Origin: Desulfobacterales bacterium GWB2_56_26
GTDB taxonomy: Bacteria > Desulfobacterota > Desulfobulbia > Desulfobulbales > Desulfocapsaceae
Assembly (NCBI GenBank): GCA_001799365.1
Contig: MGTI01000020.1
Span: 319-60,620 of the forward strand
Reading direction: 5' to 3'
DNA length: 60,302 nucleotides
Both the position numbers and the translations under genes were made by a program. The notes under the pieces were generated by a model that saw only the letters and a list, made by a program, of their open reading frames with translations, was not told where the DNA came from and searched no databases. Positions 1 through 60,302 of the stretch are shown one piece after another (position 1 is the first letter of the stretch; the number at the start of each line of letters is the position of its first letter).

Positions 1-852
1 ATCGTCCGATGGGGAAAAATTACCCCCGGAAGGCGGCGCAAAACCTAGCCTTGTCCATTCGGCAAGCGTCTTGCCCTCTTCCTTGTACCGTTCCCCTCCG
101 CCCGGCAGAACGACTTCATAGCCCCAGGCAAGTCCTGTCCGCCAGCCGTTTTTGTTCAGCAGATTGGCGGCGGTGGCTAATGCATCGGGGATGGAGGTCC
201 AGATATCACGGCGGCCGTTGCCGTCCATATCGATGCCGTAGGCGAGGTAACTGGTGGGGATGAACTGGGTATGGCCCATGGCCCCCGCCCAGGAGCCGGT
301 CAAGTGGCTGCGGTCGACGTCTCCGGCCTGGAGGATCTTGAGTGCGCCGATCAGCTGGTTGCGGGCAAACTTGCTTCTTTTGGCATCGCCGTAGCCAAGG
401 GTGGCGAGAGCCAGCGGCACATAATACAACCGTTCCGGCTTCTCCAGGATGGCCCCGTAATTCGATTCCATCGACCAGATGGCGAGCAGCACCGCCTGCT
501 CCACCCCGAACCGTTTTTCCACCGACGCAAGGGTCCCTGCGTAGAACCGGGCCATTTTCCCGCCTTTTTCGATAGCGAGCGGATTGACCCGGCTGTCCAG
601 GTAATCCCATATTTCCGTGGTGAACTCAGGTTGAAAGCGGGCTTTCTCCAGGACCTGCGGTTCCGGTTCGGTAACTCCGGCAAAGGCCTCTTCAAGAGTT
701 GCCCGACGGACTCCCTCTTTTTCCGCGTCCCGGGAAAATTCCTGGATCCATCTGATAAAACCGGGATCGCCGGCCAGGGCGCATCCCGGCCCCTTCCACG
801 ACAAAGTGGATACGCCGATGACAACCATAATCGCTAACTTCCGCGCAAACAT
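1..852 (-). CDS. mltB: Lytic murein transglycosylase, MltB/SLT_2 family (C-terminus cut by window edge)
   Basis: This gene cleaves the glycan strand of peptidoglycan with formation of 1,6-anhydro-MurNAc, and probably acts in the periplasm. It starts at the ATG at 852 and runs off the left edge, leaving 284 codons. The N-terminus is a signal peptide: basic start MFARK, hydrophobic core, likely cleavage after CALA near residue 27. The family signature SMESNYG carries the probable catalytic Glu at residue 127. The downstream GSWAGAMGHTQFIPTSY block and a DxDGNG-like stretch (DMDGNGRRDIW) are both characteristic of MltB-type enzymes. No lipobox is obvious, so it may be soluble rather than a lipoprotein. 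The upstream neighbour is divergent (yqaA). The family assignment is secure; the exact paralogue (mltB or another SLT_2 member) is less so. Confidence 0.88.
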   Translation of the reverse strand, partial: MFARKLAIMVVIGVSTLSWKGPGCALAGDPGFIRWIQEFSRDAEKEGVRRATLEEAFAGVTEPEPQVLEKARFQPEFTTEIWDYLDSRVNPLAIEKGGKMARFYAGTLASVEKRFGVEQAVLLAIWSMESNYGAILEKPERLYYVPLALATLGYGDAKRSKFARNQLIGALKILQAGDVDRSHLTGSWAGAMGHTQFIPTSYLAYGIDMDGNGRRDIWTSIPDALATAANLLNKNGWRTGLAWGYEVVLPGGGERYKEEGKTLAEWTRLGFAPPSGGNFSPSDD

Positions 853-1081
853 CGTATTCAAATCTTCAACCTCAATAGGAAAATACACAAATAAACTCCT
901 TTCCCGCCGGAAGACGGGATGGAGCATTTTCATCAACCACTCTTTTAGCAGAAAGCGCCGGTTTTTCCCAGTCAAATGGAGAGCCGAATTTTAGCTGGAA
1001 GGTCTTCACCTGTTCGTTTCCGGCCACCTCTACGCCTTACCGGTGGACAAAGCCCCCCGTATCGAATATCCTCGCTTCTCT

Positions 1082-1540
1082 ATGGAAATCCTGCAGACAC
1101 TCACCGATTCACCCAGCCTCCCGGCTCTCTTTCTTCTCAGCTTCCTGGCCTCGACCATCCTGCCGATAGGCTCCGAGTGGCTGCTGATTGTGATGATCGT
1201 GCAGGGCTTTCCACGTGACCAGCTGGTCCTGACCGCCAGCCTCGGCAACTTCCTGGGGGCCTGCACCACTTATCTTATCGGCATCTGGGGCTCGGACTTT
1301 ATTATCCGCACCATTCTGCGGATCGACGACAGGCAGTTGTCCCGCGCCGGAAAGATATATGAAAAGTACGGGGTGTGGTCGCTGTTTTTCAGCTGGCTGC
1401 CGGCGGTGGGAGACCCACTCTGCCTCCTGGCCGGGATTTTCAGGGTGGGCTTTGTCCGCTTTTCCCTGCTGGTTTTTGTAGGCAAATTTTTGCGATATGC
1501 AACTCTTGCTTTTTTTGTAGCACAGAGCACAGGAGAATGA
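1082..1540 (+). CDS. yqaA: YqaA/DedA-family (SNARE-associated) inner-membrane protein
   Basis: A small polytopic membrane protein of 152 residues from the ATG at 1082; an in-frame start at 1043 would add 13 polar residues and is less likely. Hydrophobic segments lie around residues 12-40, 45-65, 90-110 and 120-145. The family pattern is visible in the FLASTILPIGSEW stretch, in GNFLGACTTYLIG and in the re-entrant-like WLPAVGDPLCLLAG. DedA/VTT-fold proteins are linked to membrane lipid scrambling and proton-dependent envelope maintenance; the precise substrate of the YqaA branch is not established. Only six bases separate it from the cysteine-cluster gene downstream, so the two are probably cotranscribed. 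No strong ribosome binding site is visible for either start. Confidence 0.8.
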   Translation: MEILQTLTDSPSLPALFLLSFLASTILPIGSEWLLIVMIVQGFPRDQLVLTASLGNFLGACTTYLIGIWGSDFIIRTILRIDDRQLSRAGKIYEKYGVWSLFFSWLPAVGDPLCLLAGIFRVGFVRFSLLVFVGKFLRYATLAFFVAQSTGE

Positions 1541-1546
1541 CAACCG

Positions 1547-2266
1547 ATGAAATTACAGGTTTTGCAGACGATATATCGAACCTTCGACAACTGGAGCCAT
1601 GAGTTTTCCACGGTCTGTGGTCCTTCATGCAGTAATTGCTGCACGAATAACGTGACCATGACCGCCCAGGAAGGAGTCGAAATACTTCGCTTCGTGATAC
1701 TTGAAGGGATGACCGGATGGTTCGCCCAGACCCTTACCGGAGCAAGCCTTCACCAGCCGGCCAAAATGACCACCAACGACTTTGCCCTGGCCTGTCTGGA
1801 AGGACGGGAGACCGATCCGGGCGAGTGCCGGACTCCGACCGCCTGCCCCTTCCTCGGCAAAACCGACCGGCTTTGCCGGATCTATCCCGTCCGGCCTTTC
1901 GCCTGCCGGCTCTTTGCCTCTGCGAGAGAATGCGCAGTCACCCAGCCAGCCCTGATGCCCGAATACTATTTTGAGGCGGCGACGGCGATGACTCAGCTTA
2001 TCGAGCATCTCGGCCAGAAGGAATACTGGGGGAACATGCTGGACGTTCTCCCCGCTCTCCTCGACATCGGCGAATTTCGGGATATCGGTCTCCTTCTCCC
2101 GCCAGGCCATGATCTCCAGGCTCGACTGCGGACCTTGACCGCCAAGCCATTGCCGGGATTTCTCATAAGCGTAGAAAACGAGGAGAGGGTATCCGCCTTG
2201 CTCGAAACCATCTTCCAGACCAAGGTCGACGGCAAGACGGTGGAAGACATCTTGAACGGCAGATAA
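1547..2266 (+). CDS. YkgJ-type cysteine-cluster protein (CxxCxxCC)
   Basis: A 239-residue cytoplasmic protein with the cysteine-cluster signature CGPSCSNCC at about residues 24-32, followed by further cysteines (CRTPTACPFLG, CRIYPVRPFACRLF). The spacing matches the YkgJ/Fe-S-oxidoreductase-like cysteine-cluster family (zinc or iron-sulfur binding proposed), whose reaction is unknown. The arrangement CPFL...CRIYPxRPxxCR is the usual second half of the family. It lies directly after yqaA and ahead of pyrG with a 261-base gap. A second protein of this family lies at 9965-10570. The family call is confident; the function is not assigned. Confidence 0.75.
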   Translation: MKLQVLQTIYRTFDNWSHEFSTVCGPSCSNCCTNNVTMTAQEGVEILRFVILEGMTGWFAQTLTGASLHQPAKMTTNDFALACLEGRETDPGECRTPTACPFLGKTDRLCRIYPVRPFACRLFASARECAVTQPALMPEYYFEAATAMTQLIEHLGQKEYWGNMLDVLPALLDIGEFRDIGLLLPPGHDLQARLRTLTAKPLPGFLISVENEERVSALLETIFQTKVDGKTVEDILNGR

Positions 2267-2306
2267 AGCGCTTACAGCTCTCTCCTGAAAAAACCGACAC
2301 TCCCCT

Positions 2307-2366
2307 CCCCCCGTGTGGGGGATAAGTACCTTTGCCGTAAGTTCCTCGACCGGAAAGTCCACGGCA
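2307..2366 (+). repeat. Diverged copy of a dispersed hairpin repeat (head motif plus hairpin)
   Basis: The head here is a small CCCCC-gtgt-GGGGG hairpin followed by GATAAGTACCTT. The same head occurs at 29522-29591 (opposite strand) and 39398-39469. Downstream of the head the sequence differs from the other two copies but is again a hairpin: TGCCGT pairs with ACGGCA, enclosing TTCC/GGAA. It lies 160 bases upstream of the pyrG start. Shared head and shared architecture are seen directly; common ancestry of this copy is an inference. Confidence 0.55.
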
Positions 2367-2527
2367 GCCGACCAGAGGCACTTTCTCCAGCCGATCCAGG
2401 GATTTTTGCCGACCAGAAAATACTACAACAATTTGATATCACAAACCTTCTTTCGTGCTCCCGGATTTTCGCCGAGCCCGGTACTTTTCTGTTTAAAAAA
2501 GCGGGCTCCGCTGCTATAGTGCCAACC

Positions 2528-4186
2528 ATGAAAAAGCCAAACAATACCAAACGGACCAAGTTCATTTTCGTTACCGGCGGCGTCCTCTCATCCCTGGGCA
2601 AGGGGCTTGCTTCGGCGGCCATCGGCGCCCTCCTGGAGAGCAGAGGCCTGACGGTAACCTTCCAGAAACTCGACCCTTACATCAACGTCGATCCCGGCAC
2701 CATGAACCCCTTCCAGCACGGTGAAGTGTACGTCACCGACGATGGGGCCGAGACCGACCTTGATATGGGCCACTACGAGCGGTACACCAGCGCCGTCATG
2801 GCCCAGAAAAACAATTATACCTCCGGCCGCATTTACTATTCGGTCATCACCAAGGAACGGCGCGGCGAATATCTCGGCGGCACGGTGCAGGTAATCCCCC
2901 ACATCACCGACGAGATCAAGGCTGCCATCCTCCAGCTCGACGGCTCTGCCGACGTGGCGATCATCGAAATCGGCGGCACCGTCGGCGACATCGAGGGCTT
3001 GCCGTTCATCGAGGCGATCCGCCAGCTGCGCAGCGATCTCGGCCGGGAATACACCCTCTTTATTCATCTTACCCTGGTGCCGTACATCAAGACCGCAGGC
3101 GAGGTGAAGACCAAACCGACCCAGCACTCCGTGCGGGAACTGCGGGCGGACGGCATCCAGCCGGACATCCTTGTCTGCCGGACCGAGGTCCCGCTGGACA
3201 GCAGCCTGAAAGCCAAGATCGGCCTCTTCTGCAACGTTCCCCAGGATGCGGTCATCACCGCCATCGATGTCGAGACCATCTACGAACTGCCCCTCCACCT
3301 GTACAATGAGGGACTGGACGCCAAGATCCTCGAACTGCTGAACATCTGGACCGGCGCGCCGAACATCAAGCCGTGGGAGGACCTGGTTCACGTCATCCGC
3401 AATCCGAAGAACGAGGTGACCATCGCCATCACCGGCAAATACGTCGACCTGACCGAATCCTATAAAAGTCTCCATGAGGCGCTGATCCATGGTGGCATCG
3501 CCAATGGCACCAAGGTCAAACTCGAATACATCAGTGCCGAAGACCTGGAATCGAAGAATGTCGCAAGCCTTTTGGAAGGTTGCGCCGGTATCCTGGTGCC
3601 CGGCGGTTTCGGCAAACGGGGCGTCGAAGGCAAGATCAAGGCCATCAATTACGCCCGGAAAAACAAGATCCCGTTCTTCGGCATCTGCCTCGGCATGCAG
3701 CTGGCGGTCGTCGAGTTTGCCCGGGATGTGCTCGAACTGCCCAAAGCCAATTCAACCGAACTGGATTTTACCACCCCCGATCCGGTGATCTACCTGATCA
3801 AGGAATGGTTCGATTACCGCAACAATCAGGTGCAGGTGCGCGACGAGACCTCCGACCTGGGCGGAACCCTGCGGCTCGGGGCCTATCCCTGCGTACTGAA
3901 AGAGCAGACCAACGCCTACCAGGCCTATGGGGTAAAAGAGATTTCCGAACGCCACCGGCATCGGTACGAGTTCAACAACGACTATCGCCAGCAGCTGGAG
4001 ATGGCCGGCCTACTCATCTCAGGCACCTCGCCCGACAACAACCTGGTCGAGATTGTCGAGCTGAAAGACCACCCTTGGTTCCTCGGCTGCCAGTTCCACC
4101 CCGAGTTCAAATCGAAGCCGATGAAACCCCATCCGCTGTTCCGGGACTTCATCAGCGCGGCGCTTGCCCACAAGCAACAAGGCTAG
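2528..4186 (+). CDS. pyrG: CTP synthase
   Basis: CTP synthase makes CTP from UTP, ATP and glutamine, the last step of de novo pyrimidine synthesis, in the cytoplasm. The ATG at 2528 gives 552 residues, the normal family length; the frame is open further upstream but that extension looks non-coding. The N-terminal synthetase domain opens with [13 protein letters not shown] and the dethiobiotin-synthetase-like P-loop, and continues with [21 protein letters not shown]. The C-terminal glutamine amidotransferase domain has the nucleophile elbow GICLGMQ and the HPEF triad histidine/glutamate. It is followed after eight bases by kdsA. Supplying CTP next to Kdo genes fits the CMP-Kdo requirement of LPS synthesis and is a common arrangement in Gram-negatives. 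Confidence 0.97.
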
Positions 4187-4193
4187 GCCCGCC

Positions 4194-5036
4194 ATGGTGG
4201 AAGTTGCCGTTGCCATCGACACCCCATCCGGTCCGCCGCTGGTCGTCGGCACGGGTCAGTCGCTCCTCTTAATCGGTGGACCCTGTGCCCTCGAATCGGA
4301 GGAACTGGCCCGGCGGGTAGCCGGAACCATGCAGGAAATTTGTGCCCGGCTGGGCATCAGTTATGTCTTCAAGGCCTCCTTCGACAAGGCCAACCGCACC
4401 TCGCTCGACTCCTATCGCGGGCCCGGCCTGCAGGAGGGTCTTGCCACCCTGGCTAAAATCCGCCGGGAACTGCAGGTGCCGGTGGTCTCCGATATCCACG
4501 ACGTTTCCCAGGTCGATGCTGCCGCACAAGTTCTCGACATTATTCAGATTCCGGCGTTTCTCTGTCGGCAAACCGATCTGCTTGCCGCCGCCGCCCGGAC
4601 CGGCAAGCCGGTGAATGTCAAAAAAGGCCAGTTTGTTTCCCCCTGGGACATGCAGAATGCGGTCGGCAAAATCAGAGGAGTCGGCGGCACCAAAATAATG
4701 CTGGTCGAGCGTGGCGCCTCTTTCGGCTACAACAATCTGGTGGTGGACATGCGGTCCCTTCCGGTCATGCGGTCGTTCGGTTGTCCGGTGATCTTCGATG
4801 CCACCCACTCGGTCCAGTTGCCGGGCGGCGCGGGTGGGTCGTCCGGAGGTCAGCGGGAATTCATCGCGCCTCTCTCCCGGGCGGCGATGGCGGTCGGCAT
4901 CGACGGCATCTTCATGGAAATCCATCCCGAGCCGGCGAAGGCCCTCTGCGACGGACCGAATTCTCTGCCGCTCGACCGGATGGAAGAGCTGCTGCTGCAA
5001 CTCTTACGGGTTCGGGAAGCAGCCGGCCAACCATGA
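4194..5036 (+). CDS. kdsA: 3-deoxy-8-phosphooctulonate (Kdo-8-P) synthase, metal-dependent type
   Basis: Condenses phosphoenolpyruvate with arabinose-5-phosphate to Kdo-8-phosphate, the committed step of LPS inner-core synthesis. The ATG at 4194 gives 280 residues; an upstream in-frame ATG at 4164 would overlap pyrG and add ten non-family residues. Key blocks are GGPCALES near the N-terminus, KASFDKANRTS, GLATLAKI, VSDIHD, QIPAFLCRQTDLL, NVKKGQF and DATHSVQ. The Cys of GGPC corresponds to the metal-ligand Cys of metal-dependent KdsA enzymes, where metal-independent enzymes such as that of E. coli carry Asn. Its stop overlaps the kdsC start (ATGA). Confidence 0.95.
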   Translation: MVEVAVAIDTPSGPPLVVGTGQSLLLIGGPCALESEELARRVAGTMQEICARLGISYVFKASFDKANRTSLDSYRGPGLQEGLATLAKIRRELQVPVVSDIHDVSQVDAAAQVLDIIQIPAFLCRQTDLLAAAARTGKPVNVKKGQFVSPWDMQNAVGKIRGVGGTKIMLVERGASFGYNNLVVDMRSLPVMRSFGCPVIFDATHSVQLPGGAGGSSGGQREFIAPLSRAAMAVGIDGIFMEIHPEPAKALCDGPNSLPLDRMEELLLQLLRVREAAGQP

Positions 5037-5671
5037 CAAATCATTGTTCATCCACTCCTCCCGGCTACCCGTCCGACTGCGAGGTGATGGAAGGTTACCG
5101 AACCATGGCCCGCGAGCGGGAGGCCCGGCCCATCGATCAGAACCGGCAACGTGTCTTTGCCAGGGCGAAAGAAATCCGCCTCCTTCTTCTCGACGTCGAC
5201 GGCGTGCTCACCAACGGCGCCCTCCACTACAGCGGCAGCGCTGAGGAAAGCAAGTCGTTCCATACCCAGGACGGCTTTGGAATCCGACTGCTGCAAGAGG
5301 CCGGCATCGATACGGGCGTCATCACCGCCAGGAAATCCGAGGTAGTCGCCCGGCGGGCCGGCGAACTGAAGATGCGCTACATCTATCAGGGAACGAGAAA
5401 TAAGAACGAGGCATTGAAAGAGATCCTCCAGGTTTCGGGCTATCGTCCTTTTCAGGTTGCCTATATGGGAGACGATTGGCTTGACCTGGTATTGCTCCAG
5501 CAGGTGGGTCTGGCCATCGCCCCGGCCAACGCGGTCCGGGAAGTGAAAGAGATCGCCCATTTCGTCACCGAACGGGAAGGCGGTGCGGGTGCCGTGCGCG
5601 ACGCCTGCGACCTGATCCTGGAAGCGAAAAACCTGGTGGCGGAAATGCTCCAGAAATATCTGAATCGATGA
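5033..5671 (+). CDS. kdsC: 3-deoxy-D-manno-octulosonate-8-phosphate phosphatase (HAD family)
   Basis: Hydrolyses Kdo-8-phosphate to Kdo, the step after KdsA. The ATG at 5033 overlaps the kdsA stop codon in an ATGA junction and gives 212 residues. The core begins around residue 44 with the HAD motif I LLLLDVDGVLTNG (nucleophile Asp and second Asp). Next come the SFHTQDGFGIRLL cap region, GVITARKSEVVARRAGEL (motif II, Thr) and YMGDDWLDL (motif IV aspartates). The N-terminal 40 residues extend beyond the usual family start, so translation might begin later, at one of the internal ATGs (for example MEGYR or MARER). Its stop overlaps lptC by four bases, giving a tight kdsA-kdsC-lptC unit. Confidence 0.93.
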   Translation: MTNHCSSTPPGYPSDCEVMEGYRTMAREREARPIDQNRQRVFARAKEIRLLLLDVDGVLTNGALHYSGSAEESKSFHTQDGFGIRLLQEAGIDTGVITARKSEVVARRAGELKMRYIYQGTRNKNEALKEILQVSGYRPFQVAYMGDDWLDLVLLQQVGLAIAPANAVREVKEIAHFVTEREGGAGAVRDACDLILEAKNLVAEMLQKYLNR

Positions 5672-6249
5672 GATTTCACCGCAACACCATCTGGCTGGTC
5701 CCGCTGCTCTTCATCCTCACCTTCCCGCTGTGGAGCCCGCCGATCGGCCGCTTTCTTACGCCGCGCGGCGGCTTTGATCCAGACCTGAACAAGAAGCCTC
5801 CCGATACCCATAACTTCGCTATGAAGACGGTAAAAATCCTGCAAAACCAGGACGGCAGAAGAACCGCCTTGATCCGGGCGGAACAGGCGTACACCGCCGT
5901 CGACGACAACGAAATCCTGATCCTGGAACAGGTCGATGCCGACCTGTTTGACGAGAACGACAACATCACCCGCATCCTGGCCAGGGAAGGCAAGTACGGC
6001 ATGACCAGCAAAATCCTTACCCTCACCGGTGAGGTGGTGGTCAACAAAAAGATAGACAATCAGTTCCTCTACACCGATCTGCTCCATTACCACAGCGAAC
6101 AGCGCACCATCAACTGCCCGGGCAAGACCCGCCTGAAAAACGAGGATGCGGAGATCGACGGAGGCAGTTTCGATTATGACATCAAGACCGAACAGTATGT
6201 CATAGGCAAGAGGGTGAAATGTTTTATCAAAGGGTTCTCCGAACCCTGA
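5668..6249 (+). CDS. lptC: LPS export protein LptC (inner-membrane anchored periplasmic component)
   Basis: LptC hands lipopolysaccharide from the LptBFG transporter to LptA in the periplasmic bridge. The protein has 193 residues, with one N-terminal membrane segment (residues about 7-25). A beta-rich LptC/OstA-like domain follows, with a series of short strands and the conserved pattern ILAREGKYGMTSKILTLTGEVVV. It begins in an ATGA overlap with kdsC, which matches the common kdsC-lptC order in Proteobacteria and Desulfobacterota. The usual next genes (lptA, lptB) are not here: the next gene is convergent trmO, so they must lie elsewhere. Sequence similarity in this family is low, and context carries part of the call. 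Confidence 0.85.
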   Translation: MRFHRNTIWLVPLLFILTFPLWSPPIGRFLTPRGGFDPDLNKKPPDTHNFAMKTVKILQNQDGRRTALIRAEQAYTAVDDNEILILEQVDADLFDENDNITRILAREGKYGMTSKILTLTGEVVVNKKIDNQFLYTDLLHYHSEQRTINCPGKTRLKNEDAEIDGGSFDYDIKTEQYVIGKRVKCFIKGFSEP

Positions 6250-6280
6250 TTGTTATCCTTTTTCCTCAATCTTCTGATCG

Positions 6281-7045
6281 CTACGAAACGAGATTCCCGT
6301 CAGCGATCTGCCGGCACTCCTCAACCCGAAAACAATCCGGTTCAACCGACCAGCGGATATTGACGTCCCACAACAGCATGCCGAACCGGTTTTTACTCCC
6401 TTTCTGACTAGCCGGACGCGGATCGTGCTGGATCATCTCCTCGATAAGCAGGAGAATATCCCGGCCGGTTTCCTCCCGATATCGGCTGCAGAACTCGGCA
6501 GGCCCGGCATCGAAAACCACCGGCAGCTCCGCCTGGCGGCCGTGGGCGTAACCGCCTGAGGCTTCGGCGATGCAGTCGCTGTAAGGAATATAGGGTTTGA
6601 TGTCGATGACCGGCGTCCCATCGAGGAGATCGATTCCGGACAGTTCCAGCCAGGTCTTCCCCTCACGATGCACCACCGCATCGAGCCGCACCACCGACAA
6701 CCCCAGGTGGTTGGGGCGATGGGGACTGCGGCTGGCGAAGACTCCGACCCGCTTCCGTCCTCCCAGCCAGGGCGGCCGAACCGTCGGCTTCCATCCTTCG
6801 ACAACGGTCTCGTGGAAGACGAAATGGATCCAGATATGGGAAAACTGCGTAAGCCCCCGGACCATCTCCTCCCGGTTGAAGGGCGGCAAGAGTTCGAGCC
6901 TGGCCGTCGCTGCCCGAACCATTCCCGGTTGTCTCGGGATACCGAATTTCTCAGTAAAGCATGAGCGGATCACCCCGATCACACGTACGCCGAACTCGCT
7001 CTGCCTCAGCTGCCCTTCTTCCATTCTTTGTTGCCGATCACCCAC
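6281..7045 (-). CDS. trmO: tRNA (N6-threonylcarbamoyladenosine-37)-methyltransferase TrmO (TsaA family)
   Basis: TrmO methylates N6 of t6A37 in ANN-decoding tRNAs using S-adenosylmethionine. The 254-residue protein carries the TsaA-like/YaeB beta-barrel signature. After a short leader come VIGVIRSCFTEKFGIPRQPG, the FSHIWIHFVFHET block, VRPPWLGGRKRVGVFASRSPHRPN and the LELSGIDLLDGTPVIDIKPY block. These align well with the E. coli protein as I recall it. The first eight or so residues before the internal MEEG may not be translated. It is convergent with lptC and divergent from the YchF-like gene. Confidence 0.92.
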   Translation of the reverse strand: MGDRQQRMEEGQLRQSEFGVRVIGVIRSCFTEKFGIPRQPGMVRAATARLELLPPFNREEMVRGLTQFSHIWIHFVFHETVVEGWKPTVRPPWLGGRKRVGVFASRSPHRPNHLGLSVVRLDAVVHREGKTWLELSGIDLLDGTPVIDIKPYIPYSDCIAEASGGYAHGRQAELPVVFDAGPAEFCSRYREETGRDILLLIEEMIQHDPRPASQKGSKNRFGMLLWDVNIRWSVEPDCFRVEECRQIADGNLVS

Positions 7046-7211
7046 AATGTACCCCTCCTATTCTTGCCCGGTATCTGGTATTAACTTGCTTGAAAGCTTA
7101 TTCCTGTGGTATCAGTCAGGCAAACATAAATTGACCGTCACCGCAGCTGGAATCTCTCTTTCGCACTGATTTCCGCTTTGGCGATTTTACTTCCGATAAG
7201 GGAGAGCGACG

Positions 7212-8282
7212 ATGAAAGTTGGTATTATAGGCCTGCCCCAGACGGGCAAGAAGACCCTTTTCCAGGTGTTGACCGGCAGCGAACTGCGCGAGCAGGCGGG
7301 ACCCGCAAAGCCCATACCCGGCACCGCCGAAATCCGCGATCCACGTTTTGACAAGCTGGTTGCCATGTATGCGCCGAACAAAGCGGTACGCGCCCGCCTG
7401 GAACTAGTGCTGCTGCCGAAAATGGAGCAGGAAAGCATCGCCAAGGGCGATATTTTCAAGGACATTGCCGACGTGGACGCCCTCTGCCATGTCATTCGGG
7501 CCTTTGAGGATGATGCCATCTATCACGCCGCAGGCTCCGTTGACCCGATCAGGGATGCGGAAATGGTGAATGGCGAATTGATCATGCACGACCAGATTTT
7601 TGTCGAAAAACGCATCGAACGGCTCGAAGCAACGCTCAAAAAGATCAAAGACGAGAAAAACGTCAAGGAGATCGAGTTGATGCGGAAGATGCAGGCCCAT
7701 CTGGAGGAGGAAAAGCCCCTCCGCCTGCTCGAACTGAGCGACGAGGAGGAACCCCTCATCCGCAGCTATCCCTTCATCACCAGAAAGCAGCTCATTTTAG
7801 CCTTCAATGTTGCCGAAGATCAACTGGGCGATGCCACGCTGCTTGAGCGGGTGGCCGAACAGTGCCGCCGGGACAAGATGGAGGCAATGCTCGTGTCCGC
7901 CCAGGTGGAATCGGAGATCGTCCTGCTCGACTCCGAGACGGAAAAAGCGGAGTTCCTCCGTGACCTGGGTATCGACGAGCCGGCCCTGGGCGTCATGACC
8001 AGGCTCTGCCTTCAGGCCCTCGGCCTCATCTCCTTTTTTACCGTTGGCAAGGACGAGGTCAGGCAATGGCTGGTCCGCCGCCATGCACCCGCTCCCGTTG
8101 CCGCAGGGGTCATCCACTCCGACCTGCAGCGCGGCTTCATTCGGGCGGAGGTAATGAAGTATGAGGACCTGGTGGAATACGGCAGCGAGGCCGAGCTGAA
8201 AAAAGTCGGTAAGATGTACCTGCAGGGCAAGGACTACATCGTCGCCGACGGCGATATCCTCAATATCCGCTTCAAGGTCTGA
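7212..8282 (+). CDS. Divergent YchF-like (Obg-HflX superfamily) GTPase/ATPase
   Basis: A 356-residue relative of YchF, preceded by AAGGGAGAGCGACG as ribosome binding site. Visible features are the P-loop GLPQTGKKT at residues 7-15, a DPRFDKL segment, VIRAFEDDAIYHAAGSVDP and the coiled-coil arm (about residues 125-170). The NxxE-type G4 motif lies in LAFNVAEDQ, and the C-terminal TGS-like/DUF933 domain in ISFFTVGKDEVRQW...GFIRAEVMKYEDL...VADGDILNIRFKV. Compared with canonical YchF (GLPNVGKST and a DIAGL G3 motif), the P-loop Ser/Thr context is altered and the G3 segment reads LELVLLPKMEQES with no DxxG. It may therefore be a second, specialised YchF paralogue rather than the housekeeping protein. 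Confidence 0.8.
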   Translation: MKVGIIGLPQTGKKTLFQVLTGSELREQAGPAKPIPGTAEIRDPRFDKLVAMYAPNKAVRARLELVLLPKMEQESIAKGDIFKDIADVDALCHVIRAFEDDAIYHAAGSVDPIRDAEMVNGELIMHDQIFVEKRIERLEATLKKIKDEKNVKEIELMRKMQAHLEEEKPLRLLELSDEEEPLIRSYPFITRKQLILAFNVAEDQLGDATLLERVAEQCRRDKMEAMLVSAQVESEIVLLDSETEKAEFLRDLGIDEPALGVMTRLCLQALGLISFFTVGKDEVRQWLVRRHAPAPVAAGVIHSDLQRGFIRAEVMKYEDLVEYGSEAELKKVGKMYLQGKDYIVADGDILNIRFKV

Positions 8283-8320
8283 GCCCTCAGGTTTGGCCGT
8301 TGCCGCTGTTGCCGCGGCGA

Positions 8321-9409
8321 ATGGCTAAGCCCGCGGCCCTTCTTACCGTGAAAAAGATTGCCTGTTTTATCAGCCCGCACGGTTTTGGCCATGCCACCCG
8401 GGTCATTGCGGTGCTCGAAGCGCTCAGGCAGCTTCATCCCGACTGTCACGCCCACCTTTTTACCACCGCTTCCGAGACGCTCTTTGGTTCGCTCACCGAC
8501 TTCACCTACCACCCGGAGCCGGTCGATATCGGCCTGGTCCAGAGTTCGGCCCTGACCGTCGATATTGCGGCCACCTGCGTGGAACTTGACCAATTGCTGC
8601 CCTATTCGGCCGAGCGTCTCGCCAGACTTGCCGATCGGTGTGCCGGCTGTTCCATCATTCTCTGCGATATCGCTCCGTTGGGGATCGCTGTCGGACGGCT
8701 GGCGGGGATCCCCGTGGTATTGTTGGAGAGTTTCACCTGGGACTGGATCTATGAACCCTATTGCCGAAAATATCCCGAACTCCGGCGCCATGCCCGGTTT
8801 CTCGGCGATCTCTTTCAACGGGCTGATTACCGCATCCAGACGGAACCGCTCTGCCTGGAGGCTCGGCGGGATGTAGTCTGCGGTCCGATCTTTCGCCGCC
8901 TCCGGATGACAAGCGATAAAATCCGGACGCGCTTGAATGTCCGTGACAGGAGCCTCATTCTCATCACCCTGGGAGGCATCCTCCAGCAGCTGCCGGAACT
9001 GCGCCGCTTTGAGGATCAGCCCGATCTTTTCTTCGTCATTGCCGGCCAGCCGCATACCGAGCTGGTGGCGGAGAACTGTCTGCTCCTGCAGCGCGATACC
9101 GACCTGGGCCATCCCGACCTGATCGACGCCGCCGACCTGGTGGTATGCAAGGCGGGCTATTCCACTATTGCCGAGTGTTGCCAGGCGGGTGCCAGGGTCA
9201 TCGTTATCGGCCGGGACGATTACCCGGAATCACCACCCTTACAAAGCTACGTGAAAAGAGTTTTGGGAGGGGTATCGATCACCGCGGAGCAGTATGAATG
9301 GGGTGACTGGCTGCCTCTTGCCCGGGAGCTTTTATCGCGTCGAAAACCCGCTCCGGCAGCGGAGAATGGGGCTGACAGGGTTGCCGCCTTTCTCGGTAGT
9401 CTGCTGTAA
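8321..9409 (+). CDS. Glycosyltransferase-like protein (GT-B fold, L-arabinokinase N-domain-like)
   Basis: A 362-residue protein with an N-terminal Rossmann-like start IACFISPHGFGHATR. This glycine-rich GHA motif is typical of GT28/UDP-glycosyltransferase-like proteins and of the N-terminal domain of plant-type L-arabinokinases. The C-terminal half has LILITLGG (about residue 215), VIAGQP and DLVVCKAGYSTIAECCQAGARVIVIGRDDYPES, the expected nucleotide-sugar binding region of GT-B enzymes. No signal peptide or membrane segment is seen. The ATG at 8321 was chosen over 8300, and a GTG at 8348 is also possible. It may be cotranscribed with the YchF-like gene. The sugar donor and acceptor are unknown. 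Confidence 0.65.
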   Translation: MAKPAALLTVKKIACFISPHGFGHATRVIAVLEALRQLHPDCHAHLFTTASETLFGSLTDFTYHPEPVDIGLVQSSALTVDIAATCVELDQLLPYSAERLARLADRCAGCSIILCDIAPLGIAVGRLAGIPVVLLESFTWDWIYEPYCRKYPELRRHARFLGDLFQRADYRIQTEPLCLEARRDVVCGPIFRRLRMTSDKIRTRLNVRDRSLILITLGGILQQLPELRRFEDQPDLFFVIAGQPHTELVAENCLLLQRDTDLGHPDLIDAADLVVCKAGYSTIAECCQAGARVIVIGRDDYPESPPLQSYVKRVLGGVSITAEQYEWGDWLPLARELLSRRKPAPAAENGADRVAAFLGSLL

Positions 9410-9436
9410 ACAGAAAAAACTGAGGCAAATCTTTCG

Positions 9437-9943
9437 CTATATAATGATAAACGAAGGATCGTCGTGCAGGGAGATCACCCGCCAGTCCTCGCCCTGATGG
9501 TCGAAATCGGCAATCTTGTCGATATCCATCTTCAGATAGGTCCCCTTCCCCTCTACCGCGACCGTCCCGTCGGCGAGAAGTATCTCCCCCTCTCCCTGAA
9601 AGGACCTCTTGCCTTCTGAAACTATCCGGCCCAACACCCGAATTTCCTCGTCGATCGGCACCGGTTTTCGGAGCTTCATGGAAAAGTCGACAGTCACCCC
9701 CCAGATATTGTCGGAGTATCTGAGCATGATGGCCCGGCCGATGGTTTCATCGAGGATCGTGGCGGCAATGCCGCCGTGCAGGCGTCCGGGGTAGCCCTGG
9801 TGTTCCTGAGCCGGGCGGAAGAGGGCGATCAGCCGCTCGTCTTCGAGTTCGAAAAATCTGCTCTTCAAACCAAAACCGTTATTCAGGCCGCAGACGAAAC
9901 ACATCCGGGAGTTGGGTTGTTTCTTTGTTATGTTCAGGCGCAT
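9437..9943 (-). CDS. PaaI-like hotdog-fold thioesterase
   Basis: A 168-residue single hotdog domain. The signature CFVCGLNNGFGLKSRF at residues 15-30 is followed by FRPAQEHQGYPGRLHGGIAATILDE, in which HGG and the acidic residue of ILDE are the usual thioesterase site. VTVDFSMKLRKPVPIDEE is the long-helix and strand region. Such proteins hydrolyse acyl-CoA or acyl-ACP; the substrate cannot be read from sequence. It is the last gene of a leftward set that begins with an OleA-like thiolase, so a link with fatty-acyl chemistry is conceivable but unproven. Confidence 0.8.
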   Translation of the reverse strand: MRLNITKKQPNSRMCFVCGLNNGFGLKSRFFELEDERLIALFRPAQEHQGYPGRLHGGIAATILDETIGRAIMLRYSDNIWGVTVDFSMKLRKPVPIDEEIRVLGRIVSEGKRSFQGEGEILLADGTVAVEGKGTYLKMDIDKIADFDHQGEDWRVISLHDDPSFIII

Positions 9944-9964
9944 GGCTTTCGCTATATTGGTTGG

Positions 9965-10570
9965 TTACTCGATGGTCGGAGGTCCTTTGACGATCATCTC
10001 GGCAATGGTCATTTTCACCTTCGGTACAAGATGGCGCTTGTTCTCCAGGAGCCGGTTTTCCAGCAAGGCGAACCGGCGCAGCAGCGGCGTGCGTTCCACC
10101 TCGGGGGGACCACCTTCCCGAAATCGGGCGCCGACTATCTCCTGGCAGCTGAAGCAGCCCGGGAAGTGCATGGTATGGCCGTCCGGACGGGTCAGGGAGG
10201 CCGGCACGCCGTGGGTTCTGCAGACCAGCAGGCGATGGGTGTAGAGCACACAGAGTCCCTGCTCGTTCAACGGACACATGACCTGCGGTCTATCGCCCTT
10301 CCCAAGGGCCTCCCCGCACTGCGCAAGCCAAGCCTGCGAACGGCGAACCAGCTCTTCCTGCCGGGCCGGCTCAAGTTGTCTCACTCCCACCCAGAGATAG
10401 GCCCACTCCGCATAGGTGTGGTGCAGAAAGTAGGAATCGCAGCAGTTATCCGGACAGCCGATGCAGGAAAAATTCAACTCACCCGCCACCCGTTCGTACT
10501 CCAGCTGGAGCTGCCGGTAAATCTCTTCCAGTTCGTCAACCATTGAAGCCGGCAGAATCACTTCTTTCAT
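9965..10570 (-). CDS. YkgJ-type cysteine-cluster protein, second copy
   Basis: A 201-residue protein from the ATG at 10570, which overlaps the upstream gene's stop as ATGA; the longer open frame to 10705 is not needed. The cysteine cluster CIGCPDNCCDSYF occurs near residues 35-47. It is followed by CPLNEQGLCVLYTHRLLVCRTHG and a C-terminal CFSCQE. This is the same family as the protein at 1547-2266 but with low overall similarity. A metal or Fe-S cluster is likely; the reaction is unknown. The tight coupling to the AMMECR1-domain gene suggests a shared redox or modification role. Confidence 0.72.
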   Translation of the reverse strand: MKEVILPASMVDELEEIYRQLQLEYERVAGELNFSCIGCPDNCCDSYFLHHTYAEWAYLWVGVRQLEPARQEELVRRSQAWLAQCGEALGKGDRPQVMCPLNEQGLCVLYTHRLLVCRTHGVPASLTRPDGHTMHFPGCFSCQEIVGARFREGGPPEVERTPLLRRFALLENRLLENKRHLVPKVKMTIAEMIVKGPPTIE

Positions 10571-11139
10571 GGCCTGTCCTCGGCAAAACATTGGACCAGA
10601 TAGGTTTCGATCGAGAGAATTTTCTTCCGCCAGCTCTTTTTCGCCAGGCCGGCCTTCTGACAAAGATGGTCCAAAAACTCCTCGGGCAGGGGAAGCTGCT
10701 CCCAAACCTGAGGCAGAAAGGTGGCGCTGCGCCAGCCGTCGCGAAGAATCACGCCGTCCTTGCCCGGCCGCAGCTTTCTCAACAGATCGTCACCATTTTC
10801 GTACTCCAGAGGGCGGGGTTGGGAGAGAATGGAGATATCGATATGCAGGTGCGGCAATTCGGCTGCTTGTAGAGGGGGGAACCGGTGATCATGAAAGGCG
10901 GCGTTGACGGCGTTATCGCGGATACCGTCCCACAAAGTGCCGACAGGGGTCAGGTTGCCGATGCATCCCCGGAGGTTGCCGGCAATTTTCAAGGTGACAA
11001 AGGTCGCCGCCCTCTCGGAAAAGACAGGATCATCCGGTGTCTGCACCAATCGGCCGCCGGTCAAGCTGCTCTCCAGGATTTTTCTCGCCAGGCAAAGCAA
11101 TTGTCGTCCCTGCTCGAGACTCAGCAGATTGTCCTCCAT
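10567..11139 (-). CDS. amrA: AmmeMemoRadiSam system protein A (AMMECR1 domain)
   Basis: A 190-residue AMMECR1-domain protein. The hallmark is NLRGCIGNLTP (the LRGCIG motif) at about residues 55-65. RDNAVNAAFHDHRFPPLQAAELPHLHIDISILS and the C-terminal PQVWEQLP...FLDHLCQKAGL are also typical. The ATG at 11139 lies three bases after the stop of the OleA-like gene; a GTG at 11148 would overlap it. The family is usually encoded with a Memo-domain protein and a radical SAM enzyme (AmmeMemoRadiSam genes), and neither is in this window. Biochemical function is undefined. Confidence 0.85.
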   Translation of the reverse strand: MEDNLLSLEQGRQLLCLARKILESSLTGGRLVQTPDDPVFSERAATFVTLKIAGNLRGCIGNLTPVGTLWDGIRDNAVNAAFHDHRFPPLQAAELPHLHIDISILSQPRPLEYENGDDLLRKLRPGKDGVILRDGWRSATFLPQVWEQLPLPEEFLDHLCQKAGLAKKSWRKKILSIETYLVQCFAEDRP

Positions 11140-11141
11140 GG

Positions 11142-12179
11142 TTACCACTCGACCCCCAGCATCATGCAGTTGATACCGCTGCCGATCCCGAGCAGGGCAC
11201 CCTTCTGGCCGGGCTGAAAGGCTCCCCGCTCCATGGCCATGGCCATGGTAATGGGTGCCGAAACCGACCCCACGTTGCCCAGAATATCGAGGGTTTCAAA
11301 GTTTTTCTCCGCCGCAAGACCCAACCTCTCAAACAACAGCTTGGCGTGGGCGGAGCCGACTTGATGACAGAAAAACCGGTCGACATCCCCGGCCCGCCAT
11401 CCCGACCGCTCCGAGAAGATCTGCCAGGTCAGCTCGGCGGTCTCCACCCCCCGGTGGAGCAGCTCCTCGGAGTTGGTGGCCATGAGCGTGGTTCCCACCC
11501 CCTTCTGGCCGCCGTGACAGAGATCCGAGTGGACGGTATTGGCCTGCCACGCCCCATGAACCAGCCGGGGTTTCTGCTCATTCTGCGAGGCTCGCCGCAT
11601 CAGCAGCCCGACCGAGCCGGAGCCGATGGTCAGCGAAGCAAAGGCCGGCTTGATGGTCTTTCGGCTGAGCGACTCATCCCCCAGGAGGGTGAGCAGGGTC
11701 GATTCCAACAGTTCTTCGGCAGTCTCGCCGGACACGATCAGGCCGTTTTGCACCTGCCCCAGTTCGATCATATTGGCCAGCATCACCATGCCGTCAAGAA
11801 ACCCCAGACAGGCGTTGGAAATATCGAAGATCAGAGCGTCCCGGGACAGGCCGAGCTTTTCATGGACAAACGAGGCGGTGGCCGGCTCCATCATATCCCG
11901 GGAAACGGAGGTGAAAATGAGGCATTCCACCTCGGTCGCGGCAAGCCCCGCCTTGCCCAGCACCTGGCGGCCGGCCAGGGTGGCGGCCTCGCTGGGCCGA
12001 GTACCAGCAGGCCAGAGACGCCGCTGGCGAATGCCGCTCATCAATTCCAGTCTCCCGGCCGGGAGACGCAAACGCCGATACACCGCAGCGAGTCGTTCCT
12101 CGATCTGATCGGAGGTAACGATCCGCGGAGGCAGCTCGTAGCCAAAGGTATCGAGGCAGACATGTGAATACTGAATCAT
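11142..12179 (-). CDS. OleA-like 3-oxoacyl-ACP synthase III family thiolase
   Basis: A 345-residue thiolase-fold condensing enzyme. The nucleophile Cys124 sits in ISNACLGFLDG, the catalytic His in FFCHQVGSAHAK and the Asn in ILGNVGSVSAP; the C-terminus ends GIGSGINCMMLGVEW. The block TSVSRDMMEPATAS places a Glu at residue 98, exactly 26 residues before the Cys. This is the relative position of the Glu I recall as diagnostic of OleA, which performs head-to-head Claisen condensation of two fatty acyl-CoAs. Canonical FabH lacks it. No oleB, oleC or oleD homologue is visible nearby, so a long-chain olefin pathway cannot be claimed. It heads a leftward unit with the AMMECR1, cysteine-cluster and hotdog genes. 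Confidence 0.82.
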   Translation of the reverse strand: MIQYSHVCLDTFGYELPPRIVTSDQIEERLAAVYRRLRLPAGRLELMSGIRQRRLWPAGTRPSEAATLAGRQVLGKAGLAATEVECLIFTSVSRDMMEPATASFVHEKLGLSRDALIFDISNACLGFLDGMVMLANMIELGQVQNGLIVSGETAEELLESTLLTLLGDESLSRKTIKPAFASLTIGSGSVGLLMRRASQNEQKPRLVHGAWQANTVHSDLCHGGQKGVGTTLMATNSEELLHRGVETAELTWQIFSERSGWRAGDVDRFFCHQVGSAHAKLLFERLGLAAEKNFETLDILGNVGSVSAPITMAMAMERGAFQPGQKGALLGIGSGINCMMLGVEW

Positions 12180-12326
12180 ACGAATATAAATGAAATTGCA
12201 CCCATTGCGAATGGGGCAAGATAACCGTCCTTAAATTTGGAAAAAGGGATATTGTCCGGGATCGGGGACGGCCCGGCTTCATCCACCCCCGATAAGCGGC
12301 AGGGAAAAAACGTCCAGCCGCACGAC

Positions 12327-14036
12327 TTAAGCCTTGGCGCAAACCTCCAGGTGTTTCAGGATCTTGTCCTGGGTCACCGGACGCGCCAGACAGGCATCGA
12401 AGCCGCAATCCTTGACGGCGGCAAAATCGTTCTCCTCGCCGATCCCGAGAACAAAGGCCCGCTGCCCCGAATACTCCTCCAGCTGCCGGAGAATCTTGGC
12501 CGCCTTGAGGCTTTCCAGCTGCGGCGTCGACACGTCGAGCAGAATGAGGTCGAAATGAGAGAGAGAGGCCTCATACATTGCCGATCTTCTGGTTTCAGCG
12601 ATGGTCACCTGCCAGCCGGCTTCGATGAGGGTGCGAAGGACGATGCCCTGACTTACCGGGTCGCCGTCCACCACCAGAGCCCGCCGGGTAAGAAATTTGG
12701 CCAGCACCTCGATCAACTGGGTCCTTTCCAGCGGCTTCGGTAGATAATCATCCATGCCGGCCTGCAGACACTTCTCCCGGTCTCCCGGCATCGCCTGGGC
12801 GGTAAGGGCAATGATGTCCAGGTGACCTCCGTGTTTGCGTTCATGCTTTCTGATAGCCCGGGTGGCTTCAAGACCATCCATGCCCTCCATCTGTACATCC
12901 ATGAGCACCAGCTGGTATTTACCGCTGCACGCCTCTTGTACCGCTTCCCTGCCATTGTCGACCGAGGTGACCGCGACGCCCAGCTGGGAGAGAATCGTCT
13001 CGATCAGCACCCGGTTGATGTACTCATCTTCGGCGAGGAGGACCTTTGCGCCCTTCAGCTCATAGGTTACGTTTTCAGCGATGTTTTCGATGGTACTGTT
13101 GGTCTTCTCGGCAAAACTCGAAAAGTCCGAAACCTCTTTAAAGGGGAGGATAAACCAGAAGGTCGAGCCGTCGGGGCCGCTTTCTACCCCAATCTCCCCG
13201 CCCATCAGTTTGACCAGCTGGGAAGAGACGGTCAGGCCGAGTCCGGTGGTGCCGACCGACAGCGGCATCGTCGCGACGAGACCGTCTGGCCGGTGCTTGA
13301 AATACTGCGATATGAGTTCCAGTTTGTCCGGCGCGATGCCACAGCCGGTATCACTCACGCTGAACTTCAACAGCAGCGTATTGCCGATGGTATAGCCGCC
13401 GTTCTCGATCCTGATGGCCACGGCGCCCTGATCCGTGTACTTGATGCCGTTGTTCACCAGGTTGGTGAGGATCTGCACCAGACGATTGGGATCGCCATGG
13501 ACGAAGGCGGGAACATCGGGATCGATGGCGCAGGTGAGGTCGAGGTTTTTTCCTTTGGCGGCCTGGTGCAGGACATAGAGGTCGTGGTCGAGGCTCTCTT
13601 TAAGGTTGAAATCTTCCGGTTCGATCTCCAATTCGCCGTTTTCAATCCGCGAAAAATCGAGAACCTCGTTGACAACCACCAGCAGCCGGTCAACCGAGGA
13701 GCTGACCATTTCCAGGTAGAGCCGTTGTTCGGGCGACAATTCGGTTTCGAGCACAAGATCGGTCATGCCGATAATCCCGTTCATGGACGACCGGATTTCA
13801 TGACTGACATTCTCCAGAAAAACGCTCTTTACCCGGCTGGCGAGCTGCGCCCTGGCGAGACCCGACTCGCAGCTGTCCAGGTCCATCACCTCCTGCTCGG
13901 CTCTCTTGCCGCTGATGATGGCCTGCACGGCCCGTTTTTTCAGCAGATCGTTGCTCTTCTTCTGCCGTGCCAGCTGCTTCTGCAGATCTTCAACCTGTCG
14001 TTGAAGAATTTCGTTCTCCGCCACTTGTCCCCCCAT
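12327..14036 (-). CDS. Hybrid histidine kinase without sensor domain (HisKA-HATPase-REC-REC)
   Basis: A 569-residue soluble kinase. Residues 1-60 are a predicted coiled coil with no transmembrane or PAS segment. HisKA holds the phosphoacceptor His79 in NVSHEIRSSMNG, where the usual Pro after the Arg-Thr/Ser is replaced by Ser. HATPase_c has the N box (LTNLVNNGIKYTD), G1 (DTGCGI) and G2 (TGLGLTVSSQLV). REC1 has LLAEDE, LVLMDVQM and the Lys of DYLPKPLE. REC2 has LVVDGD and LILLDVS, but the conserved Lys is Arg (CLARPV), so it may be inactive or atypical. It overlaps the Hpt gene by 47 bases and forms a phosphorelay with the Hpt and single-receiver genes upstream. Confidence 0.9.
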   Translation of the reverse strand: MGGQVAENEILQRQVEDLQKQLARQKKSNDLLKKRAVQAIISGKRAEQEVMDLDSCESGLARAQLASRVKSVFLENVSHEIRSSMNGIIGMTDLVLETELSPEQRLYLEMVSSSVDRLLVVVNEVLDFSRIENGELEIEPEDFNLKESLDHDLYVLHQAAKGKNLDLTCAIDPDVPAFVHGDPNRLVQILTNLVNNGIKYTDQGAVAIRIENGGYTIGNTLLLKFSVSDTGCGIAPDKLELISQYFKHRPDGLVATMPLSVGTTGLGLTVSSQLVKLMGGEIGVESGPDGSTFWFILPFKEVSDFSSFAEKTNSTIENIAENVTYELKGAKVLLAEDEYINRVLIETILSQLGVAVTSVDNGREAVQEACSGKYQLVLMDVQMEGMDGLEATRAIRKHERKHGGHLDIIALTAQAMPGDREKCLQAGMDDYLPKPLERTQLIEVLAKFLTRRALVVDGDPVSQGIVLRTLIEAGWQVTIAETRRSAMYEASLSHFDLILLDVSTPQLESLKAAKILRQLEEYSGQRAFVLGIGEENDFAAVKDCGFDACLARPVTQDKILKHLEVCAKA

Positions 14037-14445
14037 GCTTTGCTTGTTCCGCCATCCCTTCCGTATAAGAAAGGATGACAGCCATACCTTTCTCCAGTGC
14101 CTCGACCGCCGCCGCGTAATCGACCTGTTCGCCGTCCGTCAGTTTTTTCTCGAGCTCTTTGGTATAAGCCGCCCACTCCGCTTCCCCCATGTTCAACAAC
14201 AATCCTTTGAGACTATGAAAAACGAGAGTAAACCGGGTTTCCGGCTCCGTCCCCTCCAGAATATCGTGGGCACTGGCGAGCGCCTGGTTCAAGGACTTCG
14301 AGGAGCTGACCAGCATTGTTTCAACCTGGGTTTCATTCAGCATATAGGTTCGCCTGAAATGATCCCGGAGTCTATCGAGAACCAGAGGTGTGGGAACGCT
14401 CATATCTGTTGCCTTCGCAGCTTTTTCAGTACTGTCGGTTGACAC
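13990..14445 (-). CDS. Histidine phosphotransfer (Hpt) domain protein
   Basis: A 151-residue mostly helical protein. The Hpt signature HSLKGLLLNMG (about residues 77-87) supplies the phosphorylatable His in an HxxKG context, followed by AAYTKELEKKL. An N-terminal helix pair (about residues 20-60) precedes it, and a low-complexity tail (GGTSGGERNSS) ends it. The gene overlaps the 5' end of the hybrid kinase gene and follows the receiver gene by 29 bases, so it should pass phosphate between the kinase's REC domain and the single receiver. The output of the relay is not in this cluster. Confidence 0.82.
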   Translation of the reverse strand: MSTDSTEKAAKATDMSVPTPLVLDRLRDHFRRTYMLNETQVETMLVSSSKSLNQALASAHDILEGTEPETRFTLVFHSLKGLLLNMGEAEWAAYTKELEKKLTDGEQVDYAAAVEALEKGMAVILSYTEGMAEQAKHGGTSGGERNSSTTG

Positions 14446-14474
14446 TTCCGTCCTGTCCGACAGAAGTGGAGGAA

Positions 14475-14876
14475 TCAGGGAATCAACCCCAGCTCCTTGA
14501 TATGACTTATCAGTTTTGTTCTGTCCAGCGGCTTGGTGAGATACGCCTCACACTGCCCCTGGCGAAAGGCTTTCATGATGTTTTTCGAGTCGTCAATCGC
14601 CGTAACCATAATGACCTTGGTGGTGTCCAAGCCTTTGATACCTCGCAACGCCTCCAATTTTCTCAACTCCAGCAAAGCCTCCTGGCCATCCAGGACAGGC
14701 ATCATAATATCCAGGCAGACAAGGTCGTAGCGATCGTTTTCCTCAAATGCTCTTTCTATGGCATCCAATGCTTCACGCCCGTTCACGGCCACATGACACA
14801 CCCCATATTCCGACAACAGGGTCGACAGAAGCGATCTGGCCAAAAAATCATCTTCAACGATTAAGGTCTTCATCAT
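14475..14876 (-). CDS. Single-domain response regulator (CheY-like receiver)
   Basis: A 133-residue stand-alone receiver. The acidic pair is LIVEDD, the phospho-Asp lies in LVCLDIMMPVLDG (about residue 57), the Thr in IMVTAIDD and the Lys in AYLTKPLDR. There is no output domain, so it acts by protein contact or as a phosphate sink. It is the first gene of the leftward receiver-Hpt-kinase set. The insert RKLEALRGIKGLDTTK before beta-4 is slightly longer than in CheY. Confidence 0.9.
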   Translation of the reverse strand: MMKTLIVEDDFLARSLLSTLLSEYGVCHVAVNGREALDAIERAFEENDRYDLVCLDIMMPVLDGQEALLELRKLEALRGIKGLDTTKVIMVTAIDDSKNIMKAFRQGQCEAYLTKPLDRTKLISHIKELGLIP

Positions 14877-15033
14877 GTTCTCTATTGTGCCAAAGTCGAT
14901 TCTTTAAGGATTTCAGCAAATGGCAATTTTTCCCGGCTGGCGATATACCGTCTAATAATATCACGATCGCACGGCCAAGGGAAATATTTTACAAGAATGG
15001 ATTAGGACCCGGCAGAGAAACTTGCGTCCGTCT

Positions 15034-17163
15034 TCACGGCCTGTGCCGCACTTCCCAACACCTGTGAATTCGTTGATTTCGCGAAAAATCAAAAGCTAGA
15101 GAATCACGGGAAATATCAGTGACGAGATACTGTTCACCGAGATCCCCGTCGAGTTCGAATCTCCGGAAGTTGGTGGAGAAGATCAAGACTCCCTCCCCGG
15201 CAAGACGCGACATGGCTTTATGGATAAGATTGCCATGATCCTGCTGAACATCGAAGACCCTTTTCTCCTTTTTGGTGTTGGAGAAGGTTGGCGGATCGAC
15301 AAAGATCAAATCGAAGGTCGATCTGCACTCTGCAAGCCACGCAAGACAATCCGCCTGCTCCACACGATTGTTGACTTCCCCCAGGCCGTTTAAGGCAAAG
15401 TTCATTCTGGCCCATTGCAGATAGGTGGCGGAGAGGTCCACCGTCACGGTGCCGGCGGCGCCCCCCATGGCCGCGTGGACAGTCGCCGTTCCGGTATAAC
15501 CAAAGAGATTGAGAAACCTTTTGCCGCGGGCCATCCCGAAGATGCGCTCGCGCACCGGCCGGTGATCGAGGAAGAGACCGGTATCGAGGTAGTCGGTAAA
15601 ATTGACGAGAAACGAGCAGGCCCCCTCGCGCACTTCGTACATCTTCCGCTGGTCCCCTTTCTTCTCATACTGTTTCTTTCCTTTCTGACGTTCTCTGGTC
15701 TTCAGAAAGACCCGGTCCGAACGTAGTCCCAGGATTTCCTTGACCGTTTTGACGGCGAAAGCAAACCTCATCGCCGCAAGCTCGGGATCCACAGTTTTCG
15801 GTGGGGCATACTCCTGGATATGAGCCCACTTGCCATAGAGATCGACAGTGAGATTGAAGTCCGGCAGATCCCGGTCATACACCCGAAAACAGGAAACGCC
15901 TTGCCGGCTCGCCCACTTGAGGATCTGGCCGAGATTCTTTCTCAGCCTGTTGCCGAAATCATTGTCCCTTTCCTCCCCACTCGGCGCTTTCGGCTGCCAC
16001 ACAAACTCTTGCACCCCTTCCTGCGGTACCTCGCCGGTCAGTAGCCGGCAAGGGATCGGACCGTTAAACAGCCTATACTTGTTCTGCCAGGGCAGGCCGA
16101 AACTGTCCGTCAATTCAGGGTTGGAGAGAAATACCCCGGTTTTCCAGCCTGGAAATCGCTGGCGGAGAATCCGTCCGTAGCCTCGGTACAGGTGTGCAAC
16201 CAGTTCTTTTTCCGAAAGTCGTTCGCCGTAGGGCAGATTGACGAGCAGCATGCCGGTGTTGCCCGGGGGCGGCGCGAGTGTGGCAAGTTCGGCCTGATGC
16301 ACCTTGATATACTGATCAAGACCGGCCCGTTCGATGTTTTTTCTGGCCGCGGCAACGGCGACCGGATCGCAGTCGTAGCCGATGAGAAGCGGCCATTTTT
16401 TTTGGCTGCCCTGCTCCTCTTTCTCGACCGCCTCGGTAACCAGCGAGCGCCACAGGTCGTCATCGTGGCCAAGCCACCCCCAAAAGCCGAAGTAGCTGCG
16501 CGACAGGCCCGGGGCTGAATCGCCGTACATCATGGCAGCCTCGATAAGCAGAGTCCCGGTGCCGCACATCGGGTCGATGAGCACCACCGGCTCCTTTTGC
16601 CAACCACTCAGCGCGACTATTGCCGCACCGAGAGTCTCCTTCAGCGGAGCCTTTCCCGAAAGATCCCGATAGCCCCTGCGGTGCAGGCTTTCACCGGAAA
16701 GATCGAGGGATATCGTCGCAAGATTCTTTTCCACATGCAGATGAATCTGCACATCCGGCCGGTCGGTTTTCACCGAAGGCCGCTTGCCGGTCTTTTCGCG
16801 AAAATGGTCGGCGAGCGCATCCTTGACCTTGAGTGCCGCATACTGGCTATGGGTAAGTACCGCATCTCCGGACAGGGTGCAACTCACGGCAAAGGTGGTG
16901 TCCGCGGTGAGATGATTTTGCCAATCGATGGTCAGGGCCCGGGCGTAAAGTTCGGCTTCGCTGCCTATGGAAAACCGGCTCAATTCGAGAAAAATCCGGG
17001 AAGCGAATCGCGACCACAGACAACAGCGATAGGCGGAAAGAAGGGTCCCCCGCCAGCGCACCAGGCCTGTGCCGGACTGCACGTCCTGGCCACCGCAGGA
17101 CTCGACTTCCTCCCGCACCAGGCCTTCGAGCCCTGCAGCACAGCCCGCCACCAATTCATGCAT
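15034..17163 (-). CDS. rlmL: Bifunctional 23S rRNA guanine methyltransferase RlmKL
   Basis: A two-headed rRNA methyltransferase; in E. coli RlmL makes m2G2445 and RlmK makes m7G2069 in 23S rRNA. The ATG at 17163, preceded by AAGGTGG, gives 709 residues, normal for the fusion; an in-frame ATG at 17190 is an alternative. Domain order is a THUMP region (about 40-155), then the RlmL methyltransferase with LIDPMCGTGTLLIEAAMM and LLVNLPYGERL. The RlmK methyltransferase follows, with FLNLFGYTGTATVHAAMG and DLIFVDPPTFSNTKKEKR. It is divergent from pal. Confidence 0.93.
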   Translation of the reverse strand: MHELVAGCAAGLEGLVREEVESCGGQDVQSGTGLVRWRGTLLSAYRCCLWSRFASRIFLELSRFSIGSEAELYARALTIDWQNHLTADTTFAVSCTLSGDAVLTHSQYAALKVKDALADHFREKTGKRPSVKTDRPDVQIHLHVEKNLATISLDLSGESLHRRGYRDLSGKAPLKETLGAAIVALSGWQKEPVVLIDPMCGTGTLLIEAAMMYGDSAPGLSRSYFGFWGWLGHDDDLWRSLVTEAVEKEEQGSQKKWPLLIGYDCDPVAVAAARKNIERAGLDQYIKVHQAELATLAPPPGNTGMLLVNLPYGERLSEKELVAHLYRGYGRILRQRFPGWKTGVFLSNPELTDSFGLPWQNKYRLFNGPIPCRLLTGEVPQEGVQEFVWQPKAPSGEERDNDFGNRLRKNLGQILKWASRQGVSCFRVYDRDLPDFNLTVDLYGKWAHIQEYAPPKTVDPELAAMRFAFAVKTVKEILGLRSDRVFLKTRERQKGKKQYEKKGDQRKMYEVREGACSFLVNFTDYLDTGLFLDHRPVRERIFGMARGKRFLNLFGYTGTATVHAAMGGAAGTVTVDLSATYLQWARMNFALNGLGEVNNRVEQADCLAWLAECRSTFDLIFVDPPTFSNTKKEKRVFDVQQDHGNLIHKAMSRLAGEGVLIFSTNFRRFELDGDLGEQYLVTDISRDSLAFDFSRNQRIHRCWEVRHRP

Positions 17164-17403
17164 CTTCACGGGTCCACCTTGCCTCATCATTCTTTCGCCT
17201 ATTCCTCTTCCTTAAGAAAACTGCCTTGTTTTTTCCGTTTCACGTGGTGCTGTACCCCGACCGCGGGCAGCGAATCGAGGACCAAGGCTTCCTGACAGAT
17301 TGTCCTTGACCTCTTTATGAATACGACTAAAGTAGAGCCTTACATAGGGGTTCTTCACCAAAAGCAAAGGCAATACCTTACAATATTTTCAACAGGAGAA
17401 CGT

Positions 17404-18012
17404 ATGAAAAAAAGGATTTCTACAACTGTCGCCCTCGTGGCCATTCTCGGCTCACTTCTTCTCATTGCTCCCGGCTGCAGCAAAAAGACCGTTATACCCC
17501 CCGAAACGACCTCGGATGCCTCGCAGATGGGTGGCGGCCGGGATATTAACTATCCGGATGGGTATTCCGAAGACAATCTCCCGAAAACGGGCTCACTCGA
17601 TGAAAAAGCACCGGGGGTGGGTTCCGAATTTGCCGCAGATTCACAATCCGACGAATACAAACGTCTGCACGGTAGATGCTCTCCCGGTCTGTACCCGGTA
17701 TATTTCGATTTCGATCAGTCGGGGATTCGTTCCGATATGGCCCAGGTGCTGGAGCAAAACGCAGAATACCTGAAGACCATCCCGGGAAGAATAGTGATGA
17801 TTGAAGGAAACACCGATGAACGAGGTACCAACGAGTACAACCTGGCACTGGGAGAAAGACGCGCCATCACTGTCCAGCAACATCTTGCCTCACTGGGCAT
17901 CGATTCGCGCATCATGCGCACCCTTTCCTATGGCGAGGAAAAACCTTTGTTTATCGGCCAGGATGAAGAGACTTACAGTTTAAACAGGCGGGCCGATTTC
18001 GTCGTCAAATAA
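17404..18012 (+). CDS. pal: Peptidoglycan-associated lipoprotein (Pal/OmpA family)
   Basis: An outer-membrane lipoprotein that binds diaminopimelate-type peptidoglycan. The ATG at 17404 follows AGGAGAACGT and gives 202 residues. The signal peptide ends in the lipobox IAPGC, making Cys25 the probable lipidated residue. A flexible 70-residue linker follows. The OmpA-like domain has VYFDFDQSGIRSD, VMIEGNTDERGTNEYNLALGERRA and YGEEKP, and the NTDERG and LGxRRA signatures are those of Pal. Unlike the usual tol-pal operon, no tolQRAB or ybgF gene is adjacent here. Confidence 0.9.
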   Translation: MKKRISTTVALVAILGSLLLIAPGCSKKTVIPPETTSDASQMGGGRDINYPDGYSEDNLPKTGSLDEKAPGVGSEFAADSQSDEYKRLHGRCSPGLYPVYFDFDQSGIRSDMAQVLEQNAEYLKTIPGRIVMIEGNTDERGTNEYNLALGERRAITVQQHLASLGIDSRIMRTLSYGEEKPLFIGQDEETYSLNRRADFVVK

Positions 18013-18027
18013 GACCTGTTCCGCACG

Positions 18028-18056
18028 TTCGGCCTCGCTCTCCTGTCGAGGCCGAA
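18028..18056. terminator. Hairpin between convergent pal and cmk
   Basis: A perfect 10-bp stem (TTCGGCCTCG with CGAGGCCGAA) and a 9-base loop sit 15 bases after the pal stop and 18 bases before the cmk stop. There is no long T run on either side, so termination may be partial, but the position suggests a bidirectional barrier. Confidence 0.55.
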
Positions 18057-18073
18057 TAACTTCTCTATAGAAA

Positions 18074-18754
18074 TCACTTCCCCCGGACCACTGCCAGAAT
18101 CCTGTTCACGACTTCTTCGATATCGATCTCGGTCGTATCGATCAGCACGGCGTCTTCCGCCGGACGGAGGGGGGCCACCGCCCGGTTCCGGTCTTGATGA
18201 TCCCGTTCCAGGGTCATCGCCAGAATCTCGACGAAATCCACCCGACACCCCTTTCTCTGTAGTTGCAGAACTCTGCGCCTGGCTCTTTCTTCCGGCTGTG
18301 CGTCAAGAAAAAACTTGTACGCCGCATCGGGAAAGACCACCGTCCCGGTGTCCCGGCCTTCGGCGACTATCCTGCCGGCAGCGCCGTAATTTTTCTGAAC
18401 TTGGGTGAGGAATTGCCTGACGGCGGCATCCGCCGACACCCGGGAGGCAACCATCGCCATTTCAGGGGTGCGAATAGCCTCACTGACGTCTTCCCCATTC
18501 ATGATGACCTGCACATCGCTCTCTTCTTCCGCAGCCGGAATCAGATCGAGCGTCAAGGCCTCAAGTACTCTCCCGAGATTTCCTTTGTCTTCAAGATCGA
18601 TCTGCAAACGGGAGAGATGGAGCCCGACAGCCCGATACATGGCTCCGGTATCGAGATAGGTGAATCCTACTGCCGCCGCGACCTTTCTGCTGACCGTCGA
18701 TTTCCCGACCCCCGACGGGCCGTCGATGGTGATGATGTTTTTCTTTTCAGACAT
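18074..18754 (-). CDS. cmk: Cytidylate kinase
   Basis: Phosphorylates CMP and dCMP to the diphosphates with ATP. The 226-residue protein has the P-loop GPSGVGKST at residues 12-20. YLDTGAMYRAVGL, GRIVAEGRDTGTVVFPDA (the GRDxGT block) and DAQPEERARRRVLQL (lid region) follow. RDHQDRNRAVAPLRPAEDAVLIDTT is the typical C-terminal block. The ATG overlaps the end of hisC by eight bases. It is the last gene of the leftward run that contains gatC, gatA and hisC. Confidence 0.96.
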   Translation of the reverse strand: MSEKKNIITIDGPSGVGKSTVSRKVAAAVGFTYLDTGAMYRAVGLHLSRLQIDLEDKGNLGRVLEALTLDLIPAAEEESDVQVIMNGEDVSEAIRTPEMAMVASRVSADAAVRQFLTQVQKNYGAAGRIVAEGRDTGTVVFPDAAYKFFLDAQPEERARRRVLQLQRKGCRVDFVEILAMTLERDHQDRNRAVAPLRPAEDAVLIDTTEIDIEEVVNRILAVVRGK

Positions 18755-19859
18755 AGTGCAGCTCGGTAAGGCATTCTGCCAGGGCTTTGAGAAATCTGCC
18801 GTTTTCTTCGTCCGTGCCGACGTTGATGCGGATGAGATTCTGAAAGCCGTAGGCGCTCATTGATCGAACGATGACTCCTTTCATCAGCATGGCGTCATAA
18901 AGTGCATCAGCGCTGCCGCCAACATCGATCAAAAAGAAATTGGTATGGGATGGATAGGGCCTGCATCCGAGTCTTGCGACCTCGGCCAGTAAAAATTCCA
19001 TGCCTTTGCCGGTGCGCTGCACGGTATTTTGGTAGTGTTCTTCGTCGGCCAAAGCGGCCAGGGCACCCACCTGGGCCATCTGGTTGATGTTGAACGGCTG
19101 GCGAACCTTGTGCAGACAGGCTGCAATTTCCCGAGCCATCATGCCGAAGCCGATCCTCAACCCGGCAAGCCCGTATACCTTCGATAGAGTGCGCAGGAAG
19201 ACTACCGGACACCGTCCTTCCGCATTGCGGATCAGCGAATAGAAATCCACCCGCAGCTGCTTGTCCATAAAGTCGACGTAGGCTTCATCGAGCACGACGA
19301 TGAGCGTTTCCGGGAGGTCGCTCAGAAACTGGTAAAGATCCACCGGGGCGATGGCGGTACCGGTGGGATTGTTCGGATTGTCGAGAAAGATCAGCCGGGT
19401 TTTCTCGGAGACCGTCTCCCGGATAACGGCCAGGTCGTGCTTCATGTTCTTGAGCGGCACGATATAGTTGATGCCGCCGCGCGCCTGGACGAATTTCTGG
19501 TACATGAGAAAAGAAGGGTAGCTGGTGATGACCTCGTCCCCCTCCGTCACGAAGGCCTTCACGAGAAAATCGATGACCTCGTTGGACCCGTTGCCGAGGA
19601 CGATTTCCCCCGGATCAAGTCCCATCTTTTCGGCAAGAGCCGTTACCAGGGAGTGGCACAAGGCATCGGGATAGCGATGCAGATTCAGCAATTCCGCCCG
19701 GATAGCTCTGACCGCTTTAGGCGAGGGACCCCAGGGGTTTTCGTTGGAAGCCAGTTTTACGGCATTCTTGATCCCGTATTGTCGTTCCAGTTCTTCCAGG
19801 GGTTTTCCCGGTGGGTAGGGTTGTATCGAAGAAACGTTTGGCGAAATTTTGATTTTCAA
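18747..19859 (-). CDS. hisC: Histidinol-phosphate aminotransferase
   Basis: A PLP-dependent transamination of imidazole-acetol phosphate with glutamate in histidine synthesis; the family can also act in aromatic amino-acid synthesis. The 370-residue class I/II aminotransferase has KLASNENPWGPSPKA at the N-terminus, GNGSNEVIDFLV, FLDNPNNPTGT and VVLDEAYVDF. The Schiff-base lysine is in FLRTLSKVYGLAGLRIGFG, and the C-terminal IRINVGTDEENGRFL is present. It is 15 bases downstream of gatA and overlaps cmk. No other his genes are in the window, which is common when hisC sits in a translation or nucleotide operon. Confidence 0.95.
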   Translation of the reverse strand: MKIKISPNVSSIQPYPPGKPLEELERQYGIKNAVKLASNENPWGPSPKAVRAIRAELLNLHRYPDALCHSLVTALAEKMGLDPGEIVLGNGSNEVIDFLVKAFVTEGDEVITSYPSFLMYQKFVQARGGINYIVPLKNMKHDLAVIRETVSEKTRLIFLDNPNNPTGTAIAPVDLYQFLSDLPETLIVVLDEAYVDFMDKQLRVDFYSLIRNAEGRCPVVFLRTLSKVYGLAGLRIGFGMMAREIAACLHKVRQPFNINQMAQVGALAALADEEHYQNTVQRTGKGMEFLLAEVARLGCRPYPSHTNFFLIDVGGSADALYDAMLMKGVIVRSMSAYGFQNLIRINVGTDEENGRFLKALAECLTELHYV

Positions 19860-19874
19860 AATAACTCCGGGGGG

Positions 19875-21335
19875 TCAGCTGATGTCCAGTTTGCCGCGCC
19901 CAAGCCGCAGTCCCTGTTCAAGATTGAAGCCTGCTTTCAGCAGGACTTCTTCCTGAAAATGGGCGCCCTGCAGCTGCACGCCGACCGGCAGGCCGGAAGC
20001 GGTGAAACCGCCGGGCACGGACATGCCGGGCACACCAGCAAGATTAGCAGAAATGGTGAGGATATCGGACATATAAACGGCAAGAGGATCGTCGGTATTC
20101 TCGCCCATCGGCCAGGCCGCCGTCGGAGTTACCGGCGAGATGAGCAGGTCGCAGGACTGGAAGGCTTTCTTGAAATCGTTGAGGATGAGCGTTCTAACCT
20201 GGGAGGCCTTCTTGTAGTAGGCATCATAGTACCCCGAGGAGAGTGCGTAGGTGCCGATCAAAATCCGCCGCTTGACCTCGGCGCCGAACCCTTCCGAACG
20301 GCTCCTTTTATACATCTCGAGCAGCGTGTCGGCCTCAAGGTTGCGATAGCCGTAATGAACACCGTCATACCTGGCGAGATTTGAGCTGGCTTCCGAAGGG
20401 GCGATAAGATAATAGACGGCAACACAATATTCCGTATGCGGCAGCGAGACTTCGACAATCTCGGCCCCTTGTCCCTTCATTACCTCGATACTGTTGCGGA
20501 CGATAGCCTCGACCTCTCTGTCGAGCCCTGCGGTAAAATATTCCTTCGGCACACCGACTCTTACCCCTTTCAGTCCGGGCACGAGTGATGACGTGTAATC
20601 GGGCACATCCTGCCGAACCGCGGTGGAATCTCGCTTATCGTAGCCGCTGATCACATTCATCATCAGAGCGCAGTCTTCCACAGTCCGGCAGATCGGCCCG
20701 ACCTGATCGAGTGAGGAGGCAAAGGCCGTGAGACCATAGCGAGAGACCCTTCCGTAAGTTGGTTTCAGGCCGACTACCCCACACAGCGATGCCGGCTGCC
20801 GAATCGAGCCGCCGGTATCAGAACCAAGGGAAGCGAAACATTCGTACGCGGCAACCGATGCCGCCGAACCGCCCGACGAACCACCGGCCACATAGCCTTT
20901 TTTCCAGGGATTGCGAGGAACGCCGAAAGCGCAGGTCTCCGAGGTAGACCCCATGGCAAATTCATCCATGGTCACCTTGCCGAGAATCACCGCATCCTCC
21001 TTTTTTAACCTGGCAACAACGGTCGCGTCATAGGGGGGAATATAGTTGGCAAGAATCTTTGAGCCGCAGGTGGTCCTCATCCCTTTTGTGGACAGCAGGT
21101 CTTTGATGGATAAAGGAATCCCACACAGCTTTCCTGCCGTCCCGGCCTTTCGCTGCCGATCGGCTGCTTCGGCCTGAGCCAGTGCCCCTTCCCTGTCGAT
21201 GGTTATGAAGGCATGAATTTCCTGGTCAACTTCATCAATCCGGTCGAGACAGCTTCCGGTGAGTTCGACGGCGGACATCTCTCCTTTATCCATCATCGCC
21301 TGCGCCTGGGCGATACTTAATTCGTACGGTTTCAT
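19875..21335 (-). CDS. gatA: Aspartyl/glutamyl-tRNA amidotransferase subunit A
   Basis: The amidase subunit of GatCAB, which converts Glu-tRNA(Gln) (and often Asp-tRNA(Asn)) to the amidated form. The protein has 486 residues. The amidase signature GGSSGGSAASVAA holds the Ser-cisSer of the catalytic triad, with the Lys upstream in SIKDLLS, and is followed by GSDTGGSIRQPASLCGVVGLKPTYGRVSRYGL. It follows gatC by 61 bases; gatB lies 23 kb away at 44927-46351 on the other strand. Confidence 0.97.
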   Translation of the reverse strand: MKPYELSIAQAQAMMDKGEMSAVELTGSCLDRIDEVDQEIHAFITIDREGALAQAEAADRQRKAGTAGKLCGIPLSIKDLLSTKGMRTTCGSKILANYIPPYDATVVARLKKEDAVILGKVTMDEFAMGSTSETCAFGVPRNPWKKGYVAGGSSGGSAASVAAYECFASLGSDTGGSIRQPASLCGVVGLKPTYGRVSRYGLTAFASSLDQVGPICRTVEDCALMMNVISGYDKRDSTAVRQDVPDYTSSLVPGLKGVRVGVPKEYFTAGLDREVEAIVRNSIEVMKGQGAEIVEVSLPHTEYCVAVYYLIAPSEASSNLARYDGVHYGYRNLEADTLLEMYKRSRSEGFGAEVKRRILIGTYALSSGYYDAYYKKASQVRTLILNDFKKAFQSCDLLISPVTPTAAWPMGENTDDPLAVYMSDILTISANLAGVPGMSVPGGFTASGLPVGVQLQGAHFQEEVLLKAGFNLEQGLRLGRGKLDIS

Positions 21336-21397
21336 GCAAACCTCAAAAACAGGCAGAAATCATCCTGCACTCTATTGAACGGCTGTAGTTAAAAAAA

Positions 21398-21682
21398 TCA
21401 AATGATTCTCGGAACCTGAAATGTTTCTCCGTCCTGTCGTGCACAATTCCGCAAGGCTTCTTCCCTCGGCAGAGATTCGTGCACTTCATCCTCGCGAAAG
21501 GCATTGCTAACCGAAAAAACATGGGAGGTGGCCGGTATGTCGGCGGTATCCAATTTTTTAAGCTTGTCGAAATACGACAGAATATTATCCAGCTGGCCGG
21601 TCATTTTTTCCAATTCTTCATCCGAGAGGGTCAGCCTTGCCAGATGGGCGACATGGAGAACTTCTTTTTTCGTAATTTTCAT
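21398..21682 (-). CDS. gatC: Aspartyl/glutamyl-tRNA amidotransferase subunit C
   Basis: The small stabilising subunit of GatCAB. The ATG at 21682 gives 94 residues, the normal family length; the frame is open for 33 more codons upstream, but that part overlaps the end of the HD-GYP regulator gene. Family blocks are VLHVAHLARLTLSDEELEKM, QLDNILSYFDKLKKLDT and the C-terminal LREDEV-like stretch AFREDEVHESLPREEAL. It lies 16 bases downstream of the HD-GYP regulator gene and upstream of gatA. Confidence 0.94.
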   Translation of the reverse strand: MKITKKEVLHVAHLARLTLSDEELEKMTGQLDNILSYFDKLKKLDTADIPATSHVFSVSNAFREDEVHESLPREEALRNCARQDGETFQVPRII

Positions 21683-21698
21683 GGGTAACAGAGAGATA

Positions 21699-22814
21699 TC
21701 ACAATTGTTTTTTATTTTGCTGGTAGACGTTATCCAGATATTCCTGCGAAAAAACGCTTTTGGTCGGAGTATAATCGACAATGGTCCTGGAGAAATATTC
21801 GACGATGGCCGGATCGAACTGGGTGCCGCTGCACTTGAAAAGTTCCTCGACAGCCTGTTCCATCGTCATGTTTTTCCTGTAATTTCTTCGGGAAGTCATG
21901 GCATCGTAACTGTCAACCACAATAATAATCTTGGTCAGATCGTCGAGTTGATCTCCGGTCAGCCCATCGGGATATCCCTTCCCGTCCATTCTTTCATGAT
22001 GATGCCTGATTATGAACTGCTCCTTGTTCATAAAGCCTAAAGGCTGAATGATGTTTGCGCCGACACTGGGGTGTTTGCGGATCAGAACCCATTCTTCAGC
22101 CGTCAGTTTGCCCGGTTTCTGGATGCAGGAAAGATCGATTACCAGTTTGCCGATGTCGTGGAACTGGGCAGCCCGCCGGAGCACGAGGATCTCGCTTTCG
22201 GTGAGTCCCATGGCGATACTGAGCATCAAAGCATATTCCGTCACCCGCATGGTATGGCCGGCGGTATAGTAATCCTTTTCCTCCATGGCATTCTGGAGGC
22301 TGCTCATCAGTTGGACCGTGGCATTCTCCAGACTATTACTGTAAGTGAGGAGAAGTTTGTTCTGTTCTTCCAGTTGTAGAGCCTTCAGTTGGATATCGTC
22401 TTCCAGAGCGGCTTTATACTGCCTTTCACGGAGAATGAAATTCCTTTTTTCAATAGCCCGACGGATTTTGACGTTGAAAATATCAAGATCCTCGATGGGT
22501 TTTGTCAGAAAATCGTAGGCTCCTAGATTTATCGCCTTCACGGCGTAATCCATCGAGCCGGCACCGGTCAGGAAAAGTACGGGAATATCGAAGTTGAGAT
22601 CGTTTAGCCTGTCCATGGTTTCAAAGCCATCCATGTCGGGCATGTTGATATCGAGGATAATGACATCATAGTTATCATCGACGATATTCAGCACATCCTT
22701 GCCGTCACGGGCGGTGTCGACGCGATGTCCGAACATTTCCAGGATCTTGGAAACCGTAGTCCGGACCATGGCATCATCGTCGGCAATAAGTATTCTGGTC
22801 TGGCCTTTATTCAA
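21699..22814 (-). CDS. Response regulator with HD-GYP c-di-GMP phosphodiesterase domain
   Basis: A 371-residue two-domain protein. The receiver (residues about 7-125) has the acidic ADDD, the phospho-Asp in VIILDINMPDMDG, and the Lys in FLTKPIED. After a helical linker (about 130-165) the HD-GYP domain carries AGHTMRVTEYA, AAQFHDIGKL and HHHERMDGKGYPDGL, with the metal ligands and GYP motif intact. It should hydrolyse c-di-GMP when phosphorylated. The kinase partner is not adjacent; the 12-15 kb relay is 7 kb away. The gene sits directly upstream of gatC in one leftward unit, an unusual partner for translation genes. Confidence 0.92.
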   Translation of the reverse strand: MNKGQTRILIADDDAMVRTTVSKILEMFGHRVDTARDGKDVLNIVDDNYDVIILDINMPDMDGFETMDRLNDLNFDIPVLFLTGAGSMDYAVKAINLGAYDFLTKPIEDLDIFNVKIRRAIEKRNFILRERQYKAALEDDIQLKALQLEEQNKLLLTYSNSLENATVQLMSSLQNAMEEKDYYTAGHTMRVTEYALMLSIAMGLTESEILVLRRAAQFHDIGKLVIDLSCIQKPGKLTAEEWVLIRKHPSVGANIIQPLGFMNKEQFIIRHHHERMDGKGYPDGLTGDQLDDLTKIIIVVDSYDAMTSRRNYRKNMTMEQAVEELFKCSGTQFDPAIVEYFSRTIVDYTPTKSVFSQEYLDNVYQQNKKQL

Positions 22815-22859
22815 AATATGTTTCTCCGATAATCTCCTAGTAGAGAATGCTGACAGAGT

Positions 22860-23924
22860 CTACATTTTCCAATATCTTTTTGCAATGTCCCGCACCCGTT
22901 CGACTGCCGGATGGGGAGCCCGCTCCTTACGCAGGATGGCCTCGGTCTCTTCGTCGAGAAACGAAGGAAAAGGCGTAGTCAGCCTCTCGCCCACCAGTTC
23001 AGAAAGTACTGCAAAAACTCCCTCTCTCAAGCCGGCTGGGTTGTATCCTCCTTCGAGGATAAAAAGAATTCTTCCGCTACATATCTTCTCAGCGAGTTCA
23101 ACAAGCACCTTCGCCATATAGCCAAAACCTTGGTGGGTGAGCCGCATGGAACTGACACAGTCCCCATGATAACCATCGAAACCTGCCGACACCAGTATGA
23201 TTTCAGGTCGGTATTGATGTCCTACCGGAAGGATCAAGGTGTTAAAAATATTGGCGTATTCGAGATCTCCCTGCCCTCCGGGAAGCGGAATGTTCAGGGT
23301 ATAGCCTTCCCCGCTGCCGACCCCCGTTTCAAGATGGGAACCTGTTCCGGGAAAAAGCGGCGATTCGTGAATCGAAACAAAGAGGACTTCCTCGGTATTG
23401 AAAAAGGAATTTTGGGTCCCGTTGCCGTGATGAACGTCCCAGTCGACGATCATCACTCTTTTGAGTCCGTGTCTTTTCAGAGCGTGATGGGCGGCAACAG
23501 CAATATTGTTGAACAGACAGAACCCCATGGAACAGTCTTTCTCGGCATGGTGGCCGGGAGGTCTCACTAAAGCCAGGCCATTAGCAATCTCCCGGTTCAT
23601 GAGAAGATCTATTCCACCAACCAGAGAGCCGGCCGCAAAACAGGCCGCCTCATAGCTTTTGGGGGAGGTAAAGGTATCTTCGTTAAGCACTGAGAAGATT
23701 TTTCCGGCGGTCGCTGCAGCCTTATCTATCTGTTGGGGCGAATGATTCAGCAGGAGTGTTTCCCGCGAAGCTTTGGTTGTGGATGGCTCTATGAAAAGAT
23801 TGTTTTTCGCTAATTCATCCAAAGTAAAAAAGAGTGGAGCTACTCTTTCGGGCGAGTCCAGGTGATCGAATCCGGGATCATGCTCCTGAAACAATTTGCT
23901 TCTGAAGATCGCTGTTTTTCTCAT
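22860..23924 (-). CDS. Histone deacetylase-like (class II, acetoin utilisation-type) deacetylase
   Basis: A zinc-dependent deacetylase-fold protein of 354 residues. Active-site blocks are VRPPGHHAEKDCSMGFCLFNNIAVAA (two His), IVDWDVHHGNGTQ (zinc ligands Asp and His), SAGFDGYHGD (second zinc Asp) and FILEGGYNP. Bacterial members deacetylate acetyl-lysine, acetylpolyamines or small acetylated metabolites; the substrate is unknown here. It is the first gene of the leftward run leading to the HD-GYP regulator and gatCA, with a 45-base gap, and has its own good promoter at 23982-24010. Confidence 0.9.
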   Translation of the reverse strand: MRKTAIFRSKLFQEHDPGFDHLDSPERVAPLFFTLDELAKNNLFIEPSTTKASRETLLLNHSPQQIDKAAATAGKIFSVLNEDTFTSPKSYEAACFAAGSLVGGIDLLMNREIANGLALVRPPGHHAEKDCSMGFCLFNNIAVAAHHALKRHGLKRVMIVDWDVHHGNGTQNSFFNTEEVLFVSIHESPLFPGTGSHLETGVGSGEGYTLNIPLPGGQGDLEYANIFNTLILPVGHQYRPEIILVSAGFDGYHGDCVSSMRLTHQGFGYMAKVLVELAEKICSGRILFILEGGYNPAGLREGVFAVLSELVGERLTTPFPSFLDEETEAILRKERAPHPAVERVRDIAKRYWKM

Positions 23925-23981
23925 TTTTCAATGGCTTAAAGAGTTACCCTCCTTTCTTGTTCCGAAAGAGTTCACGATCTC

Positions 23982-24010
23982 ATTATACCGGAAAATTTTT
24001 CTTTTGACAT
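23982..24010 (-). promoter_or_regulatory. Sigma-70-like promoter for the HDAC-like gene
   Basis: On the minus strand, ATGTCA (24010-24005) and a perfect TATAAT (23987-23982) are separated by 17 bases. The start codon lies 58 bases downstream. The -10 is perfect and the -35 matches four of six positions. Confidence 0.55.
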
Positions 24011-24033
24011 ATGCCCGATAGCTATAAAACAAG

Positions 24034-24064
24034 AACGCAGTTCCAAGCCATGCTGGAACTGCGT
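24034..24064 (-). terminator. Terminator of the yedE-like transporter gene
   Basis: A perfect 12-bp stem, AACGCAGTTCCA with TGGAACTGCGTT, with a 7-base loop. It is 26 bases beyond the transporter stop codon. On the minus strand the stem is followed by a T-rich stretch (CTTGTTTTATAG). Confidence 0.75.
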
Positions 24065-24090
24065 TAACTTACCTATATCTTTTATTATTG

Positions 24091-25335
24091 TTACATTGGA
24101 ACGATGAGCTTGTTGGTCTCTTCATTCCAGGTCACAACCAGATACCATACTATCATCACCGCGAAGATAAGCAACAAAGTCGGCCCATAACCCATGACAT
24201 CAGGAAGATAGACTAACGATCCAAGCACTCCGTTGTCCTCAAATTCCCTGTCTCTGAACCAGGCGGTCATAATTGAGGAAGAGATGGCAAAGAAGGGGAC
24301 AACCATCATAAGCTTTACCTGTCCCTCTCCCACCCGCCAGAGGGTTCCGGAACCGCATCCTCCGGCAAACATGGCGCCAACCCCGAAGATAAACCCGCCG
24401 ACGACACCTCCCCAGCCAAAAGTTCCGCGAACATAGTTGCCCACTGCAAGGACGGCTTCTCCCTCAGTCCGAACCGGCACTGCATATTTCAGAACAGCCG
24501 CGCCTATGGCAACGATGACTATGGAAAGCATCACCGATTTGGCCAAAGTGCAATCACCCGTCATGTGGGGTTCACGAAAGCCCTGAACCATGCACCAGCG
24601 TCCGCGCTGCATGGTATATCCGAGACAGGCGGCAATGACAATAACACCGCTCAGAGATGCTATATAGTCGCTGTCTTCATTAGCTGAATAGGAATAGGCA
24701 GCGTAGAATATGCCAAGCAGTCCTATAAGACCCATCAGGTAGATTACTGCCGAAGGGAACGATATTGTCTTCGATCCTCCTTCCCCCCAACTGATATGTT
24801 CCATTTCTAGATAGAGAAGCTTCAGGCCGAGAATAACGCCGAAAACCAGTCCGAGCATCATCGCGAAACCATTGGCACCGAGATTACCGATGGCATTGTA
24901 AAAGCCACCCACATTGCACCCTCCTGCGAGAGTGGCACCAATGCCCATGAGAATACCTGCTATGACCGCTTTCACCATTTCGCGATAAGGGGGGATACGG
25001 AGAGCGAACTCTTTGCCGAGACAGGCCGAGATAAAGGCCCCTGCGACGAATCCGATACCTATAACCGATCCCGAGTCAAACAGTACTGATTTCGGGGCTT
25101 CATCATAATATCCAAAGATACCGGCATCTGTTCCGAACAGGGTGGCAAGACCATACATTATCCAATCACCCCAGTTTCTTATAGCACCAACAGCCCCCCA
25201 GGGCCGCCACCAGGCCATCATCATGACCGAAAAAAACGCGACAATAACTCCGGTGACATAAGGGTTCCATTCTTTCTCACAAAAAAGAGCATACAATTCT
25301 TTAACTTTATTTTTGAAAACAGATTCTTCGCTCAT
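24091..25335 (-). CDS. yedE: YeeE/YedE-family sulfur (thiosulfate-type) transporter
   Basis: An integral membrane protein of 414 residues, starting at the ATG at 25335 after AGGGGGTTATTG; an upstream in-frame ATG would add 19 residues. About ten hydrophobic segments are visible. Two family cysteine motifs, GATLAGGCNVGGFYNAIGNLG and MFAGGCGSGTLWR, sit in the paired DUF395/sulf_transp halves. Another Cys is in QRGRWCMVQGFRE. E. coli YeeE imports thiosulfate through such cysteines. The gene is divergent from tusA and the DsrE-like genes. The YedE, TusA and DsrE-like gene set is one I recall being proposed as a marker of sulfur disproportionation (YTD cluster). Import or handling of thiosulfate or reduced sulfur is the likely role. 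Confidence 0.9.
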   Translation of the reverse strand: MSEESVFKNKVKELYALFCEKEWNPYVTGVIVAFFSVMMMAWWRPWGAVGAIRNWGDWIMYGLATLFGTDAGIFGYYDEAPKSVLFDSGSVIGIGFVAGAFISACLGKEFALRIPPYREMVKAVIAGILMGIGATLAGGCNVGGFYNAIGNLGANGFAMMLGLVFGVILGLKLLYLEMEHISWGEGGSKTISFPSAVIYLMGLIGLLGIFYAAYSYSANEDSDYIASLSGVIVIAACLGYTMQRGRWCMVQGFREPHMTGDCTLAKSVMLSIVIVAIGAAVLKYAVPVRTEGEAVLAVGNYVRGTFGWGGVVGGFIFGVGAMFAGGCGSGTLWRVGEGQVKLMMVVPFFAISSSIMTAWFRDREFEDNGVLGSLVYLPDVMGYGPTLLLIFAVMIVWYLVVTWNEETNKLIVPM

Positions 25336-25382
25336 CAATAACCCCCTGAAAAATAATCTAACTGTCAAAAACGTTTGTGGAA

Positions 25383-25412
25383 TGATTACCACAACAGTAA
25401 TTTTTTTGTCAA
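25383..25412 (-). promoter_or_regulatory. Promoter of the yedE-like gene
   Basis: On the minus strand a perfect TTGACA (25412-25407) is followed after 18 bases by TAATCA (25388-25383), 48 bases before the yedE start. The -35 is exact and the -10 weaker. Confidence 0.55.
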
Positions 25413-25439
25413 GCGAAACGACTCAAACAATGAGTAATT

Positions 25440-25452
25440 ACTACATTGTAGT
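25440..25452. promoter_or_regulatory. Candidate operator palindrome between yedE and tusA
   Basis: ACTACA-T-TGTAGT, a perfect 6-bp inverted repeat with one central base. It lies upstream of the yedE promoter and 55 bases upstream of the tusA -35, in the middle of the divergent intergenic region. No regulator gene is adjacent. The palindrome is seen directly; its role as an operator is inference. Confidence 0.4.
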
Positions 25453-25506
25453 ATGACTTTTTAATATTGTTATATTCGCAACTTACAGATGCTTTTGTTT
25501 CCTTGC

Positions 25507-25535
25507 TTGACATAATTAAGACGCTCAAGTATAGG
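25507..25535 (+). promoter_or_regulatory. Promoter of tusA and the DsrE-like genes
   Basis: A perfect TTGACA (25507-25512), 17-base spacer and TATAGG (25530-25535). This predicts a 5' leader of about 95 bases before the tusA ATG. Confidence 0.7.
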
Positions 25536-25584
25536 TCAAATTATAGATATACCTTATCAAGTACACAAAATGGAGTTAACCTAC

Positions 25585-25598
25585 GACGCACGTGCGTC
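25585..25598. promoter_or_regulatory. Perfect 14-bp palindrome in the tusA leader
   Basis: GACGCACGTGCGTC lies about 45 bases downstream of the predicted start site and 40 bases upstream of the tusA ATG. It is GC-rich in an otherwise AT-rich leader, so it stands out. It could be a repressor operator or an RNA hairpin; neither can be decided from sequence. Confidence 0.4.
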
Positions 25599-25637
25599 TA
25601 TCGTATATTCAACTCTTTTTATTTCAGGAGAACGATT

Positions 25638-25895
25638 ATGAGTGATTTTAAAAAGGTTCCAGACAATGTTGTCCCGAAAACAATACTTGATGCGAAGGGA
25701 CTGAGTTGCCCGATGCCGCTTCTACGGACAAAAAAAGAGATCGGTAAGCTCGCCTCCGGAGAAATACTTCAGGTAGATGGTACTGATCCAGGCTCACGCA
25801 ATGACATCCCCGGCTGGTGCGAAAGAGCCGGTCATACTTATGTAGGTGAGAGAGAAGGTGCTGGATTTATTTCCTTCTTTATTAAAAAAGGATAA
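25638..25895 (+). CDS. tusA: TusA-family sulfur carrier protein
   Basis: A cytoplasmic sulfur carrier of 85 residues, start at 25638 after AGGAGAACGATT. The TusA signature is LDAKGLSCPMPLLRTKKEI with the persulfide-accepting Cys24. A second cysteine, Cys61, is in IPGWCERAGH, and the C-terminus GAGFISFFIKK matches the family. In sulfur-oxidising and disproportionating bacteria TusA passes sulfane sulfur to or from DsrE-type proteins. It lies divergent from the YedE-like transporter and upstream of DsrE-like genes, with a hairpin terminator in between, which suggests that tusA is made in excess of the downstream genes. Confidence 0.93.
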   Translation: MSDFKKVPDNVVPKTILDAKGLSCPMPLLRTKKEIGKLASGEILQVDGTDPGSRNDIPGWCERAGHTYVGEREGAGFISFFIKKG

Positions 25896-25936
25896 TGCTG
25901 TTTTGGTGTATTTGTAAGGATCGTTAACACAAACTC

Positions 25937-25989
25937 ATACTCTAAATACGTTCAGTTTATGTTTCTGTTCGTGTTTAGAGTATTTTTTT
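25937..25989 (+). terminator. Hairpin with T run between tusA and the DsrE-like genes
   Basis: A 14-base stem with one mismatch (ATACTCTAAATACG with CGTGTTTAGAGTAT), a 19-base loop, and seven Ts directly after. It is 41 bases after the tusA stop and 51 bases before the next start. No clear promoter follows it, so it probably acts as a partial terminator that lowers expression of the downstream genes relative to tusA. Confidence 0.75.
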
Positions 25990-26040
25990 ATCGAATGAGG
26001 CTAGAGAATAATTTATTACCTTCCTTTTGGAGGAACCAAC

Positions 26041-26355
26041 ATGGCAAAAAGCTTAGGTATATTCGTTACCACACCGGGCAGCCTGAACCACGTCATAGGT
26101 ATTACAAAAGCTGCTAAGAAAAAAGGTTCAACGGTAAAAGTCTTTTTTACCTGGAAAGCCACGACACTTGCAAAAGATCCCGCTTTTCCTGGTCTTTGCG
26201 AACTTGCCGATGATGTCTCCATATGCGTCGACAGCTACAAAAAACAAGGGTTTTCTGTCGATGACGTACCGGTCGGTCTCACTCCGAAAAAAATGGCTAC
26301 ACAAGCCCAACATGGCATAATTATAGAAGACTTTGACTGTTATTTAAGTCTGTAA
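26041..26355 (+). CDS. DsrE-like small sulfur-relay protein, first
   Basis: A 104-residue protein with a strong ribosome binding site (TTGGAGGAACCAAC). The beginning SLGIFVTTPGSLNHVIGITKAAKKKGSTVKVFFTWKA has the alternating strand-helix pattern of the DsrE/F (YchN) fold. Cysteines lie at residues 53, 62 and 100; Cys100 in DFDCYLSL is near the C-terminus. The conserved Cys position of DsrE cannot be aligned by eye with certainty. Thirteen bases separate it from the next gene. Cluster context supports a role in passing sulfane sulfur with TusA. The DsrE-like call is moderate. Confidence 0.65.
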   Translation: MAKSLGIFVTTPGSLNHVIGITKAAKKKGSTVKVFFTWKATTLAKDPAFPGLCELADDVSICVDSYKKQGFSVDDVPVGLTPKKMATQAQHGIIIEDFDCYLSL

Positions 26356-26368
26356 GGAGGATTGTGAT

Positions 26369-26671
26369 ATGAGCTATAAAAAGGTATGTCTTTTGTACAG
26401 GCACCCGGATTACGCCATTGACGGCATACGGTCAGCTTTGGGACTCGCAGTCGAAAATATGTATGCGTACGGTGTCGTCATGGATACAGAGATCCCAAAA
26501 CTGGACGAGTTAACGCAGGAAAGCATAGAAATGCTCCGCGATATGGAGGGTGAAGTATATTCAACGGTGCCCGCCAATGTCGAGAAGAACGGATTCGAGG
26601 CTCTAACTCTCGAAGAACTCGGTGAAAAACTTCGTGATATGACTCATATAATCCCGTACGGATTAAAATAA
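26369..26671 (+). CDS. Conserved small protein of the sulfur cluster (DsrE/F-like)
   Basis: A 100-residue protein starting after AAGGAGGATTGTGAT. It opens VCLLYRHPDYAIDGIRSALGLAVENMYAYGVVMDTEIP, resembling a DsrE/DsrF strand-helix-strand unit, and has one cysteine, Cys7. The centre is acidic (residues 43-90) and the end is MTHIIPYGLK. It is probably a partner of the preceding DsrE-like protein, in the way that TusD, TusC and TusB form a heterohexamer. The fold assignment is by pattern only. Confidence 0.6.
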   Translation: MSYKKVCLLYRHPDYAIDGIRSALGLAVENMYAYGVVMDTEIPKLDELTQESIEMLRDMEGEVYSTVPANVEKNGFEALTLEELGEKLRDMTHIIPYGLK

Positions 26672-26688
26672 TTCAAGGAGCATTGACT

Positions 26689-26862
26689 ATGAAAATATTG
26701 AATATTTATAAATCCGCCCCGGACGAGACAGTCCAGAAGCTGGTCAAAATAGTCACCCGGGACCGGGAATCGGATTCTTTTGACCTGAATATAGAAAAGC
26801 CGGATTATGATGTCTTGGTTGACAAAATTTTTGCAGCGGATCAAACCATCTGCTGGTGGTGA
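26689..26862 (+). CDS. 57-residue protein ending in Cys-Trp-Trp, last gene of the sulfur cluster
   Basis: A short gene preceded by TCAAGGAGCATTGACT, 17 bases after the previous stop, running to TGA at 26860-26862. The protein begins MKILNIYKSAPDETVQKLVKIV, has a charged middle and ends AADQTICWW, with a single Cys55. DsrH/TusB proteins are also short and end in a Trp-containing tail, so a reduced DsrH-like role is possible. I do not recognise a family. Good spacing, a strong ribosome binding site and placement in the cluster support it being real. Confidence 0.6.
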   Translation: MKILNIYKSAPDETVQKLVKIVTRDRESDSFDLNIEKPDYDVLVDKIFAADQTICWW

Positions 26863-26887
26863 TAATATTTCCTCATCGCCCTGTTAC

Positions 26888-26924
26888 AAGACCCGATTGA
26901 TCTAATTCTGCTCGATCGGGTCTT
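26888..26924. terminator. Bidirectional hairpin between the sulfur cluster and the serine hydrolase gene
   Basis: AAGACCCGAT pairs with ATCGGGTCTT around a 17-base loop. The right arm overlaps the last codons of the serine hydrolase. Flanking T/A-rich stretches are short. Confidence 0.5.
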
Positions 26925-28032
26925 CGTCTTTCGTTAGATATTTCATTATCGTATCGTGAAGAAGGGGTCTTAATCTCCTGATAGGTGCGGGATCGTCTCC
27001 CATAAGTACTCTGTTGGTGAGCAGGACAATTGCCAAACCTTTAGCAATATCCAGCCAGAAGGAAGTTCCGGTAAAACCTAAGTGACCTACTGTTGTTGCC
27101 GAAAATAGCCTTCCGCTGCTTGAAGTCCCCAAAGAAGGAGTATCAAAACCATAGGTCCAGGTCGATCCCGACCTTTTAGTTAAGAATTCTCTGAGAATAT
27201 CCGCTCCGTAGGCGGGATGTTTCTTTATCCCCCTGTATTGCAGCAACAGGTTTTCGAGCAGTGATAAAACGCCGGAGGCGGTGCCGAAGAGGCCCGCGTG
27301 TCCGGCTACCCCACCTAGCATCCGGCAGTTATCATCATGAACTATGCCGCAGAGCCTCTTTCCCGACCAGTTGCATACTCCCGTAACGGCGTAGACCTCG
27401 CTTCCCAAATCACCCGGGCCTGGAAAGAACAACTTTTTTTGCAGACCCATCGGTTGCGCTATCTCTTCTTGCCAGAAGTCAGCCAGGGACTTTTTTGTTA
27501 TTTTTTCTAACAAACATCCCAGGAGGATGAACCCAAGGTCACTGTAAAGAGTGTTGCTGCCTGGCTGAAACACTAAATTTTCACTACATATCAATCTGAC
27601 GATTGCTTCGTTTCTATCACTTTGTTGACATTCAGCAAGCACCTTGTAATACGGTTTATGAGCCGGCAGGCCAGAAGAATGACTGAGCAGCATGGACAGG
27701 CGGATCATTCCTATTTCGCTTCTTATCTCATTAAAATATTTACCTAATTCATCTTCAAGCCGTAGTTTACCTTTTTCAACCAGAGTCATGACCGAGAGAG
27801 CGGTGACCAGAGGTTTTGTTAACGAAGCAAGATCATAGATCGTTGCCTTGTCTACTCTTCTGCCTTCCTCATGGCGATCAGTGCAGCCAAAGTGATGGGT
27901 ATGTTGATATGCCTTACCTTTTTCGAAATTGAGATAACCAATCGAACATCCTGAAAACACATTATTTTTCAGAGATTCAGAAATGATTTTGGTAAGTTCT
28001 TCCAACAGGTTTCTCTTAGACCGTTTTTCCAT
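26902..28032 (-). CDS. Beta-lactamase/class C-like serine hydrolase
   Basis: A 376-residue serine hydrolase of the beta-lactamase/transpeptidase-like superfamily. The nucleophile motif SxxK is in LASLTKPLV (about residue 71), the Tyr motif in TLYSDLGFILLG (YxN replaced by YSD), and the third motif is HLGFTGTSFWLD. There is no signal peptide, so it is probably cytoplasmic, unlike true beta-lactamases. Substrates of such proteins are mostly unknown (esters, D-peptides). It is convergent with the sulfur cluster and divergent from dnaN across a 356-base AT-rich gap. Confidence 0.85.
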   Translation of the reverse strand: MEKRSKRNLLEELTKIISESLKNNVFSGCSIGYLNFEKGKAYQHTHHFGCTDRHEEGRRVDKATIYDLASLTKPLVTALSVMTLVEKGKLRLEDELGKYFNEIRSEIGMIRLSMLLSHSSGLPAHKPYYKVLAECQQSDRNEAIVRLICSENLVFQPGSNTLYSDLGFILLGCLLEKITKKSLADFWQEEIAQPMGLQKKLFFPGPGDLGSEVYAVTGVCNWSGKRLCGIVHDDNCRMLGGVAGHAGLFGTASGVLSLLENLLLQYRGIKKHPAYGADILREFLTKRSGSTWTYGFDTPSLGTSSSGRLFSATTVGHLGFTGTSFWLDIAKGLAIVLLTNRVLMGDDPAPIRRLRPLLHDTIMKYLTKDEDPIEQN

Positions 28033-28388
28033 GCTCAGTTCTATTATTCTGTTGAATATTTTACCTAATTTTACTAGATTGTATGAGTGGTTCGCTGTAT
28101 ATATATCTCTGATATTTCGTGGAAATATGTCACCTTCTTATTATTCCACCATTCCTTGTCAGTGCACTTATCAACAGACTGTCAACAGCAGAATGTTTAA
28201 TGCTGGTGGATGCTCTGTTTGTAATACTGTTCATAAATTTTCTCCAACAAAATAATTTTTAAATAAACCTCGTTATGTTGAAAAATTAGTTTGAAAAAAC
28301 AAAGAGATATACATTTATTACACACTTTCAGCGCACTAATAAGAGTAAAAGAAAGATAAATAAAGGTAAGACAAAAGGAGTCTCTTTT
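28033..28388. other. AT-rich intergenic region upstream of dnaN, possible origin-related sequence
   Basis: No gene is seen in these 356 bases. One near-consensus DnaA box, TTATCAACA, lies at 28168-28176. A run rich in A and T follows at about 28225-28330. The dnaN ribosome binding site AAGGAGTCTCTTTT is at the right end. The position beside dnaN and gyrB fits an origin-proximal site, but one box is not enough to call oriC. Confidence 0.35.
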
Positions 28389-29519
28389 ATGCCATTGAAA
28401 TTTACCGTATCACAAAACAACCTTCTTGAAGGCCTTAACAGCCTCCAGAATATAACGAATAAAAAAGGTACGTTAGCTATTCTTAACAATGTTTTAATAG
28501 AGTCAACCGGAGGAGGGCTGCTTTTAACGGGGACAGATTTGGAGGTAGGATTGCGAATTGTCATTCCTGCTGAAATCCAGGACGAAGGATCCCTTACCTT
28601 ACCTTCCAAGAAAATTTTCGAGATAGTCAGGGAGTCGGGTTCGCAACTTATCTCTATTGAAGAAAGTGAAAATAGCTGGGTCATCATAAGGGCCGGACTC
28701 AGTACCTATAATCTTGCCGGGATGCCAAGCGATGAATTTCCAGAATTCCCGGAATACGACCAAGAGAATTTTATTTCCTTTGAATCACACATCTTTCTCG
28801 AACTTATAGAGAAAGTTATCTTCTCGATCGCCAATGAGCAAGAGAATATGTACTCCTTGACATCGGTTCTCTTCGAGAAGGATAAAATCGGCGATTCTCA
28901 TTACTTACGGATGGTTTCCTCGGATGGTCACAGGCTTTCTATCATGCAGAAAGAAGTTGCGGCAGATGTCGAAAAACTCCTTCTGAATAACGTAACACTG
29001 ATACCTAAAAAAGGAATACATGAGTGGAAAAAGTTTTGTGAAAACAGGGACACCATCGACTTATCGTTCGAAAAGAAACAGCTTGTTCTGCGGGATAAGA
29101 ACGCGATTATGATAATACGCCTGAAAGGCGGAGAATTCCCACAATATTCAGCCATCGTTGAGGCAATAGAACTTTCCAACTGTCTGAAAATAAAAAGAAT
29201 ACCTTTTTTAGAATCGCTGAAAAGAATAAATCTTTTCACAGAAGATATCTTCCATACCATCCAACTGAAGGTGGAACGAGAAAAGATGATTCTCTCCTCC
29301 CAGAATGCCGACCTGGGCAATGCCAAGGATGAGCAAGCCATTTCATATGAAGGGGACCCGCTCACGCTTGGGTTCAACTGCCGTTACTTTATCGAAACCT
29401 TAGGGGTTATGGACTGTGAAACAGTCGAGGCATACATAAACAGCAATAGCAGTCCGTGTCTTATGAAATCTGATGACGATAAAGGCTTCATCAGTATCAT
29501 CATGCCAATGCAGTTGTAA
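28389..29519 (+). CDS. dnaN: DNA polymerase III beta subunit (sliding clamp)
   Basis: The ring-shaped processivity clamp. The protein has 376 residues, normal for the family, with three clamp domains. Recognisable parts are LKFTVSQNNLLEGLNSLQNITNKKGTLAILNNVLIE at the N-terminus, NLAGMPSDEFPEFPE, RMVSSDGHRLS, LKGGEFPQYSAIV and the C-terminal PCLMKSDDDKGFISIIMPMQL. dnaA is not the left neighbour (a serine hydrolase gene is), so the usual dnaA-dnaN-recF-gyrB order is broken: dnaN is followed directly by gyrB and gyrA. A hairpin repeat starts two bases after the stop codon. Confidence 0.96.
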   Translation: MPLKFTVSQNNLLEGLNSLQNITNKKGTLAILNNVLIESTGGGLLLTGTDLEVGLRIVIPAEIQDEGSLTLPSKKIFEIVRESGSQLISIEESENSWVIIRAGLSTYNLAGMPSDEFPEFPEYDQENFISFESHIFLELIEKVIFSIANEQENMYSLTSVLFEKDKIGDSHYLRMVSSDGHRLSIMQKEVAADVEKLLLNNVTLIPKKGIHEWKKFCENRDTIDLSFEKKQLVLRDKNAIMIIRLKGGEFPQYSAIVEAIELSNCLKIKRIPFLESLKRINLFTEDIFHTIQLKVEREKMILSSQNADLGNAKDEQAISYEGDPLTLGFNCRYFIETLGVMDCETVEAYINSNSSPCLMKSDDDKGFISIIMPMQL

Positions 29520-29521
29520 GG

Positions 29522-32041
<2,520 letters not shown>

Positions 32042-32083
32042 CGGCAACCTCCGCAATAAACATCTCTTAGAAGAAATTCTTTT

Positions 32084-34621
32084 ATGAATATAGAAACTGA
32101 AGCAGATAAAGAAGCATTTTCGACAATCTCCATTGAGAAGGAGCTCAAAAAATCGTATCTCGAATACGCAATGAGTGTCATTGTCGGAAGAGCCTTACCG
32201 GATGTGCGGGACGGGCTAAAACCTGTACACAGAAGAGCCATCTTCGCCATGCGTGAACTTGGGGTCTTTTACAATAGGCCATACGTTAAATCCGCAAGAA
32301 TCGTCGGTGATGTGATAGGTAAATTTCATCCCCACGGCGATACGGCCGCTTACGATACAATCGTCCGCATGGCTCAGGGTTTTTCCATGAGATACCCGCT
32401 TGTAGACGGACAAGGTAACTTCGGCTCGATGGATGGTGATTCACCGGCAGCAATGCGGTACACCGAGGCGAGGATGACCCGAATAGACAAGGAGATAGTA
32501 GACGATCTCGACAAGGAAACCGTAGATTGGGTTCCCAACTATGACAACTCTCTCGCCGAGCCATCGGTGATGCCAAGCAAAGTACCGAACTTGCTCATAA
32601 ACGGATCTTCTGGTATCGCAGTTGGCATGGCTACCAATATTCCGCCGCACAACCTGACGGAAGTAATAGATGCGCTGATCGCCTTGATTGATGACCCTAA
32701 TCTCACAGTGTATCAGATCATGTCGATAATAAGTGGGCCGGATTTCCCGACAGGAGGTCAAATATGCGGCAGAGCCGGAATACGTGAGGCATATGAAACC
32801 GGCAAGGGCGTCATCATTATGAGGTCCGTCACTCATATCGAAAAATTAAAGGAAGGAAAGAGAGAGGCGATAATTGTTACGGAAATTCCCTATCAGGTGA
32901 ATAAAGCAGTTCTGGTCGAAAAGATAGCAGAGCTTGTCAAAGACAAAAAAATCAACGCGATTAGCGAAGTACGAGACGAATCAGACCGGCACGGATTACG
33001 AATTGTTATCGAGTTGAAAAAGGATGAAATAGCTGAGATAGTTATTAATCAGCTCTTTATCATGACACAGATGCAGAAGTCTTTTGGTATAATCCTTCTG
33101 GCAATCGTCAATAACAGGCCGGAGATCCTCAACCTTAAGCAAGTCCTCGAGCACTTTGTCATGCACCGCAAGGTAGTGGTGTATCGCCGGACTGCATTCG
33201 AGCTCAAAAAGGCTGAAGAGAAGGCCCATATCTATGAAGGACTGAGTATTGCCGTCAACAATATTGACGACATTGTCGCCCTGATAAAGGGGTCAAAAAA
33301 CCCACAGGAAGCCAAAGAGGAACTCAAGAGCCGATATAGCCTGAGCGATATTCAGGCTCAGACAATTCTCGACATGAGGCTGCAAAGACTCACTGGATTG
33401 GAAAGAGAGAAAATTCTCAGCGACTATGAACAAATAATTATTGAAATACGGAAACTTACAGAAATTCTCGGTGATGAAAACCTGATAATGAAAATTATCA
33501 AAGATGAGTTTTTTCTGCTCAAGGAAACGTATGGCGATGATCGCAGAACGGAAATTATCGATGCAGCCGACGAATTTCTGCCGGAAGATCTCATTGCGCC
33601 GGAAGACATGGCCGTGACTGTAACACATTCAGGCTATATCAAGAGAAATCCGGTTTCCCTGTACAGATCGCAGCAGCGAGGTGGAAAGGGTGTTACCGGA
33701 GTGAAGAATATAGAAGAAGATTTTGTTTCGAGCCTCTACGTTGCCTCAACTCTTGATACTTTCTTATTCTTCACCAACCATGGCAAAGTGTTCTGGCGGA
33801 AAGTCTATGAGTTGCCCCTGGCCGGAAGAACAGCAAGGGGCAAAGCAATCGTAAACCTGCTCAACCTGGCTGAAGATGAAAAAATTGCTGCAATTCTGCC
33901 GATCAAGAGCTTCGATGATGATAGCAATAACAAAACAATTCTCATGGTTACCAAGCACGGCAGAATTAAAAAGACCAGCCTTCAGGAGTTCAAGAGGCCG
34001 CTCAGTAAGGGCAAGAGGGCTCTGACCATTAATGAAGGGGATGAGATTATTGCTGCTCATGTTCTCACAGGAAAGGATACCGTATTGCTGGTAACCCAAC
34101 AGGGAATGTGCATTCACTTCGAGGAAACCGACCTGAGGACAATGGGGAGAACAGCTGCCGGAGTAAGAGGCATAACCTTGAAAAGTGATGACGAGGTGGT
34201 AAGTGCCATTGTTATTAATTCAGATAATTCCATTCTGATCATCACAGAGAACGGCTATGGAAAAAGAAGTCCTATTGATGAATATAGGTTACAGAGAAGA
34301 GGTGGTCGAGGAGTAATCGGTATCAAGCGCAGTGTCAGAAATGGTAATGTTATTGCTGCCAAACAGATAGATAATGAAGAAGAAGTTATTCTTATCGCCG
34401 ATTCGGGCAAGATGATCAGAATGGATCTCAGTTCAATAAGGGTCATCGGCAGAAGCACTCAGGGAGTAAGACTCATCAATTTGGAAGAGAATGAAAAAGT
34501 TGTCGGAATGGACAGTGTGGCCAAAGATAGAACCGAAGAAGATGAGTACCAGGAGGGTAGCGGAGAGGAGCAAATAAACTTAGGCGATGATGTCGATAGA
34601 AGTGAGGAAAATGGAGAATAA
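32084..34621 (+). CDS. gyrA: DNA gyrase subunit A
   Basis: The DNA cleavage subunit, 845 residues. [31 protein letters not shown] opens the winged-helix region. The quinolone-determining segment is [15 protein letters not shown], with Thr where E. coli has Ser83. The catalytic Tyr lies in [10 protein letters not shown]. The C-terminal beta-pinwheel carries the GyrA-box [10 protein letters not shown], with related blades such as GRTARGKAI and GRTAAGVRG. The acidic tail ([13 protein letters not shown]) is typical. Its last codons overlap the gpsA start by 11 bases. Confidence 0.97.
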
Positions 34622-35630
34622 GTCCCAGATTGCCGTAATGGGAGCAGGTTCCTGGGGAACCGCATTGGCAATTTTATTAGCGCAGAAGGGACATGAGGTG
34701 CGGCTTTGGGGGCATAATCATGAACATATTGATCTGCTCGTTGTCGATAGGGAAAACAAACGATATCTCCATGGTCGCGCATTTCCTGATAATCTTAGTC
34801 CCACGAGAGAACTCGAAAAAGCTATAAAAGGTGCAAGAATTGTGCTCATGGTTGTTCCGTCACACGCTTTCCGGCTGGTCTTTCAAGGCGTTGCACCTTT
34901 ACTGCAGGACAAAACGAGGGTCATATCGGCTGTTAAAGGGATTGAAAACAAGACCCTGAAAACCATGTCCCAGATCATTGAAGAAATACTGATGGGACAT
35001 GATATTTTAAAGAGGGATATACAGATAGGGGTGTTATCCGGACCGTCTTTCGCGGAAGAGGTTGCCAGTGGCGTCCCGACCGCAGTGACGCTCGGATTTT
35101 CTGACTTGGACACTGCCAGAAGTCTACAGGAGATTTTGGCGACGGACTCCTTCAGAATTTATATAAGCCGGGACGTGATTGGGCTAGAGGTAAGTGCGGC
35201 GTTAAAGAATATCGTGGCAATTGCAGCAGGGGTTTGCGATGGCCTGGGGTATGGTCTCAATACCAGGGCGGCATTGATTACCCGAGGGTTGGCTGAAATA
35301 CAACGGCTTGGAATGGCAATGGGAGCGGACACGTCCACCTTTGCAGGATTGAGTGGTCTGGGTGACCTGATCTTGACCTGTACAGGTAATCTCAGCAGAA
35401 ATAGGACGGTTGGCTTGATGCTGGGCCAAGGGAAAAGTCTCGGCCAGATAAAAAACGAAATGAAAATGGTCGCCGAAGGTATAAAGACAACAAAATCAGT
35501 CTACGATCTCGCCCAAAAGCTGCAGATAGAAATGCCCATTCTCGATCAGGTACACGGAATTCTCTATGAAGGGAAGAAATGCTCGGAAGCTGTAAAAGCT
35601 TTGCTCCAAAGGGAGTTAAAGCAAGAATAG
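34611..35630 (+). CDS. gpsA: Glycerol-3-phosphate dehydrogenase [NAD(P)+]
   Basis: Reduces dihydroxyacetone phosphate to sn-glycerol-3-phosphate for phospholipid synthesis. The ATG at 34611, preceded by GTGAGGAAA and overlapping the gyrA end, gives 339 residues; an ATG at 34587 is an alternative. Domains: the Rossmann N-terminus [35 protein letters not shown], the catalytic Lys in [14 protein letters not shown], and [23 protein letters not shown]. It is convergent with rdgB nine bases away. Confidence 0.95.
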
Positions 35631-35639
35631 AAAAAACGG

Positions 35640-36314
35640 TCAACTGTCGGACCAATCATTATTTTCAAACTGACTATGGTCCGGCTTTGGCGGTTTCTCT
35701 TCAAAAAGGCGTTGTTCAAGCCACTTCTTAATCATAAAAATCTCTTCTCTCACAGCTGATAGAGCCTTACCCCGATGGCTGACCTTGTTCTTGTCGGCCA
35801 TAGACATTTCTGCAAAGGTCTGACCAAGTTCTTCATAATAGAATAGAGGATCGTAGCCGAAGCCATTGGAGCCTCTTTTATCGTGAAGAATTTTTCCATT
35901 GCATTTGCCTTCATAGGTGAGGGCGGGGCCGGAGGGAACAGCGATGGATAGGACACATTGGAAGTAAGCGCGACGATCCTCAATACCATCAAGTTCCTCG
36001 AGCAGCTTTTGACAATTAGCCTCGTCTGTTGCATTCTCGCCTGCAAATCTCGCGGAATACACTCCCGGTGAGCCGCCAAGAGCCGGGACAACAAGGCCGG
36101 AGTCATCGGCAATTGCCGGTAATCCAAGAACTCTTGCAGTATGCAGCGCTTTTTTGTAGGCATTCTCGTCAAAGGTGGAGCCATCTTCAATGACTGGAGG
36201 GATCGGGCCGAAATCGGCCAGGGATAATACTTCGATCTGTAAGTCCTGGAGAATTTCCCGAAACTCTCTGAGCTTGTTCTTATTGGTAGTAGCAATAACG
36301 AGAAGAGAAAGCAT
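35640..36314 (-). CDS. rdgB: XTP/dITP pyrophosphatase (RdgB/HAM1 family)
   Basis: Removes non-canonical purine nucleotides (XTP, dITP) from the pool. The 224-residue protein has the family blocks LLVIATTNKNKLREFREIL, FDENAYKKALHTARVLGLPAIADDSGLVVPALGGSPGVYSARFAG, GSNGFGYDPLFYYEELGQTFAEMS and NKVSHRGKAL. The last 25 residues (FEEKPPKPDHSQFENNDWSDS) extend past the usual end and look disordered. It is followed on the minus strand by the gpsA 3' end and preceded by queH. Confidence 0.95.
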   Translation of the reverse strand: MLSLLVIATTNKNKLREFREILQDLQIEVLSLADFGPIPPVIEDGSTFDENAYKKALHTARVLGLPAIADDSGLVVPALGGSPGVYSARFAGENATDEANCQKLLEELDGIEDRRAYFQCVLSIAVPSGPALTYEGKCNGKILHDKRGSNGFGYDPLFYYEELGQTFAEMSMADKNKVSHRGKALSAVREEIFMIKKWLEQRLFEEKPPKPDHSQFENNDWSDS

Positions 36315-36337
36315 GGCGGTTAAATAGTTTGCTATTC

Positions 36338-36886
36338 TTAAGATTTTTTCTTACGAAGACTTTTATCATACCGTTCCTGTTCACTGTACAGGCAGCCACA
36401 GTAGGGTTGGCGATACATATTGAGGTCAATGGACCGATCAATACCGAATTGCCAACCAGTGCGAAAATCACGGTAGAGAAAATCGACCCCATGTGCCAAA
36501 GAAAGATTTTGACAAATTTCTGTAAGAACTGAGTGACGTTGGTACTTACTATACAACAGGGTAGTGGTAAAAGCATCAAATCCAAGGGTCTTGGCAAGAG
36601 AAGCTGTTTTTTCCAGGCGCAATAAGTAACATAATTGACATCTTTCCTCCTCATGAAACGCGACTTTTCGTATAAAATCACGAAGACCGTACTCTTTTTC
36701 AACAATCAAAGTAAGATTTGAGGCGGCAGAAAACTGTTCGAGAGTCGAAAGACGACGTTTAAATTCCTGAAAAGGGTGGATATTAGGATTAAAAAAAAAG
36801 CCCGTTACCTTACAGCCTTCTTGTTGCAGGGCTGTTAAGGGATAGATGGTGCAAGGGCCGCAGCAAACATGGAGCAACACTTTCAT
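36338..36886 (-). CDS. queH: Epoxyqueuosine reductase QueH
   Basis: Reduces epoxyqueuosine to queuosine in tRNA in organisms that use QueH rather than QueG. The 182-residue protein has the paired cysteine motifs LHVCCGPC at residues 6-13 and ERCQLCYLLRL near residue 80, which bind an Fe-S cluster and an additional metal. The block FTTTLLYSKYQRHSVL and the C-terminal YRQPYCGCLYSE complete the family pattern. It is 4 bases downstream of the NifA-like regulator's stop codon, so it may be cotranscribed with it. Confidence 0.93.
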   Translation of the reverse strand: MKVLLHVCCGPCTIYPLTALQQEGCKVTGFFFNPNIHPFQEFKRRLSTLEQFSAASNLTLIVEKEYGLRDFIRKVAFHEEERCQLCYLLRLEKTASLAKTLGFDAFTTTLLYSKYQRHSVLTEICQNLSLAHGVDFLYRDFRTGWQFGIDRSIDLNMYRQPYCGCLYSEQERYDKSLRKKKS

Positions 36887-36890
36887 TGCA

Positions 36891-38444
36891 TCAGATTTTA
36901 AAATTTCTAGGATCTATGGAATACTGATGGATCTTGTAATTAATAATCCTCAGACTGGTATCGAGATCCTTTGCAGTCTTGGTTTGATTGCCGTTGTTTC
37001 GTTTCAAGCCTTCAATAATAAGTTCTTTTTCAAAATTTGCGACAGCCACGGCTAAAGAATAGGGATTATCTTTTTTAGTGCTTTCGGCAGTTTGCAGGGT
37101 AGGGGGGAGATGTATTCCCTTAATTGTATCGCCATCGCAGATGATAACTGCACGTTCTATGCAATTTTGCAACTCGCGAACGTTACCTGGCCAGTGATAT
37201 TGAATGAGCATATCGATCGCCGAGGTCGAAATTCGGCGAATATTTTTGCCGCTTTCCTTGGCATATTTGTCTAGGAAAAATTCAGCTATTAACAGAATAT
37301 CGGTCCGTCTCTCGCGCAGAGGCGGCATATAGATGGGAAAGACGTTGAGCCTGTAATAGAGATCCTCTCTGAAATTCTTCTCGGCGACCGCCTTCTCGAG
37401 ATCTCTGTTGGTGGCAGCCACCAGCCGGACATCGCAGTTGATCTGCTGGGTGGATCCCAGCCGTTGAAAGCTTCTCTCCTGAACAACATTGAGCAATTTT
37501 ACCTGGACTGAGTTGCTTATTTCGCCGATCTCATCAAGAAAGAGGGTTCCCCCCTCTGCCTGTTCAAATCGGCCGATTTTTCGTTCATTTGCCCCGGTAA
37601 ATGATCCCTTTTCATGACCAAAAAGCTCGCTTTCCAGAAGTGTTTCGGGCAAAGCCGAACAGTTCACAACAACAAAGGGCTTGCTCCTTCTTTTACCGTT
37701 ATAGTGAAGGGCCTTCGCGACAAGCGTTTTGCCCGTGCCGGATTCGCCCCGCAGGAGGACAGTTGCGTTCGAGTCGACGACTCGGTGGATCATCTCATAG
37801 ACATCCTGCATTCTGCTGGAATTGCCTATGATATCGTTGATTTTATTTTTTTCGGAAAGTTCTCTTTTAAGCTTCAGGTTTTCCGTATATAGCTCTTCGG
37901 TCTCCCTGTTGACTTTTTGAATTCGTACAACCGTCTGGGCGAAAAGACTCGAAAGAACAGTAAGGTATTGCAAGTCTGTATTAGCCTGCTCGCTTATACC
38001 GTCCCGGTAGAAACGGTCAATACTCAAGGCGCCGATAACGTTTTGTCCATCCTTTATAGGTACGCAGAGGAAAGATTTTTTCTGTTCCGAGATGTTACCG
38101 CGAGCCCTCGTACGATTAAGAAAAAGCGGTTCTTCGGAAATCTGCGGTACAATAATTGGCTCTCCGGTGGAAACGACTCGTCCGGTAATCCCTTCGCCGA
38201 TTTTATATTTCCCTCTTTTCCTTCCTTCGGCGGTAATGCCATGCGCAACTTCAATTTCAAGTTTTCCGGTTAAAGGATTAACAATTGTAACTGTTCCATT
38301 TTCCATGTCTTTCATCTCGGCGAGAATGTGCATGGTTTTTTCAAGGCAATCACGCAATTCAAGAGATGATGCGAGTTGTTTCGTTATCTCGTACAAGACC
38401 GTTAAATCTTCCAATTGCTTGGAAATATCAACTTTTTCAGACAT
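36891..38444 (-). CDS. Sigma-54-dependent activator of the NifA type (GAF-AAA+-Fis HTH)
   Basis: An enhancer-binding protein of 517 residues. The N-terminal GAF domain (about residues 10-170) has [26 protein letters not shown] helical linker (about 175-200) follows. The AAA+ domain has Walker [10 protein letters not shown], the sigma-54 contact loop in [11 protein letters not shown] (GSFTGA instead of GAFTGA), Walker B GTLFLDEI and [11 protein letters not shown]. The C-terminal Fis-type helix-turn-helix is in [26 protein letters not shown]. NifA controls nitrogenase in many bacteria, but no nif genes are in the window and the target is unknown. It lies upstream of queH. Confidence 0.9.
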
Positions 38445-38579
38445 ACTTACTCTAGGGGTGTAGTGGTGGATAGAAACTTATAGATCGGAAGATTGTAACA
38501 ATATTAAGAAAACAAATCGATACATTATTACAAAAATGTGCAGAAAAACCCAGAGAGAATTTTTTTGAGGACCATTGTG

Positions 38580-38608
38580 TTGACAGAAATTGGATCAAAT
38601 GGTACAAA
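38580..38608 (+). promoter_or_regulatory. Promoter of the tandem tRNA-Ser genes
   Basis: A perfect TTGACA (38580-38585), a 17-base spacer and TACAAA (38603-38608), ten bases before the first tRNA. Confidence 0.65.
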
Positions 38609-38617
38609 GTGGTCCAC

Positions 38618-38703
38618 GGAGGAATGGCCGAGTGGTTTAAGGCGGCGGTCTTGAAAACCGTTGTACGAAAGTACCGTGGGTTCGAATCCTACTTCCTCCG
38701 CCA
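38618..38703 (+). tRNA. tRNA-Ser (anticodon UGA)
   Basis: A 86-base tRNA with genome-encoded CCA. The acceptor stem GGAGGAA pairs with TTCCTCC. The anticodon arm is GGTCTTGAAAACC with loop CTTGAAA, the extra arm TTGTACGAAAGTACCG is long as expected for serine, and the T arm contains GGGTTCGAATCC. It reads UCN codons. Confidence 0.97.
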
Positions 38704-38717
38704 AAGAAAACAGATGC

Positions 38718-38809
<92 letters not shown>

Positions 38810-38822
38810 AATTAAATGCTTA

Positions 38823-38857
38823 AAGGATCAGTATTCCCATACTGGTCCTTTTTTTAT
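38823..38857 (+). terminator. Rho-independent terminator of the tRNA-Ser pair
   Basis: AAGGATCAGTAT pairs with ATACTGGTCCTT (one mismatch) around a four-base loop, followed by seven or eight Ts. It lies 14 bases after the second tRNA. Confidence 0.9.
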
Positions 38858-38872
38858 TTCTATTCTCAATAC

Positions 38873-39346
38873 TCAGAATCCCCACAGGAGCGACTTTTTT
38901 ATCCAGCCTGTAAATCCGCTCTCATGTTGGACTTTCACCCAACCTGATTTCACTTCCAACATGGAGAAAACCACGCCATGGTAAGCGCTACCGATGATGG
39001 CGTTGTCGTTGCCTGGACCGCTGCGGATATTTATGGCTTGCTCCTGATCTTTATTGGCTCTTACTATCATATGAGGAGCTTTTCGAACGTGTGACTTATG
39101 AATCCAGCCGGTTTCATCCTCGAAATCTTTTACCTGTAACCAATCCCCATGTTTTTTCATGACCTCGAAAGGAAAACCGGCTCCATACTCCCATTTGACT
39201 TTATGTTGAATTCCCGGTCCTGATCTCATATTCACCTTATCCCCCTTCACACTTACCATCTCTGCAGCTAAAGAAGAAAAAGCGAAAGAACAAGATGCTA
39301 AGAAGACGCTAAGAAAGCATGTCTTTCGCAGAATATATTTACGCAT
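38873..39346 (-). CDS. Secreted protein with two bacterial SH3 domains
   Basis: A 157-residue exported protein. The N-terminal signal peptide spans about residues 1-27 (basic start MRKYILRK, hydrophobic core, cleavage near SLA-A). Two SH3-like modules follow: VSVKGDKVNMRSGPGIQHKVKWEYGAGFPFEVMKKHGDWLQVKDFEDETGWIH and MIVRANKDQEQAINIRSGPGNDNAIIGSAYHGVVFSMLEVKSGWVKVQHESGFTGWI. NxRSGPG and GWV/GWI are the family marks. Such proteins bind cell-wall peptides or act as adaptors to amidases. No catalytic domain is present. It ends 16 bases from the tRNA terminator. Confidence 0.85.
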   Translation of the reverse strand: MRKYILRKTCFLSVFLASCSFAFSSLAAEMVSVKGDKVNMRSGPGIQHKVKWEYGAGFPFEVMKKHGDWLQVKDFEDETGWIHKSHVRKAPHMIVRANKDQEQAINIRSGPGNDNAIIGSAYHGVVFSMLEVKSGWVKVQHESGFTGWIKKSLLWGF

Positions 39347-39397
39347 GGAAGACCTTTTTATTTAAGTAAAGAGAGATATTGCAGCAGCCTGTATTAA

Positions 39398-39469
39398 CCC
39401 CCACAAGGAAGGATAAGTACCTTCACGGAATTCATTTCTCAAGAACTAGAAATGAATTTCTAAGGTATT
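39398..39469 (+). repeat. Dispersed hairpin repeat, copy after parB
   Basis: The head CCCC-cacaa-GGAAGGATAAGTACCTT leads into the arms TACCTT...AAGGTA and GAATTCATTTCT...AGAAATGAATTC. On the minus strand it aligns along its full length of about 70 bases with the copy at 29522-29591. The two copies have the same orientation relative to the upstream gene (tail adjacent to the stop codon). The parB stop codon lies within its last two bases. Confidence 0.8.
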
Positions 39470-40334
39470 AATGTCCAGCCAGTAAAAGGGCAACGACCCT
39501 CTCTAGGTCGTCGGGAGAGTAATACTCTACTTCAATCTTTCCTCTTGTACCGCTATGAATAATAGATACTTTGGTGTTGAGATAATTCGTCATCTGCGTG
39601 GTCAGGGTATTCCTGTAGGATCTCGATATCTCATCCGAGTTAACAATTTTTTTCTTATCAGCAGGAACTTTATCATTCGCTGCCTTTTTTATTATTTTTT
39701 CCGTTTGTCTGACTGAGAGTCCGTTTCTGATAACAAGGTCCCTGATTTCCTGGATCTTAAGAGGATCATCAACCAGACGAACCAAAGCTCGGCCATGGCC
39801 TTCGCTCAGGAGGCCGGCAGAAATATCTTTTCGGACAGAATCGGGAAGTTTTAGTAATCTCAATATGTTAGTTACGGTAACCCGCTGTTTTCCCACTCGT
39901 TTCGCAGTTTCTTCCTGAGTATATCCGAATTTTTCGATGAGCTTACGGTATGCTTCTGCCTCTTCAATGGGATTGAGGTCGGTACGCTGGACATTCTCAA
40001 TAAGAGCAATTTCCAGGAGTGAGTCTTCATTCTCGATATCGATAAGAACGACCGGTACATGGCTTAAACCGGCAAGCTTGGATGCACGGAGGCGCCGCTC
40101 CCCAGCAACGAGTTCATAAACATCATCCGCACCATTACAGGTTACAATGAGGGGTTGTATGACCCCCTTTTCCAGTATTGATTCTGAGAGTTCCTGAAGA
40201 TCTTGAGGATTGAAGTCGGAACGCGGCTGATGCTTGTTGGGTACAATTTTCGCGATGTCGCACTCAAAGAATTTTTCCTTCTCCTCTCCAAAAAGGAGTC
40301 CAACTCCTTGACCTAGTCCGAGTTTTTTCACCAT
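39468..40334 (-). CDS. parB: Chromosome partitioning protein ParB (CTPase)
   Basis: Binds parS, spreads as a CTP-dependent clamp, and recruits ParA and SMC. The 288-residue protein has an N-terminal ParA-interaction peptide (KKLGLGQGVGLLF). The ParB/Srx CTPase domain follows, with HQPRSDFN, VYELVAGERRLRASKLAG (GERRxRA) and IALIENVQRTDLNPIEEA. The KorB-like HTH is YTQEETAKRVGKQRVTVTNILRLLKLP and the C-terminal dimerisation domain closes the protein. It is four bases downstream of parA. A perfect parS site is present at 41261-41276. Confidence 0.95.
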   Translation of the reverse strand: MVKKLGLGQGVGLLFGEEKEKFFECDIAKIVPNKHQPRSDFNPQDLQELSESILEKGVIQPLIVTCNGADDVYELVAGERRLRASKLAGLSHVPVVLIDIENEDSLLEIALIENVQRTDLNPIEEAEAYRKLIEKFGYTQEETAKRVGKQRVTVTNILRLLKLPDSVRKDISAGLLSEGHGRALVRLVDDPLKIQEIRDLVIRNGLSVRQTEKIIKKAANDKVPADKKKIVNSDEISRSYRNTLTTQMTNYLNTKVSIIHSGTRGKIEVEYYSPDDLERVVALLLAGH

Positions 40335-40338
40335 AATT

Positions 40339-41112
40339 TTATCCTTGTTTGTTAAGAAACTCTTTTGCTAGATTCATGTAGGCAACAGCCCCCGAAGATT
40401 GGATGTCATAGTCAAATATAGTCTGACCGTGACTCGGGCTTTCACTTAACCTTACATTTCTTGGGATTACTGTTTTAAATAATTGATCTTTAAAGTGAAT
40501 ATTTATCTCATTCGCTACTTGATGGGTGAGACGATTCCTTTTATCAAACATGGTCAACACAAGGCCTTCAATATACAGTGAGCGATTATAAGCTTTTTTA
40601 ACCGAACGTATTGTGTTGACAAGTTGCGCGAGACCTTCCATAGAAAAATATTCGCATTGCATCGGGATGAGAACGGAATGGGCAGCGGTTAAGGCATTAA
40701 CAGTGAGAAGTCCAAGAGAAGGAGGACAATCAATAATTATATAGTCATAGTTTTCATTAAAACTCTCTAAAAGATGTTTGAGTTTTCCTTCTCTATTGGT
40801 CAACGAGATCATCTCCAATTCTGCAGCAACAAGATCGATATTCGATGGTATTACGTCGAGATTTTTAACATTGCTGGAAAAGAGGACGTCATGAGCGGCA
40901 TAGCTTCCGGAGTATGCATGATAGAGATGAGCCTTGATTTTTTTCATATTGACGCCGATGCCACTCGAAGCATTTCCTTGTGGATCTGAATCAATGAGAA
41001 GTACTCTTTTTTTCCTTTTCGCTAGGGCTGCCGCAAAATTTATGGAAGTGGTTGTTTTCCCAACACCGCCTTTTTGGTTTGCCACAGCGATGATCTTTGA
41101 AGTGTTTTTCAT
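40339..41112 (-). CDS. parA: Chromosome partitioning ATPase ParA (Soj-like)
   Basis: Drives segregation of ParB-parS complexes by ATP-dependent nucleoid binding. The 257-residue deviant-Walker ATPase has IIAVANQKGGVGKTTTSINFAAALA (the KGGVGKT motif), VLLIDSDPQGNASSGIG and YIIIDCPPSLGLLTVNAL. There is no N-terminal HTH, so it is of the small chromosomal type. It lies upstream of parB; the parS site is 148 bases upstream of its start. Confidence 0.95.
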   Translation of the reverse strand: MKNTSKIIAVANQKGGVGKTTTSINFAAALAKRKKRVLLIDSDPQGNASSGIGVNMKKIKAHLYHAYSGSYAAHDVLFSSNVKNLDVIPSNIDLVAAELEMISLTNREGKLKHLLESFNENYDYIIIDCPPSLGLLTVNALTAAHSVLIPMQCEYFSMEGLAQLVNTIRSVKKAYNRSLYIEGLVLTMFDKRNRLTHQVANEINIHFKDQLFKTVIPRNVRLSESPSHGQTIFDYDIQSSGAVAYMNLAKEFLNKQG

Positions 41113-41260
41113 TCATTCCTCCAACAGAAGTTAACATATTTTCGTGAAAATACCCTGACTTCACAAAAATATCTTCCTTTTTTATTCAAAATGGTTTTGT
41201 TTATGTCTATTTTTAACATTCAAGCTATTATTCTTTAATATTCAAGTCAATTATCGTGGG

Positions 41261-41276
41261 TGTTTCACGTGAAACA
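41261..41276. promoter_or_regulatory. parS centromere site
   Basis: TGTTTCACGTGAAACA is a perfect 16-bp palindrome and an exact match to the widely conserved chromosomal parS. It lies between divergent parA and nadB, 21 bases upstream of the nadB start codon, so ParB binding could also influence nadB transcription. Confidence 0.95.
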
Positions 41277-41297
41277 TTTTTTCATTCGGGAGAGGAA

Positions 41298-42827
41298 ATG
41301 AAATCTGACTTTTTGGTGATCGGAAGCGGGATAGCAGGATTGTCGTTTTCCCTGAAAGCTTCAAGGATAGGGTCGGTTGTTGTTGTGACTAAAAAGAAAG
41401 AAGTGGATACTGCGACGAATCTTGCGCAAGGGGGGATTGCGGCGGTATTGAATCCAGACGACAGTTTTACCGAACATATAAGGGACACCCTGGAAGCAGG
41501 TGCAGGACTTTGTGATGAGAACGTAGTGCAGATGGTGGTAGAAAACGGTCCGGCCAGAGTTAGGGAACTTATTGAGTTTGGAGTGCAGTTTGTAAAAGAA
41601 AAAAACGGTGCCTTGAGCCTTGGCAAGGAAGGAGGGCATTCAAGAAGAAGAGTTGCCCATGCATTTGATCTGACGGGCAAGGAGATAGAAAGGGCTCTCG
41701 TGGAAAGTGTAGAGCGATGCACTAACGTGAAGCTGCTGGAAAATCATATGTGCGTTGATCTGATCGTCAACGATACTCCAGATGGAAAAACATGTGTGGG
41801 GGCGTGGATAATAGATGAGGAGGGAAAGATAAAAAGATTTTCAGCTACAACTGTGGTGCTGTGTACGGGGGGAGTTGGCAAGGTATATCTGTATACCAGT
41901 AATCCTGATATAGCAACTGGCGATGGTGTTGCAGTTGCTTTCAGGGTTGGGGCGGAAATCGATAATATGGAATTTGTCCAGTTTCATCCGACCTGCCTCT
42001 ATCATCACCAGGCGAAAAACTTTCTCATTTCTGAGGCTGTGAGAGGTGAGGGGGCCTACTTGGTCAATAAATCAGGCGAAAGGTTTCTTTCGAAGTATGA
42101 GCCGGATGAAATGGAACTGGCCACGAGAGATAAGGTCGCGAGAGCAATTGATAAAGAAATGAAAACAACCGGAGTAGATTGTGTTTATCTCGATATCAGC
42201 CATAAAGACAGCGATTTTATCAGAAAGAGATTTCCGACGATCTATCAAAAATGTTTATCACTCGGAATAGATATTACTTCCGGGCCGATACCGGTAGTTC
42301 CAGCAGCTCACTATCTCTGTGGAGGGGTGAAGACAGATATGCATGGCAGAACGACGATTAAAAATCTCTTTGCTCTGGGGGAGACGGCATGTACAGGCTT
42401 ACACGGCGGAAACAGGTTGGCTAGCAACTCATTATTGGAAGCAATTGTTTTTGCCGAAAACGCCTATTTGTGGTGTTTGAAAAACAACAGTACAATGCTC
42501 AATCAAGGGCAAAAAGAGGAGGGTCTTGAAGAAGATATTGAGAATAATAAGGAAAGGATCGATGAAGAAATTCTAATTAATCATAATTGGGATATAATCA
42601 GAAGGATTATGTGGAATTATGTTGGAATTGTAAGAAAAACATCCCGCTTGCTTATCGCTCAAGATCGGATAACGGAAGTCAGAAGAGAAATTGATCAAAT
42701 CATAGAAAAGTATCAAATGACAACAAATATGCTTGAGTTGCGGAACATATCTTTGGTGGCATCGCTGATAATAGAAGCATCTTTGAAAAGAAGAGAATCC
42801 AAGGGGCTACACTATATTATCGAGTAA
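41298..42827 (+). CDS. nadB: L-aspartate oxidase
   Basis: An FAD enzyme that oxidises L-aspartate to iminoaspartate, the first step of NAD synthesis; in anaerobes fumarate is the usual electron acceptor. The ATG at 41298 after GAGAGGAA gives 509 residues. Blocks: DFLVIGSGIAGLSFSLKA (FAD), ATNLAQGGIAAVL, EGGHSRRRVAHAFDLTG, VVLCTGGVGKVYLYTSNPDIATGDGVAVAFRVGAEIDNMEFVQFHPTCLY and PVVPAAHYLCGGVKTD. LFALGETACTGLHGGNRLASNSLLEA is also present. The Leu-Phe-Ala and HGGNRLASNSLLE blocks separate it from succinate dehydrogenase. No nadA or nadC is adjacent. The parS site lies directly upstream. Confidence 0.95.
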   Translation: MKSDFLVIGSGIAGLSFSLKASRIGSVVVVTKKKEVDTATNLAQGGIAAVLNPDDSFTEHIRDTLEAGAGLCDENVVQMVVENGPARVRELIEFGVQFVKEKNGALSLGKEGGHSRRRVAHAFDLTGKEIERALVESVERCTNVKLLENHMCVDLIVNDTPDGKTCVGAWIIDEEGKIKRFSATTVVLCTGGVGKVYLYTSNPDIATGDGVAVAFRVGAEIDNMEFVQFHPTCLYHHQAKNFLISEAVRGEGAYLVNKSGERFLSKYEPDEMELATRDKVARAIDKEMKTTGVDCVYLDISHKDSDFIRKRFPTIYQKCLSLGIDITSGPIPVVPAAHYLCGGVKTDMHGRTTIKNLFALGETACTGLHGGNRLASNSLLEAIVFAENAYLWCLKNNSTMLNQGQKEEGLEEDIENNKERIDEEILINHNWDIIRRIMWNYVGIVRKTSRLLIAQDRITEVRREIDQIIEKYQMTTNMLELRNISLVASLIIEASLKRRESKGLHYIIE

Positions 42828-43191
42828 TGAGATGGTAGTCCCGATAATTACTCAAAAGGCTACCAAGATGATGTCTCTCCGTCGAGGACGAAATGGAAGT
42901 ACAAGCCATCAGGCTCCTCTATAATGCATGACCAGGGTTTAAGTCGCTCTTCCGAACAAGATTACTCATACAATCCAATAGATGTGATATTGGCTGAAAA
43001 TTTTACTGCTAATGGTTCGGATTGTAAAAGACATGAGTTAACAATCTAGATAGGTATCCGTCAAAAGAATGTCAGGGTAAGTTACTGTGATGCTCGGTAT
43101 TTATTAGTAATTACGGTTAGATGTTGGGTGTGGTGGCTCAGGGGATCGTTCACTTGTTTGCTTCGGTAAGGGAAAAGTAAATTAAGTAAAA
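42828..43191. other. Intergenic region without a recognisable gene
   Basis: These 364 bases lie between nadB and the tRNA terminator. There is a small imperfect inverted pair (GGTAG...CTACC at about 42834-42868) just after the nadB stop. No protein gene with start, ribosome binding site and family resemblance is visible, and no known non-coding RNA is recognised. Confidence 0.4.
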
Positions 43192-43227
43192 CAAAAAACC
43201 CCGAACAGTGAACTGTTCGGGGTTTTT
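43192..43227. terminator. Bidirectional Rho-independent terminator
   Basis: An 11-bp perfect stem (CCCCGAACAGT with ACTGTTCGGGG) around a two-base loop, with six As on the left and five Ts on the right. It terminates the leftward tRNA-Lys/Glu transcript and could stop rightward nadB-side readthrough. Confidence 0.9.
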
Positions 43228-43232
43228 GTAAT

Positions 43233-43310
43233 TGGCGTCCCCAACCGGATTTGAACCGGTGTTGTCGGCGTGAAAGGCCGATGTCCTGGACCTGGCTAGA
43301 CGATGGGGAC
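43233..43310 (-). tRNA. tRNA-Glu (anticodon UUC)
   Basis: A 78-base tRNA with encoded CCA. The acceptor stem GTCCCCA pairs with TGGGGAC, the anticodon loop is CTTTCAC, and the T arm contains CCGGTTCAAATCCGG. It is second in the leftward pair and ends against the terminator at 43192-43227. Its charged form with Glu-tRNA(Gln) mischarging ties in with the gatCAB genes in this window. Confidence 0.96.
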
Positions 43311-43322
43311 TAATCTATATAT

Positions 43323-43398
43323 TGGTGGGTCGTGCGCGATTCGAACGCGCGACTCTCTGATTAAAAGTCAGATACTCTACCGGCTGAGTTAACGACCC
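43323..43398 (-). tRNA. tRNA-Lys (anticodon UUU)
   Basis: A 76-base tRNA with encoded CCA. The acceptor stem GGGTCGT pairs with ACGACCC, the anticodon loop is CTTTTAA, and the T arm contains GCGCGTTCGAATCGCGC. It is 12 bases upstream of tRNA-Glu in the same transcript. Confidence 0.97.
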
Positions 43399-43410
43399 TT
43401 GGAGGAAGTC

Positions 43411-43439
43411 TATATACATGCTCGATCAGCTTGTGTCAA
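43411..43439 (-). promoter_or_regulatory. Promoter of tRNA-Lys/tRNA-Glu
   Basis: On the minus strand TTGACA (43439-43434), an exact 17-base spacer and TATATA (43416-43411), 13 bases before the tRNA-Lys 5' end. Confidence 0.75.
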
Positions 43440-43695
43440 TATGTATTTCCCCATTTTTTAACATCCGTTCGAAAAAGAGTCAAGGCTTACGTTCCGGGTA
43501 CAGCAGCCCAATTCAGGGATTTCCAAAGCAGGTGGCGTTGTTATAAAAGGGTTGAGACCATGACCAAGGAATGCTATATGAGATTGGATCTCGTTTCGAA
43601 TCAATGCAACGATCCGGTGGAAAACAAGGGTTTCTTCTCTCTTCCTCCTCAAACTGTGCCGGATTACATAAACAATTTCAAGTATTGGAAAAATA

Positions 43696-44301
43696 ATGGG
43701 TTTTCTCAAGGGATCGGCGAGTTTTGTGAAATTTTCAGTAGTCGGTGAATTACCGGAAAATTCACTTGATTTCATCGCTCAAAAAGTAATAGCTTTCTCA
43801 TTCAAGGATATTGACGACACCTATGATGAATATTCCATCGGCTGGGTGTCCGTTCTCAATATGTTCGATTCGCAATTCGCATATGCGTCATATGTTGCTG
43901 GCGATTATATAACCCTCACTCTGAGGGTTGACGAAAGGAAGGTCTCTTCGGCAATCCTGAAGAAAATCGTGCAGAAAGAAGAAGAACGGGTACGCCTCGA
44001 GCAGCAGGTTCCCAAACTGAGCCGTTCCATGAAGGTACAGATCAAGGAGAGGATACGAACGGATCTGATGCGCAAGGCAATTCCTCTTCCGTCGACCTTC
44101 GAGCTGTGCTGGAGTCTTTCAGACGGGACGTTGTATTTTTTTTCCACAAATAAAAAGGCTCACGCCATACTTGAGGATTTCTTCAAGGAGAGCTTCGGTC
44201 TACTCCTGAAGCAACAGATCCCCTATACTATGGCCGAACACCTTGTCGATGACGATCTTCTGGAAAGGCTCGATAAGCTGTCGCCGGAAATATTTGTTTA
44301 A
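43696..44301 (+). CDS. rdgC: Short RdgC-like recombination-associated protein
   Basis: A 201-residue protein resembling the N-terminal and central parts of RdgC, the ring-shaped DNA-binding protein of gamma-proteobacteria, which is about 300 residues long. The similarity is in the early strand region, then ITLTLRVDERKVSSAILKKIVQKEEERVRLEQQVPKLSRSMKVQIKERIRTDLMRKAIPLPSTFELCWSLSDGTLYFFSTNKKAHAILEDFFKESFG. This matches the E. coli pattern of an ARKEEK segment, a basic helix, and a W-DTVNGLI strand. The C-terminal third of RdgC is missing, so ring closure may differ. It is followed by a small partner gene (44347-44895). The start at 43696 has a weak ribosome binding site. Confidence 0.7.
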   Translation: MGFLKGSASFVKFSVVGELPENSLDFIAQKVIAFSFKDIDDTYDEYSIGWVSVLNMFDSQFAYASYVAGDYITLTLRVDERKVSSAILKKIVQKEEERVRLEQQVPKLSRSMKVQIKERIRTDLMRKAIPLPSTFELCWSLSDGTLYFFSTNKKAHAILEDFFKESFGLLLKQQIPYTMAEHLVDDDLLERLDKLSPEIFV

Positions 44302-44346
44302 TGCGTCCAGGTGAATCACGGGCCAATCACTAACAGGTTGAAATAA

Positions 44347-44895
44347 ATGGATTTAGTTGATATAATTGCCGAAAAGCGTTTTCTTGGCCAGGAATTCCTC
44401 ACCTGGCTGTGGTGGAAAAGCGAAGAGCGGGGGGGGAGCATAGAACTTCCCGGCGCAGGCGACATAACGGTGGTTTTTGAAAAGCATATGCTGCTCGAAT
44501 CGGGCGAAGGCGAGTCGAGCGAAAAGTTGATATGCACCGGCCTGCAGACCGAGCTCCAGGAGGCCAGAACCGGCCTGCAGATGGGCAAAAAACTGGAGCA
44601 GGCAAGGATTGTCATCGGCCATAACAGTTACGAGTACAGTCTGACCATGGCCGGCGCCATGATGGAATTTCGCAATGTGCGTCTGCCGAAAACGGAAGCG
44701 ACCGAAAACGATAAGAGCACCTCTCCTGAAGAGGTGGAGGGGATGATTCTTGAGCGCATCTATCTCATTGAAGAGTTGGTTCGACTCGTCAATGTGCTTT
44801 TCGGCTTATTCCTGAAGGCGAGGCTGGGGCCAAGATGGCGGGAAGAATTGTCGACGATTCGGCAGTGGGTTGCCAAAACCGCGGTGATTGTCTGA
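44347..44895 (+). CDS. Conserved hypothetical protein linked to the RdgC-like gene
   Basis: A 182-residue soluble protein, 45 bases after the RdgC-like gene. It starts MDLVDIIAEKRFLGQEFLTWLWWKSEERGGSIELPGAGDITVVFEKHMLLE, then has a region rich in Glu and Gln (about residues 58-90) and a C-terminal helical part with LERIYLIEELVRLVNVLFGLFLKARLGPRW. No nuclease, nucleotide-binding or DNA-binding motif is recognised. I recall it as a frequent neighbour of short rdgC genes in Desulfobacterota, which supports a shared role; this is not proven. It lies upstream of gatB by 31 bases. Confidence 0.6.
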   Translation: MDLVDIIAEKRFLGQEFLTWLWWKSEERGGSIELPGAGDITVVFEKHMLLESGEGESSEKLICTGLQTELQEARTGLQMGKKLEQARIVIGHNSYEYSLTMAGAMMEFRNVRLPKTEATENDKSTSPEEVEGMILERIYLIEELVRLVNVLFGLFLKARLGPRWREELSTIRQWVAKTAVIV

Positions 44896-44926
44896 GCCGC
44901 CGTAATTTTAACTGGATCAAGAGGCT

Positions 44927-46351
44927 ATGGAGTTTGAAACGGTAATCGGGCTGGAAATACATGCCCAACTGAAAACTCAATCAAAGATCTTCTGCAGCTG
45001 TTCGACTGCCTTCGGTGCGCCGCCGAACACCAATACCTGCCCGGTGTGTCTCGGCTTGCCGGGGGTTCTGCCGGTCTTGAATAAAAAAGTGGTGGAGTTC
45101 GCCATACGGCTCGGTCTTGCGACCGATTCAGTTATCAATCGTTTCAGCCAGTTCGCCAGGAAAAACTACTTTTATCCCGATCTGCCGAAAGGCTACCAGA
45201 CCTCCCAGTTCGATTTGCCGATAATCGGCAGGGGCCAGATTGAAATAGAAGTGGACGGCCGGAAAAAAACGATCGGCATTACTCGGATGCACATGGAGGA
45301 AGACGCCGGAAAACTGCTCCACGACGAGTTCGAGCCGATCTCCCACGTCGATTTGAACCGTACCGGAACGCCACTACTGGAAATAGTCTCGGAACCCGAT
45401 CTTCGTTCGCCGGCCGAGGCTGTCGCCTACCTGAAGAAGATCCACGCCATCCTGCGGTATCTCGATATCTGCGACGGCAATATGCAGGAGGGGAGTTTTC
45501 GTTGCGACGCCAATATCTCCCTGCGACCGTATGGCCAGGAAGAGTTCGGGACCAGAACCGAACTGAAGAATATGAACTCTTTCCGCCACGTGCAGAGCGC
45601 CCTGGAGTATGAAGAACGACGGCAGCGCGACCTGCTGCTCGAAGGACAACGTATCGTGCAGGAGACGCTCCTCTGGAATCCCGATAAAAATTGCACGGAA
45701 TCAATGCGGGGCAAGGAGGATGCCCACGACTACCGCTATTTCCCTTGCCCCGATCTCGTGCCGGTGGAGATCAGCGAGGAGTGGATCGAAGAGATCCGAC
45801 AATCCCTGCCGGAACTTCCGGACCAGCGCCGGCTGCGAATTGCGGAGGAATACGGCCTGCCCGAGTATGATGCCGTGTTGCTGACCGCTGACCGCGATCT
45901 TGCTGATTTTTTTGAAGAAACGGTCAGCGGTGGGGCGCCGGCCAAAAAGGCCTCCAACTGGATCATGACCGAGCTGATGCGAGAACTGAAAGGTGAACCT
46001 CTGTCGACCTGCCCCGTCAAGGCCGGTCAGCTTGCCGCTTTGTTGACGATGGTGGAAAAGAATACCATCAGCGGCAAGATCGCCAAGACAGTCTTTCAGT
46101 CCATGATGGAGAGCGGCAAGGATCCGGAGACGATCGTGAAGGAAAAAAACCTCGTCCAGGTCTCCGATTCAGGGGAACTGCTGGCGCTGGTCCAGGAAAT
46201 TATTGCCGCCAATCCCAGCCAGGTAGAGGACTTCAGGAACGGCAAGACCAAGTTGATGGGCTATTTTGTCGGTCAACTGATGCAGAAAACTAAGGGTAAG
46301 GCCAATCCAGGCCTGGCCAACGAACTCTTCGCCCGGGAACTGGCCGGCTGA
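44927..46351 (+). CDS. gatB: Aspartyl/glutamyl-tRNA amidotransferase subunit B
   Basis: The kinase/transamidase subunit of GatCAB. The protein has 474 residues. Family blocks are [74 protein letters not shown] and [37 protein letters not shown] and the C-terminal YqeY-like tail with [18 protein letters not shown] follow. The zinc-site cysteines (CSC..CPVC) are intact. It is separated from gatC-gatA by 23 kb. Confidence 0.96.
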
Positions 46352-46388
46352 CCGGGCGGCGGATAAGCGGCTAGGCGAGCGGGCAGAC

Positions 46389-47120
46389 GTGGAAAAGGAG
46401 CTCTGGCAAAAGAAGGGAGAAGGTCACCGGGCCCGGTTACGGGACCGTTTCCTGGACAAGGGCCTTGACGGTTTTTCCGATACCGAGGTGCTGGAACTGC
46501 TCCTGTCTTTCGGCACCCCGCGCACCGACTGCAAGGAGTCGGCCAGGCAGTTGTTGAAGCAATTCGGGACGTTTGCCAAAGTTATTGAAGCGCCGGTCGC
46601 AGCACTGAAGGCGGTGCACGGGGTGGGGCCGAAAAACAGCTTCGCTCTTCATTTCGTCCACGCCGTGGCCAGCTACTACCTCAAAGAACGGCTTACCGGT
46701 AAAAGATACCTCCACTCATCCCAGGAGGTGGAGGAGTATCTCGTCCACTCGCTGCGCGGGCTTAAAAAGGAGGTTCTGGCCGTCATCTTTCTCGACTCTT
46801 CCCATGCCATCATCGATTCGGCGATTGTCGCCGAGGGCACCCTTAATGTAAACACTGTGTACCCCCGGGAGATAGTTAAAAAAGCCCTCGAATATCATGC
46901 CGCTGCACTGGTCATTGCCCACAACCATCCGTCCGGTTCCCTGCAGCCCTCGGCCCAGGATATGAAGCTCACCAAAAGCCTCCATTGCATCTGCAGTTAC
47001 ATGCAGATTCAGCTGCTCGATCATCTGATCATCGGCGATGGGGCCTTCAGCTTTGCCGACAAAGGTCTTATGGAAACTATCCGCCAGGATTGCCGCACCC
47101 TCATGAATACTCTGCAGTAA
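46389..47120 (+). CDS. radC: RadC/JAMM-domain DNA repair-family protein
   Basis: A 243-residue protein of the RadC (DUF2466) family, starting with GTG at 46389. The N-terminal helix-hairpin-helix is in FSDTEVLELLLSFGTPR...APVAALKAVHGVGPKNS. The MPN+/JAMM metalloprotease-like core has VIFLDSSHAIIDSAIVAEGTLN, VYPREIVKKAL and IAHNHPSGSLQPSAQD, with HNHPSG as metal motif, then LLDHLIIGDGAFSFADKGLM. A role in repair was proposed, but E. coli RadC is now considered of uncertain function. hemW follows after 3 bases. Confidence 0.92.
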   Translation: MEKELWQKKGEGHRARLRDRFLDKGLDGFSDTEVLELLLSFGTPRTDCKESARQLLKQFGTFAKVIEAPVAALKAVHGVGPKNSFALHFVHAVASYYLKERLTGKRYLHSSQEVEEYLVHSLRGLKKEVLAVIFLDSSHAIIDSAIVAEGTLNVNTVYPREIVKKALEYHAAALVIAHNHPSGSLQPSAQDMKLTKSLHCICSYMQIQLLDHLIIGDGAFSFADKGLMETIRQDCRTLMNTLQ

Positions 47121-47123
47121 CCG

Positions 47124-48248
47124 ATGTCCGCTCTATATCTCCATATTCCGTTCTGTCGGAGCAAGTGCCACTATTGCTCATTTACATCGAGTGCCGGCTG
47201 CAGCGATCTTTTTGTTCCGTATGTTGCGGCCCTGAAAAAAGAACTGTCGTCCATTGCCACGGACAATCTTTCGCCACTGCAGTCGATCTTTTTCGGCGGG
47301 GGCACCCCGACCATACTCGCCTCCGATCTTCTCACCGAAATTCTCGACTCCTGCCACACCTTGTTTCCCATGGCACCCGCTATCGAGATCTCCGTGGAGG
47401 CGAATCCGGGTACGGTGACTGAAGGCTCCTTACGGGCTCTCGCCCATGCAGGGGTGAATCGACTTTCCTTGGGAGTTCAGTCTCTTGACGACGGGGATCT
47501 CAAAAATCTCGGCCGAATCCATTCAGCCGACGAGGCCTATGCGGCGGTGACAGCGGCAAGAAGTGCAGGGTTTGCCAACCTCAATCTGGATCTGATGTGC
47601 GGCCTGCCGGACCAGACAGTCTCTTCCTGGCAACAGACGCTCGACCGAGCACTTGCCCTGCAGCCCGAACATCTGTCGGTGTATCAGCTGACGGTTGAGT
47701 CGGAAACACCCTTTGCCGAGTTACTGCGCAGCGGCCGGTTGAGCCTGCCGGCTGAAGAGGACGTTATCGAGATGGATCGCCGCACTGTGCAATCCTGTCG
47801 TGACGCCGGTCTCATCCAGTATGAAATCTCCAACTATGCTAGGCCGGAATTTGAATGCCGGCACAATGTCAACTACTGGGAAAACGGGGAATATCTTGCC
47901 GCAGGCGTATCGGCGGTAAGCTGTCTGGATGGGGTCCGGGAGAAGCGGACCAACGATATCCGGGACTACATCGGGAAAATGACGGCTGGCCTGCCAGTTG
48001 TGGTGGAAAGGGAATGTCTCTCTGCCGATGCCTCGTTGCGGGAGACGGTCATCATGGGCTTGAGGATGGTTCGCGGGGTGTGCCGCGACAGCCTCCGCAG
48101 CCGGTACGGCCGTGACGTTGCGGAGTATTACGGGCCGATCCTGGAAAAGCTCTGTAACCTCGGCCTGGTCGAACTCACCGCCACCCATCTTCGCCTCACC
48201 GAACGCGGCCGGCCGCTTGCCAACCAGATAATGGCCGAGCTGGTTTGA
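47124..48248 (+). CDS. hemW: HemW-like radical SAM protein (haem chaperone family)
   Basis: A radical SAM protein of 374 residues. The cluster motif CRSKCHYCSF (CxxxCxYC) lies at residues 11-20. FFGGGTPTIL, EISVEANPGTV, GVNRLSLGVQSLDDGDLKNLGRIHSADEA and NLDLMCGLPDQT follow. The C-terminal HemW domain has IQYEISNYARPEFECRHNVNYWENGEYLAAGVSAVS. HemN proteins (coproporphyrinogen dehydrogenase) carry an additional Cys in CxxxCxxCxC; here the fourth cysteine is absent (CSF), so HemW is the better call. HemW transfers haem to respiratory proteins. It is 3 bases after radC. Confidence 0.92.
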   Translation: MSALYLHIPFCRSKCHYCSFTSSAGCSDLFVPYVAALKKELSSIATDNLSPLQSIFFGGGTPTILASDLLTEILDSCHTLFPMAPAIEISVEANPGTVTEGSLRALAHAGVNRLSLGVQSLDDGDLKNLGRIHSADEAYAAVTAARSAGFANLNLDLMCGLPDQTVSSWQQTLDRALALQPEHLSVYQLTVESETPFAELLRSGRLSLPAEEDVIEMDRRTVQSCRDAGLIQYEISNYARPEFECRHNVNYWENGEYLAAGVSAVSCLDGVREKRTNDIRDYIGKMTAGLPVVVERECLSADASLRETVIMGLRMVRGVCRDSLRSRYGRDVAEYYGPILEKLCNLGLVELTATHLRLTERGRPLANQIMAELV

Positions 48249-48262
48249 CCGATCCGACGGGT

Positions 48263-48454
48263 TAGTGTCCTGTCAAGCATCATCTGTCGCATCTTGCTCG
48301 GAGTCTCCGCTACGCTCCGCTTACCTGCCCTTTTGGCTTCCTGACTTCGTTACTTCTTCGGTTACATAGCGCTGCTATGCGCCCTCAGTCGCGCCTCGCA
48401 GGAAACCAAAATTGCGGCGCAATCTTGCAACATCTGAGGCTTGACAGGACACTA
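48263..48454. mobile_element. MITE-like element with TA target-site duplication
   Basis: A non-coding element of 188 bases (48265-48452) with perfect 13-base terminal inverted repeats (GTGTCCTGTCAAG and CTTGACAGGACAC), flanked on both sides by TA. TA flanks and short terminal repeats are typical of Tc1/mariner-IS630 type elements. The interior has small hairpins, for example CATAGC-gct-GCTATG. No transposase is encoded. Its right junction creates the TAG stop of the GntR gene. Confidence 0.85.
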
Positions 48455-49123
48455 GAGGGTGAGATAGTCGTCCGGCAACTGGCCGGCCGACTCAAGACCG
48501 TTGATGGAGCTGTTGATGTGCGCCTCGACGGCCTGACAGGCCTTTTCCTGGTCATGGGCGGCCAGGGCGTCGACAATGGTGGTATGTTCGATGGTCGGAC
48601 TGTATTCGAGTTTGTAAAAAGGATCGTAAAGGATCAGATAGATGCGGGTCCGGTCCAGGAGTTCCTTGATGTAGGAGCACAGCACTTTGTTGCCGGAGAA
48701 TTCAGCGATCCGCAGATGAAGGTTGTCGTTGGCCGCATAGTATTCATCGAGATTGTTCTCGTCGAAGATCTTGGTTTCCACACTGATAAGCTCGCGGAGT
48801 TCCTTGACCTGCTCCGGAGTGATGCGCGAGGCGGTCAGCCGGGTCGCCATGATTTCCAGTTGGGCTCGCACCAAAAACGTTTCCTCGATTTCTCTTTGGG
48901 TTGGGGTGATGACAAAGGCGCCCCGATTCGGAATACTGTTCACCAGTCCTTCCGCCTCAAGGCGCTTGATGGCACTCCGTACCGGCGTTCTGCTCACCCC
49001 CAGTTGCTGCGCGAGGGCTACCTCGACCAGCTGGCTGCCCTGTTTGATATACCGTTTACGGATCGCCGTCTTCAGCTTTCGATACACGGCATCTTCTGAA
49101 TTGATTTTCCGGGATTTTTCCAT
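48452..49123 (-). CDS. GntR-family transcriptional regulator (FadR subfamily)
   Basis: A 223-residue regulator. The N-terminal winged helix has YRKLKTAIRKRYIKQGSQLVEVALAQQLGVSRTPVRSAIKRLEAEGLVNSIPNRGAFVI. The C-terminal FCD domain (about residues 80-215) has VRAQLEIMATRLTASRITPEQ, NLHLRIAEFSGN, ILYDPFYKLEYSPTIEHTTIVDALAAHDQEKACQAVEAHI, with the metal/ligand His and Asp positions typical of FCD. It is divergent from the proline dehydrogenase gene across 261 bases and is the likely regulator of the proline-glutamate block. The stop codon is made at the TA junction of the adjacent element, so the native C-terminus may have been a few residues longer or different. Confidence 0.9.
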   Translation of the reverse strand: MEKSRKINSEDAVYRKLKTAIRKRYIKQGSQLVEVALAQQLGVSRTPVRSAIKRLEAEGLVNSIPNRGAFVITPTQREIEETFLVRAQLEIMATRLTASRITPEQVKELRELISVETKIFDENNLDEYYAANDNLHLRIAEFSGNKVLCSYIKELLDRTRIYLILYDPFYKLEYSPTIEHTTIVDALAAHDQEKACQAVEAHINSSINGLESAGQLPDDYLTL

Positions 49124-49219
49124 ATAGCCTGTGCAAGGTAACGAACGAGATTGTTGCCGAATTATAGCTCACCACTCTGCATAAAATTGCAAAAGATACA
49201 AAACCAAACTAATTTAAAA

Positions 49220-49288
49220 TTGTACACAAAAATAGTTGACACTTACGCGGCGGATACCGTACTGTTTCTGTATTCAATAATTGTATAC
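49220..49288. promoter_or_regulatory. Candidate GntR operators and promoter region upstream of proline dehydrogenase
   Basis: Two nearly identical motifs, ATTGTACAC (49219-49227) and ATTGTATAC (49280-49288), each match the general TTGTA-TAC half of FadR-type operators. A perfect TTGACA (49236-49241) lies between them and a TATACT (49284-49289) overlaps the second. Spacings do not give a single obvious promoter. A TATAAT on the minus strand (49166-49161) may serve the GntR gene. Binding is inference. Confidence 0.45.
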
Positions 49289-49384
49289 TATTATCCTGGC
49301 TTCAGGAAGACTCTTTTGAGACCTTGGAAAATATTTCTCGTTGTTTAAAAAAATCAGACAAAGATACAGTTTAAAGGTACCAGC

Positions 49385-50296
49385 ATGTTGAATAAAATGA
49401 TCGCCGGAATTCTGCCCCATATGCCGAAGAAACTTGTATGGCTCTTTTCCAAGGAATATATCGCCGGAGAGACACTTGCGCAGGCCATCGTCAATGCCAG
49501 GAAACTGAACGCCGAAGGCATCCTCACCACCATCGATGTCCTGGGTGAGTTTATCAGCACCCTCGCTGAGGCGGAGGCCAATAAAAAGGAATATCTGGAG
49601 GTGATCGAGGCGGCGGAAAAGGCGGGGGTGAAGGGCAATTATTCGCTGAAGCCGACCTTCTTCGGTCTCCTGCTCGATAAGGATGTGGCCTACAAACATA
49701 TCCGCGAGGTGGTTGCCAAGGCCGCCTTTCATAATAATTTTGTCCGTATCGACATGGAAGACTCGCCCTGCACCGACAGGGAGATCGAACTGTACCGCAA
49801 GCTCAAGCAGGAGTTTCCGGGCAATGTCGGGCTGGTGGTCCAGGCCTATCTGAAAAGGACCCGCCGCGACATCGAAGGTCTCCGTGATCTGAATACGCCT
49901 GAACATCCGGTAAATCTCCGGGTCTGCAAAGGCATCTACGTCGAGCCGGAATCGATCGCCTATAAAAAATATCAGGAAATCAACGATCATTTTGTCGACG
50001 ACATCGAATACATGTTTCAGCAGAACATGTATCCGGCCATCGCCACCCATGATGCGCCGATTATCGAAGGAGCATATAAACTCATCGACAAATACCAAGT
50101 CACCCCGGACAAATATGAGTTTCAGATGCTGTATGGGGTCACTCCGGGCTTACGCAAGTCGATTCTCGACAAGGGACATCGGATGCGGGTCTATGTGCCT
50201 TTCGGCAAGCAATGGTTCGGCTATTGCACCAGGAGACTGAAGGAGAATCCTCAGATGGCTGGAGTTATCCTCAAGGCTCTGTTCAAGAAGGGCTGA
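49385..50296 (+). CDS. Proline dehydrogenase (monofunctional)
   Basis: An FAD-dependent enzyme that oxidises proline to 1-pyrroline-5-carboxylate and passes electrons to the quinone pool. The 303-residue protein has the short PRODH beta-alpha barrel seen in bacteria with separate PutA parts. Features are NNFVRIDMEDSPCTDREIELYRKL, VQAYLKRTRRDIEGLRDL, VNLRVCKGIYVEPESIAYK (the counterpart of the RLVKGAY block), YPAIATHD and FQMLYGVTPGLRKSIL. The C-terminal RVYVPFGKQWFGYCTRRLKENP is also typical. It is 52 bases upstream of the P5C dehydrogenase gene and divergent from the GntR gene. Confidence 0.93.
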   Translation: MLNKMIAGILPHMPKKLVWLFSKEYIAGETLAQAIVNARKLNAEGILTTIDVLGEFISTLAEAEANKKEYLEVIEAAEKAGVKGNYSLKPTFFGLLLDKDVAYKHIREVVAKAAFHNNFVRIDMEDSPCTDREIELYRKLKQEFPGNVGLVVQAYLKRTRRDIEGLRDLNTPEHPVNLRVCKGIYVEPESIAYKKYQEINDHFVDDIEYMFQQNMYPAIATHDAPIIEGAYKLIDKYQVTPDKYEFQMLYGVTPGLRKSILDKGHRMRVYVPFGKQWFGYCTRRLKENPQMAGVILKALFKKG

Positions 50297-50348
50297 AGCG
50301 GTCGCTATCCGGGGAGCAACAAGGATATCGAAATCCGAGGGGGATACC

Positions 50349-51992
50349 ATGATAAATCTTATGAACAACGCGGTAATCGATACGCCGAAACCGGTCAATG
50401 AACCGATCAATTCCTATGCCCCGGGAACCCCGGAGCGGACAAAACTGAAAGAAGCACTGGCGGAAGCCGCCGGCAAGCAACTGGAGATTCCGCTGATCAT
50501 CGGCGGAAAACCGGTAAAAACCGGGAACCTGGGACAGGCGGTCATGCCCCACGATCATCGCCACGTGCTGGCTGTCTACCATCAGGCCGGGCCTGCCGAG
50601 GTGAAACTGGCGATCGAGGCGGCGCTCTCGGCGCAACCGCTGTGGCGGTCCTTCCGTTGGGAAGAACGGGCCGCCATCTTTCTGAAGGCTGCCGAACTTC
50701 TTGCGACGAAATACCGATACGTCATGAATGCGGGATCGATGCTGGCCGGCGGCAAGACCGCCTTTCAGGCCGAGATCGATGCCGTCTGCGAACTCGTCGA
50801 TTTCCTGCGTTTCAATGTCCGCTATGCTCAGCAGATCTATGCAACCCAACCGGAATCTTCGGCCGGCGTCTGGAATTTTGTGCAGTACCGGCCTCTCGAA
50901 GGTTTTGTGTTTGCGGTGACCCCGTTCAATTTTACCGCGATCGCCGGCAATCTGCCCACCGCCCCTGCCATCATGGGCAATACCGTAGTGTGGAAGCCGG
51001 CCTCATCGCTCGTCTACACGCCCTACCTCATCATGCAGATCCTCGAAGAGGCCGGCCTGCCACCTGGGGTGATCAACTTTGTCCCCGGTTCTGGCGGGAC
51101 GGTCGGCGACGTGTGTCTGGCCGACCCTAATCTCGCCGGCATCCATTTTACCGGTTCGACCCGGGTTTTCCAGCAGATGTGGAAGACCGTCGGCGAAAAC
51201 ATCGCCCGTTATCACTCTTATCCGCGCATCGTCGGGGAAACGGGCGGCAAGGATTTTGTCTTTGCCCACGCTAGTGCCGAGGTCAAACCGCTCGTCACCG
51301 CGCTTGTCCGGGGAGCTTTCGAGTATCAGGGCCAGAAATGTTCGGCCGCGAGCCGCGCCTACATCCCGAGATCTCTCTGGCCGGCGGTCGAAGAAGGACT
51401 CCGGGCAGAAATAGGCAAAATCAGGATGGGTCCCCCGACCGACTTCCGCAATTTCTGCGGTGCGGTGATCGACCGGGGCGCCTTTCAATCGATTGCGCAC
51501 GCTATCGACTACGCCAGGAAAAACGAGGGCGGTACAATCATCATCGGCGGCAACTGCGACGACAGTGTCGGCTATTTCATCGAACCGACCGTCATCCTGG
51601 CCGCCGATCCGCAGTTCAAGACCATGGTCGAAGAGATCTTCGGCCCGGTGTTGACCGTCTTTGTCTACGATGACGACAAATTTGCAGAAACGCTCGATCT
51701 CTGCAATAATTCGTCGATCTACGCACTCACGGGCGCTATCATCGCCCGCGACCGGGCGGCGGTTAGTTTGGCATTCGCCCGCCTGGAAAACGCTGCCGGC
51801 AATTTTTATATCAATGACAAACCGACCGGTGCCGTGGTTGGTCAGCAGCCTTTCGGTGGGGGCCGGGCGTCCGGGACCAACGATAAGGCAGGCTCGATGG
51901 CCAACCTCATGCGCTGGGTCTCGACCCGTACGATCAAGGAAACTTTTGTGCCTCCCGTGGACTTCGGCTATCCCTATATGGCCGAAGAATAG
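50349..51992 (+). CDS. pruA: L-glutamate gamma-semialdehyde (P5C) dehydrogenase
   Basis: Oxidises glutamate-5-semialdehyde to glutamate with NAD, the second step of proline catabolism. The 547-residue aldehyde dehydrogenase has FVFAVTPFNFTAIAGNLPTAPAIMGNTVVWKPAS, IHFTGSTRVFQQMW, the general-base Glu in IVGETGGKDFVFAH and the nucleophile Cys in YQGQKCSAASRAYI. EEIFGPVLTVFVY and FGGGRASGTNDKAG complete the pattern. The length and P5CDH group-specific N-terminus are those of monofunctional, eukaryote-like type enzymes. It works with the preceding proline dehydrogenase. Confidence 0.95.
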   Translation: MINLMNNAVIDTPKPVNEPINSYAPGTPERTKLKEALAEAAGKQLEIPLIIGGKPVKTGNLGQAVMPHDHRHVLAVYHQAGPAEVKLAIEAALSAQPLWRSFRWEERAAIFLKAAELLATKYRYVMNAGSMLAGGKTAFQAEIDAVCELVDFLRFNVRYAQQIYATQPESSAGVWNFVQYRPLEGFVFAVTPFNFTAIAGNLPTAPAIMGNTVVWKPASSLVYTPYLIMQILEEAGLPPGVINFVPGSGGTVGDVCLADPNLAGIHFTGSTRVFQQMWKTVGENIARYHSYPRIVGETGGKDFVFAHASAEVKPLVTALVRGAFEYQGQKCSAASRAYIPRSLWPAVEEGLRAEIGKIRMGPPTDFRNFCGAVIDRGAFQSIAHAIDYARKNEGGTIIIGGNCDDSVGYFIEPTVILAADPQFKTMVEEIFGPVLTVFVYDDDKFAETLDLCNNSSIYALTGAIIARDRAAVSLAFARLENAAGNFYINDKPTGAVVGQQPFGGGRASGTNDKAGSMANLMRWVSTRTIKETFVPPVDFGYPYMAEE

Positions 51993-52116
51993 TACGGCAG
52001 GCATGTGTGAAAAGTCCATTCTCCGGAATGGCAAATGAAGGAAAAACCGGCGGCGGTCGGCAGATCGTCGCGGAATAAATAGGCCGATTGCTGCAATCGG
52101 TCACAAAGAGGAATGT

Positions 52117-52338
52117 ATGGCAAAAAAGAAACTCTTGGAAATAATGATCAACCGGGACTGGTGCAAGGGCTGCGGGATCTGCGTCCAATTCTGCCCGACT
52201 AAGGTCCTGGAGTTGGACGGGCGGGAAAAGGTCGTCGCGGTGCGGCCGGAGGATTGCATCTGCTGCAAGATGTGCGAGCTGCGGTGCCCGGATCTGGCAA
52301 TCGAGGTCCTGACGCAAGAGGGTGACAAAGATGAATAA
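52117..52338 (+). CDS. korD: 2-oxoacid:ferredoxin oxidoreductase, delta (ferredoxin) subunit
   Basis: A 73-residue 2[4Fe-4S] protein that carries electrons from KorB toward ferredoxin. Two cluster motifs are visible: CKGCGICVQFCP at residues 16-27 and CICCKMCELRCP at residues 47-58. The first is CxxCxxCxxxCP and the second CxxCxxCxxxCP. Its stop overlaps the korA start by eight bases. Confidence 0.9.
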   Translation: MAKKKLLEIMINRDWCKGCGICVQFCPTKVLELDGREKVVAVRPEDCICCKMCELRCPDLAIEVLTQEGDKDE

Positions 52339-53479
52339 AAAAGTACGATTTTTGCAGGGCAACGAGGCCTGCGTGGAAGGGGCGATCTATGCCGGCGTCG
52401 ACTTTTTTGCCGGTTATCCGATCACCCCTTCGACCGAAATTGCCGAGCGTCTGTCCGAATACCTGCCGCAGCGGGGCGGCAAGTTCATCCAGATGGAGGA
52501 CGAGATCGCCTCGATGTGCGCGATCATCGGTGCCTCGCTGACCGGCAAGAAAGTCATGACCGCTACCAGCGGCCCGGGCTTTTCCCTCAAGCAGGAGGCT
52601 ATCGGTTACGCCTGCATGGCGGAAATCCCCTGTGTTATCGCCAATGTTCAGCGCGGCGGCCCGTCCACCGGCAACCCCACCCATGTCAGCCAGGGCGATA
52701 TCAATCAGGCCCGCTGGGGGACCCATGGCGATCATTCGATCATTGCTCTCACCGCCTCAAATCATCAGGATGTCTTTAAGATGACGGTCGACGCCTTCAA
52801 CATGGCCGAGACCTACCGCACCCCGGTTATCCTGCTCTTCGATGAGGTGATCGGCCATATGCGGGAAAAACTGGTGATCCCCGAGGAGGGTGAACTGGAG
52901 ATTGTCGACCGGCTGCGGACCTCGGTGCCCAAGGATGTCGACTATCATCCCTACCTGCCCCGCGAGGACGGCAGGCTGCCGATGTCGGATTTTGGCGGCG
53001 AGCACCGCTACAATGTCACCGGACTGTTCCACGACATGTGGGGCTTCCCATCCAACAACCCGAAAATAGTCAACGAATTGCTGCGTCATCTGGTGGACAA
53101 GATCGACAACAATGTCCAGGCCATTACCCGCTACAAGGAACACTGCCTGGAGGGAGCCGAATATATTCTCGTCTCCTACGGCTCTTCGGCCAGATCGGCC
53201 ATCCATCTGGCCCAGAATAGACGGAACAAAGGAGAGAAGATCGGCGTGCTCGAACTGCAGTCGCTGTGGCCCTTCCCGACGGAACTGGTCCGGGAGAAAT
53301 GCGCCAGAGCCAAGGCTGTGCTCGTGGTGGAAATGAACATGGGCCAGGTGTTGACTCAGGTCAAGGCGGCGGTGGACAATCCGGATCGGGTGTTCCTGGC
53401 TAACCGGATCGACGGCAAGCTCATCACGCCTTCGGATATAAAGAGACTCCTGCGGGTTATCCAGGGGAGGGGAGTGTAA
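52331..53479 (+). CDS. korA: 2-oxoglutarate (2-oxoacid):ferredoxin oxidoreductase, alpha subunit
   Basis: The PP-domain-bearing subunit of the CoA-dependent oxidative decarboxylase. The ATG at 52331, overlapping korD and preceded by GAGGGTGACAAAG, gives 382 residues. Family blocks are FLQGNEACVEGAIYAGVDFFAGYPITPSTEIAERLSEYLP, GKFIQMEDEIASMCAIIGASLTGKKVMTATSGPGFSLKQEAIGYACMAEIPCVI and VQRGGPSTGNPT. The C-terminal GEKIGVLELQSLWPFPTELV domain is normal. The oxoacid cannot be read with certainty; KorA-like length and the gene order delta-alpha-beta-gamma favour 2-oxoglutarate. The position beside glutamate genes supports this. Confidence 0.93.
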   Translation: MNKKVRFLQGNEACVEGAIYAGVDFFAGYPITPSTEIAERLSEYLPQRGGKFIQMEDEIASMCAIIGASLTGKKVMTATSGPGFSLKQEAIGYACMAEIPCVIANVQRGGPSTGNPTHVSQGDINQARWGTHGDHSIIALTASNHQDVFKMTVDAFNMAETYRTPVILLFDEVIGHMREKLVIPEEGELEIVDRLRTSVPKDVDYHPYLPREDGRLPMSDFGGEHRYNVTGLFHDMWGFPSNNPKIVNELLRHLVDKIDNNVQAITRYKEHCLEGAEYILVSYGSSARSAIHLAQNRRNKGEKIGVLELQSLWPFPTELVREKCARAKAVLVVEMNMGQVLTQVKAAVDNPDRVFLANRIDGKLITPSDIKRLLRVIQGRGV

Positions 53480-53480
53480 T

Positions 53481-54290
53481 ATGGCTGTCAAAGACTATCT
53501 GCGAGAACGATTTTTCCCGCACATGTGGTGCCCCGGCTGCGGCCACGGCACCATTCTCAATGCCCTGGTTCACGCCGTCGAGGAGCTTGAGCTGAACAAG
53601 AACGAGATCGTCATGGTCTCAGGCATCGGCTGTTCGGCGAGGATCTCCGGCTATGTCGATTTTCATTCGCTGCATACCTTGCACGGCCGGGCTCTGGCCT
53701 TTGCCACCGGTGTCAAGCTGAGCCGACCGAACCTCAAAGTCCTGGTGCCGATGGGCGACGGCGATGCCCTTGCTATCGGCGGCAACCATTTCATCCACGC
53801 CGCCCGCCGCAACATCGACATCACCGCGATCGTCATGAACAACCGGATCTACGGCATGACCGGCGGCCAGTTTTCACCGCTGTCCGGGCCTGGCGTGAAA
53901 GCGACGACCGCACCCTACACCACCATCGACAACAATTTCGATGTGGTGGAATTGGCCAAGGCTGCCGGCGCCTCTTTCGTCGCCCGGTCCACAGCCTATC
54001 ACGTCAAGGAATCCACCGAACTGCTCAAGAAGGCCATTCTCCACAAGGGCTTCTCGGTGGTGGAGATCCTCTCCCAGTGTCCGACCCATTACGGCCGGAA
54101 AAACAAGGAAGGGGACGCCGTCGGTATGCTGGAGCTGCAAAAGACCAATACCGCCAAGCTCGGCTCCAAGGCCCTGGAGGATAATCCCGGCCTCATCCCG
54201 CGCGGCATCTTTGTCGAAAAGGAGTGCCCGGAATATTGTGAGGAGTACGACAAGATTATTGCCCAGGCAATGAAGGGGAGGAACTCATGA
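53481..54290 (+). CDS. korB: 2-oxoglutarate (2-oxoacid):ferredoxin oxidoreductase, beta (thiamine-PP) subunit
   Basis: The thiamine diphosphate and Fe-S subunit, 269 residues. CPGCGHGTILNALVHAV at residues 13-29 is the N-terminal block. VSGIGCSARISGYVDF, MGDGDALAIGGNHFIHAARRNIDITAIVMNN (the GDG-NN motif of thiamine-PP) and MTGGQFSP follow. The C-terminal FSVVEILSQCPTHYGRKNKEGDAV matches the family. It starts one base after the korA stop and overlaps korC by four bases. Confidence 0.95.
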   Translation: MAVKDYLRERFFPHMWCPGCGHGTILNALVHAVEELELNKNEIVMVSGIGCSARISGYVDFHSLHTLHGRALAFATGVKLSRPNLKVLVPMGDGDALAIGGNHFIHAARRNIDITAIVMNNRIYGMTGGQFSPLSGPGVKATTAPYTTIDNNFDVVELAKAAGASFVARSTAYHVKESTELLKKAILHKGFSVVEILSQCPTHYGRKNKEGDAVGMLELQKTNTAKLGSKALEDNPGLIPRGIFVEKECPEYCEEYDKIIAQAMKGRNS

Positions 54291-54835
54291 GCGAAAGAAT
54301 CCGCATGGTATTTTCCGGCTCCGGCGGCCAGGGGGTGATCACTGCGGCCATCATTCTCGCCGAGGCGGCGGTTATCTATGAAGGCAAGAACGCCACCCAG
54401 TCCCAGAGTTACGGAGCGGCGGCCCGTGGCGGGTCAACCCGCAGCGATATCATTATCTCCGACGGCGAGATCAACTTTCCCGAGGTAACCCAGCCGAACA
54501 TCCTGGTCTGCCTGACCGAAGAAGCCTACACCACCTATTCGCCGATCATCCGCCCCGGCGGCACCCTGCTGACCGACAGCAGGTTCGTGCAGATCACCCG
54601 TAAGGTAGATGCCAGACAGGTCGAGCTGCCGATGTATGAAACTGTGATGGAAAAGATCGGCAAGCCGGTGGTGTTCAACATCTGCGTTCTCGGCGCCCTG
54701 CTCGGCTTGACAGAGATCCTCAAACCGGAGTCGGTGATGGCGGCGATAGCTGATCGGGTCCCCAAGGATTTCCTGACAATGAACAATCGGGCCTTCGACC
54801 TCGGCCTCGTCCTGGGAGCCCAGTTTCGCAAGTAA
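54287..54835 (+). CDS. korC: 2-oxoglutarate (2-oxoacid):ferredoxin oxidoreductase, gamma subunit
   Basis: The CoA-associated gamma subunit, 182 residues, with IRMVFSGSGGQGVITAAIILAEAA at the start, NATQSQSYGAAARGGSTRSDIIISDGEIN, ILVCLTEEAY and NICVLGALLGL. It overlaps korB (ATGA). With korD, korA and korB it forms a complete four-subunit enzyme producing succinyl-CoA and reduced ferredoxin from 2-oxoglutarate. It is followed by a strong hairpin. Confidence 0.94.
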   Translation: MSERIRMVFSGSGGQGVITAAIILAEAAVIYEGKNATQSQSYGAAARGGSTRSDIIISDGEINFPEVTQPNILVCLTEEAYTTYSPIIRPGGTLLTDSRFVQITRKVDARQVELPMYETVMEKIGKPVVFNICVLGALLGLTEILKPESVMAAIADRVPKDFLTMNNRAFDLGLVLGAQFRK

Positions 54836-54854
54836 TCCGTAAGACGAAAACGAT

Positions 54855-54903
54855 CCTCCGCCGCCCGTAAAATCAGGGCGGCGGAGGAACCTCGCCTTTT
54901 TAT
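54855..54903 (+). terminator. Hairpin after korC
   Basis: A perfect 12-bp stem (CCTCCGCCGCCC with GGGCGGCGGAGG) and a 9-base loop; a T run follows only about 9 bases later (CCTTTTTATT). It may be a terminator or partial attenuator before the glutamate dehydrogenase gene. Confidence 0.6.
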
Positions 54904-54935
54904 TGCCATTCACACGTTCAGACAAGGGAGACGTC

Positions 54936-57900
54936 ATGGAACTTTTTCCGGCCGGCAGTTCGACCTGTACCAGGGGTGCGGCAATTATCACCACGGCGGA
55001 GAGTGTAGGACTCGATCCGCGGGTCCTCTACGAAGCGGTCATCGATCTTTCCTCGGAAGGCTTGCTTACCGCCAACTGCCTGAATCTTGCGGCGGGGATT
55101 CTCCTTCAGGACCTCGGCCTGCCGAAATACTTCTTCCAGAATATCGATAAGGTGCCGCTGGCCAACCTGCTCCAGGCCATCGCTACCATGGTCAAGGTCG
55201 TCGACGGCCGGGTAAAATTGTCCGGCCGGGTCGCCCAGATCGATTTCGATGCCACCCAGTCGGGAGTAGTGCAGTGGGTACGCATCGCCACCGAAGAGAC
55301 GCGGGAAAGCATGGAGACGGTGCTCGAGCCGCTCATCTCCGGCCATCGCCGTGAATACTATTTCAGCCCGGAAAGCAAGTATTACACCTACATCATTCGG
55401 CCGGAGACGGTCGTCGATTATCCCCGCGAGGCTTTCGATAACTCCCGCTTTCTCTTCTCGCTCGCCGGCGACTATCAGGTAACCCCTGCGCCTACCCGGA
55501 AGCGCTACGAAAAATTCCTCCGCGAAAGCGAAGAATCGCTGACTCCCCTGATCGGGGTGTTCAACCTGCCGGAGAGCGGCGAGACCCGGCTGATGTTCAA
55601 CTCCGACTTCGTTTCGCCGCAACTGCCGGTGCTGCGCAAGATCCTGGCCGACCATGACCTGACCCTCTTGCGGGCCTATTGGGAACCCTATCTTGCCCAG
55701 GCCTCGGTGCCGTCGTCGATCTGCACCCTCTATGTCGGCGGCGAGCTGACCAGAAAGCAGGAGGGGGGCGTGGTGAACGATCTACGCGCCTTTTTAGCCT
55801 TTGCCGCGGGTCCAGTCAAGAACCTCTACCTGCGAGGGGAGATTGGCTTCCAGGAGATGCTCTTTGCCGGCAATGCCATCGATTTCACCCATCTCTTCAT
55901 CTTCAAGGAGAGCGAGAACGTCACCGACCGCGAGATCCTGGAAAACCTCACCAGCCGCGACCAGCGCGAGGCCTTTGCCAAGCGGGTGCAGAGTTCGAAT
56001 AAGTCGACCTATACCTCACGGATCATCCTGGATACTGTCGAGAGAAATCCCGATCTCACCCTTTTTCTCTATCAGCTCTTCGAACGAAAATTTTCGCCAC
56101 GGGCGACAAACCGCATCTCCGAGGAGGAACTGGGCCAAAAACGCCAGGAGTTCGACAAGATCATCGCCAGCAGATTTATTGATTTTCCGCTTGGTTACGA
56201 GATCTTCAAGTTCATGTTCAAGATTGTCGATTGCACCCTCAAGACCAACTTCTTCAAACCGGAGAAGCGCTCCTTTGCCTTCCGCTTCGACAACCGCATC
56301 CTCGATCCACTGGTTTTCAACCGCTTCGTCTTCGGCATTTTTTTTGTCAACGGCCACTATTCCTGCGGCACGCATCTGCGCGCCGCCGATATCGCCCGCG
56401 GGGGCTTACGGCTGATCCGGGTGTCGCGGGCCAACTACGACACCGAGCTTGACAACGCGGTGCTGCTCAACTATGCCCTGGGGCCCAAGGCCCAGCGCCT
56501 CAAGCACAAGGATATCTGCGAAAGCGGCTCCAAAGGCGTGGTCGTCCCGTTGCCGCAGTACGCCGGCTACCGTAAGGAGGCGTTGAACGACTATACCGAG
56601 GGCATCATGGACCTGATGCTGCCCGACAACTCGGTGGTCGACTATTACGGCCGCCCGGAGATGGTTTTCTTCGGGCCGGACGAAGGCACCGCGCAGCTCA
56701 TGGACGATGTCGCCTATCACGCCCGGGAAAAAGGCTACCGCTACTGGCGGACCATCACCACCGGTAAGAGCTTCGGCATCCCCCACGACACCTATGGTCT
56801 GCTTGCCGACGGGCGGACCTTCGGCTTATTTGACCGCGGAACGGACGGGGTCGAGCTGCAGGTGGAAGGAGAGTCGACAGGGGCCACCTGCGACATGACG
56901 CAGATCTTTTCGGCAATCGGCGACCGGATCGAGTCCTCCGGGATGACCACCACCTCAATCATGGGGGCGTTTCGGACCCTCATCGCCCATTACGGCGAGC
57001 GGGAGGAGGAGCTCAACCTGATGATCACCGGCGGGCCGGACGGCGACCTCGGCGCCAACCAGATCCAGTGCTACAAAGGCAAAATCTGCCTGATTGTCGA
57101 CGGCGGCTCGGTCCTCTTCGACCCGGAAGGGCTCGACCGGGAGGAGCTGATGAAGCTGGCTTTCATGCGCCACTCCCAGCCGCGGGTCAATTCGCTCGCT
57201 TTTCCCTTGGCGAAGCTCGGCAGGAAGGGCTTTCGGGTTCCCATCGGAGCGGCTGGCGTCACCCTGCCCGACGGCACGGTGGTCGAGGACGGTGCGCTCT
57301 TTCACCGCAATTTTCTCGCCAACCCCGCCAACCGGCAATACATCGCAGAGGCCAATATCAGGGCCTTCATCCCCTGCGGCGGCTTCAAGGACACCATCCA
57401 TCACGGCAATGTCCGTCAGTTCCTCGATCTCTTTGCCGAACTGCGCTTCATCGTAGAGGGGGCCAACGTCTTTTTCGACGACGGGGCCAGGCGTTATATC
57501 GCCACTCACACGGCTATCAAACAGATCAAGGATTCCACCGCCAACAAGGGCGGCGTCTTCAGCAGTTCGATCGCCGAGGTGCTCACCGCTTTTCTCCTGG
57601 AGGAGGATTACGAGGCAAAACTCCAGAACGATCCGGCCACCCGCTGGGCGCTGATCAAGGATATCCTGGGTCTGGTTGACCGCTACGGGCGCCTCGAAAC
57701 GGACCTCCTGCTGCGCCTCCACGAGGCAGAGCCATCCGAGCCGCTCTTCGTCCTGTCGGAGAAATCGAGCGAGCTGATCTTTGCCCTGCAGGACCGACTG
57801 GAGGCGATGCTGCCGGAGATCTTAGGCGCCCCCGGCCTGGTCTGGCAGGTGATGGAACACTACATCCCGAGAGTGCTCCGGGAAAAGCTGGGAGAAAAGC

Positions 57901-58076
57901 AGATAATGGCCCTCTTGAACGCGAAGCAGCTCCAGCCCTACCGCGATGCCATCGTTACCAAGAAACTAGCGTCCATGGCCTTCTACAGCTTCGGTGAGCG
58001 ATGGGACGACTACTTGCAGGAAATTGAAAGCGAGCCACTGCCGGCCCTGGCAAAAATCTTCGATCGGCAGGCTTGA
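54936..58076 (+). CDS. gdh: Large NAD-dependent glutamate dehydrogenase
   Basis: Oxidises glutamate to 2-oxoglutarate and ammonia with NAD. The ATG at 54936 after AGGGAGACGTC gives 1046 residues, the length range of 115-kDa-type GDHs, with a large N-terminal regulatory region (about residues 1-440) and a catalytic C-terminal part. The catalytic part has GTHLRAADIARGGLRLIRVSR, LNYALGPKAQRLKHKDICESGSKGVVVPLP, FFGPDEGTAQLM, GKSFGIPHDTYGL and MITGGPDGDLGANQIQCYKGK (dinucleotide region), then FIVEGANVFFDDGARRYIATH. It lies between kor genes and the small HTH gene, linking proline-derived glutamate to 2-oxoglutarate. Confidence 0.92.
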   Translation: MELFPAGSSTCTRGAAIITTAESVGLDPRVLYEAVIDLSSEGLLTANCLNLAAGILLQDLGLPKYFFQNIDKVPLANLLQAIATMVKVVDGRVKLSGRVAQIDFDATQSGVVQWVRIATEETRESMETVLEPLISGHRREYYFSPESKYYTYIIRPETVVDYPREAFDNSRFLFSLAGDYQVTPAPTRKRYEKFLRESEESLTPLIGVFNLPESGETRLMFNSDFVSPQLPVLRKILADHDLTLLRAYWEPYLAQASVPSSICTLYVGGELTRKQEGGVVNDLRAFLAFAAGPVKNLYLRGEIGFQEMLFAGNAIDFTHLFIFKESENVTDREILENLTSRDQREAFAKRVQSSNKSTYTSRIILDTVERNPDLTLFLYQLFERKFSPRATNRISEEELGQKRQEFDKIIASRFIDFPLGYEIFKFMFKIVDCTLKTNFFKPEKRSFAFRFDNRILDPLVFNRFVFGIFFVNGHYSCGTHLRAADIARGGLRLIRVSRANYDTELDNAVLLNYALGPKAQRLKHKDICESGSKGVVVPLPQYAGYRKEALNDYTEGIMDLMLPDNSVVDYYGRPEMVFFGPDEGTAQLMDDVAYHAREKGYRYWRTITTGKSFGIPHDTYGLLADGRTFGLFDRGTDGVELQVEGESTGATCDMTQIFSAIGDRIESSGMTTTSIMGAFRTLIAHYGEREEELNLMITGGPDGDLGANQIQCYKGKICLIVDGGSVLFDPEGLDREELMKLAFMRHSQPRVNSLAFPLAKLGRKGFRVPIGAAGVTLPDGTVVEDGALFHRNFLANPANRQYIAEANIRAFIPCGGFKDTIHHGNVRQFLDLFAELRFIVEGANVFFDDGARRYIATHTAIKQIKDSTANKGGVFSSSIAEVLTAFLLEEDYEAKLQNDPATRWALIKDILGLVDRYGRLETDLLLRLHEAEPSEPLFVLSEKSSELIFALQDRLEAMLPEILGAPGLVWQVMEHYIPRVLREKLGEKQIMALLNAKQLQPYRDAIVTKKLASMAFYSFGERWDDYLQEIESEPLPALAKIFDRQA

Positions 58077-58110
58077 CCGGTGAGAATTAATTTCTTTTGA
58101 AGGAGGCAAC

Positions 58111-58356
58111 ATGACCATGTCACTTGAATACCGCAAGCAGCGTGTTCTTTCGGTCTTATCGGAAAATCTCAAACATCCCCAGCCGGAGGTGGTTGATTCC
58201 GTGAGGATCGCCGAGGCCCTGCAGATGGAGCTGGCGGAGACCCGGCAGATCATCAAAATCCTGAGCGAGGCCGGGGCGGTGGAGAGCGACCTCGACGGCC
58301 AGTACTCGCTGATCACCCGGGAAGGACTCCTCTGGCTGCAGGAAAAGTCGGTGTAG
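58111..58356 (+). CDS. Small winged-helix-like protein
   Basis: An 81-residue protein with a strong ribosome binding site (GAAGGAGGCAAC). It begins MTMSLEYRKQRVLSVLSENLKHPQPEVVDSVRIAEALQMELAETRQIIKILSEAGAVESDLDGQYSLITREGLLWLQ. This is a compact helix-turn-helix with a wing (DLDGQYSLITREGL), like the DNA-binding part of MarR/ArsR-type or small winged-helix proteins. It has no ligand domain. It lies 34 bases after the GDH gene and before acnB, and may modulate the local block. No family name is claimed. Confidence 0.6.
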   Translation: MTMSLEYRKQRVLSVLSENLKHPQPEVVDSVRIAEALQMELAETRQIIKILSEAGAVESDLDGQYSLITREGLLWLQEKSV

Positions 58357-58394
58357 ATCTTTTCCCGTACTTGGCTATCGGCAGAAAGCTTGTT

Positions 58395-58473
58395 ATATTC
58401 GCGACTTATTTTTTGACAGTTTTCGTTCATGGGCCGCCTCGCGGCGCAGCAGAACGAGGGAAACCGCGAATAT
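58395..58473 (+). promoter_or_regulatory. Structured leader upstream of acnB with three nested stems
   Basis: Three inverted repeats are nested one inside the other: ATATTCGCG (58395-58403) with CGCGAATAT (58465-58473), TCGTTC (58423-58428) with GAACGA (58452-58457), and GCCGC (58433-58437) with GCGGC (58441-58445). The outer stem ends 17 bases before the acnB start codon and six bases before its AAGG ribosome binding site. The stems are seen directly; a regulatory role in translation is inference. Confidence 0.5.
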
Positions 58474-58490
58474 CACAAGGAACCTCAATA

Positions 58491-60302
58491 ATGCTCAAAG
58501 CTTACAGACTCGAGGCCGCAAGAAGGCAGGCTGTCCATCTTCCCCCGTTGCCTCTCACTCCGGAACAGACGCACGAAGCACAACAACTTCTTGAACAGGG
58601 CGGCGAGGAGAGCGCTTTACTGCTTGGTCTCATCGCCGGCCGGATCGAGCCCGGGGTCAGCAAGGCCGCCAGGGTTAAGGCGAAGTGGCTGCAGGAGGTG
58701 GCACTCGGCAAGGTAAAAGTGGCGCGTTTATCTCCCGAAGAGGCCGTGGCCATGCTGGGCACGATGGGCGGTGGCTACAATGTCCACGCCCTGATCGAAC
58801 TGCTGGCGGTGGAGACGCTGGCGCAGACCTCAGCCGCCGCCCTGAAAGGGCTGATCAAGATCTACGACGGCTTCGACCGAATCGCCGCAATGGCCGAAAC
58901 CAACAGCCACGCCCGAGCGGTCATCGAATCCTGGGCCAGTGCCGAATGGTTCACCGCTTCGCCCGCGCTGCCGGAGTCGGTGGTTATGAAAATCTACAAG
59001 GTCGATGGCGAGATCAACACCGATGATTTCTCGCCCGGTAATCAGGCCCAGTCCCGGGCCGATATTCCTTTGCATGCGACCTTCTTCGGCGGTAAGCGCT
59101 TCCCCGAGGGGATCGCGGCCATCGCCGCTCTCAGGCAGGAAGGCCGGGTTGCCTTTGCCGGGGATGTGGTCGGCACCGGTTCCTCCCGGAAATCGGCGGT
59201 CAACTCCCTCCTCTGGCATACCGGCGAGGACATCCCGCATGTGCCCAACAAACGGACGGGCGGGATGGTGCTGGGCGGGATCATCGCCCCGATCTTCTAT
59301 GCCACGGCCCGCGATGCGGGGATCCTGCCGATCGAGTGCGAGGTGGAAAAGCTCGCCACCGGCGACACCGTCACCTTTCGTCCCGGCGACTGGACCCTCA
59401 CCAATCAGCGGGGGGAGCGGATCGCCCTGAAGCCCGCGCCCGTCACCCTGCTGGACGAATACCGCGCCGGCGGCCGCCTGAACCTCATTATCGGCAAGCA
59501 GCTGACCCGCTCCGCCTGTGCCTTTCTCGGTAAGCCTTTCCCGGAAATCTTCCAGGAAACCGTCAATCCCACACCACAACCCGGTCAGGGCTATACCCTC
59601 GCCCAGAAGATCGTCGGCCGGGCCTGCGGCGTTGCGGGTGTCCTGCCGGGCACGGTGTGTGAACCGAAGATGACCACCGTCGGCTCCCAGGACACCACAG
59701 GGCCGATGACCATGCAGGAGATCGCCGAACTGGCCTGCCTGAGGTTCAAGGCCGAGCTGTTCATGCAGTCGTTCTGCCACACGGCCGCCTACCCCAAGGC
59801 CTCCGATTTTACCCGATGGAAAATCATGCAGGAAACGAGCGTCGAGTGTGGCGGCGTGGCCCTGAAACCCGGCGATGGGGTCATCCACCCCTGGCTCAAC
59901 CGGATGCTCCTGCCCGACACGGTGGGCACCGGCGGCGACTCGCACACCAGGTTTCCTTTAGGGATTTCCTTTCCGGCCGGGTCCGGCCTCGTGGCCTTCG
60001 CCGCCGCCCTCGGCTTCATGCCGATGGAGATGCCACCGTCGGTGCTGGTCCGCTTTTCCGGGCGGCGCCGGCCGGGCATCACTGTCCGCGACATGGTCAA
60101 CGCCATTCCGCATGCGGCCATCCGCCAGGGATTATTGACGGTTGCCAAAAAGGGTAAAAAGAACATCTTCGCCGGAACGATCCTCGAGATTGAGGGCGTC
60201 GACGATTTGACCGTGACAGAGGCCTTCGAGCTGACTGACGCCTCCGCCGAGCGGAGTGCGGCCGCCTGTACTGTACGACTCCCGGAGACGACGGTGGCGG
60301 AT
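58491..60302 (+). CDS. acnB: Aconitate hydratase B (C-terminus cut by window edge)
   Basis: Interconverts citrate and isocitrate through cis-aconitate, using a [4Fe-4S] cluster. The ATG at 58491 follows CACAAGGAACCTCAATA; 604 codons are visible of a family length near 860. The order is AcnB-like: an N-terminal HEAT-like domain (about 1-160), the swivel domain with KIYKVDGEINTDDFSPGNQAQSRADIPLHATFF and GTGSSRKSAVNSLLWHTGED, then the start of the catalytic core with TGGDSHTRFPLGISFPAGSGLVAFAAALGFMPMEMPPSV. The three cluster cysteines lie beyond the window. Its place beside kor and gdh genes fits a citrate-cycle branch feeding 2-oxoglutarate. Confidence 0.93.
   Translation, partial: MLKAYRLEAARRQAVHLPPLPLTPEQTHEAQQLLEQGGEESALLLGLIAGRIEPGVSKAARVKAKWLQEVALGKVKVARLSPEEAVAMLGTMGGGYNVHALIELLAVETLAQTSAAALKGLIKIYDGFDRIAAMAETNSHARAVIESWASAEWFTASPALPESVVMKIYKVDGEINTDDFSPGNQAQSRADIPLHATFFGGKRFPEGIAAIAALRQEGRVAFAGDVVGTGSSRKSAVNSLLWHTGEDIPHVPNKRTGGMVLGGIIAPIFYATARDAGILPIECEVEKLATGDTVTFRPGDWTLTNQRGERIALKPAPVTLLDEYRAGGRLNLIIGKQLTRSACAFLGKPFPEIFQETVNPTPQPGQGYTLAQKIVGRACGVAGVLPGTVCEPKMTTVGSQDTTGPMTMQEIAELACLRFKAELFMQSFCHTAAYPKASDFTRWKIMQETSVECGGVALKPGDGVIHPWLNRMLLPDTVGTGGDSHTRFPLGISFPAGSGLVAFAAALGFMPMEMPPSVLVRFSGRRRPGITVRDMVNAIPHAAIRQGLLTVAKKGKKNIFAGTILEIEGVDDLTVTEAFELTDASAERSAAACTVRLPETTVAD

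Follow-up and report, generated by a model that had tools for sequence, protein, structure and literature searches.

A YTD gene cluster of sulfur disproportionators was reportedly described by Umezawa et al. in 2020, as related in papers citing that work. The genes ascribed to it (yedE, tusA, a dsrE-like gene and two conserved hypothetical genes) are also those of the locus analyzed here, and no difference in gene content was seen in the accessible descriptions.

The products of the small genes of such clusters have been treated in two further papers, cited here from the accessible parts of their text. DsrEFH type II was described in May 2026 (PMC13293266); in vitro, the complex of cable bacteria takes sulfur from TusA via one DsrE cysteine and passes it to DsrC, and both the heterotrimer and the TusA-to-DsrC sulfur transfer were shown for cable bacteria only. 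A DsrEFH-like complex was also modelled in PMC13047784, where it is termed a non-orthologous structural analogue and a role in disproportionation is favored.

Gene content, conservation and the proposed sulfur relay

The window, i.e. the whole stretch of DNA that was analyzed (60,302 nt from Desulfobacterales bacterium GWB2_56_26), contains all five ORFs named in the original prediction: a YeeE/YedE gene back to back with tusA, which is followed by three small genes (104, 100 and 57 aa).

24091..25335, minus strand: yeeE/yedE-family sulfur transporter gene, 414 aa (Pfam Sulf_transp, E 1.1e-48; conserved C140, C248 and C327)
25638..25895, plus strand: tusA, 85 aa, with the sulfur-carrier motif CPMP (Pfam TusA, E 5.8e-23)
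26041..26355, plus strand: dsrE type II, 104 aa, active-site cysteine C62 (ICVDS; motif kept in relatives)
26369..26671, plus strand: dsrF type II, 100 aa (predicted DsrE/F fold)
26689..26862, plus strand: dsrH type II, 57 aa, C-terminal WW (synteny and PMC13293266)

The name “YTD cluster”, proposed in the same prediction, was apt, since the definition given in the accessible text of PMC12998232 and PMC13293266 matches. The locus is a complete, ordinary copy of the YTD sulfur-import/sulfur-relay gene cluster, a gene set that has been published before and characterized in part. It shares with the described DsrEFH type II/YTD systems the five genes, the placement of tusA in one operon with dsrE-F-H and the adjacent yeeE/yedE; further likenesses to the type II systems are the one conserved DsrE cysteine and the reductive-type dsr genes in the genome.

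With the 104-aa gene (dsrE) found in 56 of the 58 genomes of the same order (Desulfobulbales; own genome counted), the cluster is nearly a core feature of this order. The tusA-E-F-H order is kept at 55 of these 56 loci, the sole exception stopping at a contig edge; the gene set is therefore not a product of chance, and the lack of conservation of the small genes beside yedE-tusA, named beforehand as a refuting case, was not found. The yedE gene is divergent at 39 loci, co-directional at 3 and outside the fetched stretch at 14. A scan of viral contigs found no relative.

The length of YedE is counted from an ATG, with TTG at 25338 and GTG at 25392 as in-frame alternatives. C140, C248 and C327 align with cysteines of solved YeeE/TsuA structures, which we take to be the transport cysteines of that protein, and they are kept in 66/66 aligned YedE sequences, contrary to the second refuting case (loss of these residues). 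Both halves of YedE align with the TsuA/YeeE thiosulfate transporter (PDB 6LEO) with the three cysteines retained, but the halves stand in swapped order in the alignment and the protein falls far under the curated NCBIfam TsuA cut-offs (99.6 of 645 bits for NF041049; 86.3 of 400 bits for NF052577). The cut-offs of the selenium YedE/FdhT families were not reached either (103 of 350 bits for NF033796; 37.4 of 200 bits for TIGR04112), and YedE lies under every curated NCBIfam cut-off among the families matched. The CPxP motif of TusA is present in 83/83 distinct relatives.

In PMC13293266, the 104-, 100- and 57-aa proteins correspond to the DsrE, DsrF and DsrH subunits of DsrEFH type II. Two of them had been considered to lack a firm family, which still holds for the databases but is otherwise outdated, as these are now DsrF and DsrH of type II (PMC13293266). 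None of the three window proteins has a meaningful Pfam or NCBIfam match, and neither phmmer nor profile searches against solved structures returned a significant match for any of them. Pfam DsrE was matched by 26 of 30 DsrE members at E up to 1, the copy of the window not being among them. In the structure profile search, the DsrE alignment (A1) hit the DsrE-family entry 2qs7 at E 0.49, and hemagglutinin matches (E 0.4–1.2) were dismissed as chance.

C62 of DsrE is invariant in 30/30 rows of this alignment, and its motif occurs in 89/89 distinct relatives. The cable-bacterial protein of E. aureum differs in that the cysteine is Cys67, its putative equivalence to C62 being drawn from motif and context. 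The 100-aa protein is modelled with a DsrE/DsrF fold despite the absent sequence match; for this model, Foldseek alone gave a best E of 0.0023 and nothing at E 0.001 or better. The identification of the 57-aa protein as DsrH rests on synteny and the accessible text of PMC13293266; its length is 57 aa in 82/83 distinct relatives and its C-terminus is CWW or SWW in 83/83, while a structure model searched with Foldseek did not confirm a DsrH fold. Neither phmmer nor profile search gave a sequence-level match to the canonical type I complex of Allochromatium vinosum (DsrEFH, PDB 2HY5). Membership of type I was rejected, since none of the 2HY5 chains is matched and the cluster is not beside oxidative-type dsr genes; it lies outside any dsr operon, with dsrABD on another contig.

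The assembly is 89% complete. A dsrA gene scored over the cut-off in 15/15 order genomes examined (own and 14 others), and in the own genome dsrB and dsrD lie beside it, dsrD presumably being a sign of reductive-type dsr genes. DsrC-family and aprA genes co-occur, as do Sat-family matches under the curated cut-off. Reductive dsrAB genes are also carried by 73.9% of the genomes with dsrEFH type II (PMC13293266, accessible text).

The cluster probably encodes a YedE-TusA-DsrEFH-DsrC sulfur relay that would feed DsrAB run in the oxidizing direction. Sulfane sulfur, putatively from polysulfide or thiosulfate, would cross the membrane by way of the YedE cysteines, the CPxP cysteine of TusA would carry it from YedE, and C62 of DsrE, within the DsrEFH heterotrimer, would take it over from TusA. 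DsrC would then receive the sulfur from DsrEFH for the reductive-type DsrAB, proposed to run oxidatively to sulfite, which AprA and then Sat would convert to sulfate. In this organism the genes, cysteines, synteny, the predicted DsrF fold and co-occurring dsr/apr genes were observed; the import substrate, the in vivo direction and actual sulfur oxidation or disproportionation are what we infer. Against this scheme stand the view of PMC13047784, which sees the complex as an analogue of DsrEFH with a part in disproportionation, and the finding that thiosulfate failed to persulfidate cable-bacterial TusA, DsrEFH or DsrC (PMC13293266). As argued in the latter paper, the cluster is a strong genomic lead on whether ordinary sulfate reducers can run their pathway backwards.

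The divergent control region

The region between yedE and tusA contains the following elements:

25385..25412, minus strand: yedE promoter, -35 TTGACA (25412–25407) and -10-like GGTAAT (25390–25385); conserved pattern
25439..25453, no strand assigned: operator-like palindrome (TACTACA-T-TGTAGTA), lying upstream of the yedE -35 at a distance of 26 bp
25507..25535, plus strand: tusA promoter TTGACA-N17-TATAGG; conserved pattern

Clear promoters on both sides had been predicted, and conservation bears this out. Among 66 non-redundant divergent regions, TTGACW-N15-18-TANANN occurs on the tusA strand in 47 (1.5 expected) and on the yedE strand in 49 (1.3 expected), the patterns having been chosen after inspection of divergent regions; TTGACW alone is present on the yedE strand in 66/66. 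The yedE -10 of the window was read by eye and is not an exact fit to the full pattern. A generic sigma70 scan did not single out either promoter (6 sites vs. 4.1 expected).

The palindrome TACYACAnTGTRGTA was found within two mismatches in 17 of the 66 regions, window included, compared to 0.14 expected. Exact matches are limited to a single site in the genome. Four further places have one mismatch, vs. two for a reversed control pattern, so that the search for a regulon gave about chance level. One of these four sites lies upstream of a DsrC-like gene, but this link was rejected as chance: at 16 DsrC-like paralogue loci of other order genomes (L190–L205, searched whole), two contained a match with up to three mismatches and none a match with up to two; for the remaining three one-mismatch places, open frames only were listed. 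A 14-bp palindrome, GACGCACGTGCGTC (25585–25598), in the predicted tusA leader was set aside: the nearest relative (L031) retains just part of it, and it was not seen in the other divergent regions inspected. The divergent promoter pair, together with the candidate operator-like palindrome between them, probably controls the cluster.

Hairpins in the tusA-dsrE spacer and downstream of dsrH

Two stem-loops were identified on the coding strand of the tusA-dsrEFH genes:

25937..25983, plus strand: stem-loop in the tusA-dsrE spacer with a T-tract behind it, candidate terminator of a leaky or conditional kind (-20.7 kcal/mol, compared to a mean of -6.2 for shuffled sequences)
26888..26924, plus strand: stem-loop after dsrH, candidate end-of-operon terminator (-19.6 kcal/mol; tail TCTTTCGT)

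A tusA-dsrE hairpin at or below -10 kcal/mol is present in 54 of 81 non-redundant spacers (6.1 expected; spacers >90% alike were removed, the remaining loci still not being independent), and 67 of 77 loci have such a hairpin downstream of dsrH (11.5 expected). The energy cut-off, the hairpin search rule and the tail score were our own choices. Two control regions also showed an excess, namely the last part of the tusA ORF (22/81 vs. 11.9 expected) and the 130 nt preceding tusA (13/81 vs. 5.9). Outside the order, 1 of 22 spacers reached the same energy (0.4 expected), and 27 further order loci yielded 7 hairpins (0.5 expected); the tusA-dsrE hairpin is confined to part of the order and is not general. 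Cultured relatives that have both the cluster and the hairpin include Desulforhopalus singaporensis, Desulfopila aestuarii and Desulfofustis glycolicus.

In the 46 loci with both hairpins, the internal one scores lower than the terminal one on a TransTerm-like tail measure (medians 2.15 and 3.47, p 0.0007), as expected of a leaky terminator. The T count in the next 10 bases is alike (6.2 vs. 6.0), the stem energies are without clear difference (p 0.11), and in the window the internal hairpin has a better tail than the terminal one. Since the search rule itself included a T-rich tail, the T-tract in the matches is no separate evidence.

The tusA-dsrE hairpin may be a leaky or conditional terminator, which may let the levels of TusA and DsrEFH be set apart. 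Published expression data argue against constant termination: dsrEFH are expressed above yeeD (tusA) in Ca. Electronema aureum and about equally in Desulfurivibrio alkaliphilus (PMC13047784, accessible text). The same data would, if these two species have the hairpin, be in line with an mRNA processing or stability element protecting the ends of tusA or dsrEFH transcripts, as is the strong hairpin with a mediocre T-tail in Desulfurivibrio sp. AMeS2 (L093; L019 has the same hairpin). However, the window and its near relatives L031–L034 have good T-tracts behind the stem, and the hairpin ends a median of 26 nt (18–82) before the dsrE start, which leaves too little room for a promoter after it. 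We regard such an mRNA element as a serious competitor of the terminator, though its chances are somewhat short of even.

The conserved divergent promoters, the palindrome TACYACAnTGTRGTA and the tusA-dsrE hairpin are apparently undescribed, which is a modest novelty. None of the three is described in the accessible text on the cable-bacterial and YTD systems, and the words “terminator” and “promoter” are absent from the main text of PMC13293266. A literature search, with supplements and subscription journals outside its scope, found nothing on a terminator or stem-loop between tusA and dsrE.

Returning to the terminator reading, we tentatively suggest, with rather low confidence, that the oxidative sulfur relay of Desulfobulbales is gated twice, by an undescribed regulator at the palindrome and by the leaky or conditional terminator before dsrEFH. 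If true, the terminator would let cells make TusA for general use and add DsrEFH only when sulfur goes towards DsrC and reverse DsrAB, and the double gating would switch the cell between reducing sulfate and oxidizing or disproportionating sulfur. The near-core presence and the conserved layout of promoters, palindrome and hairpin offer concrete handles on when the relay is switched on.

The cluster as a marker of disproportionation

By itself, the cluster is probably no marker of sulfur disproportionation. The marker link drawn in the original prediction is not supported: 56 of the 58 order genomes carry dsrE, and PMC12998232 rejects the cluster as a stand-alone marker. That it is a specific machine, and hence a genomic marker, of disproportionation is accordingly unlikely, and the literature counts available to us speak against it as well, even though all five YTD proteins are more abundant in Desulfolithobacter dissulfuricans under thiosulfate disproportionation (PMC9751629, accessible text). 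Within the Desulfobacterota/Nitrospirota set of PMC12998232, all S0 disproportionators have the cluster, and for the carriers Desulfofustis glycolicus and Desulforhopalus singaporensis the same paper lists positive evidence of disproportionation in one form or more; a role in its oxidative half is therefore possible.

That the locus serves assimilation, tRNA thiolation or selenium use (through YeeE-YeeD thiosulfate uptake, a TusBCD-like relay to tRNA, or YedE-YedF selenium metabolism) is highly improbable in view of the YedE scores far under the YedE/FdhT (103/350) and TsuA (99.6/645, 86.3/400) cut-offs and of the reductive dsrAB genes that accompany most dsrEFH type II sets (PMC13293266, accessible text).

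Gene content and conservation of the cluster

The ORF list placed five cluster genes in the window:

24091–25335, minus strand: yedE, ATG at 25335 (Pfam Sulf_transp, 1.1e-48)
25638–25895, plus strand: tusA (Pfam TusA, 5.8e-23)
26041–26355, plus strand: dsrE, 104 aa
26369–26671, plus strand: dsrF, 100 aa
26689–26862, plus strand: dsrH, 57 aa

A purine-rich ribosome-binding stretch was seen by eye upstream of each start. The 104-, 100- and 57-aa proteins gave no useful match in Pfam or NCBIfam. The five-gene cluster claimed by the original prediction is real, complete and well conserved, and belongs to an already published gene cluster. The two proteins it had singled out as least understood are already accounted for in the literature: PMC13293266 assigns them to DsrEFH type II as DsrF and DsrH, and in PMC13047784 the same genes were modelled as a DsrEFH-like complex, deemed a non-orthologous structural analogue.

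In the DsrE scan, the closest relatives with a name included Desulfobulbaceae, Desulforhopalus and Desulfopila. We infer that the order sampled in the genome counts is Desulfobulbales, to which Desulforhopalus (Desulfocapsaceae) is assigned in the available text of PMC12998232. A relative of the 104-aa protein is present in 56 of 58 genomes of this order (own genome counted). Of 297 genomes sampled phylum-wide, 53 have one, and 12 of those belong to the order. Three order genomes (G023, G031 and G010) carry a second, more distant DsrE-type copy.

The order tusA-dsrE-dsrF-dsrH is kept in 55/56 order loci, the sole exception reaching a contig end, and in 21 of 33 loci outside the order, which were fetched from 33 of the 41 genomes with a match there. 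Inside the order yedE is divergent in 39 of the 56 loci (co-directional in 3, beyond the fetched stretch in 14), whereas outside it is divergent in none of the 33 (co-directional in 23, not found in 10); the divergent layout therefore seems to have arisen within the order.

Some order loci (L056, L093, L003, L019 and L026) have tusA-dsrEFH without an adjoining yedE. L093 (Desulfurivibrio sp. AMeS2) has a yedE match (48%) ~5.3 kb downstream; none was found within 10 kb in L056, where ABC-transporter-like genes were seen by eye upstream. Within 21699–32041 of the window, the cluster is flanked by an HD-GYP response regulator/histone-deacetylase-like gene and a beta-lactamase-fold gene, the latter followed by dnaN and gyrB (both named from sequence alone). 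Relatives of dnaN and gyrB occur in 38 and 35 of 80 named loci, respectively, so the cluster's position is fixed near dnaN-gyrB in part of the order.

Divergent promoters and an operator-like palindrome

The control architecture was the only part of the cluster not found in print within the literature searched. From 110 loci, 90 divergent regions were usable and 66 remained after removal of near-duplicates. The predicted promoters on both sides are borne out by conserved TTGACA-type patterns: that of tusA (TTGACA-N17-TATAGG in the window; the type is common to relatives) recurs in 47/66 regions (1.5 expected from shuffles) and that of yedE in 49/66 (1.3 expected). Between them lies a palindrome:

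25439–25453: TACTACA-T-TGTAGTA, a 7-1-7 inverted repeat

This architecture is known from Fur-family boxes. The palindrome was found in 17/66 regions with ≤2 mismatches (0.14 expected) and in 31/66 with ≤3 (2.68 expected), but these patterns, like those of the promoters, were picked after viewing the window and near relatives, which the counts include. In the 39 distant regions alone (yedE <70% identical), it occurs in 5 (≤2 mismatches; 0.06 expected) and 14 (≤3; 1.26 expected).

In Desulfosediminicola flagellatus (L043, 1 mismatch) and Desulfopila aestuarii (L044, 2 mismatches) the palindrome lies 32–33 bp before tusA, within the leader, and a further degenerate copy was seen by eye closer to yedE. 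A one-mismatch copy is also located at a promoter-like stretch of a DsrC-family paralogue (L125:10957-11522; contig G000:C13 of the window's own genome), whose C-terminus lacks the cysteines that we take to characterize true DsrC; none of 16 DsrC-paralogue loci of other genomes has the palindrome within 2 mismatches. The predicted tusA leader contains a perfect 14-bp palindrome, GACGCACGTGCGTC (25585–25598), of which the nearest relative keeps only part.

A hairpin between tusA and dsrE

25937–25983: stem-loop between tusA and dsrE, -20.7 kcal/mol, T run after the stem

Spacers were available from 108 loci (2 of 110 lack tusA), 81 being non-redundant. Hairpins (stem ≤ -10 kcal/mol plus a T-rich tail) were scored as follows:

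Hairpins at the tusA-dsrE spacer and control positions
tusA-dsrE: 54/81, 6.1 expected
after dsrH: 67/77, 11.5 expected
tusA coding end: 22/81, 11.9 expected
before tusA: 13/81, 5.9 expected
dsrE coding start: 9/81, 9.9 expected
dsrE-dsrF: 0/4; dsrF-dsrH: 0/40 (remaining spacers too short)

The tusA-dsrE stems vary in sequence (median similarity 0.46), and Desulfofustis-like loci show paired changes (A-T to C-G, G-C to A-T). Since the hairpin ends a median of 26 nt before dsrE, transcripts entering dsrEFH from upstream must cross it. In PMC13047784, Ca. Electronema aureum expresses dsrEFH more strongly than tusA, and Desulfurivibrio alkaliphilus expresses the two about equally, which counts against constant termination. 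The hairpin is limited to part of the order, and the tail evidence for leakiness is mixed. We therefore propose it as a candidate leaky or conditional terminator; a role as an RNA-stability element instead is a close rival.

Sulfur-pathway genes and disproportionation

The predicted link to disproportionation is possible as a reading of the cluster, but lacks specificity. PMC13047784 leans towards such a role, PMC9751629 reports all five proteins as more abundant in thiosulfate disproportionation, and in PMC12998232 YTD remains a candidate gene set for S0 disproportionation but is rejected as a stand-alone marker. Among 15 author-selected genomes of the 58 in the order, dsrA was above cut-off in all 15, including the two that lack a dsrE match.

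In the window's own assembly (4.5 Mb, 89% complete), dsrA is above cut-off on contig C249 and is adjoined by dsrB and dsrD (PF08679, E 9.5e-28); dsrD next to dsrAB is a sign of the reductive type. The genome also contains four DsrC-family genes, aprA and two Sat-family matches slightly under the curated cut-off of 322.95 bits (G000:C111:6218-7312, 305.8 bits; G000:C205:5967-6971, 291.9 bits). One of the two sits within a 617-aa open frame and is perhaps a fusion.
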